Below are positions 1 to 45,822 of a stretch of DNA of 45,822 bases, piece by piece. The notes under the pieces were generated by a model. That model was not told the DNA's origin. It did no database searches and saw only the letters and a list, made by a program, of their open reading frames with translations. A program made the position numbers and the translations under genes. The stretch comes from a virus. Location: positions 1-45,822 of the IMG/VR virus record IMGVR_UViG_3300042569_000235; one strand, written 5' to 3'. Position 1 is the first letter of the stretch; each line of letters opens with the position of its first letter.

Positions 1-1984
1 TTCCTGGTTTCATATCTTTTATATCTCCTTCATCTGATATACCAATTACATCATAAGGAACTCCTTCCATTGTAATTTCATTAGAATCTATTTCTGTAAT
101 CTCACCTGGATGAGCCCATTGTCCTCTGTCATCTTTAATCACAGAACCATTCTTACTTATAGTCTTAGGTTTAAAATCTAATCCTTCTTGGTAGAACTTC
201 ATCTCTCCACCATTCTGCATCTTCTTTTTAGACTTCACTGTAACAGGCATTAGCTCATTATATTGTTCATAGTTTTGAGCTGGCATAGTTCTACTTAAGT
301 TCTTATCAATTAAGTCATATACTCTTCCTGCATAAGAACCTTCATCAAATGTTTTTAGTTTATCAGGATTAATATTCTTCTTAATATAATTATTAATGTA
401 CTCTTCTCTATCTTTTGTAGACATTCTATATGAATTAACATTCTCTTGAGCGTCTCTTCTTACAGCAGCAACTGGATCAGTAGGTAATCCTTGATAAGCA
501 TAAGGTACCCATCTATCTATACCATATTTAATTTCATCAGCAGAAACACCAGGAGTTCCTATTAATTTAGTAGATAGGGCATCTCCCTGATTTTCCATCC
601 ATTTTTTATTCTTAACATTAATAGCAGTCATCAAAGGAATCACCTTATCAAAATCATGTAAATCCTTTGGTTTATTAATACCAAACTGTTTTCTTAATTC
701 TGGATCAAGAGTATTAAATTTAATCTGACCTGGACCTACTGACCAACCTTTACCTCCTCCAACTGCATTTAGTACTTTTTCCATTGTACTTTCAAAAGGA
801 ATTGGTATAGGAGATATTCCTTTAGATAAATCCCCACCAAACCATGGATCATCCCATTCGTTTTCTTGACCTAGTTCACCAAATGTATTTAACAATTGGT
901 CGTGTATAATATCTTTACCAACATTAAGCTTTTTAGCCAATGCAGTAACCTTAGCATCATCATTAGCAAAATCAATAAACTTCTTCATTCCTTCTGGTTG
1001 CTTATTATAATATTCACTCTCAGGTCTAATACTATAATCAAATCCAGGATTATGAGAAGCATCCCACTCTTGTATATTTTTACGTTCTGCCAAAGCAGCT
1101 CTAGCTTCTGGAGAAGTTTTAGCTTCTCTTTCTTTATCTAATAAAGGCTTATCTAGATTATATCCAGGTCTGTATATGTTAACTTTATCATATCCTCCAC
1201 CACCTTTTTCTACTAATTCTTTTAGTTCAACTTCTGTATAATCTCTAGAACGCATGTCTTTACCACCAGCATTATCTATAACTTTATACATCTTCTCCCC
1301 CTTATCATCTACTTGTATATCATATATAATCTTGTTATGACTACTAGATCCTTCTTTATGTCTATATTGTAAATGGTCTCCTGGTTGAAAGTTACCACTC
1401 ACTTGATAATAATCTTCATCTCCCTTAGCTACAGCTTGTGCAAACTTCTCTCCACTTAAAAATCTATCATTATCAGTAGGAGCATTATAAGTTAATCCTG
1501 CTTTACGATTTAATCCACAAACGCCACTTATACAATTATTACCAGAATTCATATCATGATAAGATGTATTTATTAATAAATCTTCATCTGAAGCATTGTT
1601 AGTCAATGCAGCTTCTGCAGCAGCCTTTAAATTCTTTCTATACGCATCTCTCTCATTATTACTAGCCCAATAAGCTTTAGGCATCTGTTTTCCATCCTGA
1701 GCAGAAGCTAATGTCTTCTTAGCATATTTACCATTACTAGGAGCAGGGTCTTGTGTACGTGCGTATGTGAATCCTACAGCACCTGGTAAACTACCACCTA
1801 CAGCAAACTGTCCACCCCATGCAGGAGAGTAGTTTCTACCTTTAGTATTATATCCAAGTCCTACAAAGTCAGGACCTACAGATGCTTGGACATCATTAGG
1901 GTTAGGTCTCTTGCCATAGTTATCCTTAGTCTTTTTCTTTAAGACTAAGCCTCCTTGTTCATATTTGTCTAACCACTTTGCCAT
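1..1984 (-). CDS. Virion protein with two putative cell-wall hydrolase domains (partial, C-terminus beyond window)
   Basis: The frame is open from an ATG at 1984 to the left edge, 661 codons with no stop, so the C-terminus is missing. The start overlaps the stop of the gene before it (TAATG). Residues about 145-240 resemble a cysteine-peptidase fold of the NlpC/P60 or CHAP kind: NNCISGVCGL with C151 and C156, then QPGDHLQYR, then SSHNKIIYDI with H216. Residues about 360-500 resemble a lysozyme or transglycosylase: GELGQENEW with E370 and E374, then SVGPGQIKF at 415-423. After residue 560 there is a region with MQNGG and DDRGQWAHPGE. Its place at the end of the tail block suggests a virion-borne peptidoglycan hydrolase used at DNA entry. 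The domain assignments are inferred from short motifs; a structural or ejection protein without activity is possible. Confidence 0.6.
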   Translation of the reverse strand, partial: MAKWLDKYEQGGLVLKKKTKDNYGKRPNPNDVQASVGPDFVGLGYNTKGRNYSPAWGGQFAVGGSLPGAVGFTYARTQDPAPSNGKYAKKTLASAQDGKQMPKAYWASNNERDAYRKNLKAAAEAALTNNASDEDLLINTSYHDMNSGNNCISGVCGLNRKAGLTYNAPTDNDRFLSGEKFAQAVAKGDEDYYQVSGNFQPGDHLQYRHKEGSSSHNKIIYDIQVDDKGEKMYKVIDNAGGKDMRSRDYTEVELKELVEKGGGGYDKVNIYRPGYNLDKPLLDKEREAKTSPEARAALAERKNIQEWDASHNPGFDYSIRPESEYYNKQPEGMKKFIDFANDDAKVTALAKKLNVGKDIIHDQLLNTFGELGQENEWDDPWFGGDLSKGISPIPIPFESTMEKVLNAVGGGKGWSVGPGQIKFNTLDPELRKQFGINKPKDLHDFDKVIPLMTAINVKNKKWMENQGDALSTKLIGTPGVSADEIKYGIDRWVPYAYQGLPTDPVAAVRRDAQENVNSYRMSTKDREEYINNYIKKNINPDKLKTFDEGSYAGRVYDLIDKNLSRTMPAQNYEQYNELMPVTVKSKKKMQNGGEMKFYQEGLDFKPKTISKNGSVIKDDRGQWAHPGEITEIDSNEITMEGVPYDVIGISDEGDIKDMKPG

Positions 1985-2850
1985 TACTTATAAGAGATTT
2001 GAGCAGGTGTAATAATGAATTGAGAAACAATGTGAGCTATAGAACTGTTATCAAGGATATGTCTTACCTTTAAATCTTTAGCTCTTAATGGTTCTTTCTT
2101 AAATGATCTTTTTCCATAATCCATATTCACTTGATTTACAACCTTATCTATTGATAAAGACTCACAACTTGTTGTAAACAAAGGTAATGCTTTATTTTTA
2201 ACTAACCCCCAGAAAGTATTATATTGATAGAAATTATCTGACTTAGTATAAGTGATAGTTTTGCTTTCAGTATTATAGATTGGATAAGTTAAGTATTGTC
2301 TTAAGTTATGCATTGGCTTAGGTACTAACTCTAACATACCTGTGGACTGTTGGCTATTGTATAATACAGCTTTGTTAAACCATTGATTATCAACAGCTAC
2401 CTGAGCATTATCATTAAACACACCATCTAGAATAGGTAGATAGTTATATACCTTACTATAGTCTTTTACATTCTGAAGTATCTCATCATAGCTCTGATAA
2501 GAGAATGGATACTCAATGATGTAAGGTTCTACATTGTCATAGTATTTGTTATAGTGCATTACACTTGTTAAGTGTCTCCACATAGACGCTGTATTACATA
2601 CATTGTATCTTAATGCAGCAAGGTCTTCTATAGTAGCAGTACCAATTGTAACTTCTAAAACTGTATGACACTTACCCACAGATGTTATAATAATCTTAGT
2701 AACAGCATCATCTACACTGACAGTATACCCATCAATTAGATTTTGCTTAGTAATGTCAGTGCCCAAGACTGTCCCTAAGTTATCAGTGATATCAAAGGGT
2801 CCTGTTCTGCCACCTGAGCATGTTAATCTTATTATTACTGTTTTAGCCAT
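1984..2850 (-). CDS. Tail-region structural protein with N-terminal TGPF module
   Basis: This is a complete 288-residue protein between the large tail gene and the hydrolase-like gene, 13 bases from the first and overlapping the second by one base. Residues 1-75 form a small beta-rich module with TGPF at 17-20, a later GY and a conserved S-x-G-x-C. The same arrangement opens the 285-residue protein at 11515-12372, so the two probably share a domain. The C-terminal third is basic and has no poly-threonine linker. The position suits a tail-tip or muzzle-associated virion component. No enzymatic motif is visible. Gene presence is secure, function is not. Confidence 0.7.
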   Translation of the reverse strand: MAKTVIIRLTCSGGRTGPFDITDNLGTVLGTDITKQNLIDGYTVSVDDAVTKIIITSVGKCHTVLEVTIGTATIEDLAALRYNVCNTASMWRHLTSVMHYNKYYDNVEPYIIEYPFSYQSYDEILQNVKDYSKVYNYLPILDGVFNDNAQVAVDNQWFNKAVLYNSQQSTGMLELVPKPMHNLRQYLTYPIYNTESKTITYTKSDNFYQYNTFWGLVKNKALPLFTTSCESLSIDKVVNQVNMDYGKRSFKKEPLRAKDLKVRHILDNSSIAHIVSQFIITPAQISYK

Positions 2851-2863
2851 TTATATTATTTTA

Positions 2864-5800
2864 TTATACTGGACAAGTTGGTGGAGTTACATTCTGTGCT
2901 GTTAAATTAACCAATCCATAAATAGGTGTTGGTGTAACTAAGTAATCTTCATAACCCTCTACGTTAGTAATTGGTCCACTTGCATATATCAATCCTCCTG
3001 CTGTTACATCACATACGTTAAATCGTATAATGTTTCCTGAACCTGATACCCACTCACCACGTATGGTGTAAGGTAACTCGCTTATCAATGGGTATATAGT
3101 TCCACTTTGAGCACTTCCTGCTGTAGATGTAATACTTAATAATTGAGATGCAACATTATTAAATATTGTTAATCCTCCTCCTGATTGATTACCAACTCTC
3201 CAATCTAATCTAACTGTTGTTGGTGCAGCTGTGGTAGTTGTTGTAGTAGTAGTAGGAGTCCCTGTTGTAGTAGTTGTTGTAGTAGTTGTACAATCTGTAC
3301 AAGCTGCTGTTCCTTGTAGTATACAAGGAGAATCTGTTACCACTGCTGTACCAGATAGGTTACAATAGTATATCACTGTTGTAGTAGTAGTTGTGGTAGG
3401 AGAAGGAATCTCTGTTACAGCCACTGCTGAGATATCACAACCTTCATTTAATCCTGAATAGAAGAAATTGTTTTCTCCTATGTAGAAGTTAGGTATGTAT
3501 GTATGAAAGCTTACCCAACTCTTAGTATTAAAGTTGAAGGATACTGTCCATGATTTATTACAGAAATAGTTTAAGTCTGTTATTTCAACATATCTCTTAA
3601 CTGAAGTGTTTCCAGCTACAGGTTGATTTACATAAAACTCTTTAGTCAACTCATCATATAATACGTTCTTATCTGGCTGAGGGATATAGTCTAACTTAGT
3701 GATAATCACTCTATCATACTTACTATCATACACACCATGAAGACCAATGTTTTTAAAATGATTATCTATGTCAACATTAGGATAGTATCTTAATATCTCA
3801 AATGACAAATGATCTGTAAAGAATCTGTTAAGACCAGAACCATATCCAGATATGTCAGTTGCTTGGGTACCAGTTATTAAGAATATCTGTCCTCTCTTAG
3901 CATCTACAGTTATTTGTCCTTGAGGTATCTTAAGTAAAAACTTATTCTGAGATCCTACATATCCAAGATCTGTCTCAGCATAATCTATAGGAGGTGGTTC
4001 AACACTGCTGAATAATGAAGGATTACCTAAATAAGCTGCTTGAGGATTGCTTGTATTCACTGTTAACATGTTACCATATAACAATGTTTTATTCTCAAAT
4101 CTAGCTAATGTTGCTCTGTTCTGTATACCATCCAAAGATATTAGATTGCCATAGTTCTGAGGAAAATCAAAGAAACTTATTGGACGATATATCAACCAGC
4201 TATTTATTCTGTTATCAGAATAACTTTCTTGTCTATCAGAGTATATTGCTCTGAATGGAAAGTATGTATAACATAATTGTTGTTTCCAATCTGAAGGCAA
4301 ATGAGAAAAGAAATTCTCTGTGTTTTGCTTAGAAAAAGTATTATTGTAATAGTATGTATTATCAAATGTAATAGGCACCACTGATTCTTGGAACCAAGTA
4401 TCAGGAATACCTGAGCTTACGTGTGGGTAGAAGTCACCTTCTAAGTTATTAAAGGCTTGACGTAAGTCTACATTGATAGAAGTTTCTACATAGTAATAAG
4501 GAACACCATAAGCAAATGTATACATCTTACCATCATATACATAGTTTTGGTTACCAAGTAATGTTGTACCTGGAGCAGGTGTTGTAGAAGAAGTAGTAGT
4601 GGTAGTATTAGGATCATCTACTTTAGTATCATTAGGACAGTCTAGATAATGAGCTTTTACTGATATAATATTCTTCATCAAAGTACCACCTACATAATAG
4701 TCATACAATACAGATCTTGCTGAATACCAATATTGTGGGTATGCTACATTACCTATCTCATCATAAAATATATCAGAATCATCTGGAGCTCCCACTCTAT
4801 TATCAATAAAGAATGGTAGTTTAGTTTTGAATCCAAACTTACCAATAAATGTATCTCCACCAAATACTACCTCAGAATCATTAGCAGGCAATGCTCCAAA
4901 TATTCTTTGGAATCCTGTATCAATAGTTTGATATGAATATATCTGTCCCCATTGACCATTGTTAATTGTCTTTATAGAACCATAATATGAAACAACCTTT
5001 ATAGGTTCTTGAAACTCAGGAGTTCCACAATGTCCTCTTTGTGAAAGTGTAAATCTTGAATTATCACTAATTTGACTTGTTCCTGCTACGACAAGAGAGT
5101 TAGTTTGGTTAGGGTATGGTAAAGGTGCTACAAATGCACCATTTCTATTTTCAATACTTTTAATGTAAACAGATGATTCTCTATTCCAGTTATTAAGATC
5201 AAGATCATCTCCTACGTTCTGTACACCAGGGAATACGTATTGATATCTATCAAGCTCCCTTTGTTTAATTCCTTGATTGTTTTGAATATCTGCACTATAG
5301 TCATAGCTAGATATAGAGTTGAAAGAATATGCAAAGTTTCTTCTAGTAGCACCATTTACATATATCTGTAAATAAGTTTGGTATGCTGTAAACATTGCTG
5401 TGGCACTAAATCCACCTAGATCAGCAATCTTTTTACTAGAGTTCAATGCATCTATTTGTGCTTGTATAGTAAGAAGTCTATACATTGAATGTTTCTTCAC
5501 TTGAACAAAGTGAGCTCTACCAGCTCCAAATAATACACTCTCTAGCTTAAGAACAGATCCTAATGTAGGTTGTCCAAAAGAAGTTTCTGGTGAATTAAAT
5601 ACTTGTCTATATGGAGATTGAGCATTATTAAATCCATCTAATTGTTCAGGAAAACAATTCATGTTTACACTACTTCCTGAAACTATTGTAAATTTATCAC
5701 AACCTGATACAAACACAGGAGTACCAATTGAATTAACTGTTGCTGAAGTGTTTCTGTCTACAACTATAAATTCTGTAACTAATGTAACAGGATTTTGATA

Positions 5801-7969
5801 ACTAAAAGTAGCAGATGGAAAACCCAGACGTACTTGTACACTTATTATAAAAGTTTCAGGTGTAACATTTTGAAATGTAGCAGCACCAGTATTTACAACA
5901 GGAAGCGTAAGAGAACACACTTCAGTGGTTGCTGTAGTAAAGTCAAGACTAGTTACTTCTCCTGTATTACAGTTTGTATATTGTAAAGCACCATTAACAG
6001 TAGCTGTAACTTTGTATGTATCACATTGAGACATATATGAATTACTATCCTGAAGTAAGAATGGATCTTTAGCAAGATCGTTGTAAGGATAGTTAGGATA
6101 GTAGTATTCTGTTTCTTCTCTTTTATATTTACCTACATTTCTTAATATACCTTTAGCAATAATAGATTTGTTTGTAGATCTATTACCTCTAACTATTTTA
6201 AATCCAACAATAGCATCTTTCTCAGCATCTGTTAAGCTAGAAGATTGAATAAGAAATCCTACTTGTTGTACATCTATCTTTACACCTATTGGATAAATAG
6301 CGTTAGATGATTGCATCACTGGTTCTATTTGACCTCCAACATATGTAATAGGAGGAGTCTCAAAATAAGGAGATACTAATACATCAGGAAATTTGTGATG
6401 TCTAATTGGTTCACCAGCAAGATCTCCCCATACATCTACATTACAAGGATATGTATCTGTGGATTCCCAATAAGAAAAGTCTCCAGATTGATATGGATAG
6501 GCTTCTCCTATTTTACCAGCATCTCCTACAGGAACAGGATATGTAATTAATACACTACCTGTATTATATATTTTCCAATAAGGAGCTACAGTTCCTTCTC
6601 CAATAAAGTCAGCATTAGTATTATACACAGGAGTTAAATCAGTAGAAAGTGCTGATCTACCAGGGATATGGAAACCATCTGTTTGTTTACCATTATCTAA
6701 CAAGAACACAATCTCAAAGGCATACACTTCATCTCTTAAATAACCTCTAAGATTAGCAGTGTAAAAACCATCAGCATATGTATTGTTAGCTGGTAACTTA
6801 TATGTCTCCCATTGAAGTTGAATTTGACTAGCGATGCTTTGATAGTTAACTCTATCAATAGAAGTAAGATTGTCCCAAACTATGACATCTTGTACGTTTG
6901 TAAGGTCTTGAGCAATTTCATAGTAAGGAAACTTCTCAAGTATATCAGCAAGACTTAAAGGAATATTAGTTAAAGCTTGACCTGTATAAGTGATTGTTCT
7001 GTCTTTATCTTGGATATTATAAGTACCCATAAGTTCTACAGATGTACCACCATTTATAGTTTTAATAATAGCTACATTAAAATATTGGAAGTATCCTGTA
7101 ATATCTATATTATTTATATTTATTACAATAGATTTTCCTACAGAATATTGAAAGTCAGGTGTTGTTATTTCTGTGTTTGCAATAGATGTAGGATTAGTAA
7201 CAGAGTAGTAGGATGTATATGCATCACCTGAAGCATTACAATATTGAATAGCAAACTGATATGTACCAGCTTGTATGTCTCCACCTACAACAATATCAAT
7301 AATGTCCAAGCTAGGAATGCTGAAGTTAGGTTGTACTTTTAACTTATTACAATCAAGAACAGGAGTGATTTGTGGATCACAGTTTTGATCACTAAGATAT
7401 GCAGTGATGTATGGAACTTGATCAATGTTGATAAATCTTCTTGGATTAAGACCATCTGTCCAATATACTTCAGTGCTACAGTTAGTAATCTTGTGTACAG
7501 CTTTATGAATAGGATAGTCAATGTTAAAATTCAAACAAGTTGAATTTGCACAAACAGTTAAGTCTGTATCAGGGATTGGAGTACACAATGTACGATATAC
7601 ACAATCATTGTTTTCCATATATCCTATCTCACTTCCTCCTGTTTCAGGATTAGCTAAGAAGAATATGTGTTTGTTTTTCTCTTGTATGAAATGTGTTCCA
7701 ATAAGTTGATAGCCTTCAGGAAACTCTAGACAAGCTTCATTACCAGGCTCGTTTTGATAGTTTACAGAGTTAGCATCAAAGTTTTCTAATGCTGCGTTTA
7801 GTGCATACGAAAGTTTTCCCTTCTGTACTTGATTTACAGAAGAGTCCATATCTAGTCCAATTCTTCCAAGATTAAATTCTTGTTTTATGTTAGATGGTCC
7901 TTCTTGGTTATCTGCCATATCTTGAGCTTCTGTTTGGTAATTCATATTGTGCAAAGCGTTGTAAGTCAT
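2864..7969 (-). CDS. Giant tail protein (crAss-like tail stabilization/muzzle-type candidate)
   Basis: At 1701 residues this is the largest gene in the window. It follows the tail-ring and IHF-like genes, where crAss-like phages carry a very long tail-stabilization or muzzle protein. The N-terminus has a FNLGRIGLDMD stretch followed by beta-rich sequence. Poly-threonine linkers lie near residue 1130 (TTTTTSSTTPAP) and twice more near the C-terminus, separating a short cysteine-bearing segment and a last domain of about 110 residues that begins at RLDWRVGN. The start is uncertain: the ATG used here overlaps the previous gene by 62 bases, and an internal ATG at 7918 (MADNQEGPS) would cut that to 11. 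The terminal domains may be exchangeable binding modules. Confidence 0.75.
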   Translation of the reverse strand: MTYNALHNMNYQTEAQDMADNQEGPSNIKQEFNLGRIGLDMDSSVNQVQKGKLSYALNAALENFDANSVNYQNEPGNEACLEFPEGYQLIGTHFIQEKNKHIFFLANPETGGSEIGYMENNDCVYRTLCTPIPDTDLTVCANSTCLNFNIDYPIHKAVHKITNCSTEVYWTDGLNPRRFINIDQVPYITAYLSDQNCDPQITPVLDCNKLKVQPNFSIPSLDIIDIVVGGDIQAGTYQFAIQYCNASGDAYTSYYSVTNPTSIANTEITTPDFQYSVGKSIVININNIDITGYFQYFNVAIIKTINGGTSVELMGTYNIQDKDRTITYTGQALTNIPLSLADILEKFPYYEIAQDLTNVQDVIVWDNLTSIDRVNYQSIASQIQLQWETYKLPANNTYADGFYTANLRGYLRDEVYAFEIVFLLDNGKQTDGFHIPGRSALSTDLTPVYNTNADFIGEGTVAPYWKIYNTGSVLITYPVPVGDAGKIGEAYPYQSGDFSYWESTDTYPCNVDVWGDLAGEPIRHHKFPDVLVSPYFETPPITYVGGQIEPVMQSSNAIYPIGVKIDVQQVGFLIQSSSLTDAEKDAIVGFKIVRGNRSTNKSIIAKGILRNVGKYKREETEYYYPNYPYNDLAKDPFLLQDSNSYMSQCDTYKVTATVNGALQYTNCNTGEVTSLDFTTATTEVCSLTLPVVNTGAATFQNVTPETFIISVQVRLGFPSATFSYQNPVTLVTEFIVVDRNTSATVNSIGTPVFVSGCDKFTIVSGSSVNMNCFPEQLDGFNNAQSPYRQVFNSPETSFGQPTLGSVLKLESVLFGAGRAHFVQVKKHSMYRLLTIQAQIDALNSSKKIADLGGFSATAMFTAYQTYLQIYVNGATRRNFAYSFNSISSYDYSADIQNNQGIKQRELDRYQYVFPGVQNVGDDLDLNNWNRESSVYIKSIENRNGAFVAPLPYPNQTNSLVVAGTSQISDNSRFTLSQRGHCGTPEFQEPIKVVSYYGSIKTINNGQWGQIYSYQTIDTGFQRIFGALPANDSEVVFGGDTFIGKFGFKTKLPFFIDNRVGAPDDSDIFYDEIGNVAYPQYWYSARSVLYDYYVGGTLMKNIISVKAHYLDCPNDTKVDDPNTTTTTSSTTPAPGTTLLGNQNYVYDGKMYTFAYGVPYYYVETSINVDLRQAFNNLEGDFYPHVSSGIPDTWFQESVVPITFDNTYYYNNTFSKQNTENFFSHLPSDWKQQLCYTYFPFRAIYSDRQESYSDNRINSWLIYRPISFFDFPQNYGNLISLDGIQNRATLARFENKTLLYGNMLTVNTSNPQAAYLGNPSLFSSVEPPPIDYAETDLGYVGSQNKFLLKIPQGQITVDAKRGQIFLITGTQATDISGYGSGLNRFFTDHLSFEILRYYPNVDIDNHFKNIGLHGVYDSKYDRVIITKLDYIPQPDKNVLYDELTKEFYVNQPVAGNTSVKRYVEITDLNYFCNKSWTVSFNFNTKSWVSFHTYIPNFYIGENNFFYSGLNEGCDISAVAVTEIPSPTTTTTTTVIYYCNLSGTAVVTDSPCILQGTAACTDCTTTTTTTTTGTPTTTTTTTTAAPTTVRLDWRVGNQSGGGLTIFNNVASQLLSITSTAGSAQSGTIYPLISELPYTIRGEWVSGSGNIIRFNVCDVTAGGLIYASGPITNVEGYEDYLVTPTPIYGLVNLTAQNVTPPTCPV

Positions 7970-8864
7970 TTCTTATTCTTCTTTGCTTTGTCCATGGATC
8001 TTGTTTCTTAATCTCAATGTAAGCCATGATAAAGGCTTCTTCTGAAAGTTGCTTGTAGTAGGCTAACTTAGCTTGTATTTGATTGAATGTCTCATCATTA
8101 ATTTGATTAGATAGGGTTTCAAAAACTTTATATTTAAGGAACGCTTCTATATATTCTCTAACACGATAGTTATCAGGAATCATTTGATTACCTATACAAT
8201 CATAGTCTGTAGCATAAAATATCATGTGAACTATAGCAGAACTAAAGTTAGTAACAAACTTATTGTCTCTAATATCAAAGCTATCATAACCAGCACTTCC
8301 TGGAGTAAACTCACGTACAGGAGGAGTACTTGAATAGAATTGCCAAGCATCTGTATAACTTACATCACACTTACTTTGACAAGATATATTACCTGGTTTT
8401 AATAGATATTCTTTTTTTATACCTCTAGCTACTTGTTGATTGGTTTTATATACAGCTTGGATGATATCAGGCATGCACGTAGGGCATCCTGTTGTACAAT
8501 TAGGCTCTACACAAGGAACTCCACCACTAATTACAGGAGAGACTTGAATAGTGGTCTGAGAAGCAGCCTGAGCATAAAATGAGTTAGCTGTTTGATATGG
8601 ACGTTGAGGCATCTCTGTACACATCCAAGCTTCTCTAACAGCAAAGAAATTGTCAGGAAGTCTAGCTTCATATCCAGAAATATCTAATGTTTGTTCAGCA
8701 ATAACATAACTTGATCTACCCATCTTTTGTAGACACTTGTCTAAATAAGTTGGGAACATCAAATCATCAACAGCTCCTGTGTCAAAATAAGATTTTAATT
8801 CTTCTTTAACAATAGAGTAGATTGGCTCAGGAGAGACAAAGTTGTATTTGTAATAATATGCCAT
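7908..8864 (-). CDS. Tail tubular / head-tail ring protein
   Basis: The protein has 318 residues. Its N-terminus (YNFVSPEPIYSIVKEELKSYFDTGAVDD) and helical C-terminus (YIEAFLKYKVFETL, then a long helix with FNQIQAKLAYYKQLSEEA) have the arrangement of the P22 gp4/T7 gp11 adaptor family annotated as tail tubular protein in crAss-like phages. The middle is beta-rich, with cysteine pairs around CVEPNCTTGCPTC. It lies next to the IHF-like gene and just before the giant tail gene. A ring in the neck or tail barrel, connecting portal to muzzle, is the likely role. The family call rests on layout and helix pattern and was not tested. Confidence 0.65.
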   Translation of the reverse strand: MAYYYKYNFVSPEPIYSIVKEELKSYFDTGAVDDLMFPTYLDKCLQKMGRSSYVIAEQTLDISGYEARLPDNFFAVREAWMCTEMPQRPYQTANSFYAQAASQTTIQVSPVISGGVPCVEPNCTTGCPTCMPDIIQAVYKTNQQVARGIKKEYLLKPGNISCQSKCDVSYTDAWQFYSSTPPVREFTPGSAGYDSFDIRDNKFVTNFSSAIVHMIFYATDYDCIGNQMIPDNYRVREYIEAFLKYKVFETLSNQINDETFNQIQAKLAYYKQLSEEAFIMAYIEIKKQDPWTKQRRIRNDLQRFAQYELPNRSSRYGR

Positions 8865-8870
8865 ATTGTT

Positions 8871-9347
8871 TTAATTTTTCCATTCCCTGTAAAGGTGTTG
8901 GTATTTTTCGTCTGTGTTTATGTAATGGGACAACAATCTAGAAGTTGTACGAGAGGGTTTGAAATACCAAAGATTTATATTTCTAATTCTAGCAGACTCT
9001 TTAAACCACATCCATCCAAAGAAGTAACCTTCTGTATGGTAGTTGAAGTTGTAGATGATCTTGCCTTTTTCTCTGCTTCTTTTCCAATCAACTGGTAAGT
9101 TAACCATCTCTTTACCATCAACTGTTTTCATCTTCTTTCTCTTCTTTTTATTGATAGAGAACTCACCAAAGCCAAAAGGAAGTCTTGCTCTTTCTCCTGT
9201 TTCTAGAATGTAGTTTTTGAAATGTTCATTATATTGATATATAATGTTTTTCCACTGATCAAATGTAATTTTTACAGTGGGGTTTTTTTTGCAGAAGTTG
9301 TTGTAGTTTTCTTTACTGGAGCTTCTCCAATCAATCTTGGTTCGCAT
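8871..9347 (-). CDS. IHF/HU-like protein of the crAss-like tail block
   Basis: This 158-residue basic protein carries the HU/IHF signature at residues 57-69 (PFGFGEFSINKKK), preceded by a helical segment (FDQWKNIIYQYNEHFKNYIL). The C-terminal half is aromatic and basic (YHTEGYFFGWMWFK) with no counterpart in bacterial HU. crAss-like genomes typically carry IHF-like genes beside the tail tubular gene, exactly as here. It overlaps its upstream neighbour by one base and ends seven bases before the ring gene. A structural role in the tail or neck is more likely than host-style DNA bending, although DNA contact cannot be excluded. Confidence 0.75.
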   Translation of the reverse strand: MRTKIDWRSSSKENYNNFCKKNPTVKITFDQWKNIIYQYNEHFKNYILETGERARLPFGFGEFSINKKKRKKMKTVDGKEMVNLPVDWKRSREKGKIIYNFNYHTEGYFFGWMWFKESARIRNINLWYFKPSRTTSRLLSHYINTDEKYQHLYREWKN

Positions 9348-10084
9348 TAACTAGTTGGTTTAGCATTAGAAGCTTGACCATCTATACCATCAAATGTCAT
9401 GTCTGTTTTAATGCTAAAGTAAGTAGATAATAGTTTTTGAGATGTTAACTCCAATACTTGTTTCTCCAAGTAACCAGGACATCCAAACTCTTTATCTAAA
9501 GGGTTCATACAGTAATCTTCATTGCTTACTAGAGGAGTGGGACCACACGCACAGTCTGATGGATATAATATATCATTAGGAATATCTTCTTCAAAGAATG
9601 CAGCAATTCTCACTGATTGTAAACTAGGATTATTAACATATAAATATCCACCATTTGCTATCCAGTAGTATTGCTCTTTCCTAATGATAGGCAGCTTTAA
9701 TAAATTTAAGTATCTGTTAATTGTGATCTCTTTAAATCTTCTTCCTTTACCACCCATAGCGTTGATAGAATAAACACCTTGGATAAGATATTGATAGTTT
9801 CCTTCACTGATGCGAGGAAGTTTATATTGGCTTCTTGCTACATTGCAAGGATCTACATATTCACAGCAATCAGAGATGGGAACCTCTATCATGCTTAAAC
9901 AAGGAAGCGTCTGGAATACTGTATCAGTAGCCCAAAGCTTTCTAAGGTTTGTTTCCCTCTTTACCAATAAAAATGTATTGTTCTTAATCTCAGACGCAAC
10001 AACCCTATCAGTGATAAGGTTATCTGTTGTTAGCAGTTTGTGCATTGCACGAACGTCTGAAACCATTTTACGTAATGTAGCCAT
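9347..10084 (-). CDS. Virion protein, probable tail/neck ring component
   Basis: The protein has 245 residues and lies between the metallophosphoesterase and the IHF-like gene, overlapping both neighbours by one base. The N-terminus is helical (MATLRKMVSDVRAMHKLL), the centre beta-rich with an INAMGGKGRRFKEITINRYLNLL stretch. The C-terminus is a helix (YLEKQVLELTSQKLLSTYF) ending in a serine/threonine-rich tail. Its size and plan resemble the 243-residue protein at 20156-20887, and both may be ring proteins in the neck. No catalytic motif is seen. The structural role is inferred from context. Confidence 0.6.
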   Translation of the reverse strand: MATLRKMVSDVRAMHKLLTTDNLITDRVVASEIKNNTFLLVKRETNLRKLWATDTVFQTLPCLSMIEVPISDCCEYVDPCNVARSQYKLPRISEGNYQYLIQGVYSINAMGGKGRRFKEITINRYLNLLKLPIIRKEQYYWIANGGYLYVNNPSLQSVRIAAFFEEDIPNDILYPSDCACGPTPLVSNEDYCMNPLDKEFGCPGYLEKQVLELTSQKLLSTYFSIKTDMTFDGIDGQASNAKPTS

Positions 10085-11334
10085 TATAAATACTGTTTGA
10101 ATATATTTGTTATTCCATCTTCCCCATCTATTAGGAAGCCTGTCACTTCTGCTTTGGACATAGTGTGACCATTCTTGTCATCCCATAGACTCTTAGAATT
10201 AGAGAATGCTGGGATTTGATAAAACTTAATACCATTGAAATCATGACTCACTTCATGATGTTTGTCTCCTGTGAAGATATAGAAGTTCTGATGGAAAGAC
10301 CACCCTTCTCTATATTCTATTGGAAACAATGCAGCAAGCTTTGCAGGCTTAATAGCATCTCCATGATTAAACATCAATGCTGATCTACCATAGCTTATGT
10401 ACTTTCTATACTTAGGAGAACAATCAAATGTTAATCTCTCTGTATTTCTAAAGTAAGTCTGTAACCAATTAACCATATGCCATCCTACAAACTCATCATG
10501 ATTACCTGCTACATACACAACATTTACATTCTCAGCATATTGTAATAACATTGTAATCATCAACACCTCGTGTCCACAGATGTATTCAAAAGATGTTTGA
10601 TATGTGTGAGTGTTTGTTTGAGGAGTGCCCTTTGTGGTCATTCCTGTAAACTCACTGTTAAATTCATCAGAACCAATGATATATGTAATTTGATCTAAGT
10701 TATTTGAAAGCTGTGCTTGACTAGCAACCACCTCTATCTTATACATGATGTTAGCCAACCTATCTACAATATTGTTATTACCATCTATATCATACTTATT
10801 CAAATGGGAGTCTTGTTTGTTAATCACTAGCATACCATTTGGTTTGCCAAAATCAACCTTAGGACTCATAACTTCTTGAGACACAGGCTTATATGAATCT
10901 AAAAAGTCTACAAACGCATCTTGAAAAACTTGTTCTGTAGACTTCTTCCCTAACCATGCTTTGACTTGCCAATGGGGTGTTTCTCCATTTCCCCAATAAT
11001 TCTGTACGTACTTTGTGATTTCCCACTTATCTGTGTCAATCTTACACTTTATTATGAGCTCATCTAAGCTCTTGATTTCATCCTTTGTATTGATGACAAT
11101 CTCTCCAGTTCCTTTAAGGATGTCTTCTTCAAATCTTACTATTGTTTCCTCTAACTCAGAAATGTAGTTACCCAGTTCTGCTTCTTGTATAATACTTTCT
11201 CTAGTTCTTAACTCTTTTAATAACTCATCAACATCTGATTCTTCAATTCCAAGCTTATCAGCGTAGAATTTTTTACTCTTTTTCCAGTGCAAAATCTCTT
11301 CTAGCTGGTTTAGCAATGCTTGATTCTCAGGCAT
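10084..11334 (-). CDS. Calcineurin-like metallophosphoesterase
   Basis: The 416-residue protein carries the metal-ligand motifs of this superfamily in order: D175-x-H177 (KQDSHLNKY), D223 in GSDEFN, GNHD at 277-280, H324 in FNHGD, and a last His pair in GDKHHE near 357-361. Residues 1-55 look like a small helix-turn-helix (KFYADKLGIEESDVDELLKEL), followed by a coiled-coil-like stretch to about 100. The enzyme probably hydrolyses phosphodiester or phosphomonoester bonds; the substrate is unknown. It heads a tail-gene run (10084 down to the left edge) behind a Bacteroidota-type promoter. It might be packaged, process DNA, or act on host nucleotides. Confidence 0.8.
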   Translation of the reverse strand: MPENQALLNQLEEILHWKKSKKFYADKLGIEESDVDELLKELRTRESIIQEAELGNYISELEETIVRFEEDILKGTGEIVINTKDEIKSLDELIIKCKIDTDKWEITKYVQNYWGNGETPHWQVKAWLGKKSTEQVFQDAFVDFLDSYKPVSQEVMSPKVDFGKPNGMLVINKQDSHLNKYDIDGNNNIVDRLANIMYKIEVVASQAQLSNNLDQITYIIGSDEFNSEFTGMTTKGTPQTNTHTYQTSFEYICGHEVLMITMLLQYAENVNVVYVAGNHDEFVGWHMVNWLQTYFRNTERLTFDCSPKYRKYISYGRSALMFNHGDAIKPAKLAALFPIEYREGWSFHQNFYIFTGDKHHEVSHDFNGIKFYQIPAFSNSKSLWDDKNGHTMSKAEVTGFLIDGEDGITNIFKQYL

Positions 11335-11362
11335 ATATAGTTTATTTTGGTTAAAATTATTG

Positions 11363-11394
11363 TAAAGATAGGAACTATTTCTGAAATTCCCAAA
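11363..11394 (-). promoter_or_regulatory. Bacteroidota-type promoter for the tail run
   Basis: On the minus strand, TTTG (11394-11391) is followed after exactly 20 bases by TATCTTTA (11370-11363). The known Bacteroidota primary-sigma consensus is TTTG at -33 and TAnnTTTG at -7. The last base differs. The site lies 29 bases before the metallophosphoesterase start and after a terminator, so a new transcript here makes sense. The spacer begins GGAA and ends TTCC. Confidence 0.55.
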
Positions 11395-11446
11395 AATAAT
11401 CTAACTATTTTGGTTATATAGGATAACTTTTTTAGTTAGAGTTTAA

Positions 11447-11477
11447 ACAAAAACCCCCAGCCTTGAAAGGCCAGGGG
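11447..11477 (-). terminator. Rho-independent terminator after the 285-residue fibre gene
   Basis: The minus strand folds as CCCCTGGCCTT, a two-base loop TC, and AAGGCTGGGGG: 11 pairs, two of them G-U, directly followed by TTTTT. It lies about 40 bases after the stop at 11515 and closes the transcript of the fibre block. Confidence 0.85.
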
Positions 11478-11479
11478 AT

Positions 11480-11503
11480 ATCCTGTAAACCAATAAACAG
11501 GAT
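11480..11503. other. Inverted repeat next to the terminator
   Basis: TCCTGT and ACAGGA flank a 12-base loop. On the plus strand the right arm is followed by TTTTTT. It could end transcripts arriving from the left, giving a two-way terminator together with the adjacent hairpin. Confidence 0.4.
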
Positions 11504-11514
11504 TTTTTGGTATC

Positions 11515-12372
11515 TTAAGCAGTACAAGCTTCAGAGCATGTTGCTCTGCTTGGTGAGCCAAATAAATCTACATTATAATAAGGTCCAGCTACAGGGTTTA
11601 ATATTTCATAAACATCAGTGCTTGCAGGTGGATGATAGAAGTAACCAAGGTCTAATGCATTTGTAGCTCTACCTATGGCAGTTGTTCCTTCTGCACAATC
11701 TTGAGTACAATCCAACCTTAGTATGTTGTAATAGTAGTAGCCATCATTGCAAGTTGCAGTTAAGCTAAATGTACCAGAGCCATTAGTTGAACAGTTTACT
11801 ATATCAGTTCTTAAGCGATATGTACCTGCAGGTAAAATGTAATTTATCAAACTAGATGTCCATACTCCTGGATTAGAACCTACTTGGACATAGCTAAATG
11901 TATATAGTACAGTTGTATTTGCAGCATCCATGATGTATGCTGAATAGTATCTTGTACCAGTTCCAGAGTAGTAATATCCACCAGGACTAATAAATGCTGT
12001 ATTACCTGCTGTTACTGTAAATAATGCTGATTCACCTCCAGTACATGTAGCAAGTGCACTTGTATCACCAGTTAAACAACCTTCTGGATTTAATGTGGTT
12101 GATGTACTTGTTGTAGAAGAAGAAGAAGTTGATGTTGTTGTAGTGGTTATTATTCCACTAATAAACATATCAATAAAGTTTACACAAGCTCCTTGAGATT
12201 GTGTTCTAATGATTGTAGCATTATCAGGTACACCTGTAAGGCTATATCCTGCTTCCAAAGCAGCTTTTGATATACCAGATGCTAGGGCTGTTGAAAAGCC
12301 ATCAGCGTCTGAATAAAGATTGAAAGGGCCTGTATCTATCCCAGCTAAAGTTAATGTTACTAGTACTGTCAT
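11515..12372 (-). CDS. Virion protein with TGPF module, poly-Thr linker and C-terminal binding-type domains
   Basis: The protein has 285 residues. Residues 1-75 are a TGPF module (DTGPFNLYSDADGF, SKAALEAGY, QSQGACVNF) like that of the protein at 1984-2850. A threonine/serine linker follows at about 76-95 (TTTTTSTSSSSTTSTSTT). Next is a beta-rich domain of about 115 residues with a TYRLRTDI strand pattern. The C-terminus has YYYYNILRLDC and a cysteine-rich end. It is the last gene of the fibre block before a terminator. The modular plan suggests a surface-exposed binding protein that attaches to the virion by the TGPF module. Confidence 0.65.
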   Translation of the reverse strand: MTVLVTLTLAGIDTGPFNLYSDADGFSTALASGISKAALEAGYSLTGVPDNATIIRTQSQGACVNFIDMFISGIITTTTTSTSSSSTTSTSTTLNPEGCLTGDTSALATCTGGESALFTVTAGNTAFISPGGYYYSGTGTRYYSAYIMDAANTTVLYTFSYVQVGSNPGVWTSSLINYILPAGTYRLRTDIVNCSTNGSGTFSLTATCNDGYYYYNILRLDCTQDCAEGTTAIGRATNALDLGYFYHPPASTDVYEILNPVAGPYYNVDLFGSPSRATCSEACTA

Positions 12373-12388
12373 TTTATATTTGGTTTTA

Positions 12389-14281
12389 TTATGTTATTTG
12401 TGTCCATGTAGATCCTCCATCACCAGATCTAAATAAACCACTATTTGAAGCTGCTGTAATAATCTGTCTGTTATTTGATAAATCTAATGCTCTCCAACTT
12501 TTTTGTCCAGCAGCAGTCCATTGAGTCACTGTACTATAATTAGAAAGTATTTTTAAATAGTTATTATTATATATCATATAATTTTGAGTATTTGCAAGAG
12601 GTATAACTACATCTGTATTTGCCACTCTAAATATTCCATTGTTTCCTGTACTTCCAACAACTGTCCAATTGGCTCCTCTATTGGTAGAATACATAACATA
12701 CCATCCAGTGTATGTTTGCTGAAAATCCTCTAAAAATGCTGCCATTACCATTATGTCACTATCAGGCGAACATTTAACATAGTAATATGATTTATTAGTC
12801 CATCGTGTATATAATGTACCAAAAGGATAAGTTATTGCTGATGGTGCTGTTGCTGCCCAAGTAGCTCCATAATCTCCTGATCTATATATAGTACCAACAT
12901 AAAAATCAAAAGTAGAAGGAGTGTCATTATAGAACTGAGTGGCTGCTGCTATTATTTGATATTGCCCTGTAGAATCCATACTCACTGAAAACATAGCACG
13001 ACTACTTAATGCACTAATACTACTTCCAGTGACATAAACAAAATTGGCACCAGAATTAGTAGATCTAATAATGTAAGGATCAGGTTGAGGATACGTAAGT
13101 CTATTATCTATACCAGTGATAGTTTGATATGTACCATCATCTGATATAGCACATCCATAAAGTCTAAAATTAGGATCAGTAGGAATAGATGTCCATGTAA
13201 CACCATAGTTGCTAGATTTCCAAGCATTGATATATTGATTACCATCACTTTGAGCAACAGCTAACATATATTCTCCATTTCCAGAAACTGCCACCTCACT
13301 CCAATATCTGGTTTCAACAGCATCAACCTTGATTTGTGTCCAACTACCAGCAATACCATAATTATTAGAAACAAAAATAAAACCTTGTTGTGTAGTAACT
13401 ACTTGTACAGAATTTCCACTATAAGCTCCAGATGCAGCAATTTGATACTGTCCTGTATTTTTACTTACAGCTACAGCAATCATTGGTAAATTAGTTATTG
13501 GATATCCAGCAGCAGTAGTAGTAGTGGTAGTAGTTGTTGAACAAGGAGTATATCCAGCTATGTAAGAACAACATGCTGGAACTTTTGGACCACCAGGATA
13601 TTGATAATAATATGCTTCATATGCATAATCTGACTGATAACAATTAGAAGGAAGAGTAAATCCTCCTGACCCAATTGTACAATATGTAACTACATTAAGA
13701 TCACAATCATACCAATCAAAGCAAACTTCAAAATTATATGATGCATTTAAATCAGCTTCATCTACATAACCTTGTACTATTAAACAATAGTTTGGAGGAG
13801 TTGTGGTTGTTGTACTAGTAGTTGTACATACTTGAGGAACATCACGTCTAGTAGAATAAGTTATGTCACAACCACTAGCAATTACACTACCAGGAAGAAC
13901 ACCACAACCTGTTAATGGTCCAGAATCTCCTGATACATAATTACATGGATTTATTATTAATGCCTGTCCAAAAGGAACACTGCTGTATAATGTATTACCA
14001 GAACAATCTTGATATTCTATAGGTACAGGATCTGGATTACCTGCTAATAAATTTGCAACTGTAACATAACAATAACAAGAAATTGGAAAGTCTTGATATT
14101 TAGGAACTCTATTTGGAGTTAAACTAACCCAAGGCTCAACAGGAGGGACATCATAATATGTAGTAGCTGTTAGCTTACTAACCATTTTTAAACTATCAGC
14201 AGGAGGAGCTATCCCTGGAAGAGATGTATATCCAAGAGTTTTTAATTCAGTGGTTGTTATTAAATAATTGTTTACTAACAT
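12389..14281 (-). CDS. BNR-repeat beta-propeller virion protein, probable receptor-binding
   Basis: The protein has 630 residues. The N-terminal 240 hold two cysteine-bearing beta domains, each ending in a poly-threonine linker (TTTSTTTTTPP near 155, STTTTTTTTAAG near 250). The rest is a sialidase-like propeller with recurrent Asp-box motifs: SSNYGVTW, STNSGANF, SGDYGATW, STNRGANW and SGDGGSTW, spaced about 60-80 residues apart. No sialidase catalytic arginine triad could be identified by eye, so glycan binding is more likely than cleavage. It begins two bases after the collagen-like fibre gene, which points to one adsorption apparatus. Confidence 0.75.
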   Translation of the reverse strand: MLVNNYLITTTELKTLGYTSLPGIAPPADSLKMVSKLTATTYYDVPPVEPWVSLTPNRVPKYQDFPISCYCYVTVANLLAGNPDPVPIEYQDCSGNTLYSSVPFGQALIINPCNYVSGDSGPLTGCGVLPGSVIASGCDITYSTRRDVPQVCTTTSTTTTTPPNYCLIVQGYVDEADLNASYNFEVCFDWYDCDLNVVTYCTIGSGGFTLPSNCYQSDYAYEAYYYQYPGGPKVPACCSYIAGYTPCSTTTTTTTTAAGYPITNLPMIAVAVSKNTGQYQIAASGAYSGNSVQVVTTQQGFIFVSNNYGIAGSWTQIKVDAVETRYWSEVAVSGNGEYMLAVAQSDGNQYINAWKSSNYGVTWTSIPTDPNFRLYGCAISDDGTYQTITGIDNRLTYPQPDPYIIRSTNSGANFVYVTGSSISALSSRAMFSVSMDSTGQYQIIAAATQFYNDTPSTFDFYVGTIYRSGDYGATWAATAPSAITYPFGTLYTRWTNKSYYYVKCSPDSDIMVMAAFLEDFQQTYTGWYVMYSTNRGANWTVVGSTGNNGIFRVANTDVVIPLANTQNYMIYNNNYLKILSNYSTVTQWTAAGQKSWRALDLSNNRQIITAASNSGLFRSGDGGSTWTQIT

Positions 14282-14283
14282 TG

Positions 14284-16716
14284 TTATTTTAATTTAGCTT
14301 CTAGTTCTGCAATACGTTTTTCTAAAGCTGCAATTTTTAATGTATGAACATCCATGTAATTTACAGATAATTTTTCATCACCTGAAACTGCATCTGAAAG
14401 GATTGATTGTACTTGTTGTGCAGAATATCCATATCTAACTGCATTGGTATCATCATCTGTTCTAGTGAATTTAATTACATCTAATGGTAAATCTATTGAT
14501 GGATTTGTTTCTAATACATTTTTAAATCTTATATCACTTGTTTCATAATAAGAACCTGCATTTAATTGACTAGTGCTACTTATATAAACTGAAGGATTAG
14601 CTGTTGCACTATTAGATGTTCCGTTAGCTGTAAGGATAGCTCCTGCATTAGTAGGAGATATAGAAGTGAATCCTGTACCACTTGTTCCTGTAGTTCCAGA
14701 AGTACCATTACCACCAGGATTACCATTAACACCACTTGTACCATTTGTACCTGATGTACCTGACGAACCATTACCACCAGGAGTACCAGGATCACCATTG
14801 ACACCACTTGTGCCATTTGTTCCACTTGTACCTGAAGACCCATTTGTTCCAGGACCACCATTGACACCAGATGTTGCAGATGTTCCTGAAGAACCACTAG
14901 AACCAGACGACCCACTTGTTCCTGGTGATCCAGGACCACCAGTAGCACCAGATGTTCCAGAGGAACCATTACCACCATTAGCTCCAGATGTTCCTGAAGA
15001 TCCAGAAGAGCCACTAGAACCAGAACTACCAGATGATCCAGATGTACCATTAGCTCCAGCTGTTCCACTAGATCCACTTGATCCACTTGTTCCTGAAAAC
15101 CCACTTGTACCACTTGAACCATTCGCTCCATTAGCACCACTAGTTCCACTTGAACCAGAAGATCCAGAAGATCCAGATGAACCACTTGTTCCACTTATTC
15201 CTGATGAACCACTAACACCACTAGATCCATTTGCACCACTGGTTCCTGATGAACCATTAGCTCCGTTTGCACCTGATGTACCAGAAGAACCAGCAGCACC
15301 ATTGGCTCCTGATGTTCCACTTGTTCCACTAGAACCAGATGATCCACTTGATCCGCTAGATCCACTTGACCCACTTGACCCAGAAGAAGCAGAAGTACCA
15401 GAAGATCCAGAGGAGCCTGATGACCCTGAGGTACCTGATGATCCAGAAGCACCTGTTACACTTACTCCACTTGTACCTGCAGTTCCTGAAGTACCATTTG
15501 TACCTGATGTACCTGAAGTTGCATTTACACCACTTGTACCACTTGTACCAGTACTTGTACCAGAAGTGGCAGCAGTACCTGATGTACCTGTTGATCCTGA
15601 TGATCCTGATGATCCAGAGGTTCCTGTAGTTCCATTAGTTCCAGACGTACCTGTGGTACCAGCAGTACCAGAAGACCCTGAAGAACCAGAAGATCCTGAA
15701 GAAGCAGATGTACCAGCTGTGCCAGCTGTGCCAGAGGTACCATTTATTCCAGAGGTACCATTACCGCCAGCTGCACCAAAAAGATTTACTGTCCATGCAG
15801 CATAAGTTCCTGCACCTACTATGGTAGTAACATTAACCACTAATGCACCTGTTCCGCTATTGTAAGAGGTAACAGATCCTTGCATTGTATTACTTACATC
15901 ATATACTATGATGACTGGTTGTGCAATACTATATGCTAATCCTGTTCCTACTGTTAAACTCTTTGATCCTGCTCCTATTAATAAAGACGTTGTAGAACTT
16001 GTTAAATATCTATCTCCATCTTGACCTGCAGTTCCAGAAGATGCTGATGTGCCAGATGTTCCAGCTGTACCAGCTGTACCAGTTAATCCACTAGAGGCAG
16101 AGGTACCAGAACTTGCACTTGTACCAGATGTTGCATCTTGACCAGAAGTACCTGCTGTAGCATCACGTCCACTAGTACCTGAACTACCATCTACTCCAGC
16201 AGTTCCAGAAGTAGCAGAAGTTCCATTTGAACCATCAGTACCTGAAACACCACTAGAAGCAGAAGTTCCACTTGTACCACCTGTACCACTTACACCAGCA
16301 GAGCCACTAGTTCCATTTGAACCAGCTCTACCAGAAGAACCACTTGTGCCACTAGAACCATTTGATGATGTTCCAGATGTACCTGTAATTCCAGATGTAC
16401 CTGCAGTACCACTTGATCCAGAAGGACCTGTAGTACCAGAGGTTGCAGAGGTTCCATTAGTTCCAGATCTACCAGAAGAGCCAGTTATACCAGATGTACC
16501 TGCTGTTCCATTAAGACCAACTACACCATTACATAAAACATCATCTATTTTTGCTAGGGCACAATCTAAATTATCTCCAGTTTGTATGCCTGAACAAGGA
16601 AGGTTAGGTCCATTATATATAACAAGATTTGCTGTAATTTCACAAGGAAAACATCCAGAGTTTTCATTTGGATGATAATATGCGTTGTAACAAGGATCGC
16701 CAGGAGTGCAAGCCAT
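14284..16716 (-). CDS. Collagen-like tail/head fibre with S74 intramolecular chaperone
   Basis: The protein has 810 residues. Residues 1-68 are a cysteine-containing anchor (PCYNAYYHPNENSGCFPC, then GDNLDCALAKIDDVL). Residues about 70-235 and 325-685 are Gly-X-Y triplets made mostly of GTSG and SSG, very poor in proline. A beta domain of about 85 residues interrupts them (LIGAGSKSLTVGTGLAYS). The last 84 residues from SDIRFKNVL (727) match the peptidase S74 endosialidase-type chaperone, which trimerises the fibre and cuts itself off at the serine; a final coiled coil is IAALEKRIAELEAKLK. The product is probably a long trimeric fibre. Confidence 0.85.
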   Translation of the reverse strand: MACTPGDPCYNAYYHPNENSGCFPCEITANLVIYNGPNLPCSGIQTGDNLDCALAKIDDVLCNGVVGLNGTAGTSGITGSSGRSGTNGTSATSGTTGPSGSSGTAGTSGITGTSGTSSNGSSGTSGSSGRAGSNGTSGSAGVSGTGGTSGTSASSGVSGTDGSNGTSATSGTAGVDGSSGTSGRDATAGTSGQDATSGTSASSGTSASSGLTGTAGTAGTSGTSASSGTAGQDGDRYLTSSTTSLLIGAGSKSLTVGTGLAYSIAQPVIIVYDVSNTMQGSVTSYNSGTGALVVNVTTIVGAGTYAAWTVNLFGAAGGNGTSGINGTSGTAGTAGTSASSGSSGSSGSSGTAGTTGTSGTNGTTGTSGSSGSSGSTGTSGTAATSGTSTGTSGTSGVNATSGTSGTNGTSGTAGTSGVSVTGASGSSGTSGSSGSSGSSGTSASSGSSGSSGSSGSSGSSGSSGTSGTSGANGAAGSSGTSGANGANGSSGTSGANGSSGVSGSSGISGTSGSSGSSGSSGSSGTSGANGANGSSGTSGFSGTSGSSGSSGTAGANGTSGSSGSSGSSGSSGSSGTSGANGGNGSSGTSGATGGPGSPGTSGSSGSSGSSGTSATSGVNGGPGTNGSSGTSGTNGTSGVNGDPGTPGGNGSSGTSGTNGTSGVNGNPGGNGTSGTTGTSGTGFTSISPTNAGAILTANGTSNSATANPSVYISSTSQLNAGSYYETSDIRFKNVLETNPSIDLPLDVIKFTRTDDDTNAVRYGYSAQQVQSILSDAVSGDEKLSVNYMDVHTLKIAALEKRIAELEAKLK
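14665..15760 (-). repeat. Collagen-like triplet repeat DNA, long block
   Basis: This in-frame run of degenerate 9-18-base units encodes GTSG/SSG triplets. On the plus strand it reads as repeated CCA-AGT-ACC-like words. It produces long false open frames in several other frames. Repeat-length change by recombination is expected here. Confidence 0.85.
16030..16520 (-). repeat. Collagen-like triplet repeat DNA, short block
   Basis: This second, shorter block of the same Gly-Thr-Ser triplets lies nearer the N-terminus of the fibre and is separated from the long block by the beta domain at about 15760-16030. Confidence 0.8.
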
Positions 16717-16737
16717 TTTATTATTAGTTTAAATAAA

Positions 16738-17931
16738 TTAAGGAATATACATTATGTAATACGCAGCAATAACAGGTTGGATATTTGCATGAGCTTGTCC
16801 ACTACCTGTATTGTCAATTCCAATAGCTACGTTACCAGGAGTATTAGAAGTAACTGTTATTCCAGTTGTACTAGTTGTAGATTGATTATCTTGAGGAACA
16901 TCTTTAGCTAATCCTATTTGCCCACTAGAAAGACCACCAGCATTTTTTCTTCCAGCATAATGGAAGTGACCAGGATCATTTAATGTAACAGTTGTTGTTC
17001 CTACTCCAGTATGTGAGTGAGAAGGCATTTGTGATGTAAGAAGTACTACACTATTTGCACCTGCTGTGGTGAATAGTGCATAGTTTGGATTTCCAACAAA
17101 AGCAGGATTTACAGAAGCATCAAGACCAATGTTAATAGGAGGAACATTATCAATAGCTCCAACAGCAACACGTCCTCTTTTATCAGGAGTGGCATTAAGA
17201 CCATTACATAGATACACCTTATAGAAACCAAGACTTGGAATACCAACACCTGATCCATCAAAGTTACTCAATGGTCCATAATATTCATATGCTACAAATG
17301 GAACCATTTTTAAATATTGTTGTATGCTTCCACTTCCTGCTTGACTAGCTAAATAAGCTGCAATCAAAGCATCAAGATCTGATAGTTTAACATAGTTTGT
17401 AGCTACATCAAGTTCAAGAGCAGCAAGATCAGCTATAGTATCACATAATCTTGTTATAATAGCTTGGACAATAGCATGCGTATCTGAGCTAGTTGTTACA
17501 CCAGTCAAACAATCAATATCATAGTTAGCATTTAGTATAGCTATTTCAGCATCAACTGCATCAATCTGAGCTTGTAAATCACAAACTACTTTTACCAAAG
17601 CATTAAACAATTGTGCAGATGTCCAAGTGTCTGCTTCACTTGGAGTAGGTAAATAACCATTTATAATTGCACAACGTATACTTTCTAATATAAGAATCTT
17701 ATCTCCTTCTCCAGTTAAGAGAGGAACTAAGTTAGTAATTATATTATCTAATACAAGTTGAAGGTTATCTCCATATGTTATATCTAAAGGGATGCTGTCA
17801 AGACCTGTATATCTAACACATTGATCAGATACAATTTGTACACATCCATTATAACAGGCATCACAAGGTCTTGTTGTTGTAATGGTAGAAGTTGTACTTG
17901 TAGTGCTAGTAGTAGTGGTATCTTCTGGCAT
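16738..17931 (-). CDS. Tail-collar-domain fibre
   Basis: The protein has 397 residues. It opens with a threonine/serine tract (TTTTSTTSTTSTITTT), a cysteine cluster (CDACYNGC) and GDNLQLVLDNIITNL, an anchor like that of the collagen-like fibre. A helical or coiled middle follows (about 90-210). The C-terminal 170 residues match the phage tail-collar fold: YLCNGLNATPDKRGRVAVG, then MPSHSHTG and DPGHFHYAG. The H-x-H pairs in such fibres bind metal along the trimer axis. It is likely a short fibre used in adsorption. The poly-threonine tract at the very N-terminus, not the C-terminus, is unusual here. Confidence 0.75.
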   Translation of the reverse strand: MPEDTTTTSTTSTTSTITTTRPCDACYNGCVQIVSDQCVRYTGLDSIPLDITYGDNLQLVLDNIITNLVPLLTGEGDKILILESIRCAIINGYLPTPSEADTWTSAQLFNALVKVVCDLQAQIDAVDAEIAILNANYDIDCLTGVTTSSDTHAIVQAIITRLCDTIADLAALELDVATNYVKLSDLDALIAAYLASQAGSGSIQQYLKMVPFVAYEYYGPLSNFDGSGVGIPSLGFYKVYLCNGLNATPDKRGRVAVGAIDNVPPINIGLDASVNPAFVGNPNYALFTTAGANSVVLLTSQMPSHSHTGVGTTTVTLNDPGHFHYAGRKNAGGLSSGQIGLAKDVPQDNQSTTSTTGITVTSNTPGNVAIGIDNTGSGQAHANIQPVIAAYYIMYIP

Positions 17932-17939
17932 TTTATAAT

Positions 17940-18215
17940 TTATTTATTAATTAACACTATAACTCTACTTATAATCTGAGAATCAGTAGGAACACCACAT
18001 ACCATAGCATAGGTTGTGTTACAAAGTCTGTATGTTAATATTTGTTTGTAAGTTAATAGATCATCAATTACTTCTCCAGGAATACAATTATTCATAGAGA
18101 ATATAATATTGTTATACTGGCGATTTGCCCAGTAAGTCAGTCTTTCATCAATTCTTGTCAATGTAGCTGGAATACTACCATTGATTACACAATTTGTTAA
18201 TCTTGGTGATAACAT
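17940..18215 (-). CDS. Small virion-block protein, unknown
   Basis: This 91-residue protein is helical with scattered cysteines (NCVINGS, MNNCIPGE, YRLCNTTYAMVCG) and lacks a recognised domain. It lies eight bases before the collar fibre and overlaps the preceding cysteine-rich gene. Fibre assembly or attachment is a guess from position. Confidence 0.6.
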   Translation of the reverse strand: MLSPRLTNCVINGSIPATLTRIDERLTYWANRQYNNIIFSMNNCIPGEVIDDLLTYKQILTYRLCNTTYAMVCGVPTDSQIISRVIVLINK

Positions 18216-18327
18216 TTTTTATTCTATTTGTAGCAGTTTTAAGTTTATTGTTGCATGCTGAACATAGGCCATTAATTAATTGACAGCCACATCCTACCTT
18301 CATGCCACAGTCTCTACAGTTTGCCAT
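18175..18327 (-). CDS. Tiny zinc-ribbon-like protein (50 residues)
   Basis: An ATG at 18327 opens a 50-codon frame ending at a TAG at 18175. It begins NCRDCG, continues VGCGCQ and LCSACNN: three cysteine pairs in 25 residues, as in a compact zinc ribbon. A lysine-rich helix follows. It starts two bases before the end of the upstream gene and overlaps the next gene by 41 bases. The cysteine spacing argues that it is real despite its size and overlap. Confidence 0.6.
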   Translation of the reverse strand: MANCRDCGMKVGCGCQLINGLCSACNNKLKTATNRIKNVITKINKLCNQW

Positions 18328-18328
18328 A

Positions 18329-18886
18329 TTAAGGAAAATTAATTATATAGTTGTTTCCTGTACAACCACATTGGTTTGCAATAAAATAATCTAATTGTCT
18401 GTTAGCTTGCATGTATAATTTGTTGGCTGTATCAATAGCACAGTTATTAGCTGCTGCTATGGAGCCTTGAATCATAAAGTTTATGCTGCTTAAAACCACT
18501 TTTGATTGGGTTCTAATAGCTGAGTCACATTCCATCATGTCAAGTTTCATAAATGCACTGTCAAACTTTTCTTGTATAACTGCTGTACGCATTATGTTTT
18601 TTTCTACATAGTTTACAGTAGAGGGAGCAACTGAATATTTCATGAAATACACACCATCAGGTAAAGGAGCTGTATCAGGAAAAACAGTTAAACCCAATAT
18701 AATTGAGTTATAAGTATTTATTTGTTGAACATTAAAAGGAATAGCAACAGGAGAAGTGTAACCAGGTACAGTGATTTGCATAGTGGGAGCACTAACAACT
18801 GGTGGATCTGTATCATATACAGAAGTATCAGCTATTGCTAATGTCTCAGTGGTGTAAGTATTAATTACTAAAAAATCTAATGTCAT
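18329..18886 (-). CDS. Structural-block protein, unknown
   Basis: The protein has 185 residues. The N-terminal 90 are beta-rich (LDFLVINTYTTETLAIADTS, PDGVYFMKYSV) and the C-terminal half is helical with cysteines (MECDSAIRTQSKVVLSS, NQCGCTGN). It is the first gene after the terminator at 18898-18942 and the first of the fibre run. The domain is not recognised. It may be a fibre adaptor. Confidence 0.65.
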   Translation of the reverse strand: MTLDFLVINTYTTETLAIADTSVYDTDPPVVSAPTMQITVPGYTSPVAIPFNVQQINTYNSIILGLTVFPDTAPLPDGVYFMKYSVAPSTVNYVEKNIMRTAVIQEKFDSAFMKLDMMECDSAIRTQSKVVLSSINFMIQGSIAAANNCAIDTANKLYMQANRQLDYFIANQCGCTGNNYIINFP

Positions 18887-18897
18887 GATTTTTTTTA

Positions 18898-18942
18898 ATA
18901 AAAATGCCAGAGGATTTGAGATATCCTCTCACCCTCTGGCAT
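18898..18942 (-). terminator. Rho-independent terminator after the 386-residue gene
   Basis: The minus strand reads ATGCCAGAGG, a 19-base loop, then CCTCTGGCAT and TTTTATT. The ten-pair stem is perfect. It lies 26 bases beyond the stop at 18969 and 12 bases before the next start, so it should cap or weaken read-through into the fibre genes. Confidence 0.85.
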
Positions 18943-18968
18943 AGGTTAATATGATGCTACCTTTTTCC

Positions 18969-20129
18969 TTAAGGGATCAAAGTAGTTGTTGTTGAAGTGC
19001 TAGGCCATACAGTAGTTGTAGTACTAGTAGTAGTAAGACAAGTTGTGTCACCTGCAACAGTTCCTAAACCAGCTTCTAAGATAGCTTCGATAGCAGTTGT
19101 TTGGTTGTTAGGAACAGCAATGATTACAGTTGAATCTTCCATGATGTAATCACCCCATTGGTAAGCAGATTTATCATACTCATTGAATTTGATGTAATAC
19201 AAATCATAGATTGTACCATCAGTTACCCAAGACTCAAAGTTCTCGTTGTAACCATTCATTCTGTATAAATGCTTTAAGTAACCAGCTTGGTAGCTATAGA
19301 AGTTCTTTTCTAATTGTTGAACCTCAGCAGAAGTACCAGCAGGATAGTTAGAACGTTGAGTGATTACAGGTTGAGCAACTCTGTTACAAGGATCGTCAAC
19401 AATAAAGTCAGCAGTTGTAGCTGGACCAGAGAAGATGAAAGTTCTAAAGTAGAATCTGTCATACTCCCAAGGGAATGCAGCAACGTCACAAGGTTGTCCA
19501 TAAGCAGTCAAAGGTTTACCAGTGATACGTAACAACGCAGATGAATCGTTACCAATTCTTTGGAACTGATAGAACTGAGTCAAATAAATGTTGTCTGGGT
19601 TATCACCAGGTGCATGCTCCTCTAACTTGATGATTAATGAATCAATCAAAGCAGGAACATCAGTATCTGTACAAGGATCTCCACCACAATCACAACAAGG
19701 TGCATTAACAGTTACACTACGAGTGAAACCATTGAAGTACAATGTGTTTAAGTAGCTAGAGAAACCACGTAAAGTTAATGTAACAATTTCACCACATTTT
19801 ACAGTGAAATCAACTACATCAGTTACTTGGTTTACAACAGTAGCACAGCCATTAGACTTGTACCATTCAGTTACGTTAGTCTTACAAGAAGATCCACCAG
19901 GACATCCAGAGATTTTGTCTGAACGCTTAGAACCTTGTAAATACGTGTTTGTTCTACCTTGAGCTACATAAAAGTAAGGGGAACCAGCAATGTTACCAGC
20001 TGTGGCAACACTATAGTCACTTAGGAATATTCCTACTTGACCTGCTGTTAAGTCTTGTGTTGATCCAGAGCTAGGTAATGTGTTTCCTACTGGTACAACA
20101 AAGAGGGTGGTTAGGGAAAAATCAGCCAT
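18969..20129 (-). CDS. Abundant virion protein with C-terminal poly-Thr tail
   Basis: The protein has 386 residues. The N-terminal 150 are beta-rich, with a cysteine cluster (CCDCGGDPC near 150). The middle contains EYDRFYFRTFIFSGP. The C-terminus has YDLYYIKFNEYDKSAYQWGDY and ends in TTTSTTTTVWPSTSTTTTLIP, so the threonine tract here is a true tail with nothing after it. Codon use is more selective than in neighbouring genes and resembles the capsid gene. It is followed by a strong terminator. Both suggest high expression, as for a capsid-decorating or head-fibre protein. Confidence 0.65.
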   Translation of the reverse strand: MADFSLTTLFVVPVGNTLPSSGSTQDLTAGQVGIFLSDYSVATAGNIAGSPYFYVAQGRTNTYLQGSKRSDKISGCPGGSSCKTNVTEWYKSNGCATVVNQVTDVVDFTVKCGEIVTLTLRGFSSYLNTLYFNGFTRSVTVNAPCCDCGGDPCTDTDVPALIDSLIIKLEEHAPGDNPDNIYLTQFYQFQRIGNDSSALLRITGKPLTAYGQPCDVAAFPWEYDRFYFRTFIFSGPATTADFIVDDPCNRVAQPVITQRSNYPAGTSAEVQQLEKNFYSYQAGYLKHLYRMNGYNENFESWVTDGTIYDLYYIKFNEYDKSAYQWGDYIMEDSTVIIAVPNNQTTAIEAILEAGLGTVAGDTTCLTTTSTTTTVWPSTSTTTTLIP

Positions 20130-20155
20130 TTTGCTTTATATTTAATTGTTAAAAA

Positions 20156-20887
20156 TTATTCGTTTGTTTGTATTCTATAAATTGAGCTTTGAACAGCACT
20201 TTGGTTTTCTGTATACATTGCCAAGTTTTGTACTGTCAAATCTAATAGTTCATCTTCTAGGTATAGTTCAAGTTCACAATCCTGATCGAAAGATGGTAAG
20301 CCATCAAGCATGATATATCCTGTCTTATTTATATATTGAGGATATCTCATGTAAGAAATATATATATCCTTAGGTATAAATGTACCATCTGTAAATACAG
20401 AGATCTCATCAGAAGATATAAAGTTGAATGTTTCTTGGTATTCAAAAGAAGGTCTGTAGTGGACATTGTTTAAGCAAAACTGTAAGTCACCATGCTTAGC
20501 AAGATCTCTATTAATCCAAACCTTTCTATCTATACATCTTCCTTTATCAGCTAATATATAACTATCTATATAGAACATATACTGAGGTACAAGAAGATGG
20601 ATATTTGCAAACCATTGATTTAGTTCAGCATTCTTCAATACTAGAGGAAGAGGTTGGTGGTTGTAGGGCTGTACAAGACTTTGTAAGTCTTCGTAACGCT
20701 TCTTAAACGCATCCATACCTAATCCAGAAACTGTACTAAACCCATCAACCTTTTGCTTTATCAGCTTAATTTGAGCTTCATTCAATGCTAAGATCTTATC
20801 TTCTACAGGAATCTCTTGATGCTCATTAGTGGATAGTTTATTTAGTTTCTGATCAATCTTATATAATAAACTATCTACTGGGATCAT
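20156..20887 (-). CDS. Virion neck/ring-type protein
   Basis: The protein has 243 residues. The N-terminal 90 are helical (IPVDSLLYKIDQKLNKL, ILALNEAQIKLIKQKVDGF), a beta middle follows (FNFISSDEISVFTDGTFIPKDIYISYMRYP), and a final acidic helix reads LELYLEDELLDLTVQNLAMYTEN. The plan parallels the 245-residue tail-block protein. It overlaps the previous gene by four bases (ATGA). In crAss-like phages this position after the capsid gene holds conserved virion proteins. A head-completion or neck-ring role is inferred. Confidence 0.65.
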   Translation of the reverse strand: MIPVDSLLYKIDQKLNKLSTNEHQEIPVEDKILALNEAQIKLIKQKVDGFSTVSGLGMDAFKKRYEDLQSLVQPYNHQPLPLVLKNAELNQWFANIHLLVPQYMFYIDSYILADKGRCIDRKVWINRDLAKHGDLQFCLNNVHYRPSFEYQETFNFISSDEISVFTDGTFIPKDIYISYMRYPQYINKTGYIMLDGLPSFDQDCELELYLEDELLDLTVQNLAMYTENQSAVQSSIYRIQTNE

Positions 20888-21849
20888 ATTGCAGCTATTT
20901 TTTTACCTTTCAATTTACCTTCTAAAACTAACAATTGGTCTTGGTTATCTTCATCTGCTAAGAACTTCACTAATTCATCTTCATCAGCAGCTATTTCAAA
21001 TTCACCTTCATAGACTCTTCCATTAGGTCTAACTCTATAAACTGAATGAGCAACAGCTTGTTTAACCAAGTCTTTAATATGGAGTAAGTTTTCTTTCATA
21101 TCTGCAAATCTGTTGAATACCTCAATTGGATTCAAACCTTGATATTTGCCATTCTTGAATTCAGTTTGTTTCAATATGTTATCCACTTGATTGTAAACTG
21201 ATTCTTCTTTGGAATCATCTGATACTGGAAGACCAAGTAGACGAGCTACCTTCTTCTTCTTTTCAGGAGTCATACTATCAAACTTAACAATTGCTTTGTT
21301 AATAAGTTGTTTCTTCTTAAACATCACCTTGTTCTCAATATCATCATCAGCAACGTAATACTGAATATCAGCAGGGAATTCACCACGCTCCCAAGCTTGA
21401 TAGCTAGAAGCAATTGTTGGATGAACTCTCAACCATGAGAATGCTAGTTCTTGCAATGGCAATGTAAAGTCAAAATAGTTATCACCATCTAACAACTTAA
21501 CTGGTTGAACATGCAATGAATCATCAACAGAAGTTGATAAGCCATAATTCCAGAATGTAGAACGAGGACCTAAGTCAGCATTCAATGCTGATTCAAGTTT
21601 TTCCTTTAACTCTGTTACTCTTTCAGTTTCTAATTCCCTTTCTAAAGGGTCTTGGATTCTTCTAATGTAAGCAGCTTTAGGATCTAAGCCTGTTCTATAC
21701 TGTCCATCAAGTTCTTTATAAGGATACTTAAATACACCTGTTCCAGGGATTCTTGTATAACCTTTCATAGCCAGTCCACCTTGCATTGTTTGCAATTGTG
21801 AGTTGTTGTACTCTTTCTTAATAGTAGAGATTTTTCCTATCTTACCCAT
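20884..21849 (-). CDS. Conserved post-capsid virion protein
   Basis: The protein has 321 residues and is mostly helical and charged. Features are a basic N-terminus (MGKIGKISTIKKEY), a middle with TPEKKKKVARLLGLPVSDD, and an acidic C-terminal domain (GEFEIAADEDELVKFLADEDNQ). It is the first gene after the major capsid gene and is separated from it by a structured 170-base leader that may control its level. No known enzymatic motif is present. Gene order suggests a capsid or head-tail component. Confidence 0.65.
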   Translation of the reverse strand: MGKIGKISTIKKEYNNSQLQTMQGGLAMKGYTRIPGTGVFKYPYKELDGQYRTGLDPKAAYIRRIQDPLERELETERVTELKEKLESALNADLGPRSTFWNYGLSTSVDDSLHVQPVKLLDGDNYFDFTLPLQELAFSWLRVHPTIASSYQAWERGEFPADIQYYVADDDIENKVMFKKKQLINKAIVKFDSMTPEKKKKVARLLGLPVSDDSKEESVYNQVDNILKQTEFKNGKYQGLNPIEVFNRFADMKENLLHIKDLVKQAVAHSVYRVRPNGRVYEGEFEIAADEDELVKFLADEDNQDQLLVLEGKLKGKKIAAI

Positions 21850-21877
21850 ATGTAGTTAATTTTTGTTGGTTTATTTG

Positions 21878-21935
21878 CAGATGGTTCCCATCGAAGGGAA
21901 CACTGTAAGGCATGGAGCCTGTACATGTCCATCTG
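21878..21935 (-). ncRNA. Putative three-way-junction RNA element in the capsid 3' UTR
   Basis: On the minus strand, CAGATG (21935-21930) pairs with CATCTG (21883-21878). Inside are two hairpins: TGTA-c-AGGC with GCCTTACA around a five-base loop (21925-21904, one bulge), and GTTCCC with GGGAAC around a six-base loop (21901-21884). All three stems are perfect apart from the single bulge, and almost no bases are left unpaired. There is no U tract, so it is not a plain terminator. Its function is unknown; it could be a processing signal, a stabiliser or a protein-binding site. Confidence 0.5.
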
Positions 21936-21947
21936 TGTTAGAAGACT

Positions 21948-22013
21948 CCCCCACTGGGATGTGGGGGGGAATTCTTCTTTGTATTTGTAGAGCGTAGTTC
22001 TAACCTTGCTCTA
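21948..22013 (-). other. Two hairpins just after the capsid stop
   Basis: On the minus strand, TAGAGC/GCTCTA (22013-21988) and CCCCCAC/GTGGGGG (21967-21948) form six- and seven-pair hairpins between the capsid stop and the three-way junction. The second is G/C-only in an AT-rich genome and lacks a T tail. It would be a strong roadblock to 3' exonucleases. Confidence 0.55.
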
Positions 22014-22019
22014 GGTTTT

Positions 22020-23573
22020 TTAGAATTGTGGTATTTCCTCAATCAAGACTGTACGAGACAAATCTTCAATGAACACATCACAACGATCTTTCATCCAAAT
22101 CTCATATCCAGGGAATTTGTTCGCAGAACTCATACCTTGAGACTTAGCAAAGCCTAAGTGGTGACGAGTACCATCGATATAACCCCAAGTCATAGAAGGT
22201 GCACCCTTCATACGTACTTCACGAATATTGTTGATCATAGAACCATCAGACATTGGAGATACATCAAACACCATAAATACTGGAGTTGACTTCTTGTTTT
22301 GTCCAAATTCTAAGTTTGTTTGAGGTAAGTCTAATTCTTTCAAGTGAATTAATTCAACACGACCAGTCTCACGAGTTACCATTGCATCGAATGCAAAGTT
22401 GTAAGTGATATGTTGACCTTCACCTTGCATGTATCTGTTACCAGAATCAGCCATGAAAGTAAGACCAGAATTCAAAGCATCTGTTTTTAAAGCTTGTTGG
22501 AATACGTCAAAGCCAGCTTCATTAGTGTACATTTTAACACGTCTGTCTTTAACATCCACACGTCTGTAGAATAAGTCACCAAATACAGAACGAATCAAGT
22601 TAGCTGTAAACTCACCACGATTGTATTGTACTAAGTTACCATTGTTACGCATTCTGTGATATACACCAGCAGAAGTACGCTTTAATTCTTGCTTAGAACC
22701 ATTAGTCTTCACAGTTCCAGGACGAGCCCAGATCATACGCTTAACTTTTAATTCTAACATAGACTTACGCATCCAGAACTCAATAAATGGTTCCCACTTA
22801 ACATCGTTACGAGTTAAAGGTAATTGGTTACGTCTTTGAGGAGCATATACTAAGATGTCTAAAGGTTTGCCAGAAGCATCTCTCATCATCTTGTCATCAG
22901 CCCACTCAGTAATTTTGTGCTCATAACCATATGCAGAACCTAAAGATTCAAACATTGTGATTTGCTCACCCAAACGAGGAAGACCTAATAAGTCTTGATC
23001 GAATTCACCAATAGCAGCATCAACTAACTCTAATTCAACACCCACTTGCAAGAAGATAGGGCTTACGAAATCAACAGTTGGGTTGTCACTTACTAAGGTA
23101 ACAGTGTATAAGTATCCAACATTCCAAGGAACTGGATCTTTTACTACGTAGAAACGTGGACCATATTGACGTGTACCAACAGATACAATTGCGTTCTTAG
23201 AAAACTCATTAGTGTCAACGATGATTTGAAACTCTTGTCCATCAATACCAGGCTTGTTTAATTCCTGAGTTGTAGTTGGAACGTCAATGATTTTTGGGAA
23301 CTTGTAAGGTACTTGTACCTGCCATTTCCAAGCATCACTATTATTGTCGATATAGTAAGGTGTGCTCTTGTTAATCATGTCCAAGAAGTCATTACTATAA
23401 AGAGAACTCTGAGTGTACAAGCTGATGATTTTTTTATCATAATCAGCAGGCTCAGTTGAGTGAAAGCTCTCTAGATGGTTCGAGTCAGTCAATTTACCTA
23501 CTGCACGCTTGTCCATAGAAGCTACTCTAGCATAGGTAAAACCAGTTAAACCTGGGATTGTTTGAATTGCCAT
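22020..23573 (-). CDS. Major capsid protein (crAss-like)
   Basis: The protein has 517 residues, the usual length for the HK97-fold capsid protein of crAss-like phages. The sequence begins MAIQTIPGLTGFTYARVASMDKRAVGKL. It contains a WARPGTVKTNGSKQELKR loop, GEFTANLIRSVFGDLFYRRVD, and the C-terminal GAPSMTWGYIDGTRHH. It lies downstream of the portal and a scaffold-like gene, as expected. Codon use is regular and the 3' UTR is highly structured, fitting very high expression late in infection. The assignment rests on position, length and overall character. Confidence 0.85.
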   Translation of the reverse strand: MAIQTIPGLTGFTYARVASMDKRAVGKLTDSNHLESFHSTEPADYDKKIISLYTQSSLYSNDFLDMINKSTPYYIDNNSDAWKWQVQVPYKFPKIIDVPTTTQELNKPGIDGQEFQIIVDTNEFSKNAIVSVGTRQYGPRFYVVKDPVPWNVGYLYTVTLVSDNPTVDFVSPIFLQVGVELELVDAAIGEFDQDLLGLPRLGEQITMFESLGSAYGYEHKITEWADDKMMRDASGKPLDILVYAPQRRNQLPLTRNDVKWEPFIEFWMRKSMLELKVKRMIWARPGTVKTNGSKQELKRTSAGVYHRMRNNGNLVQYNRGEFTANLIRSVFGDLFYRRVDVKDRRVKMYTNEAGFDVFQQALKTDALNSGLTFMADSGNRYMQGEGQHITYNFAFDAMVTRETGRVELIHLKELDLPQTNLEFGQNKKSTPVFMVFDVSPMSDGSMINNIREVRMKGAPSMTWGYIDGTRHHLGFAKSQGMSSANKFPGYEIWMKDRCDVFIEDLSRTVLIEEIPQF

Positions 23574-23608
23574 TTTTATCCTTTTTTAATTTTTGTTATA
23601 TAAATTGT

Positions 23609-24889
23609 TTATTGAAACCAAGAATTGGGTTTAGTTGATGGTTTAGATTTCACTGAACTCTTCTGGGCTTGTCTGGCAACTTCACCAAATAATTCATTAG
23701 ACTTTTTGGTGATACCTGTCTTTTGAATAGTAGATAATGTAGGATCTTTCTCCATTATCTTCATGATCAACGCAAGCTTTACTTTGGTTGCATGATTCTC
23801 AGGACGTTTCAGCTCCAGAATTGTACGATCAAAATCAGTGAGAGTCTCACCTGAATTTGTTTTGTACTTGTCTGTTACTAGGAAATCTTGTAGTTCACCA
23901 GCTAATTTAGGGTTAATTGGTATGCCATCAAATTCTTTAGCTTTAATCTTCTCTTGTAAAACGTTGTTTACATTTTGATGATATTGTTGCTTGATGGCTT
24001 GTTGCTGTTGTAATTGGACCTCTTTTTGTTGCTCCATTTGTTGAAGCTTTTGGCCTTCTTTCTTTATTAGGACCTTATGATGTTTAGCAGCAACACTTTC
24101 TAAATCACCATAGTTTTTTAATCTTTCTACTTCTGTTATAACATCTTCAGGCTCAAATCCTTGATCAGTCAAAGCTTGTTTAATAACAGCCACTTGATTG
24201 TTCTCTTGAGTTAAGTCCATTTCAGCAAAAGATTGGATTTGGTTAAATGCACCAAAGTAATCTTTAGGATGAACTCCTTTTACAAATATGGCCTCAAATG
24301 CTTTTTGATAATCTTCTCCATGTTGACCAATAAAATTATCTACAATTTCAATAGCTCCTTTTTTCTTTTCTGCTTGGAAGCGTTCTAAGAATGCTTCAGG
24401 AGTATCTATTGCAGTTTCTTCTTCTTCGTCTTCTTTAGAGAAAACACCTAGTTTGAAAAGGTCATTTGATAATGCAGTGAATTGACTCTCAGGAGCTCCT
24501 TCTTCATCATCATCATTATCTTTACTATCTTCTTGATTATCAGCAGGTTGCGTAGCTTTCTTAGCTGGTGCAGTTGCTGGTTTGTCATTATCTTCACCAT
24601 CCTCATCATCATCTTCACCATATAAAAAATCTTGAATCCCTTTAACAGGTTCGTCTTTCTTATCGTCTGCAGGTTCTGCAGGATCTGGGATAGCTTGTTG
24701 TTTAGAAGTAGTTTTCTTTGTTGGAGCAGGAGCAGGTTCATCTTTGATATCCTGAATGTCATCAGGATTAGATGTAGCACTTTCAGGAGACATTAAATCA
24801 TTTAATAACTCTTGGTTACCCATACCCATGTCCATAGTATCTTGAATACTAAAGTTGCCTATTTGAGGCATATCTAGATTTTCAGCCAT
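23609..24889 (-). CDS. Acidic scaffold-like protein preceding the capsid gene
   Basis: The protein has 426 residues. Residues about 40-145 are extremely acidic and low in complexity (GEDDDEDGEDNDK, NDDDEEG), broken by alanine/proline/lysine stretches. The C-terminal 280 are helical, with a glutamine-rich coiled coil (KLQQMEQQKEVQLQQQQAIKQQ) near 275-300. A disordered, acidic, coiled protein directly before the capsid gene is typical of scaffolding or inner-capsid proteins. No protease motif is seen here. It is preceded by a promoter. Confidence 0.7.
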   Translation of the reverse strand: MAENLDMPQIGNFSIQDTMDMGMGNQELLNDLMSPESATSNPDDIQDIKDEPAPAPTKKTTSKQQAIPDPAEPADDKKDEPVKGIQDFLYGEDDDEDGEDNDKPATAPAKKATQPADNQEDSKDNDDDEEGAPESQFTALSNDLFKLGVFSKEDEEEETAIDTPEAFLERFQAEKKKGAIEIVDNFIGQHGEDYQKAFEAIFVKGVHPKDYFGAFNQIQSFAEMDLTQENNQVAVIKQALTDQGFEPEDVITEVERLKNYGDLESVAAKHHKVLIKKEGQKLQQMEQQKEVQLQQQQAIKQQYHQNVNNVLQEKIKAKEFDGIPINPKLAGELQDFLVTDKYKTNSGETLTDFDRTILELKRPENHATKVKLALIMKIMEKDPTLSTIQKTGITKKSNELFGEVARQAQKSSVKSKPSTKPNSWFQ

Positions 24890-24918
24890 ATGTAGTTGTA
24901 TTTATTTGGTTTTCAATG

Positions 24919-24949
24919 TAAAAGTATATCAAGTTAAATTAACAGCAAA
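24919..24949 (-). promoter_or_regulatory. Bacteroidota-type promoter for the capsid operon
   Basis: On the minus strand, TTTG (24949-24946) precedes TACTTTTA (24926-24919) with 19 bases between, matching TTTG/TAnnTTTG except for the last base. It lies in the 118-base gap before the scaffold-like gene, with a leader of about 25 bases, and would drive scaffold and capsid expression separately from terminase. Confidence 0.5.
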
Positions 24950-25007
24950 GAGACTAGGCTCTATATAGGCTATTATTCAATATAATATAGCATTAATATT
25001 TTTTACT

Positions 25008-25538
25008 CTAATCTAATTTGTTAAGAAAATTGTCATTTATAAGTCTATAGCTTCTTATTGGAGCAAGATCTGTAAGCGTAACTTGTTGAACTTCAACTCC
25101 CCACTTGCGTGCTTCCACCCTAACTTTCTTTGTCAAAATATTATCAAGTTCAGAATCTGTACATTCTTCTAAGGTCATAGACATAATAATATTTTTTATA
25201 ATACTTTGAGACATATCTGACAGGGCATCCTGTGCGTCATAGACTTCTAATAGGAATATCTTAACATCTGCTATCTTATATTTGACAAGTCCTTTGACTA
25301 CAATGTTTTGCTTATCTTTTGTATATAAAGATTGAGCATCAAGACTAAGTGTTGTAACTACTACATGCTGATCAATTGCCTCATCAAAGAAAGGTATCTT
25401 AAAGTGTATACCTGGTAATAGCACTCGATTAAACTTTCCAAATCTAAGGAGTACAGCTTGTTCATAGTCTCTGATAATGATGAATGGTAGAATATGATTC
25501 CACCATTCAATCAATACATCAATTAGTTTATCAAACAT
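25008..25538 (-). CDS. SPFH/stomatin-prohibitin family protein
   Basis: The protein has 176 residues. A hydrophobic N-terminus (WWNHILPFIII) could anchor in or lie on the membrane. The body matches the SPFH domain throughout: EQAVLLRFGKFNRVLLPGIHFKIPFFDEAID (split here at residues 26-56), then TLSLDAQSLYTKDKQNIVVKG, YKIADV, the TLEECTDSELDNIL segment and ARKWGVEVQQVTLTDLAPI. The long C-terminal coiled coil of flotillins is absent. Its start overlaps the portal stop by one base, so it is co-translated with the portal. Cellular SPFH proteins scaffold membranes and regulate FtsH-type proteases; either role could serve the phage. The role is unknown. Confidence 0.85.
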   Translation of the reverse strand: MFDKLIDVLIEWWNHILPFIIIRDYEQAVLLRFGKFNRVLLPGIHFKIPFFDEAIDQHVVVTTLSLDAQSLYTKDKQNIVVKGLVKYKIADVKIFLLEVYDAQDALSDMSQSIIKNIIMSMTLEECTDSELDNILTKKVRVEARKWGVEVQQVTLTDLAPIRSYRLINDNFLNKLD

Positions 25539-28123
25539 TATTTAGGTTTTTTAGTAGATCTTCCTTTAGCATTTTCTTTAGCAACAGCTAAATCATTTGC
25601 TTGGTTTTCTCTAGCTACTTGTAATTTTTCTTTCTCTAATTGTAACTTCTCAGAAGCAAGTCTATTCTTAGTCATATTATCTTGCATCTTCATTTGATAA
25701 TCTCTTGAAGCACTTTCTTTTTGTAATCCTATCTTTTCAATTTCTAGAACATCAGGAGATCCACTTTTATCCACATCAGATAATGGACCTGATTTAGATT
25801 CAGCTGCAATAAGAGCAATCTCTTTCTTATTGATTCTATCAAGCTCAGCATTGTAATTATCATTAGCTATTTTCTCTTCAGCTTGTTGTTGAGCCTGAGC
25901 TAATTGAGCTTGACCTATTTGTTGTTGTTGTTCAAGTTCTTGTTGCTTTTGTTGCATTTGAGTATTTTGCAATTGCTCTTGTCTTTCTTTAAGAGTCTTA
26001 AATACCTTCTTCATTTGTCTCATGGAGTTAGTACTATACAATTCAATTACATCATGTAAGCTACCACCATTTTGAAGAACTGCTTGAGACAATCCTCTAA
26101 TTTCCTCAAATGCTTTTCTATCTTCAGGTCTGTTAGTTAAATAAACTTTTAAATCTCTAAATCTTAAGTCTGTACCATTTACAGTTACAAAAGCAGATTC
26201 ACCTTCATTAGTGATATAAGATATAGTTGATTGTGGCTTCTTAGCTTCTACATATAAAGCTGCATCAATAACAGCTTGGTATAACTGACCCATGATATAT
26301 TCATGAGCTACAAACAAAGGTTCTGTTTGAGAATAAGATTGTGTAATAGCTGCATTGGTACCTGTGGCTGATTCACTAGCAGACACAGATCCAAGTCTTT
26401 GCTTAGACATACCAATCAATTCCCAACATTCGTTCTTGATTTGTTGTGCTAGAGTATATCTTGCTTGGATCTCTGTAGTACGTGTAAGATCTAAGCTTGT
26501 ATATTGGTTGAAGCTAGATGGACTCTTTAAGTTCTCAGGACTATCATCAACAAACACAACTCCTCTATTACGTGCTTCCATTTCCCAGATATCTAATGCA
26601 TCTTGAGCATCACCATCTTTAGGAATAGGAATATGTCTAATAGACATTAACTGCACCTTACCTACTTCCTTCTCAAGTAACTTATACAATTGGTTCATAC
26701 AAACATTGTATATAACTTGGAAAGGCTTCATCATATCTACTAAGCTCTTAGCCTCTGTATTCTTAACTTCAAACGTTTGACCAATGATTGGACAATAAGG
26801 TAATAACTTATAAGGTTTGATATGGTAGATATCTGGACCAATCTTAATACCTTGATACCATTGGTTAATCCATCCCCACTCTAATGATTCTTGTGTAGGA
26901 ATAGTTCCAGACTTATAATTCTCATCTACTAACATAGATTGTTCATTACCCATCTCATCTGTATATATTACTTTACCTATCTTCTTTTTAGAAATCCAAT
27001 AAGCTCTTACCACAACATACTTATAACCAAATGAAGATACGTTAGATGTAAGTCCTAAGAAGTCCTTAAGACCATCATTGTTCTCTTTCATTTCTGATTC
27101 AATAAGCATTCTAGTTTGTAATACTAATGGATCATATGTATCGTATTGAATAGAGTCATTGCCTGGAACAGCATTAGGATTACCTAAGTTAGATTCACGT
27201 ACATTAATCAATCCATAGTCTTGTAATGAACTACGTAAGTGATCAATCTCATCTTTAGTTAAGTCAGGAACTGCTTCAATAATTTCAGATAATTCTAACA
27301 CTTGTACAGTGCCAGCAGCATACGCTCCTTGTGCACGTCCTGTAGTATCAGATATCCACTTTCTATCTGGAGTAGTTAAGAACCAAGTGTTCTTTGGATT
27401 AGCTACTTCTATATTAAATCCTAGCTTAGAGTTGTCCTCATAGATATGAAAGAACTCTCTAGCAGATATCAATAAGTCTCTAAATGAATCTTCTCCTTTT
27501 TCTTTAAGATTAAATTCAATCTTTTGAGCTGAAAGAATATGATTTGCCCATTTCTCTGCTACAGATGTATAGTTATCTATTTCATCTTTCACTTGTTCCA
27601 TGGTCATTTGATCTAACTCTTCAGGATCAATTTCTTGACCTTGAGCCATTGCTTGTTCTTCTATCTTTTGTTTTGCTTGATTAATTACATATTCATTTAG
27701 TATCTGAGTCTTAAATTGTAACTCTTCAGCTTGACTATCATCATCAAATGCTTTTACTAGGAAAGCATCAGGTCGCTTTGATATCTCTCCTACTAACTCA
27801 TTAATAGGAGTGGTCATTATAGAATAATGTTTTACATAAGCAGGAAGTTCAAGATCTGATGTAAGCACATCTGTAAAACTTCTAACTTCTGGTTCTACAA
27901 AGAAATCTTCTCTTCTTAAAATACCTTTAACAAGATCATAGTTTTTTACAAATGTATCTCTAGCTTTGACATACTCAGCATAAGCTTTGTTTGCAAAGTA
28001 GTCCATTGAATTCTTTATCCAGCTTTCATCCATCTTTTCCTTCTCAGTTTTAAACTGATCAGGAAAGATATTCAGATAAGCATATCTTATTGTTGCGTCT
28101 TTCGTGTACCTTATAATTGCCAT
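25538..28123 (-). CDS. Portal protein
   Basis: The protein has 861 residues, directly after the large terminase (one-base overlap). The central region has the helical portal pattern, including TEIQARYTLAQQIKNECWELIGMSKQRLG and SESATGTNAAITQSYSQTEPLF, a stretch common in Bacteroidota phage portals. The C-terminal 170 residues are a glutamine- and charge-rich coiled coil (LEQQQQIGQAQLAQAQQQAEEK) suited to a barrel or to scaffold contact. Twelve copies would form the DNA gate at one capsid vertex. Its length agrees with crAss-like portals. Confidence 0.85.
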   Translation of the reverse strand: MAIIRYTKDATIRYAYLNIFPDQFKTEKEKMDESWIKNSMDYFANKAYAEYVKARDTFVKNYDLVKGILRREDFFVEPEVRSFTDVLTSDLELPAYVKHYSIMTTPINELVGEISKRPDAFLVKAFDDDSQAEELQFKTQILNEYVINQAKQKIEEQAMAQGQEIDPEELDQMTMEQVKDEIDNYTSVAEKWANHILSAQKIEFNLKEKGEDSFRDLLISAREFFHIYEDNSKLGFNIEVANPKNTWFLTTPDRKWISDTTGRAQGAYAAGTVQVLELSEIIEAVPDLTKDEIDHLRSSLQDYGLINVRESNLGNPNAVPGNDSIQYDTYDPLVLQTRMLIESEMKENNDGLKDFLGLTSNVSSFGYKYVVVRAYWISKKKIGKVIYTDEMGNEQSMLVDENYKSGTIPTQESLEWGWINQWYQGIKIGPDIYHIKPYKLLPYCPIIGQTFEVKNTEAKSLVDMMKPFQVIYNVCMNQLYKLLEKEVGKVQLMSIRHIPIPKDGDAQDALDIWEMEARNRGVVFVDDSPENLKSPSSFNQYTSLDLTRTTEIQARYTLAQQIKNECWELIGMSKQRLGSVSASESATGTNAAITQSYSQTEPLFVAHEYIMGQLYQAVIDAALYVEAKKPQSTISYITNEGESAFVTVNGTDLRFRDLKVYLTNRPEDRKAFEEIRGLSQAVLQNGGSLHDVIELYSTNSMRQMKKVFKTLKERQEQLQNTQMQQKQQELEQQQQIGQAQLAQAQQQAEEKIANDNYNAELDRINKKEIALIAAESKSGPLSDVDKSGSPDVLEIEKIGLQKESASRDYQMKMQDNMTKNRLASEKLQLEKEKLQVARENQANDLAVAKENAKGRSTKKPK

Positions 28124-30162
28124 TATGAAAACAATTTATTTCGTTTATATTTATTTTTTGATTGTCCAAACATGTTGTTTCTAGAGTCAGTGAAGAGTAT
28201 GTTTCCTCTCTTCTTCTTAAACATAGAAGCAACTCGTTCATCACCTGTTCCACCTATCTTACCCATTATTGGGTCCATCTTTAAAGCTTGTGCTATGGCT
28301 AACTCTGCAGCTATGATTCTATCAAAGTTACCTGAATCATTATATTGAATAATCTCTTCAAGCAATACAGGATCAAATATCTTACTCACACCTAACACTT
28401 CTCTAATCACTTCTCCTGCATCATTCTTTTCTACAAAGATTGGAGCTTCCATATACTTCTTTAAACAAGTGTGAAGATAGTCAATTATCTTCTGACTTGA
28501 ACGATGAATACCATAATCTCTTTTAACTGTAGTGTTAGGAACAATTTCCTTAAGCCACTCAGGTTGTCTTTCTAAAAAGTGAGCATCTCCTTTAGCTTTC
28601 ATATATTCAATAAAGGATATATCATCATTCTCACAAAGAGCTCTAGCGTTATAATACTTTATAAGAAGTCTAGCTTGTTCTTCCCAAGTTTCTTTCTTAT
28701 CAGGTCTTGCACAATACGAAGCTACGAACATATCTTGATACTTCTCACCACTAATTTCATGCATCCTTTTATATATGTATACAGATCCAAGCGAAGTTGA
28801 ATATGCAGACTTACCTTGTCTATATGGATCGACTCCTGCTACATACAATCCATAAGGTGGATTATCTATAGGGAATTCATATATAACAACAGGTGCTTCT
28901 TTTAAATCTGAGTTCTTTAGAGGGAAGTTAGATATAGGTAGTTTATCTGTAAACTCATGAGCTATCTTCTCTCCATCATTAAACAATATAACAGGAGTTC
29001 CTGTTCTTTCTTGTTGTAACAGTCTAGTCTTCTGTCTCTTAGCACTCTCAATGTCAAATATATTTGTGTCCTCGTTCAAGAAGATATCATCTACTTCTTG
29101 AGGATAATACATCTTTTCTTTTAAATAGGCTATACGATCACCAGCTTTCTTAAGTCTTTCTAGGTTTTTGTTAGTAATTTCTGTAGCCTTATCTTCATTA
29201 CTTACAAGCATTTTAACATTATGTAAGTCTGAACTAGTTGGCTCGTTTAAATATTCTCCTAGTGTAGAATCCTCCTTTGCCTCCATTCTATATTTATGGG
29301 AGATAAACAAACCATGTATACGTTTGTCATCTTTAGCATTATTATATGTAAGGAAATTAAAGTTGTCTACGTCAAACATTAAACTTTTGGCATCCATGAA
29401 TTTCTTCATGTCCCCACCTGTACCAGTAAGAATGGGACTACATCCCCAGCCATAGGGTGTAGTGAAACCTGGAATAGCAGCTTGTAAGCCTCTAAGAAAA
29501 TTCCCTTTACCAATCTCATCTATAATTAATTTACGTGGTTTTGTACCTGCAATTGCCTCTTCATTATTACCTTCATCAAGGTTACGTATTAGAATGGAAG
29601 AGAATGGGATACGTTCACCAGACTTGGTCTTTATACCTAGAGTCACTTGGTTCTTCCAGTTATCCTCAATTCTCTGCCACCTCCAATACTCAGGAATGAA
29701 ATTCAATCCTTTGTCAATCTTATCAGTAATCAGTTTTATATCTGGGGCATTTAAGCCTGCTATGATATTCTGACTGTTTTCATCAAAGGTCGCACCCCAT
29801 GCAATATAGGATGCTTCAAGAACAGACTTGGCAAAACGTCTAATACCTAGAATGACTAAGCCCCTCTTTTCTTGTTGAGCTCTGTCAATTTCGTTCGTCA
29901 CAAGCCATTCATTATCTCTCAATAGGGGATTGGCATATTTCTGTGCAATCCTCCCATAACTATCTATTATATCTACTTCTGTATGCCATATATTAAGGTG
30001 CCAGTAAAGGAAGGGGTTAATATATGTACCTCCCATCATAGCTCCATTTAAGCATAGCTCTCTGTGGAAGTCAAAGAATGGCTTACATTCCTGAGACTCT
30101 TTATCAGGAATACGCTTCTGATTTATAAACCAGTCTTTGTAGTCTATACTTTGTAGTTCCAT
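28123..30162 (-). CDS. terL: Terminase large subunit
   Basis: The 679-residue packaging motor has an N-terminal ATPase and a C-terminal RNase H-like nuclease. The Walker A variant is GIRRFAKS (106-113). Walker B is KLIIDEIGK with D215 and E216. The coupling motif is PILTGTGGD near 243-251. The nuclease begins at YVAGVDPYRQGKSAYST around 430, with its first acidic residue in GVDP. Its start overlaps the stop of the 110-residue gene before it, and the portal follows with a one-base overlap, so the packaging proteins are made from one message. Confidence 0.95.
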   Translation of the reverse strand: MELQSIDYKDWFINQKRIPDKESQECKPFFDFHRELCLNGAMMGGTYINPFLYWHLNIWHTEVDIIDSYGRIAQKYANPLLRDNEWLVTNEIDRAQQEKRGLVILGIRRFAKSVLEASYIAWGATFDENSQNIIAGLNAPDIKLITDKIDKGLNFIPEYWRWQRIEDNWKNQVTLGIKTKSGERIPFSSILIRNLDEGNNEEAIAGTKPRKLIIDEIGKGNFLRGLQAAIPGFTTPYGWGCSPILTGTGGDMKKFMDAKSLMFDVDNFNFLTYNNAKDDKRIHGLFISHKYRMEAKEDSTLGEYLNEPTSSDLHNVKMLVSNEDKATEITNKNLERLKKAGDRIAYLKEKMYYPQEVDDIFLNEDTNIFDIESAKRQKTRLLQQERTGTPVILFNDGEKIAHEFTDKLPISNFPLKNSDLKEAPVVIYEFPIDNPPYGLYVAGVDPYRQGKSAYSTSLGSVYIYKRMHEISGEKYQDMFVASYCARPDKKETWEEQARLLIKYYNARALCENDDISFIEYMKAKGDAHFLERQPEWLKEIVPNTTVKRDYGIHRSSQKIIDYLHTCLKKYMEAPIFVEKNDAGEVIREVLGVSKIFDPVLLEEIIQYNDSGNFDRIIAAELAIAQALKMDPIMGKIGGTGDERVASMFKKKRGNILFTDSRNNMFGQSKNKYKRNKLFS

Positions 30163-30494
30163 TATTTTCTATTTGCTAAGAACTCAGCAGCAGCTCCTGA
30201 CAACTCACCTTTACCTCTCACTTCCACCTTAGCTTCTTCCATGTTTCTTAGCTTATCTACCACCTCTATCAATGCTAGATAGTTTTTCATTGTCTCTTGG
30301 ACAAATTTACCTTGAGCTTCAATAGATGCTATCACCATAGGTAATAGTCCTCCTTTTGCTGTAGGTTTCCACTCAATCCTATCTTTCAATTCATGTAGTG
30401 GGTTAGCATTTACATAAGCTTTCCATGAAACGAGTTGTGACTCAGCCCATTCAAGCTCTGTATTTACATATGTAGTTTTCTTAATAGTTGCCAT
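30162..30494 (-). CDS. Candidate small terminase subunit
   Basis: The ATG at 30494 gives 110 residues and is preceded by an A+G-rich AAGGAGGAGGAAGAAG, so it is preferred to a TTG ten codons earlier. The protein is helical (TELEWAESQLVSWKAYVN, IEAQGKFVQETMKNYLALIEVVDKL) and ends with a basic GKGELSGAAAEFLANRK. It lies directly before the large terminase with overlapping stop and start, the classic place for the DNA-recognition subunit. No helix-turn-helix is plain, so the role is inferred from position. Confidence 0.55.
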   Translation of the reverse strand: MATIKKTTYVNTELEWAESQLVSWKAYVNANPLHELKDRIEWKPTAKGGLLPMVIASIEAQGKFVQETMKNYLALIEVVDKLRNMEEAKVEVRGKGELSGAAAEFLANRK

Positions 30495-30765
30495 CTTCTT
30501 CCTCCTCCTTAAGGATATTATCAAGGTCCATGCCCTCTTTAATTATTTTTTCAAGTTCAGAGTCATCTGTGTGTGGGACATCCATCTCAATCTCGCTCTT
30601 ATATTTGCTTAGAGCAAATGCAAGTTCTTTATCTGTTATGCCCCAAATATCACCATAATCTGCAAGAGCTGTAGCTAGATGTCTTCCAATGTTATATGTT
30701 GGAAAATCACTATGTAGTTCTTGTAGTATATTAATGACTTCTGTATAGTGAGTCTTTTTACTCAT
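30481..30765 (-). CDS. Small acidic protein upstream of terminase, unknown
   Basis: The protein has 94 residues: a helical N-terminus (YTEVINILQELHSDFPTYNIGRHLATAL), WGITDKELAFALSKY, and a strongly acidic tail (LKEEEEDGNY). The tail codons double as the purine-rich translation signal of the next gene, which it overlaps by 14 bases. It may act with the packaging proteins, and it too could be a small-terminase part. Confidence 0.6.
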   Translation of the reverse strand: MSKKTHYTEVINILQELHSDFPTYNIGRHLATALADYGDIWGITDKELAFALSKYKSEIEMDVPHTDDSELEKIIKEGMDLDNILKEEEEDGNY

Positions 30766-30770
30766 TAGTT

Positions 30771-31025
30771 TTATATTAATTCATTTAAATCATCATCTGT
30801 TAGCTTTGAAGATGTAATCTCTAAGTCAACACCTATTTCTCCAAAGTTTTCTTTTCCATGTTCTGTCATATAGTCTTTTGTAAAAGCTATACCCATTCTA
30901 TCAAACTCAACCCCAGGAACTCCCACTATATCAACATAGTCTATACCTTTATTATATAAGTCAACAAGCGTATCAATTAGCCTGTCCAGTGGAATCCTCT
31001 CTATTTTCACTTCCCTGTTTTTCAT
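30771..31025 (-). CDS. Small protein, unknown
   Basis: This 84-residue protein contains ERIPLDRLIDTLVDLYNKGIDYVDIVGV and DRMGIAFTKDYM. It is acidic at the C-terminus. It overlaps the preceding cysteine-rich gene by 53 bases, so both ends of this pair are constrained at once. No function is recognised. Confidence 0.6.
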   Translation of the reverse strand: MKNREVKIERIPLDRLIDTLVDLYNKGIDYVDIVGVPGVEFDRMGIAFTKDYMTEHGKENFGEIGVDLEITSSKLTDDDLNELI

Positions 31026-31320
31026 ATATTGTTTGTATTAATTGATCTTCATCTTCCTTAGATTCCATTTCTGGTCCCCATTTGTCTATAGGACAGCTAC
31101 AAGATAAACACTTAGTTTTGGCTGATAGGACACATCCACAATGAGTGCAATGCTTATCAAATCTACGAGGCTTCTTAGGTTTGTTCTCAGAACACCATTC
31201 GCATTGATCACAAATGGCCATACGTTCCTGGCTCACTTGTCTAATTTGTTCTTTTATTTCATCAGCTGGAAAGAGGTTGTTCTTCCACCCCTCGTATATC
31301 TGAGAGAAGTTGATCTTCAT
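30973..31320 (-). CDS. Zinc-ribbon protein
   Basis: The protein has 115 residues. Cysteines form paired knuckles: CDQCEWC near 37-43, HCTHCGC near 57-62, and KCLSCSCP near 69-76, as in small zinc-binding adaptors. It opens with INFSQIYEGWKNNLFP, likely an interaction segment. It overlaps genes on both sides by more than 50 bases. Nucleic-acid or protein binding is plausible. Confidence 0.7.
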   Translation of the reverse strand: MKINFSQIYEGWKNNLFPADEIKEQIRQVSQERMAICDQCEWCSENKPKKPRRFDKHCTHCGCVLSAKTKCLSCSCPIDKWGPEMESKEDEDQLIQTIYEKQGSENREDSTGQAN

Positions 31321-31663
31321 ATATAGTTTTTGTTGTTAGCAAATTGATCAGAGCTTCTGTTTTCTCTAGTGTCACCTTAGATGAACGTTTCTTTTGTTCA
31401 GATGTAGTTTCATCTATTATTATCCTTTCCATTGCCTGCTTCTTAGCATTCAACTGTCCTAGTCGTTTTATAGCCTTCTTCTCATTGAAATAGAACTTAC
31501 CAAAGCCAGATATCTCTAGACTATTGTTAAGATCCATTGCCTCATTGGCAGACTGAAACTGATGGTTCACCACAGCCTCAATCATCTTTTCACTCATCAT
31601 CATCTTAACTGCAAGGGTCCTAACTAGGAAGTCTTTGACAGACATGCTTATAGGCTTATCCAT
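31262..31663 (-). CDS. Second IHF/HU-like protein
   Basis: The protein has 133 residues. It has two helices (MSVKDFLVRTLAVKMMMSEKMIEAVVNHQF), then the HU/IHF turn LEISGFGKFYFNEKKAIKR at about 49-67, and a charged helical C-terminus rather than a full arm and DNA-binding saddle. It overlaps the preceding gene by eight bases. This is a different protein from the 158-residue one in the tail block, with an early-gene setting, so a nucleoid or regulatory role is more likely here. Confidence 0.65.
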   Translation of the reverse strand: MDKPISMSVKDFLVRTLAVKMMMSEKMIEAVVNHQFQSANEAMDLNNSLEISGFGKFYFNEKKAIKRLGQLNAKKQAMERIIIDETTSEQKKRSSKVTLEKTEALINLLTTKTIYEDQLLSDIRGVEEQPLSS

Positions 31664-32015
31664 GTATTAGACTTATTTGTAATACAATATCCTTGTCGAA
31701 GTTGAGCAGAATAAGAGGATTGACCTTTACCTTTGTCCCATCCTTTACAAACACACCCATCTTCTTTAGCTTACTAATAATGTTATTGATTGCAGGAGAC
31801 GTACTGTCGTATTTCTCACAAAACTCCTTACGTATGTTAGCATAGGATATATTACCCTTCATAGCAGCAAACGCAATAAGCTGTATTTCCCTGTTTGTCA
31901 ACTTAAGGTCGTTGACAGAGGACAAGATCCTATAATACTTCTCAGCCAGGACGTAACTGTCCTCCACTGATTTTTTCAGTCGTTGTACAATGGGAGATTT
32001 AGGTTTGGTTTCCAT
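31656..32015 (-). CDS. Winged-helix-like regulator candidate
   Basis: The ATG at 32015 gives 119 residues; an upstream TTG would add five. The centre reads LTNREIQLIAFAAMKGNISYANIRKEFCEKY, STSPAINNIISKLKKMGVFVKDGTKVKVNP, which has the helix-helix-recognition helix-wing order of MarR/LuxR-like winged helices. Lying near the leftward promoter, it may set early-late timing. The possible partner sites are the inverted repeats at 32716-32823. Confidence 0.55.
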   Translation of the reverse strand: METKPKSPIVQRLKKSVEDSYVLAEKYYRILSSVNDLKLTNREIQLIAFAAMKGNISYANIRKEFCEKYDSTSPAINNIISKLKKMGVFVKDGTKVKVNPLILLNFDKDIVLQISLIHG

Positions 32016-32093
32016 AATTAGTTGATACAAAGGTATGTATATCTTACCTATCTACAAATAACAATTTTAGTTATTATAAAACTTAATGCTATA

Positions 32094-32339
32094 TTATGCA
32101 TCAAATCTCCTAAACAGGAAAATAACACTGAATAACAACAGTCCTATCCTAAGCTCTTGTTCTAATCCTCCATCATCTAGCTTGTAGTTTCTATTAGACA
32201 CCCCTAGTTCAAAACTATTGTAGTCTTTAGGGAGAAACTCTATACCTATCTCGTATTCATCAAAGTGGTAAAACCCCCATACAATCACTGCCATACTCAA
32301 AACTGTCACCATCACCAACAACACATTTACTACTACCAT
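32094..32339 (-). CDS. Small two-segment membrane protein
   Basis: This 81-residue protein has a hydrophobic N-terminus (VVNVLLVMVTVLSMAVIVWGFYHF), an acidic loop and a second hydrophobic stretch (RIGLLLFSVIFLF). It is the first leftward gene after the control region. Function is unknown; superinfection exclusion or host takeover is possible. Confidence 0.55.
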   Translation of the reverse strand: MVVVNVLLVMVTVLSMAVIVWGFYHFDEYEIGIEFLPKDYNSFELGVSNRNYKLDDGGLEQELRIGLLLFSVIFLFRRFDA

Positions 32340-32388
32340 ATATCTAAGCTTTATTTAAGAGAGGAGCATACAACCCACCCTCCACCCT

Positions 32389-32421
32389 CAAAGGTAGTGT
32401 GAAAATATATTACCCACCAAA
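32389..32421 (-). promoter_or_regulatory. Leftward promoter for the packaging/early block
   Basis: On the minus strand, TTTG (32421-32418) and a full TACCTTTG (32396-32389) are separated by 21 bases, a complete match to the Bacteroidota -7 element and -33 box. The leader to the ATG at 32339 is about 45 bases. Confidence 0.6.
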
Positions 32422-32436
32422 TTTATTTTTTCCTAT

Positions 32437-32469
32437 TATCAAAACTTGCAGGATTTTCTAGTTTTGATA
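32437..32469. promoter_or_regulatory. Ten-base inverted repeat, operator-like
   Basis: TATCAAAACT and AGTTTTGATA flank 13 bases. It lies 16 bases upstream of the -33 box of the leftward promoter and has no T tail on either strand, so a protein-binding site is more likely than a terminator. Confidence 0.45.
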
Positions 32470-32568
32470 CAACAGGATATTATAATATTGGTCCATTTTG
32501 TTGGGAGCAACAATATGCTATAACATATAATATGTAAGATGATTCCATCATTATATGTAAAGACATAT

Positions 32569-32629
32569 CATAATGTGTCATAAAAGCAACATTGTTAAGC
32601 TGAGCATGTCCCTTATAAGACACATTATG
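32569..32629. repeat. Inverted pair of CATAATGTGTC
   Basis: CATAATGTGTC at 32569-32579 and its exact reverse complement GACACATTATG at 32619-32629 are 39 bases apart. The GACACATTAT word recurs upstream of rightward genes. Confidence 0.5.
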
Positions 32630-32715
32630 TAAAGCTATAGATTGACTTTTGGCAGAATATAATCAAGCTATAACTTGCCAAATCAGGAAGTGAAACACAG
32701 CCAACCCTGGAAGTC

Positions 32716-32840
32716 TTTGTTACCTATATATATAAATCTGTAACAAATACCTATATAAATATGTCACAAATATTTGAAAAACTGTGACACAATGTGCATG
32801 AAGAATTTGGAAAAATTCATGCAAACGTTCCTTGTGGAAC
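32716..32840. promoter_or_regulatory. Tandem set of four inverted repeats
   Basis: TTTGTTAC/GTAACAAA spans 32716-32747 with 16 bases between arms. TGTCACA/TGTGACA spans 32762-32789 with 14 between. TGCATGAA/TTCATGCA spans 32795-32823 with 13 between. A tight hairpin GTTCC-ttgt-GGAAC follows at 32827-32840. The first two share a GTnACA core. Their regular length and order suit dimeric repressor or initiator sites. Confidence 0.5.
32721..32771 (+). repeat. Imperfect direct repeat, iteron-like
   Basis: Two units begin TACCTATATA and end TGTnACAAAT: 32721-32748 and 32748-32771, the second four bases shorter. Together with the overlapping inverted repeats they may bind a regulator or replication initiator. 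Confidence 0.45.
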
Positions 32841-32868
32841 TATCCCCTGCTTAGGCCCAAAATTTTAT

Positions 32869-32967
32869 ATAGCCCCCTACCCCTTTTGTGTCCATGGGGG
32901 AGGAGGGTAACCCAGATTGCACCCCCGTGCACAAAACAGGGGGTTGACATATCCCCCCTATGGCTCA
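32869..32967. other. G/C-tract island
   Basis: In otherwise AT-rich DNA there are runs CCCCCTACCCC, GGGGGAGGAGGG, CACCCCCGTG, CAGGGGG and CCCCCC. AGGGGG and CCCCCT (about 32938-32960) can pair around TTGACATATC, so a TTGACA word sits in the loop. It directly precedes the 141-residue gene. Confidence 0.5.
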
Positions 32968-32982
32968 CAATTAACAAACCTA

Positions 32983-32999
32983 TAGTGGAGACACCACTA
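32983..32999 (+). promoter_or_regulatory. Leader hairpin of the 141-residue gene
   Basis: TAGTGG-agaca-CCACTA is a perfect six-pair hairpin ending 19 bases before the ATG. It probably lies in the 5' leader and could protect the message or adjust translation. Confidence 0.5.
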
Positions 33000-33018
33000 C
33001 AAAACTGTAAAATTCGTT

Positions 33019-33444
33019 ATGGTAATCAATTCAGGCAACTTCTCACCAAATGGTAACTTCAATGGTTACAACACTAAAGGCGAAAGAATCCACATCTACA
33101 AGCGTCAGATGGATGCATTGGGCATTAAGAAAGATGAAGAATTTAAGCAATTCTTCGCTATAGTTGCAAAGAAGACTTATGGTGCAAGACCAAAGCTTGA
33201 CCCTACAACCAAGCAACCAATGGTTGATGCAGACAACAATCCAATCTACATTCCTTATGCAGATGGAAAGTTCACAATGACTCGTGATACTGCAACTGCA
33301 GTGTTCAAGACCAAGAAAGAGTACATTGACGCTCACGTGATAGACGCTACATTAGATGCAGAAGTTGCACAGGCTATCAAGAAAGAGTACACTGCTGTGG
33401 GCATCACAAGCGAAGCAGAGCTTGAAGAGTTGGCAGGGGCTTAA
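33019..33444 (+). CDS. Lone, probably highly expressed 141-residue protein, unknown
   Basis: The N-terminus is asparagine- and glycine-rich (NSGNFSPNGNFNGYN), followed by GERIHIYKRQMDALGIKKDEEF and a charged C-terminal helix ending EAELEELAGA. Codon use is smoother and richer in G/C than in nearby small genes, like the capsid gene. It stands alone, with a structured leader and a strong terminator. No family is recognised. A DNA-binding or host-takeover protein needed early in quantity would fit; the acidic tail is not a typical SSB tail. Confidence 0.75.
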   Translation: MVINSGNFSPNGNFNGYNTKGERIHIYKRQMDALGIKKDEEFKQFFAIVAKKTYGARPKLDPTTKQPMVDADNNPIYIPYADGKFTMTRDTATAVFKTKKEYIDAHVIDATLDAEVAQAIKKEYTAVGITSEAELEELAGA

Positions 33445-33454
33445 TCTCACACTT

Positions 33455-33490
33455 AACAAGGGCTTGGAACATCATCCAAGCTCTTGTTTT
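33455..33490 (+). terminator. Strong rho-independent terminator
   Basis: AACAAGGGCTTGG and CCAAGCTCTTGTT form 13 pairs (one G-U) around an eight-base loop, running into TTTT. It begins 11 bases after the stop of the 141-residue gene. Confidence 0.9.
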
Positions 33491-33586
33491 CCCTTATTCG
33501 TATATAAGGGTGGGTGTTAGCAACACATCTGGGTGGGAATAATTATATAACTCACTGATTCTCAATATTTTATATGAGAATGTGAG
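33491..33586 (+). other. Further hairpins after the terminator
   Basis: Three more stems follow closely: CCCTTAT/ATAAGGG (33491-33510), GTGTT/AACAC (33514-33526), and a long hairpin 33551-33586 in which CTCAC, ATTCTC and ATAT pair with ATAT, GAGAAT and GTGAG with only two small bulges. The last two are not followed by T tracts. Confidence 0.6.
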
Positions 33587-33622
33587 AGATGGTGTGTACT
33601 CTTTACCCACTTATTGACACAT

Positions 33623-33653
33623 TTTGACACATTATTAATTCACGCTATACAAT
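33623..33653 (+). promoter_or_regulatory. Rightward promoter candidate
   Basis: TTTTGACA (-33/-35 type) is followed after 19 bases from TTTG, or 16 from TTGACA, by TATACAAT (33646-33653). A second TTGACA lies ten bases earlier. It lies 31 bases before the next start and after the terminator series. Confidence 0.5.
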
Positions 33654-33683
33654 ACAATATATATAGCATTAAATAACATTTAT

Positions 33684-33818
33684 ATGTACAATACGATATT
33701 CTTTATGAAAGATGGATCTATTAACACTAGGGTGTTTGATAGTTATCCTACTGATAAGATGATTAAGGCTTCTGGTCTTGATTGGGATGATATTATTGAC
33801 TATGAGACACATTATTAA
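33684..33818 (+). CDS. Tiny protein (44 residues), unknown
   Basis: The frame runs from an ATG at 33684 to TAA at 33818, encoding MYNTIFFMKDGSINTRVFDS and ending DWDDIIDYETHY. It has an acidic C-terminus. The start lies in the same AT-rich ATTTATATG setting as the next small gene, which supports translation. Confidence 0.5.
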   Translation: MYNTIFFMKDGSINTRVFDSYPTDKMIKASGLDWDDIIDYETHY

Positions 33819-33837
33819 TTAATTAAATCATATTTAT

Positions 33838-33990
33838 ATGACAACAGAACAAAAGATTGTATATCTATTAGATAATGGATATGTACAAGGAGAACACAAG
33901 GATTTGGGTAAGATATTTACATCATACAATGGATATATAAGATTTACCATTGGAGATATTACACATAGATGGAATAGTCTTATGTTTTAA
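33838..33990 (+). CDS. Tiny protein (50 residues), unknown
   Basis: The frame from the ATG at 33838 to TAA encodes MTTEQKIVYLLDNGYVQGEH and ends HRWNSLMF. Its opening (KIVYLLDNGYV) resembles the start of the 172-residue protein at 34379 (KIQILLDNGFI), so the two may share a small N-terminal module. Confidence 0.55.
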   Translation: MTTEQKIVYLLDNGYVQGEHKDLGKIFTSYNGYIRFTIGDITHRWNSLMF

Positions 33991-34378
33991 TGTACCATTT
34001 CTATTTCCCAAGGATAGACAGATGTAGTAATACTAAGAGTTAAATGCTCTTATAGGGTTTTGTTATTAAGCATACAGGTATTATACATTTGAGTACAGAG
34101 GGATTGAATGGTAGCCAATGTTATTTAACTATTATATCATACGTACAACCTAATACAGATATAATAGAGCATTGGTGATTTAGGTTGTTATATCCAAATA
34201 GCCAATTATAAGCCAACATAAAGCTGTTGGGAACAGACAGTCTGATCAACTAGAGTTTAGTGCACAGATTGTGAGGATATAACATTTTTATTTGTTGCAT
34301 ATGAATACATTAGAATATATAAGCTGAGGCAACATTAGGCTATATATTCGTTTTACACACATATTAAATAAAAAACAC
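33991..34378 (+). other. 388-base non-coding stretch with RNA-like structure
   Basis: No frame longer than a few codons is convincing. The part 34145-34284 holds several paired segments (separate entry). At 34291-34323 a TTTG followed by TATATAAG is a weak promoter candidate for the 172-residue gene. Confidence 0.6.
34145..34284 (+). ncRNA. Putative structured RNA
   Basis: ACAACCTAA (34145-34153) pairs with TTAGGTTGT (34180-34188). TGTTATATCC (34186-34195) pairs with GGATATAACA (34275-34284). The two long stems share three bases, so they compete or abut. Inside the second is a hairpin CCAACA-taaagc-TGTTGG (34213-34230) and the small palindrome CAGACAGTCTG (34234-34244). No known RNA family is recognised. 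No tRNA anticodon arm is apparent. Confidence 0.4.
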
Positions 34379-34897
34379 ATGAAGAAGATTCAAATTCTAT
34401 TAGACAATGGGTTTATTACATTACAAGATGTATTTGACTATGTTGATTCAGGAGCTTATCTTAATTCAGGAGCACCTGAAGACGATGCTGATCAAATGGC
34501 TAGAGATGATTATAATGATAAAGATCAAATGGAATGGTCTGATGATGATTACAATCAAATGGCTGCTGAAAATGAGGCTGCAGAACAATTAGCTCATGAG
34601 CTTAATCGTACAGATTATATTGACGCTCATCCAGAGTATGTTGTTGCTTCCACCAGTTATAAACTAGCAGAAACAATGGTATTTCCTTCTAATGCAGAAG
34701 GAGAAATCACTGATCTTGATGATCTTGCCTGTTTAGCATTAAGATATGGCTCTGATAATTGGGAAGATCCTATAGCTGCTGTTATTCAATTAAACACTGA
34801 TGAGTATAAATATATACATGTCAAGACGCTTAATGGTGGTAATAACATACACAATCTATTTAAAAGAATAAACACATTAGAAACAACTGTAATATAA
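34379..34897 (+). CDS. Acidic protein of the small-gene block, unknown
   Basis: The protein has 172 residues. After a short N-terminus (KKIQILLDNGFITLQDVFDYV) come about 60 highly acidic residues with glutamine and methionine (DDYNDKDQMEWSDDDYNQMA), resembling a DNA mimic in charge. The C-terminal half is mixed and basic at the end (LFKRINTLE). Acidic early phage proteins often inhibit DNA-binding host enzymes; that is only a possibility here. Confidence 0.6.
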   Translation: MKKIQILLDNGFITLQDVFDYVDSGAYLNSGAPEDDADQMARDDYNDKDQMEWSDDDYNQMAAENEAAEQLAHELNRTDYIDAHPEYVVASTSYKLAETMVFPSNAEGEITDLDDLACLALRYGSDNWEDPIAAVIQLNTDEYKYIHVKTLNGGNNIHNLFKRINTLETTVI

Positions 34898-34902
34898 TAC
34901 AT

Positions 34903-35106
34903 ATGAAAGCAATAATAATATTAGATCCTATAACATTAGAAGAAGAACTTGTACTTACTAATGATGTTCAGTATATAGATAACCATGTTAGATATGACGT
35001 AGAACACGATGACTATGCTCCTTATAGGTTTGTTCCAAAGGAGTCAGTTGTATTAGTTAAGCATGTTTCTATGTTACAGCTGACTGATGCTATTAAAGCA
35101 TTATAA
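34903..35106 (+). CDS. Small protein, unknown
   Basis: This 67-residue protein is six bases after the previous gene. It is beta-rich (KAIIILDPITLEEELVLTND, APYRFVPKESVVLVKHV) with no recognised domain, and may be a small partner of the acidic protein. Confidence 0.55.
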   Translation: MKAIIILDPITLEEELVLTNDVQYIDNHVRYDVEHDDYAPYRFVPKESVVLVKHVSMLQLTDAIKAL

Positions 35107-35124
35107 TATATATCTCTGTTATTA

Positions 35125-35190
35125 GCCTTTAGCGTACCAAAGGCGATATATATTTGCTCTTATGTTCACGACATACATGTCGGAGACATA
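35125..35190 (+). other. Two hairpins in the leader of the membrane-protein cassette
   Basis: GCCTTT-agcgtacc-AAAGGC lies at 35125-35144. A second, at 35161-35190, has outer TATGT/ACATA, a symmetric three-base internal loop, and inner CGACAT-ac-ATGTCG. Neither has a T tract, so leader control or RNA processing is more likely than termination. Confidence 0.5.
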
Positions 35191-35228
35191 TTATAACACA
35201 TTATTAATCAATCATTTAACACACATTT

Positions 35229-35450
35229 ATGAACAAATTATTTAACAGAATTGAATGGACAGGCTGGTGCTTGTTCATTGTTTTAATTATGCCTATTGTT
35301 TTATTAACAATGGCTGAACCAACATTTGATGATGAACCACAACACAATCTTCCTAATTGGATAGCATTGAGTTGGGTGGGATTAACAGTATTTAGCGTAT
35401 TTCTCATTATAATAGGAAACAAATTAAACAAAACACACAAAACCAAGTAG
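35229..35450 (+). CDS. Small two-segment membrane protein (first of three)
   Basis: The protein has 73 residues with hydrophobic stretches WTGWCLFIVLIMPIVLLTM and WIALSWVGLTVFSVFLIIIG, joined by an acidic loop and ending in a basic tail. The stop is TAG, then TT, then the next ATG. Confidence 0.6.
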   Translation: MNKLFNRIEWTGWCLFIVLIMPIVLLTMAEPTFDDEPQHNLPNWIALSWVGLTVFSVFLIIIGNKLNKTHKTK

Positions 35451-35452
35451 TT

Positions 35453-35680
35453 ATGAATTTATTTAAACACATTGCTAATTTATTAGCACTATGGACAATA
35501 CCATTTATTATTGTATTGTTCTTCATGTTGGTATCAGGATTTGCATTTACATACAGTGATTGTGTTTCAAACACAGCATTTGTATTTGTATATTCAATCT
35601 ATTACATTATGATGTTTATGATGTATGTAGCAGGTGATGAAAAAGACTTTGATTCTATTAAACTATTTAAAATCAATTAG
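35453..35680 (+). CDS. Small two-segment membrane protein (second of three)
   Basis: The protein has 75 residues. Hydrophobic stretches are LLALWTIPFIIVLFFMLVSGF and FVFVYSIYYIMMFMMYVAG, with a charged tail. It opens MNLFKHI, close to its neighbours' MNKLFN and MKLFN. Confidence 0.6.
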   Translation: MNLFKHIANLLALWTIPFIIVLFFMLVSGFAFTYSDCVSNTAFVFVYSIYYIMMFMMYVAGDEKDFDSIKLFKIN

Positions 35681-35682
35681 TT

Positions 35683-35874
35683 ATGAAACTATTTAATTTA
35701 TTTATGGCCATTATGATGACTTTAATTACGACAACTCTTATCCTATGGATATTATATACTTTTGAAGAGAGTAATCTTGGATGGAGTATGCTTACATTTG
35801 TATCTTCTGTAGGATATACATTAGCAGCATTATTTGTTTACAATTACAAACACAACACAAAAAAGATTGGCTAG
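35683..35874 (+). CDS. Small two-segment membrane protein (third of three)
   Basis: The protein has 63 residues with hydrophobic stretches LFMAIMMTLITTTLILWILY and MLTFVSSVGYTLAALFVYN and a basic end. It follows the same TAG-TT-ATG junction. A terminator-like hairpin follows 23 bases later, closing the cassette. Confidence 0.6.
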   Translation: MKLFNLFMAIMMTLITTTLILWILYTFEESNLGWSMLTFVSSVGYTLAALFVYNYKHNTKKIG

Positions 35875-35897
35875 TTGGTAATATGTGTGTTAGATTT

Positions 35898-35930
35898 AGG
35901 ACTCTGCTTCCCCTAGCAGGGTCCTTATTT
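35898..35930 (+). terminator. Terminator-like hairpin after the membrane cassette
   Basis: AGGACTCTGCT and AGCAGGGTCCT form 11 pairs (one G-U) around a six-base loop, followed by TATTT. It lies between the TAG at 35874 and the probable start at 35958. Confidence 0.7.
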
Positions 35931-35957
35931 ACACCTCTAGCTGCAAAACAAACAATT

Positions 35958-36560
35958 ATGTTTATATTAGCAAAACTTATATTTAAATCATATATGCCCA
36001 AGCAATTGGAAATAGGTATGTGGTTTAAAAGAGATCACAGTGATGTGGTCTATGGTAAAGTATATAACTATTTTACTATATATGAATTAAAAGAAATACC
36101 ATATGACATGTATGAATATATGTCTATACATGGTGCACCTGTTGAGCCATACATTATTCAACCAATGACTAACCCTGATGATGTAGAAGAAATACTTGTA
36201 CGTCCTGAGCACATAGGTTGGTGGGAAGATAACCTTGCTGAAGAGAATGAAGATGGTACATGGACAGATCACACTACATTAGAAGACTTGTCACCAAAGA
36301 TTATCAATGATTGGTTATATGGTGAGAATGGTGATAATGATGGTCTCATAGCCCTTGAGGTAGATGATGAGACTAGAGAGCCATTGTTATATGAAGACAC
36401 CAATAAGGTGATGATTAAACAAGCTGACTTTGTAGATGAGGATGATGAACCAGAATATGATAGTGCAGGGTTTATTGAAGATGATAGATTAGAAGATGAA
36501 GAAAACTTTGATGATATGGATGACATCACTCAATACGATACAGATCATGAAACAGAATAA
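35958..36560 (+). CDS. Acidic-tailed protein, unknown
   Basis: The ATG at 35958 gives 200 residues; an upstream in-frame ATG at 35781 would run through the terminator hairpin and the previous gene, so it is not used. The N-terminus is basic-hydrophobic (FILAKLIFKSYMPKQLEIGMWF), the middle has EHIGWWEDNLAEENEDGTW, and the last 50 residues are strongly acidic. Function is unknown. Confidence 0.6.
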   Translation: MFILAKLIFKSYMPKQLEIGMWFKRDHSDVVYGKVYNYFTIYELKEIPYDMYEYMSIHGAPVEPYIIQPMTNPDDVEEILVRPEHIGWWEDNLAEENEDGTWTDHTTLEDLSPKIINDWLYGENGDNDGLIALEVDDETREPLLYEDTNKVMIKQADFVDEDDEPEYDSAGFIEDDRLEDEENFDDMDDITQYDTDHETE

Positions 36561-36744
36561 TAAACCCTTTAAAACCAAAGAGATGAAGAAGTTATATGAA
36601 ATTTTATTTGAAGATAAAAAGCCTGAACAACAACCATTAAAGCTTGAGATAAAGCTTATGTCTACTGCTACACCTGATGAGCAATTAGATGAAAATGAAT
36701 GGTATAAATTGATTTATGATTTAAATAATAAGAGATTAGGTTAG
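36547..36744 (+). CDS. Small charged protein, unknown
   Basis: The ATG at 36547, 14 bases before the stop of the previous gene, gives 65 residues: NNKPFKTKEMKKLYEILFED, then ATPDEQLDENEWYKLIYDL. An earlier in-frame ATG would add 17 residues from inside the previous gene. It ends in TAG just before a terminator hairpin. Confidence 0.55.
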   Translation: MKQNNKPFKTKEMKKLYEILFEDKKPEQQPLKLEIKLMSTATPDEQLDENEWYKLIYDLNNKRLG

Positions 36745-36768
36745 ATGTGTGTGTGGTTAGTAAACAAG

Positions 36769-36798
36769 AAAGCCCTGCAGAAATGTGGGGCTTTTCTT
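36769..36798 (+). terminator. Terminator-like hairpin
   Basis: AAAGCCCTGCA and TGTGGGGCTTT form 11 pairs (two G-U) around a GAAA loop, then TCTT. It lies between the TAG at 36744 and the ATG at 36811. Confidence 0.75.
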
Positions 36799-36810
36799 AA
36801 ACCCATTATT

Positions 36811-37077
36811 ATGAGAAGAAAAATAAAGAGTGGTATAATATATAGCACTATACTTAAACCAGGCCAGAGAGCCACAGATAAAAGATATAAAGATGGAGTG
36901 GATACAGGTAGATTTAGTTCTAACAAATTACCATTACCACTTAAACCAATGAGTCCTATTTCAACAAAGATAGCAGAAATGTTAGATAGTATACCTGATT
37001 GGGTTAATGATATACCAAAGCAGGTGATTAGACAGCAAGAAGCTAGTAGACATTTTAAAAACAAAAACAAAAAATAA
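36811..37077 (+). CDS. Small basic protein, unknown
   Basis: The ATG at 36811 gives 88 residues and avoids translating the hairpin that a start at 36745 would include. The sequence is basic (MRRKIKSGIIYSTILKPGQR) and ends FKNKNKK. The middle has a proline-rich stretch (SSNKLPLPLKPMSPI). Nucleic-acid contact is possible. Confidence 0.55.
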   Translation: MRRKIKSGIIYSTILKPGQRATDKRYKDGVDTGRFSSNKLPLPLKPMSPISTKIAEMLDSIPDWVNDIPKQVIRQQEASRHFKNKNKK

Positions 37078-37081
37078 GCAC

Positions 37082-37369
37082 ATGAAAAACATGAAAATGT
37101 ACTCTCAAGCAGAGTTATCAACAATGCAAGAAATGGCTAAGAAGCCTATTTCAACAACTAGATTAGCTAAAAGACTAGCTAAACAGTTCAACAGAACATT
37201 TGGTGGGGTGTATGCTAAACTATTAATTATGCGTAAGCAGATAAAAGTGGAGCCTGTTATCACCAACACTGTGCGTACTAAAACAGTAGTGGAAGGTAAG
37301 AAACACACTATTAGTAGTAGACCAACCAAGATAGAGATATCTGATCAAGGTATGACATTCTATTTCTAA
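37082..37369 (+). CDS. Helix-turn-helix-like small protein
   Basis: The protein has 95 residues. Residues 5-50 read YSQAELSTMQEMAKKPIST then RLAKRLAKQFNRTFGGVYAKL, a three-helix pattern like SANT/Myb or homeodomain-like DNA-binding folds in phage proteins. The C-terminus is basic. It could regulate nearby promoters; the assignment is weak. Confidence 0.55.
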   Translation: MKNMKMYSQAELSTMQEMAKKPISTTRLAKRLAKQFNRTFGGVYAKLLIMRKQIKVEPVITNTVRTKTVVEGKKHTISSRPTKIEISDQGMTFYF

Positions 37370-37387
37370 CTAATAAACTAACACATC

Positions 37388-37636
37388 ATGTCTTACAGTC
37401 TAGTCTACAGTGCAAAACCACATTGCACACATACAATCCAGGTTTACGAACCAAACCAACAAGATTCTCCTTATGTTAGGGGACTTAAAGCGTGCTCTAA
37501 ACTAATAGATGCTATATTTGCTACCAAAGCACATTACACACCATCTAAACGTTTACACATTAAAGGACGCAAATATATGTACATCAGTTCTGATACATAT
37601 CAGTTACTAATCAGAGTAAAAAACTTTGACAAATGA
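37388..37636 (+). CDS. Small basic protein, unknown
   Basis: The protein has 82 residues, basic and beta-rich (MSYSLVYSAKPHCTHTIQVY, RLHIKGRKYMYISSDTYQLLIRV). It overlaps the next small gene through a TGATG-type junction. No domain is recognised. Confidence 0.55.
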   Translation: MSYSLVYSAKPHCTHTIQVYEPNQQDSPYVRGLKACSKLIDAIFATKAHYTPSKRLHIKGRKYMYISSDTYQLLIRVKNFDK

Positions 37637-37764
37637 TATATTTAGTTATATTTGTGTTACTATCAATCTTTGCATGGATGTCCTATGAAATTCATAGGGC
37701 TCCATTCATGGATAGAGATGGTAACATAATTAAAAAGAAAAAACAACAACATGGCAACAAGTAA
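37633..37764 (+). CDS. Tiny membrane protein (43 residues)
   Basis: The ATG at 37633 overlaps the previous stop. The frame encodes MIYLVIFVLLSIFAWMSYEI, a single membrane segment, then a short loop and a lysine-rich end. It overlaps the next gene's start by 14 bases. Confidence 0.55.
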   Translation: MIYLVIFVLLSIFAWMSYEIHRAPFMDRDGNIIKKKKQQHGNK

Positions 37765-38029
37765 AAAAACAAAGATTGATGGGTATTTCTTTATGAGTAT
37801 CTGTAATGGTGAATTAGATGTAAATTGCTCAGGTGATAAAGATGTAATAGCTGCAGCATTTGCAACGCTTCTTCTTGATAATAGAAAAGATGGAGAGCAA
37901 TTAAAACAAATATTAGCTACAGCTGCTGGTATTGCTGCTCATGAATTACAATTCAATAAAGAGAAAGATAGTTCTAAAAAGAGCAATACAGTGCCTAAAA
38001 AGCCTGCAAAAGCAGTAAAAAAGGGCTAA
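37751..38029 (+). CDS. Small protein with lysine-rich tail, unknown
   Basis: The protein has 92 residues: FFMSICNGELDVNCSGDKDVIAAAFATLLLD, a helix, then KKPAKAVKKG. The tail resembles disordered DNA- or RNA-binding tails. There is no known domain. Confidence 0.55.
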   Translation: MATSKKTKIDGYFFMSICNGELDVNCSGDKDVIAAAFATLLLDNRKDGEQLKQILATAAGIAAHELQFNKEKDSSKKSNTVPKKPAKAVKKG

Positions 38030-38070
38030 AAAATAATATATTTCTAATTTAGTGCATTAAATTACACATT

Positions 38071-38577
38071 ATGGCAAAAATAGATATAGTTTGTTCTAAT
38101 TGTAGTATTACATTTCAAAGAGAAAAAAGTCAGTATGATAATGGAATAAGAAAAGGTTGGAGAGTATGTTGTTCTACAAAATGTGTAGGGCAAGTATCTA
38201 TTCCTAACTTTGGTCCTACTGGCTTAGGTAATAGAAAACCAGCAATACCTTTTCATAGTTATGTTCATACAGCAAATTTAAGAAAAAGAGAAAAAGCAAA
38301 TTTAGAAGTGAATATAGATACTGAATATTTATCTAAACTTTGGAATAAACAAAAAGGTACATGTCCATATACTAGAGTTAAATTATATGTAGCTAAACGT
38401 AAACAAAGAAACAACGATCACAGATATCTTGCTTCATTAGATAGAATTGATTCATCTAAAGGATACATTAAAGGTAATGTACAGTTTGTTTCTACATCTA
38501 TTAACTATATGAAGAACAATATGACTGACCAACAGACAAAAGATTTTATCAAAGAAATTGTAAACAATTATGAATGA
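38071..38577 (+). CDS. HNH-type endonuclease
   Basis: The protein has 168 residues. The N-terminal zinc knuckle has CSNC (8-11) and CCSTKC (33-38). The nuclease half runs LWNKQKGTCPYTRVKL, then LASLDRIDSSKGYIKGNVQFVSTSINYMKN, the LDRID/NVQFV/IN pattern of HNH and homing-type nucleases in phages. It is a free-standing gene just upstream of the polymerase block. It could be a selfish homing gene or have a job in replication or host DNA breakdown. Confidence 0.8.
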   Translation: MAKIDIVCSNCSITFQREKSQYDNGIRKGWRVCCSTKCVGQVSIPNFGPTGLGNRKPAIPFHSYVHTANLRKREKANLEVNIDTEYLSKLWNKQKGTCPYTRVKLYVAKRKQRNNDHRYLASLDRIDSSKGYIKGNVQFVSTSINYMKNNMTDQQTKDFIKEIVNNYE

Positions 38578-38689
38578 ATATTTTAGTTATTATGAGAGCT
38601 TACACAAGCTTTCTAAATCAAAACAGAGGTATTACATTTGGGACATGATCAAATGGTGCATCAAAGCATACATTAAAACATATAAATAA
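38570..38689 (+). CDS. Tiny protein (39 residues)
   Basis: The ATG at 38570 overlaps the HNH stop and the TAA at 38687 overlaps the next ATG (TAATG). It is rich in tyrosine and lysine (MNEYFSYYESLHKLSKSKQR, IKAYIKTYK). The double overlap suggests translational coupling. Confidence 0.5.
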   Translation: MNEYFSYYESLHKLSKSKQRYYIWDMIKWCIKAYIKTYK

Positions 38690-38901
38690 TGGAGACATAC
38701 ATATCAGAAATAGACATAATGATAGCTATTAAAAAACATAGAGATACATTATCATATGATGACAAGTTTGATTTTGAAATAGAAACTAGTAAGTTAAACC
38801 TTACTGATAAAACAAGAGACAAACTTAATGGTAAACAGTCTGCATTAGAATTTAGATTGAAGAAGTATGGTATACATAAAGATAAAAACAAAGCAGCATG
38901 A
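38689..38901 (+). CDS. Small charged protein, unknown
   Basis: The protein has 70 residues, helical (TYISEIDIMIAIKKHRDTLSYDD, KLNGKQSALEFRLKKYGIHK). It overlaps both neighbours by a few bases, forming an operon that leads into the polymerase. Confidence 0.55.
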   Translation: METYISEIDIMIAIKKHRDTLSYDDKFDFEIETSKLNLTDKTRDKLNGKQSALEFRLKKYGIHKDKNKAA

Positions 38902-39146
38902 AAACAGCAATGCAACTAATGTTAGAAGATTTAGAATTAAGATATAAAGTACTATCTAATGCAGAAATGCTACAAGCGTGTGGTGCAATAGAAGGAACTA
39001 TTGACTATGCTAAATCTTTAATTATAAAAGAAAAAGAGCAGATAATAGATGCTTATAATCAGGCTGATTTAGATGGTTATTTCCAAAAAACATATCCAAA
39101 ATATGCTGAACAATATTACAACCAAACCTATAACCAAAACAAATAA
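38898..39146 (+). CDS. Small helical protein, unknown
   Basis: The protein has 82 residues: KTAMQLMLEDLELRYKVLSN, GTIDYAKSLIIKEKEQIIDAY, and an aromatic asparagine-rich end (YPKYAEQYYNQTYNQNK). It overlaps the previous gene by four bases. A similar plan is common in Bacteroidota phage accessory proteins of unknown role. Confidence 0.55.
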   Translation: MKTAMQLMLEDLELRYKVLSNAEMLQACGAIEGTIDYAKSLIIKEKEQIIDAYNQADLDGYFQKTYPKYAEQYYNQTYNQNK

Positions 39147-39149
39147 ACT

Positions 39150-39242
39150 ATGAAAACATTTGACATACTACTAATAATATCAATTATTTTATCATTTATT
39201 TCATTAATATTATCTATTAGAAGTTTAATTAAAAACAAATAA
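39150..39242 (+). CDS. Tiny membrane protein (30 residues)
   Basis: The frame from the ATG at 39150 encodes a single hydrophobic helix (FDILLIISIILSFISLILSI) and a basic end (RSLIKNK). It fills the gap between its neighbours exactly, as a real gene in this dense operon would. Confidence 0.5.
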   Translation: MKTFDILLIISIILSFISLILSIRSLIKNK

Positions 39243-39245
39243 CAT

Positions 39246-39479
39246 ATGAGAAAGAAAACACCAGCTCACTTAGTTAAAGAACTATCAACAGCTAAACAAA
39301 AACAATATGTTGTAATGTATGAAAATACAGAAGCATGGGTAGTAGGTACAAAAAAGGACATAATTAATGATTTCAATGAAAATCCTGATACATATTTAGA
39401 TGCTAAGGATAAGATTAAAATTTATGAATTAGGTGAGCCTATAAAATTCAGTTTTGTTACACCACAAATAACATTTTAA
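39246..39479 (+). CDS. Small protein preceding the polymerase, unknown
   Basis: The protein has 77 residues: RKKTPAHLVKELSTAKQKQYVVMYENTEAW, then a C-terminal beta segment. It ends two bases before the polymerase start. It may be a cofactor, but nothing identifies it. Confidence 0.55.
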   Translation: MRKKTPAHLVKELSTAKQKQYVVMYENTEAWVVGTKKDIINDFNENPDTYLDAKDKIKIYELGEPIKFSFVTPQITF

Positions 39480-39481
39480 TT

Positions 39482-41434
39482 ATGAACGTACTCATCTATG
39501 ATATTGAAACACTGAAAGAACTGTTTCTTATTGTTATATACAATCCAGAGAGTGATGTAACATATGAGTTTCAGGTGAGTAGGTGGACCAATCAATTAGA
39601 TGGATTCATGAGATTCACTGAACAACATGATGAGCATTATTGGGTGGGCTACAATAACTTACGCTTTGATAGTCAAGTTGTTGAGCATATAATTAGGAAC
39701 TATGAGAATTGGCATGAGTTGAGTGGGCTAGAGATATGTGCTATCATAGCACAGAAGGCTGCAGACACAATACATGATGCTAATTATGATGTATTCCCTG
39801 AATATAGAGAGGAATGGTTATCACTAAAACAGTTAGACCTATTCAAGATTAATCATTATGATAACAAGAATAGAATGGTCTCACTAAAAAGGTTAGAGTT
39901 TGAGATGGATCTGGAGAACATTGAAGAGATGCCCATCCATCATACTAAAGAGAACATGACTCAGGATGACATATCTATAACAATAGACTACTGTCGTAAC
40001 GATGTTATGGCTACGTATGAATTCTATAAGGTAACAACAGGTAACACTAACCATCCACTATACAAAGGTAACAATCAGATAGAGCTTAGACAAGACATAT
40101 ACGAAGAGTTTGGCATACCATGCTTAAACTATTCAGATAGTAAGATTGGTGATGAGATGATTAAGAAATACTACTGTCAGGAGAAAGGTATACAGTATTC
40201 TGATTTACCAAAGAAAGGATTATTTAGAACAGAGGTAAAGGTGAGAGATTGTATTGCTGATTACATATCATTCCAGACACCAGAGCTACAAGCATTCTTA
40301 AAGAAGGTTAGTAAGGAGCGTTTGACAATGAAGGATGAATTCAAAGAATCATTAGTGTTTTATGAAAATACCTATACGTTTGCAAAGGGAGGTCTTCATA
40401 CAGAGAATAAACCAAAGGTTTTCGAATGTGATGAGGATCATGAGATTATTGATTGGGATGTGTCTAGCTATTATCCTGCTATTATTATTAGCAATGGCAG
40501 ATATCCTGGTCACCTGGGTAAGGAATTCTTACTTGGATATAAAGCAATGTTTGAAAAGAGATTGGAACTCAAACCAATGGCTAAGAAAGATAAGAAGATA
40601 GCAGGTATTGTTGGTGCTCTTAAGCTTGCAGTTAACTCTGTGTATGGTAAGTCTAGTGATATGCTATCTTGGATCTATGATAGACAGCTCACTATGTTCA
40701 CCACTATTACAGGTGAATTGAGTCTTCTTATGCTCATCGAAGCATATGAATTAGCTGATATACATGTTATATCTGCAAATACAGATGGTGTAACTATTAT
40801 GGTTAATAAATCACTAATAGATAAGATGCATGAGATAAACAAGTGGTGGATGAATATAACTAGCTATGAGCTAGAGCGTACAGACTATGCTAAGATTATA
40901 TTCTCTACAGTAAATGACTATTTAGCAATTAAAACCAATGGAGAAATTAAAAAGAAAGGAGATTTCCTTACTGACTTTGAGTTACACAAAAATAAGAGTG
41001 CTAGGATTGTACCTATTGCACTGGAGCAGTTTTTTGTTAATGATGTGCCTGTGGCTACCACTATTTGTAATCACACAAATATTTATGACTATTGTCTCAG
41101 GCAGAAAGCTAGTAAAGACTTTCACTATGAAGGACACTCGAAAGAAAACAGAACAGTCTACAATAAACTTATCAGATATTATGTAAGTAATACAGGTGAG
41201 AAGTTATTGAAGGTTAAGAATGAGAATTCAGATAGCACAGCTGTTGATGTATCACAAGTTGAAGCAGGTGAATGGGTGATGAAAGTATGTAATCATCTAT
41301 TGCCAGATCATCCTTTGGATAACATCAATCATGCATATTATATAGAGCGTGCTGAGAGAATCATGCACAAAATACAGTATGAAGGTAGAAAGCGTAAAAT
41401 TATTATTAACCCAAATCAAATGACACTATTCTAA
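39482..41434 (+). CDS. DNA polymerase, family B with 3'-5' exonuclease
   Basis: The protein has 650 residues. Exonuclease motifs: YDIET (6-10), NNLRFDSQV near 58-66, and YCRND near 169-173. Polymerase motifs: A, DWDVSSYYP near 324-332; B, KLAVNSVYGK near 380-390; C, ANTDGV near 432-437. Motif C has NTD instead of the usual DTD but keeps the second, essential aspartate. The length is short for family B and agrees with crAss-like polymerases. It replicates the phage genome with the downstream helicases. It overlaps the next small gene by one base. Confidence 0.92.
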   Translation: MNVLIYDIETLKELFLIVIYNPESDVTYEFQVSRWTNQLDGFMRFTEQHDEHYWVGYNNLRFDSQVVEHIIRNYENWHELSGLEICAIIAQKAADTIHDANYDVFPEYREEWLSLKQLDLFKINHYDNKNRMVSLKRLEFEMDLENIEEMPIHHTKENMTQDDISITIDYCRNDVMATYEFYKVTTGNTNHPLYKGNNQIELRQDIYEEFGIPCLNYSDSKIGDEMIKKYYCQEKGIQYSDLPKKGLFRTEVKVRDCIADYISFQTPELQAFLKKVSKERLTMKDEFKESLVFYENTYTFAKGGLHTENKPKVFECDEDHEIIDWDVSSYYPAIIISNGRYPGHLGKEFLLGYKAMFEKRLELKPMAKKDKKIAGIVGALKLAVNSVYGKSSDMLSWIYDRQLTMFTTITGELSLLMLIEAYELADIHVISANTDGVTIMVNKSLIDKMHEINKWWMNITSYELERTDYAKIIFSTVNDYLAIKTNGEIKKKGDFLTDFELHKNKSARIVPIALEQFFVNDVPVATTICNHTNIYDYCLRQKASKDFHYEGHSKENRTVYNKLIRYYVSNTGEKLLKVKNENSDSTAVDVSQVEAGEWVMKVCNHLLPDHPLDNINHAYYIERAERIMHKIQYEGRKRKIIINPNQMTLF

Positions 41435-41622
41435 TGGACAACAAACATAAAGCAGCAGAATTAGTATTGGAATTCCTACCAATTGTAGGACAAGATCCAT
41501 ATACAGGTATAGAAACAGGTAAAAAATGTGCTAAAGTGGCTGCAAAGCTATTAATGAAAACACAACAAGAAGAAGATGTTTATGACTACGATGAAATAGT
41601 TAAACTTATAGATACATTCTAA
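41434..41622 (+). CDS. Small acidic protein, unknown
   Basis: This 62-residue protein is coupled to the polymerase through TAATG. It reads KAAELVLEFLPIVGQDPYTG, then KCAKVAAKLLMKTQQEED. It is helical and acidic at the end. A replication accessory role is suggested by position only. Confidence 0.55.
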   Translation: MDNKHKAAELVLEFLPIVGQDPYTGIETGKKCAKVAAKLLMKTQQEEDVYDYDEIVKLIDTF

Positions 41623-41876
41623 TGGCAAAGATAAATAGAGAAAACATAGGCGATCATCTTGTTGATTATCAATTAAGTATGGTTGGTAAATCTATGCAAG
41701 AAGCATATATGACAAAAGAGTGGTACAGTAAATGGACTATGACTCAAGAACAACATAATGAGTTCAAAGCATATGCTGTACCATTAATGAAAAAGGTATT
41801 TAAAATAAACAAAGCAAGAGCTGAAGCAAACTTTCAATGGTTTGATTTAGAGTTTGGCTTACGTATTAAAGATTAA
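41622..41876 (+). CDS. Small protein, unknown
   Basis: The protein has 84 residues and starts by TAATG overlap. It contains VDYQLSMVGKSMQEAYMTKEWYSKWTMTQEQ and FQWFDLEFGLRIKD, a plan seen in many phage accessory proteins. It is tryptophan- and tyrosine-rich. Function is unknown. Confidence 0.55.
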   Translation: MAKINRENIGDHLVDYQLSMVGKSMQEAYMTKEWYSKWTMTQEQHNEFKAYAVPLMKKVFKINKARAEANFQWFDLEFGLRIKD

Positions 41877-41887
41877 AAAACACAATT

Positions 41888-42439
41888 ATGGGAGCAAGTT
41901 GGTTTGAAATGACAGCATATGGTAAAACATTATCAGATGCATATACTAATGCTGTTGCAGAAGCAGAAGTAGAATCAGGAAATGATTCATATAATGGTAC
42001 AATTAGTACAACACATCAATGTTCAGATCTTACAGATCAATTTAGAAGAAGTAAAAAAAGCTTTGATGAGTATGTAAAGATGCAAGTAGATAAGCTTAGC
42101 AAAAGAGATTGTGCTGGCATATGTATATTAGATCCAATTGTTAATAAGAACAAGACAAAGTCTCAAGTGGAGCATGTAGTTACACCAGGTACGAAGAAAT
42201 GGGTACTTAAATATGAAGTGGAAAAGTATTTTGAAGATGGAGTGATTGCTTCATGCATGACCAAAGGTGAGGCTGTTAAAATGGCTAGAGCATATACAGA
42301 AAAGAATCAACAGTCTACAAGAATTGTAATGCGTAAGGTGTTAATCAAATCTGATCCTACAGTAGCTAAGATAACATACAAGAAGTCTACAACAGAGAGA
42401 GCAGGTAAATACATACTCTTTGGTTGGGCTGCAGAATAA
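41888..42439 (+). CDS. Conserved phage protein, unknown
   Basis: The protein has 183 residues and begins GASWFEMTAYGKTLSDAYTNAVAEAE, followed by DSYNGTIST and a basic, beta-rich C-terminus (KITYKKSTTERAGKYILFGWAAE). This opening is common in Bacteroidota phage genes of unknown role. No catalytic motif is clear. It lies in the replication operon. Confidence 0.6.
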   Translation: MGASWFEMTAYGKTLSDAYTNAVAEAEVESGNDSYNGTISTTHQCSDLTDQFRRSKKSFDEYVKMQVDKLSKRDCAGICILDPIVNKNKTKSQVEHVVTPGTKKWVLKYEVEKYFEDGVIASCMTKGEAVKMARAYTEKNQQSTRIVMRKVLIKSDPTVAKITYKKSTTERAGKYILFGWAAE

Positions 42440-42456
42440 CAATTAAAATTAAAAAC

Positions 42457-42684
42457 ATGCCAGACATTTCAATGTGCAAAGGTGGTAGTTGTCTACTAAG
42501 ACTGAACTGCCACAGATATACAGCTAAGGCTGAAGAACTAGGACAATCATTTTTTAGTGAACCTCCATATAAATTAAATTTTATGTTTGATGAACATCAA
42601 TCAAATCTTGGTGTTGCAACATTAAGTTGTTCTTATTTTTGGAACAATAAAGAATATAAAGATGAAAAACCTAAAAATAATTGA
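42457..42684 (+). CDS. Small cysteine-containing protein
   Basis: The ATG at 42457 gives 75 residues; an earlier in-frame ATG at 42424 lies inside the previous gene. It contains MCKGGSCLLRLNCHRYTA, a CxGxxC-x5-C pattern suited to zinc, and a late CSYFW. It may be a small zinc adaptor near the replication proteins. Confidence 0.6.
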   Translation: MPDISMCKGGSCLLRLNCHRYTAKAEELGQSFFSEPPYKLNFMFDEHQSNLGVATLSCSYFWNNKEYKDEKPKNN

Positions 42685-42862
42685 GGATTGGGAGAGAGAA
42701 TATCTCAAGGATTTCATATATTTGCATGAACAGGGACAGGAGTGGAACGAAGCAATTCAGAAAGAATTAAATCAGAAACAACCTGCTCGTATTGAAGTAA
42801 TAGACACAGACAAAATCCTAGAGAAACATAATGAACCTCACGCTAACGTTCTCCCATTTTAA
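42662..42862 (+). CDS. Small charged protein, unknown
   Basis: The protein has 66 residues, overlapping its neighbours by 23 and 32 bases. It reads IIEDWEREYLKDFIYLHEQGQEW and ends EPHANVLPF. The end resembles short peptide motifs that dock on replication clamps or SSB, but that is speculation. Confidence 0.5.
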   Translation: MKNLKIIEDWEREYLKDFIYLHEQGQEWNEAIQKELNQKQPARIEVIDTDKILEKHNEPHANVLPF

Positions 42863-43457
42863 GGAGCTGACTAAAGCTGGCTACAGCTTAGACATGTTAT
42901 GCTTCATAACACTTGTTGAAGAAGGCAATGATGTAGATGTAATGTGTACAGATGATAGTAAGATGAAAATGTTACATCAAACTGTACGCAGAAAAGGTCT
43001 ATTGTCAGAGTCAAATAAGATTACTATTATAGGTAAGGAAGTGTTATCTTTTCTTAATGAGAAGATAGAACAACCTAAGATAGTTAAGAAGAAGAAAACA
43101 GATTCTGACTTTGATAAGTGGTGGATGACGTACCCAGGTACTGACACCTTCACATATAAGAGTCAATCATTTACAGGTACACGTGGTATGCGTGTAAAGA
43201 AAGAGGATTGTAAAGTCAAATTTGACAGCATTGTTGGAGAAGGCGAGTACAAACCTACAGAGCTCATAGCAGCATTAGAATACGAAATACTGCAGAAGAA
43301 AGAGAATTCAATTAAGACAAAAGTCAATAGACTTACATTTATGCAGAACAGTCTCACCTATCTCAACCAAAGGTCATTTGAACCATTCATTGAGTTGATA
43401 AGAGATGGTAAGACGATTAAAGAATCTGCTGAACCAATTAAAGGTATGGATATATGA
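42831..43457 (+). CDS. Putative replication protein, helicase-loader candidate
   Basis: The protein has 208 residues. The N-terminal 75 look like a winged helix (HFKELTKAGYSLDMLCFITLVEEG, LHQTVRRKGLLSES, KITIIGKEVLSFL). The C-terminal domain has DFDKWWMTYPGTDTFTY, FTGTRGMRVKKEDCKVKF and LTFMQNSLTYLNQRSFEPFIEL. It overlaps the DnaB-like gene by four bases (ATGA). A DNA-binding head plus a helical domain just before a replicative helicase suits a DnaD/loader-type role; this is inference. Confidence 0.6.
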   Translation: MNLTLTFSHFKELTKAGYSLDMLCFITLVEEGNDVDVMCTDDSKMKMLHQTVRRKGLLSESNKITIIGKEVLSFLNEKIEQPKIVKKKKTDSDFDKWWMTYPGTDTFTYKSQSFTGTRGMRVKKEDCKVKFDSIVGEGEYKPTELIAALEYEILQKKENSIKTKVNRLTFMQNSLTYLNQRSFEPFIELIRDGKTIKESAEPIKGMDI

Positions 43458-44515
43458 GTTTTGAAGATTTAAAACGAGAAGTTCAAGCAGGCCTAGATGG
43501 TAGGAACAATGGTATACCTATGGGCTTTGAAAGATTGAACAGATATATTGGCATCAGAAAGTCTATGTACACACTGATAGGTGGCCTCACTGGATCAGGT
43601 AAAACTAGCTTCTTAGATGATGCGTATGTTTTAAATCCATTTGATTGGTTTATCAGTCAGAAGACTTCAGGTCTTAAGTTAAAGATCATATACAGATCTA
43701 TGGAACGTAGCAGAACATACAAATATGCTAAATGGGTTGCAAGAAAGATATTTCTAGACCAAGGTGTAATCATTCCTGTGCCCAAGCTATTAGGTTGGAC
43801 AGAGAAGATGACTCCTGATGAGCATGATCTGTTCCTGATGTATGAGGATTACCTTGAAAGTATGAAAGAGGTAATTACAATTATGGATGGACCAGAGAAT
43901 CCAATAGGTATAGCTAAGCATCTAAAAGACCATGCATTGGCTAATGGTACAATAGAAGAAGTAGATCAATACAATAAGAAGTACATTCCTAACAATGAGA
44001 ATGAAATCACTATTGTTGTTATTGACCATATAGGTTTATTAAAGCCAACTAAAGACTATCCTACAAAGAAGCAGACAATTGATAAGATGTCTGATGAGCT
44101 GAGATATGCTCGTGACATGTATGGATACAGTCCTGTAATTGTCAGTCAATTCAACAGAGACATAAACAATCCTATTAGGATCAAAAATGGTGACGTAGAA
44201 CCACAGCTAGAAGACTTTGCTGACAGTTCACAGACCCAGAACGATGCTGATGTTGTCCTAGCATTATTTGATCCTATGAGATATAAGGTTGCAGACCCTT
44301 CAGGGTATGACCTGAACAGACTCAGAGATGAGTTTGGTGCAAAGTATTTCAGATCATTGAGACTAATAAAGAATAGTTATGGGGAAGATGATGTAAGAAT
44401 AGGATTAAGTTTTCTTGGCCAGATTGGTATGTTCAAAGAACTACCTAAGGTTAAGTATATGAACGAGAGTATATATAATGATATTATTAGTAAAACATTC
44501 TTTTTAAATAAATGA
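43454..44515 (+). CDS. DnaB-like replicative helicase ATPase
   Basis: The protein has 353 residues. Walker A is GGLTGSGKTS (43-52) and Walker B is IVVIDHIGLL with D near 191. The VSQFNRDI motif near 230 corresponds to the conserved Q-x-N-R of RecA/DnaB proteins. The usual DnaB N-terminal domain is absent, so only the motor remains. It is coupled to the loader candidate and lies near PolB, fitting the fork helicase. Confidence 0.85.
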   Translation: MSFEDLKREVQAGLDGRNNGIPMGFERLNRYIGIRKSMYTLIGGLTGSGKTSFLDDAYVLNPFDWFISQKTSGLKLKIIYRSMERSRTYKYAKWVARKIFLDQGVIIPVPKLLGWTEKMTPDEHDLFLMYEDYLESMKEVITIMDGPENPIGIAKHLKDHALANGTIEEVDQYNKKYIPNNENEITIVVIDHIGLLKPTKDYPTKKQTIDKMSDELRYARDMYGYSPVIVSQFNRDINNPIRIKNGDVEPQLEDFADSSQTQNDADVVLALFDPMRYKVADPSGYDLNRLRDEFGAKYFRSLRLIKNSYGEDDVRIGLSFLGQIGMFKELPKVKYMNESIYNDIISKTFFLNK

Positions 44516-44724
44516 TAATGAAATTGAATTTTAAAACATATAATACATTGCCCAATGAAAAAAGTCATTGGTGGCAAGTGGTATTATTTCCAACAGTATC
44601 TGTTATGAATAACATACAGAAACATGATCCATATGTAGCTCTAAATGTAGAGTATCTATTTTGGTCATTAACAACAATAATAAGCTATGGCAAAAAGCAA
44701 GCCCACCCTTACATTACGAGATAA
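44512..44724 (+). CDS. Small protein between helicases, unknown
   Basis: The protein has 70 residues, overlapping the DnaB-like stop by four bases and the next gene by 38. It includes WWQVVLFPTVSVMNNIQKHDPYVALNVEYLFW and an ATGATAATG start where the second ATG could serve. It is aromatic-rich. A long overlap with the helicase lowers certainty. Confidence 0.5.
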   Translation: MIMKLNFKTYNTLPNEKSHWWQVVLFPTVSVMNNIQKHDPYVALNVEYLFWSLTTIISYGKKQAHPYITR

Positions 44725-45781
44725 GAGACAAGCAGAATTTGCTGACATATGGCTGAACAATGGTAAGTTTGGTATCCTAAACCTATGTCCTAGGTTTGGT
44801 AAAATCAATGTGTCCATTAATATATTAGAAAAACTGGACAAAGACATCAATATTCTCATAGCATATCCTGATCTTAAGATTAAGAATGCATGGGAAGAGC
44901 ATTTCTTGGCTAGAAAGTATAAGAATAGGAATATGACTTATACCACCCATTTGTCTCTAAAAAAGCACACAGCTGCCTTTTATGACATAGTAATCCTAGA
45001 TGAGGTACATTTACTGTCTGAAGCACAAATGGAGGCTGTAAAGGATCTGCAATGCACAAAGGTGTTAGGTCTAACAGGAACCTTATCATCACATACAGAA
45101 CAAACATTGGGAACAGAGCTAGGACTATCTGTCTTAGCTACCTATTCCATAGATCAGGCTATTCAGGAAGGAGTTGTCTCTGACTATGAAATCACAGTGG
45201 TAGGAGTACCATTGGATAATACACAACAGAACAACTACAAAGGTAAGTGGAAGACTGAAAAGACTCAGTTTGCTGCATATGGATGGGTGATAGATCAGCT
45301 AGAGAAGCAAGGTAAAGCAACCATGTTCTTGCGTTTGGCTAGAATGAGACTCATTCAGAACAGTCTTGCTAAGCTTAATAAGACAAAAGAGCTATTAGTT
45401 AAGCACAAAGATGAGCGTGTACTAGTGTTCTGTGGTGTCACAAAGGTAGCAGATGACCTAGGCATTCCTGTCTATCATAGCAAAGCAGGAGACAAGCAAG
45501 TGTTTGATGACTTTGCATCTGGTGTTGGTAACCACCTGGCTGTCGTAAAGATAGGTAATACAGGTGTTACATATAAACCACTCAATAGGGTGATTATTAA
45601 TTACTTTGATAGTAATGGTGAAAATCTAGCACAGAAGATTAATAGGTGTATGGCTATGGAATATAACACTCCAGAAAAGAAAGCTTATATATACATCATA
45701 TCTTCTGTTGAAGACGTGGAAAGAAAGTGGCTTAGAAAAGCACTAGAATTCTTTGATAAAGACAAAATTAAATACATATGA
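44687..45781 (+). CDS. SF2 DEAD/SNF2-like helicase
   Basis: The protein has 364 residues. Motif I is CPRFGKINVS with K39, where Ser/Thr usually follows the lysine. Motif II is ILDEVHLL (104-111). Motif III is GLTGTLS near 128-134. Motifs V/VI are KIGNTGVTYKPLNRVIIN and QKINRCMAMEY. The tail is basic. crAss-like phages commonly carry an SF2 helicase near PolB. It may unwind or remodel forks or recombination intermediates. Confidence 0.85.
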   Translation: MAKSKPTLTLRDKRQAEFADIWLNNGKFGILNLCPRFGKINVSINILEKLDKDINILIAYPDLKIKNAWEEHFLARKYKNRNMTYTTHLSLKKHTAAFYDIVILDEVHLLSEAQMEAVKDLQCTKVLGLTGTLSSHTEQTLGTELGLSVLATYSIDQAIQEGVVSDYEITVVGVPLDNTQQNNYKGKWKTEKTQFAAYGWVIDQLEKQGKATMFLRLARMRLIQNSLAKLNKTKELLVKHKDERVLVFCGVTKVADDLGIPVYHSKAGDKQVFDDFASGVGNHLAVVKIGNTGVTYKPLNRVIINYFDSNGENLAQKINRCMAMEYNTPEKKAYIYIISSVEDVERKWLRKALEFFDKDKIKYI

Positions 45782-45822
45782 AAATAGAGTTAGTTGAACA
45801 AATGGAACCATTCAGTGATCAA
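45778..45822 (+). CDS. Next gene of the replication operon (partial)
   Basis: The ATG at 45778 overlaps the helicase stop and opens a frame through the right edge (MKIELVEQMEPFSDQ). Only 15 codons are visible, so the product cannot be named. Confidence 0.5.
   Translation, partial: MKIELVEQMEPFSDQ

Follow-up and report, generated by a model that had tools for sequence, protein, structure and literature searches.

What is the folded RNA that lies directly behind the capsid gene of this phage, at the position where the phage must set the amount of its capsid mRNA? The question was addressed in a DNA stretch of 45,822 nucleotides, IMG/VR record IMGVR_UViG_3300042569_000235, here called the window. 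An earlier note on this DNA had described a 58-base three-way junction RNA preceded by two more hairpins at positions 21878-22013, and both the range and the base count are exact.

Genome setting of the module

A Pfam Crass_capsid match of the 517-aa capsid protein, together with PHROG matches of the portal and terminase, marks the window as the record of a crAss-like phage. Even the closest named phages are distant: the capsid protein has 26% identity to that of Leptolyngbya phage Lbo-JY46, and the terminase 39% to that of Lbo-JY46 and 31% to those of Cellulophaga phages phi4:1 and phi17:2. No similarity was found between the window and named phages at the DNA level. The late genes are on the minus strand, and the module RNA therefore reads from 22019 down to 21850, with the following parts in the order of reading.

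22020..23573, minus strand: major capsid protein gene, 517 aa (Pfam PF23898 Crass_capsid, E 1e-27; PHROG major head protein, E 2e-33), the upstream neighbour of the module
21988..22013, minus strand: HP1, a small hairpin behind the capsid stop codon (MFE fold), variable in sequence and shape among relatives
about 21940..21978, minus strand: HP2, a long C/G-rich hairpin (AGAAGA / CCCCCAC ... GUGGGGG / UCUUCU) with no U tract (MFE fold)
21878..21935, minus strand: three-way junction RNA, 58 nt (MFE fold and covariation; match of covariance model R2 at 21876-21937, 59.9 bits, E 1.5e-11)
21929..21935, minus strand: P1 5' strand CAGATGG, acceptor-like helix (97.3% of cells paired; two-sided changes in 5 of 7 pairs)
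21900..21928, minus strand: P2 hairpin, of variable size among relatives, with a conserved bulged G at 21903
21886..21899, minus strand: P3 hairpin UCCC-UUCGAU-GGGA, T-arm-like, with its loop at 21890-21895 (94.6% of cells paired; two-sided changes in 4 of 4 pairs)
21878..21884, minus strand: P1 3' strand CCATCTG, then CAAATAAACC
21850..21877, minus strand: A-rich leader ending AACTACAT, ahead of the next start codon
20884..21849, minus strand: next late gene, 321 aa, with no assigned function (PHROG 16383, unknown function; no match in Pfam)

An A-rich leader of this kind (AAACCAAATAAA...AACTACAT or ACTATAT), which lacks a Shine-Dalgarno sequence, recurs before the minus-strand genes 23609-24889, 20884-21849 and 10084-11334. 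As similar leaders precede other genes, positions 21850-21877 were taken as a general late-gene leader that lies outside the RNA. Elsewhere in the window, a Band 7/SPFH-domain protein (Pfam E 2e-27) is encoded at 25008-25538 on the minus strand, adjoining the portal gene. A hairpin followed by a T-rich tail (GGCATTTTTA) at 18909-18929 (minus), between late genes 18969-20129 and 18329-18886, is a candidate ordinary terminator.

Fold of the module

Folding of the minus strand placed HP1, HP2 and then the 58-nt three-way junction between the capsid gene and the next late gene, reproducing the arrangement described before. The minimum free energy was -53.2 kcal/mol compared to -30.9 +/- 4.1 for shuffled sequences (z -5.5), and none of 200 shuffles folded as well. 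The plus strand folds too (z -3.6), as is expected of inverted repeats. HP2 is followed by AACACAGATGG, so the remark in the earlier note that there is no T tract holds. Its single bulge needs a small correction: in the window P2 carries both a bulged C and a bulged G, and only the G is kept in relatives.

Conservation and covariation

A capsid search of viral contigs gave at least 598 relatives. The best 80 of these (identity of at least 95%) were read, and in them HP2 and the junction lie behind the capsid gene. More divergent relatives were added via the capsid of L206 (88%), a mixed alignment, and L299 (L numbers are our handles for loci). L206 is contig JACIXZ010000023.1 of a Tissierellales (Firmicutes) MAG; it is the sole capsid relative from a genome collection and may be a misbinned phage contig.

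RNAalifold recovered the same structure unaided from 51 distinct sequences, and 20 of its 31 pairs have a change on both sides in at least one place. When the named structure was counted in these 51 close relatives, two-sided changes were found in 24 of 35 pairs, and there were 254 compensated cells compared to 70 in shuffles, a comparison that is inflated by the kinship of the sequences. The junction alone, in 69 diverse members, had two-sided changes in 19 of 21 pairs and 358 compensated cells compared to 105 in shuffles, with the same inflation. Slid controls retain this relatedness, yet they score far lower: paired cells fall from 93.9% to about 50% in the 51-member alignment, and from 91.8% to about 40% for the junction in the 69 members. 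The HP2 helices had 98.8% and 91.8% of cells paired in the 51-member alignment, with two-sided changes in 7 of 14 pairs; in divergent relatives other long hairpins stand in for HP2. The junction is a genuine structured element kept by compensatory change, its shape being retained in hundreds of related phages whose letters differ there, and the change in relatives that the earlier note had proposed to look for proved extensive in both alignments.

Single copy, insertions and distribution

With the R2 covariance model, the junction was found once in the window and once in each of 16 among 20 relatives' records longer than 100 kb, with no additional copies in the window or in any of the 20. By their locus coordinates, the 16 single copies all sit behind the capsid gene. 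Conservation, covariation and this single, constant position together give good support to the proposal that the RNA is real, structured and linked to the end of the capsid gene. The four records without an R2 match are those of Lbo-JY46, L324, L299 and L337, and the last three carry variants (below). The junction is absent from Lbo-JY46 and its kin, Flavobacterium phage FpV4, crAss001 and phi17:2, and its absence from these distant relatives indicates that it is lineage-specific.

Other genes have been inserted beside the module in some relatives. HNH-type endonuclease genes lie downstream in L024, L034 and L079, between the junction and the next gene, where they start behind the leader AACTACATATGGG; in L344 one lies upstream (about 5550-6010), between the capsid gene and the junction. 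L039 (7728-7802), L049 (5340-5414) and L379 carry an intact tRNA-Met gene a few bases downstream of the junction. The HNH insertions on either side leave the module intact, suggesting that it is a free-standing unit which belongs to neither coding region. A main role as the leader of the next gene was rejected, since the HNH insertions part the two in three genomes and the A-rich leader precedes other genes as well.

The HNH genes and tRNA-Met genes inserted right beside the module could also point to an element that acts at the level of DNA, such as a site at which homing endonucleases and tRNA genes land, with inverted repeats extruded as cruciforms. An insertion site, however, needs no compensated three-way junction with a conserved loop and bulge, and the insertions are rare relative to the presence of the junction. 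The conservation of the loop and bulge favours RNA over a DNA cruciform, although a cruciform would covary too, and a DNA-level role is considered very improbable.

Constant features of the junction and likeness to tRNA

Among relatives the junction is about 49 to 60 nt long, and its unchanging parts are P1 (6-10 bp), P3 (3-6 bp) and the P3 loop. P2 ranges from an 11-nt hairpin in L371, where P1 and P3 persist, via 16 nt up to about 30 nt. A bulged G is found on the 3' side of P2 in most members, and a GA/UC step in P1 is invariant (69/69). A protein-coding role was rejected, as the lengths do not change in steps of three and a small ORF that starts in P1 of the window has no kept frame in relatives.

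The P3 loop is UUCGAU, UUCAAU, UUCGGU or UUUGAU in nearly all of 114 parsed members, where the parse required UU[C/U] in the loop and so partly imposed those letters. Position 4, which the parse did not impose, is a purine in 108/108 six-nt loops, and position 5 is A in 83/108. The 51-member alignment, whose members were chosen without regard to the loop, also has an invariant UUC there. P1 and P3 form one helix stack, like the acceptor and T arms that make up the top half of tRNA, while the third arm shrinks to as little as 11 nt. The 3' strand from the loop to the end of P1, which in tRNA spans 12 nt between the T loop and the acceptor end, is 12 or 13 nt long in 103 of the 114. This geometry and the loop are features additional to those in the earlier note. 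Minimal substrates of tRNA processing, such as those of RNase P, share this plan of an acceptor-like stem and a T-arm-like hairpin, with the other arms cut down to a single filler hairpin.

Two of the variants strengthen the link to tRNA. In L324 the slot of the junction, behind an HP2-like hairpin, holds a tRNA-like cloverleaf called by ARAGORN (5646-5716); its T loop has 7 nt, and its anticodon loop is abnormal, with 6 nt. The shape in L299 is that of a mini-tRNA, AACTTGAT-TATTCAGGTATGGA-GTGG-UUCAAAU-CCAC-A-ATCAAGTT, in which UUCAAAU is a canonical 7-nt T loop. In the third variant, L337 (64% capsid identity), P1 and P3 persist: AGGAGTT-CAGCTTGACTG-TA-AGAA-UUUGAU-UUCU-A-AACTCCT. A decayed P1 may remain ahead of the L324 cloverleaf.

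In other respects the junction departs from tRNA. Compared to the 7-nt UUCRANY loop with A58, its loop is mostly the 6-nt UUCR(A/G)U, with canonical 7-nt loops in L299 and L324 only, and the equivalent of A58 is G in about a fifth of parsed members. No tRNA genes were called in the window, L324 being the only relative with a called tRNA-like gene in this slot, and the Rfam tRNA and mascRNA models gave no match to the junction of the window or of L206 at E values up to 10. Rfam 15 as a whole gave no matches in the window at curated cut-offs and nothing credible at permissive thresholds, and a literature search, with most subscription journals outside its coverage, found no description of this element. 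On its architecture we file the junction as a putative tRNA-like processing or 3'-end kind of element, and not as a member of the tRNA family.

The hallmarks of an RNase P substrate are largely missing. The tail is mostly CAAA, with an encoded CCA in few members, and there is no +1 G; P1 mostly begins with C or A. A 3' RCCA and a +1 G help bacterial RNase P but are not strictly required. The GA/UC step and the bulged G of P2 are kept more strictly than RNase P would need, a hint that the partner could be a more specific one. The invariant GA/UC, the loop UUC and the bulged G look like a recognition code, and they would be explained best by an RNA that binds a protein specifically. Such a protein, of phage or host, could be for instance a late regulator, a polymerase modifier or a virion protein, and it would control translation, or transcription beyond the site. 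That crassviruses supply an RNA polymerase of their own (cf. the annotation of crAss001) also counts towards this explanation. The HNH insertions in L024, L034, L079 and L344, however, break the adjacency to one neighbour with the junction intact, which speaks against a close link with the start of the following gene, and as an account of the whole module a protein-binding site appears unlikely. Should the partner be other than RNase P, a binding code is still defined by the bases conserved in the loop, the bulge and the helices.

The earlier note had also allowed for an independent RNA. The junction is compact, stable, conserved and in single copy, and its tRNA-like ends could be matured on both sides to release a small trans-acting RNA. 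No conserved promoter was noticed ahead of it, and it has no conserved unpaired stretch long enough for pairing with a target; release as a trans-acting RNA is regarded as unlikely.

The slot behind the capsid gene

In crAss001 (L369:9815-9895) the capsid gene is followed by AAAAGGGGAGGGAAAUUCUCCCUCUCCUUUUUCUUUUUU, and in phi17:2 (L368:3915-4060, minus) by AAAAGCAGAGACUAACCUCUCUGCUUUUUAAUU, both with the shape of an ordinary U-tailed terminator. Terminators at the same position in these phages indicate that the slot is the expected site of capsid mRNA ends. The slot in crAss001 and phi17:2 thus holds a stable hairpin directly behind the capsid stop codon, as in the window, but theirs is U-tailed and comes without the junction; this lineage fills the slot with a terminator-like hairpin that has no U tract, followed by the three-way junction. 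A plain intrinsic terminator was rejected for the window, as HP2 is followed by AACACAGAUGG with no U tract and was not listed on the minus strand in a terminator scan.

The strongest rival is a module that acts in the same slot without being cut. HP2 would be a weak terminator or 3' barrier that makes mRNAs ending with the capsid gene, and mRNA ends would be stabilised by the junction, as a rigid roadblock or cap. This would fit the U-tailed terminators of crAss001 and phi17:2, as well as the junction-less L326, L338 and L343, in which an HP2-like hairpin is followed by a U-rich tract. The lower stem of HP2, UCUUCU, resembles a weakened U tract, and almost every member has a long hairpin of one sequence or another ahead of the junction. 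A mere roadblock, however, needs no invariant UUC loop, bulged G or constant spacing of 12-13 nt. Few T follow the hairpin where the junction is present (mean 1.5 in 8), though this comes from an automated scan that is too noisy to rest on. On balance the uncut module is a doubtful explanation.

Proposed mechanism and comparison with known systems

The reading that we prefer is that the junction is a tRNA-mimic punctuation mark in a late polycistronic mRNA, probably cut by host RNase P, and we give this a probability of a little over one in three. P1 stacked on P3, with the loop UUCRAU, would mimic the acceptor stem and T arm of tRNA, and P2, the small third hairpin, would stand in for the D and anticodon arms. 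The cut, on the 5' side of P1, would be made by a tRNA-processing enzyme of the host, most likely RNase P. It would give the capsid mRNA a 3' end just beyond HP2, whose long hairpin could resist 3' exonucleases, and the downstream mRNA a 5' end enclosed in P1. Confidence in RNase P as the enzyme is held down by the missing encoded CCA and +1 G and by the invariant bases that the mimicry does not explain.

The earlier suggestion that the RNA may stabilise or process the capsid message is favoured in its direction by the position, the long hairpin in front, the U-tailed terminators at the same place in other crassviruses and the tRNA-like architecture; recognition as a tRNA mimic, cleavage and an effect on mRNA stability are inferred. 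It is possible, and we suggest it tentatively, that a widespread environmental crAss-like lineage swapped its post-capsid terminator for a minimal tRNA mimic and so punctuates its late mRNA via the host machinery that matures tRNA. The RNA is in any case a well-supported family, absent from Rfam, in a large group of environmental relatives of a very abundant phage order; if the tRNA-mimic reading is true, it is also a compact case, open to direct test, of an operon shaped by tRNA processing that a virus has borrowed.

Phage RNAs are known to be processed by the host enzyme that matures tRNA: RNase P processes the phage M3 RNA, the phage-derived C4 antisense RNA and the T4 gene 32 mRNA (PMC11143913). 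A parallel to these is proposed here, but they differ in sequence and genomic setting, and none is described in that paper as a conserved punctuation behind a capsid gene.

The proposed cut also has likenesses outside phages. In mascRNA and menRNA a small tRNA-like fold ends a long transcript, and the cut by RNase P makes the 3' end of the upstream RNA, which is protected by structure. A tRNA-like fold at a transcript end, with an upstream RNA that has a structured 3' end, is what is proposed for the phage. The mascRNA and menRNA systems are, however, eukaryotic and nuclear, with a fuller cloverleaf and a 7-nt T loop, whereas the phage RNA has P1, P3, one variable arm and a 6-nt loop, and its cut is a predicted one. 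In animal mitochondrial transcripts tRNA folds separate the mRNAs and direct their release; those are full tRNAs that also serve translation, whereas the phage element would be a stripped-down mimic without an anticodon arm. If the tRNA-mimic reading is true, the module is the equivalent, in a bacterial virus, of tRNA punctuation in mitochondria and of 3'-end formation of the mascRNA type.
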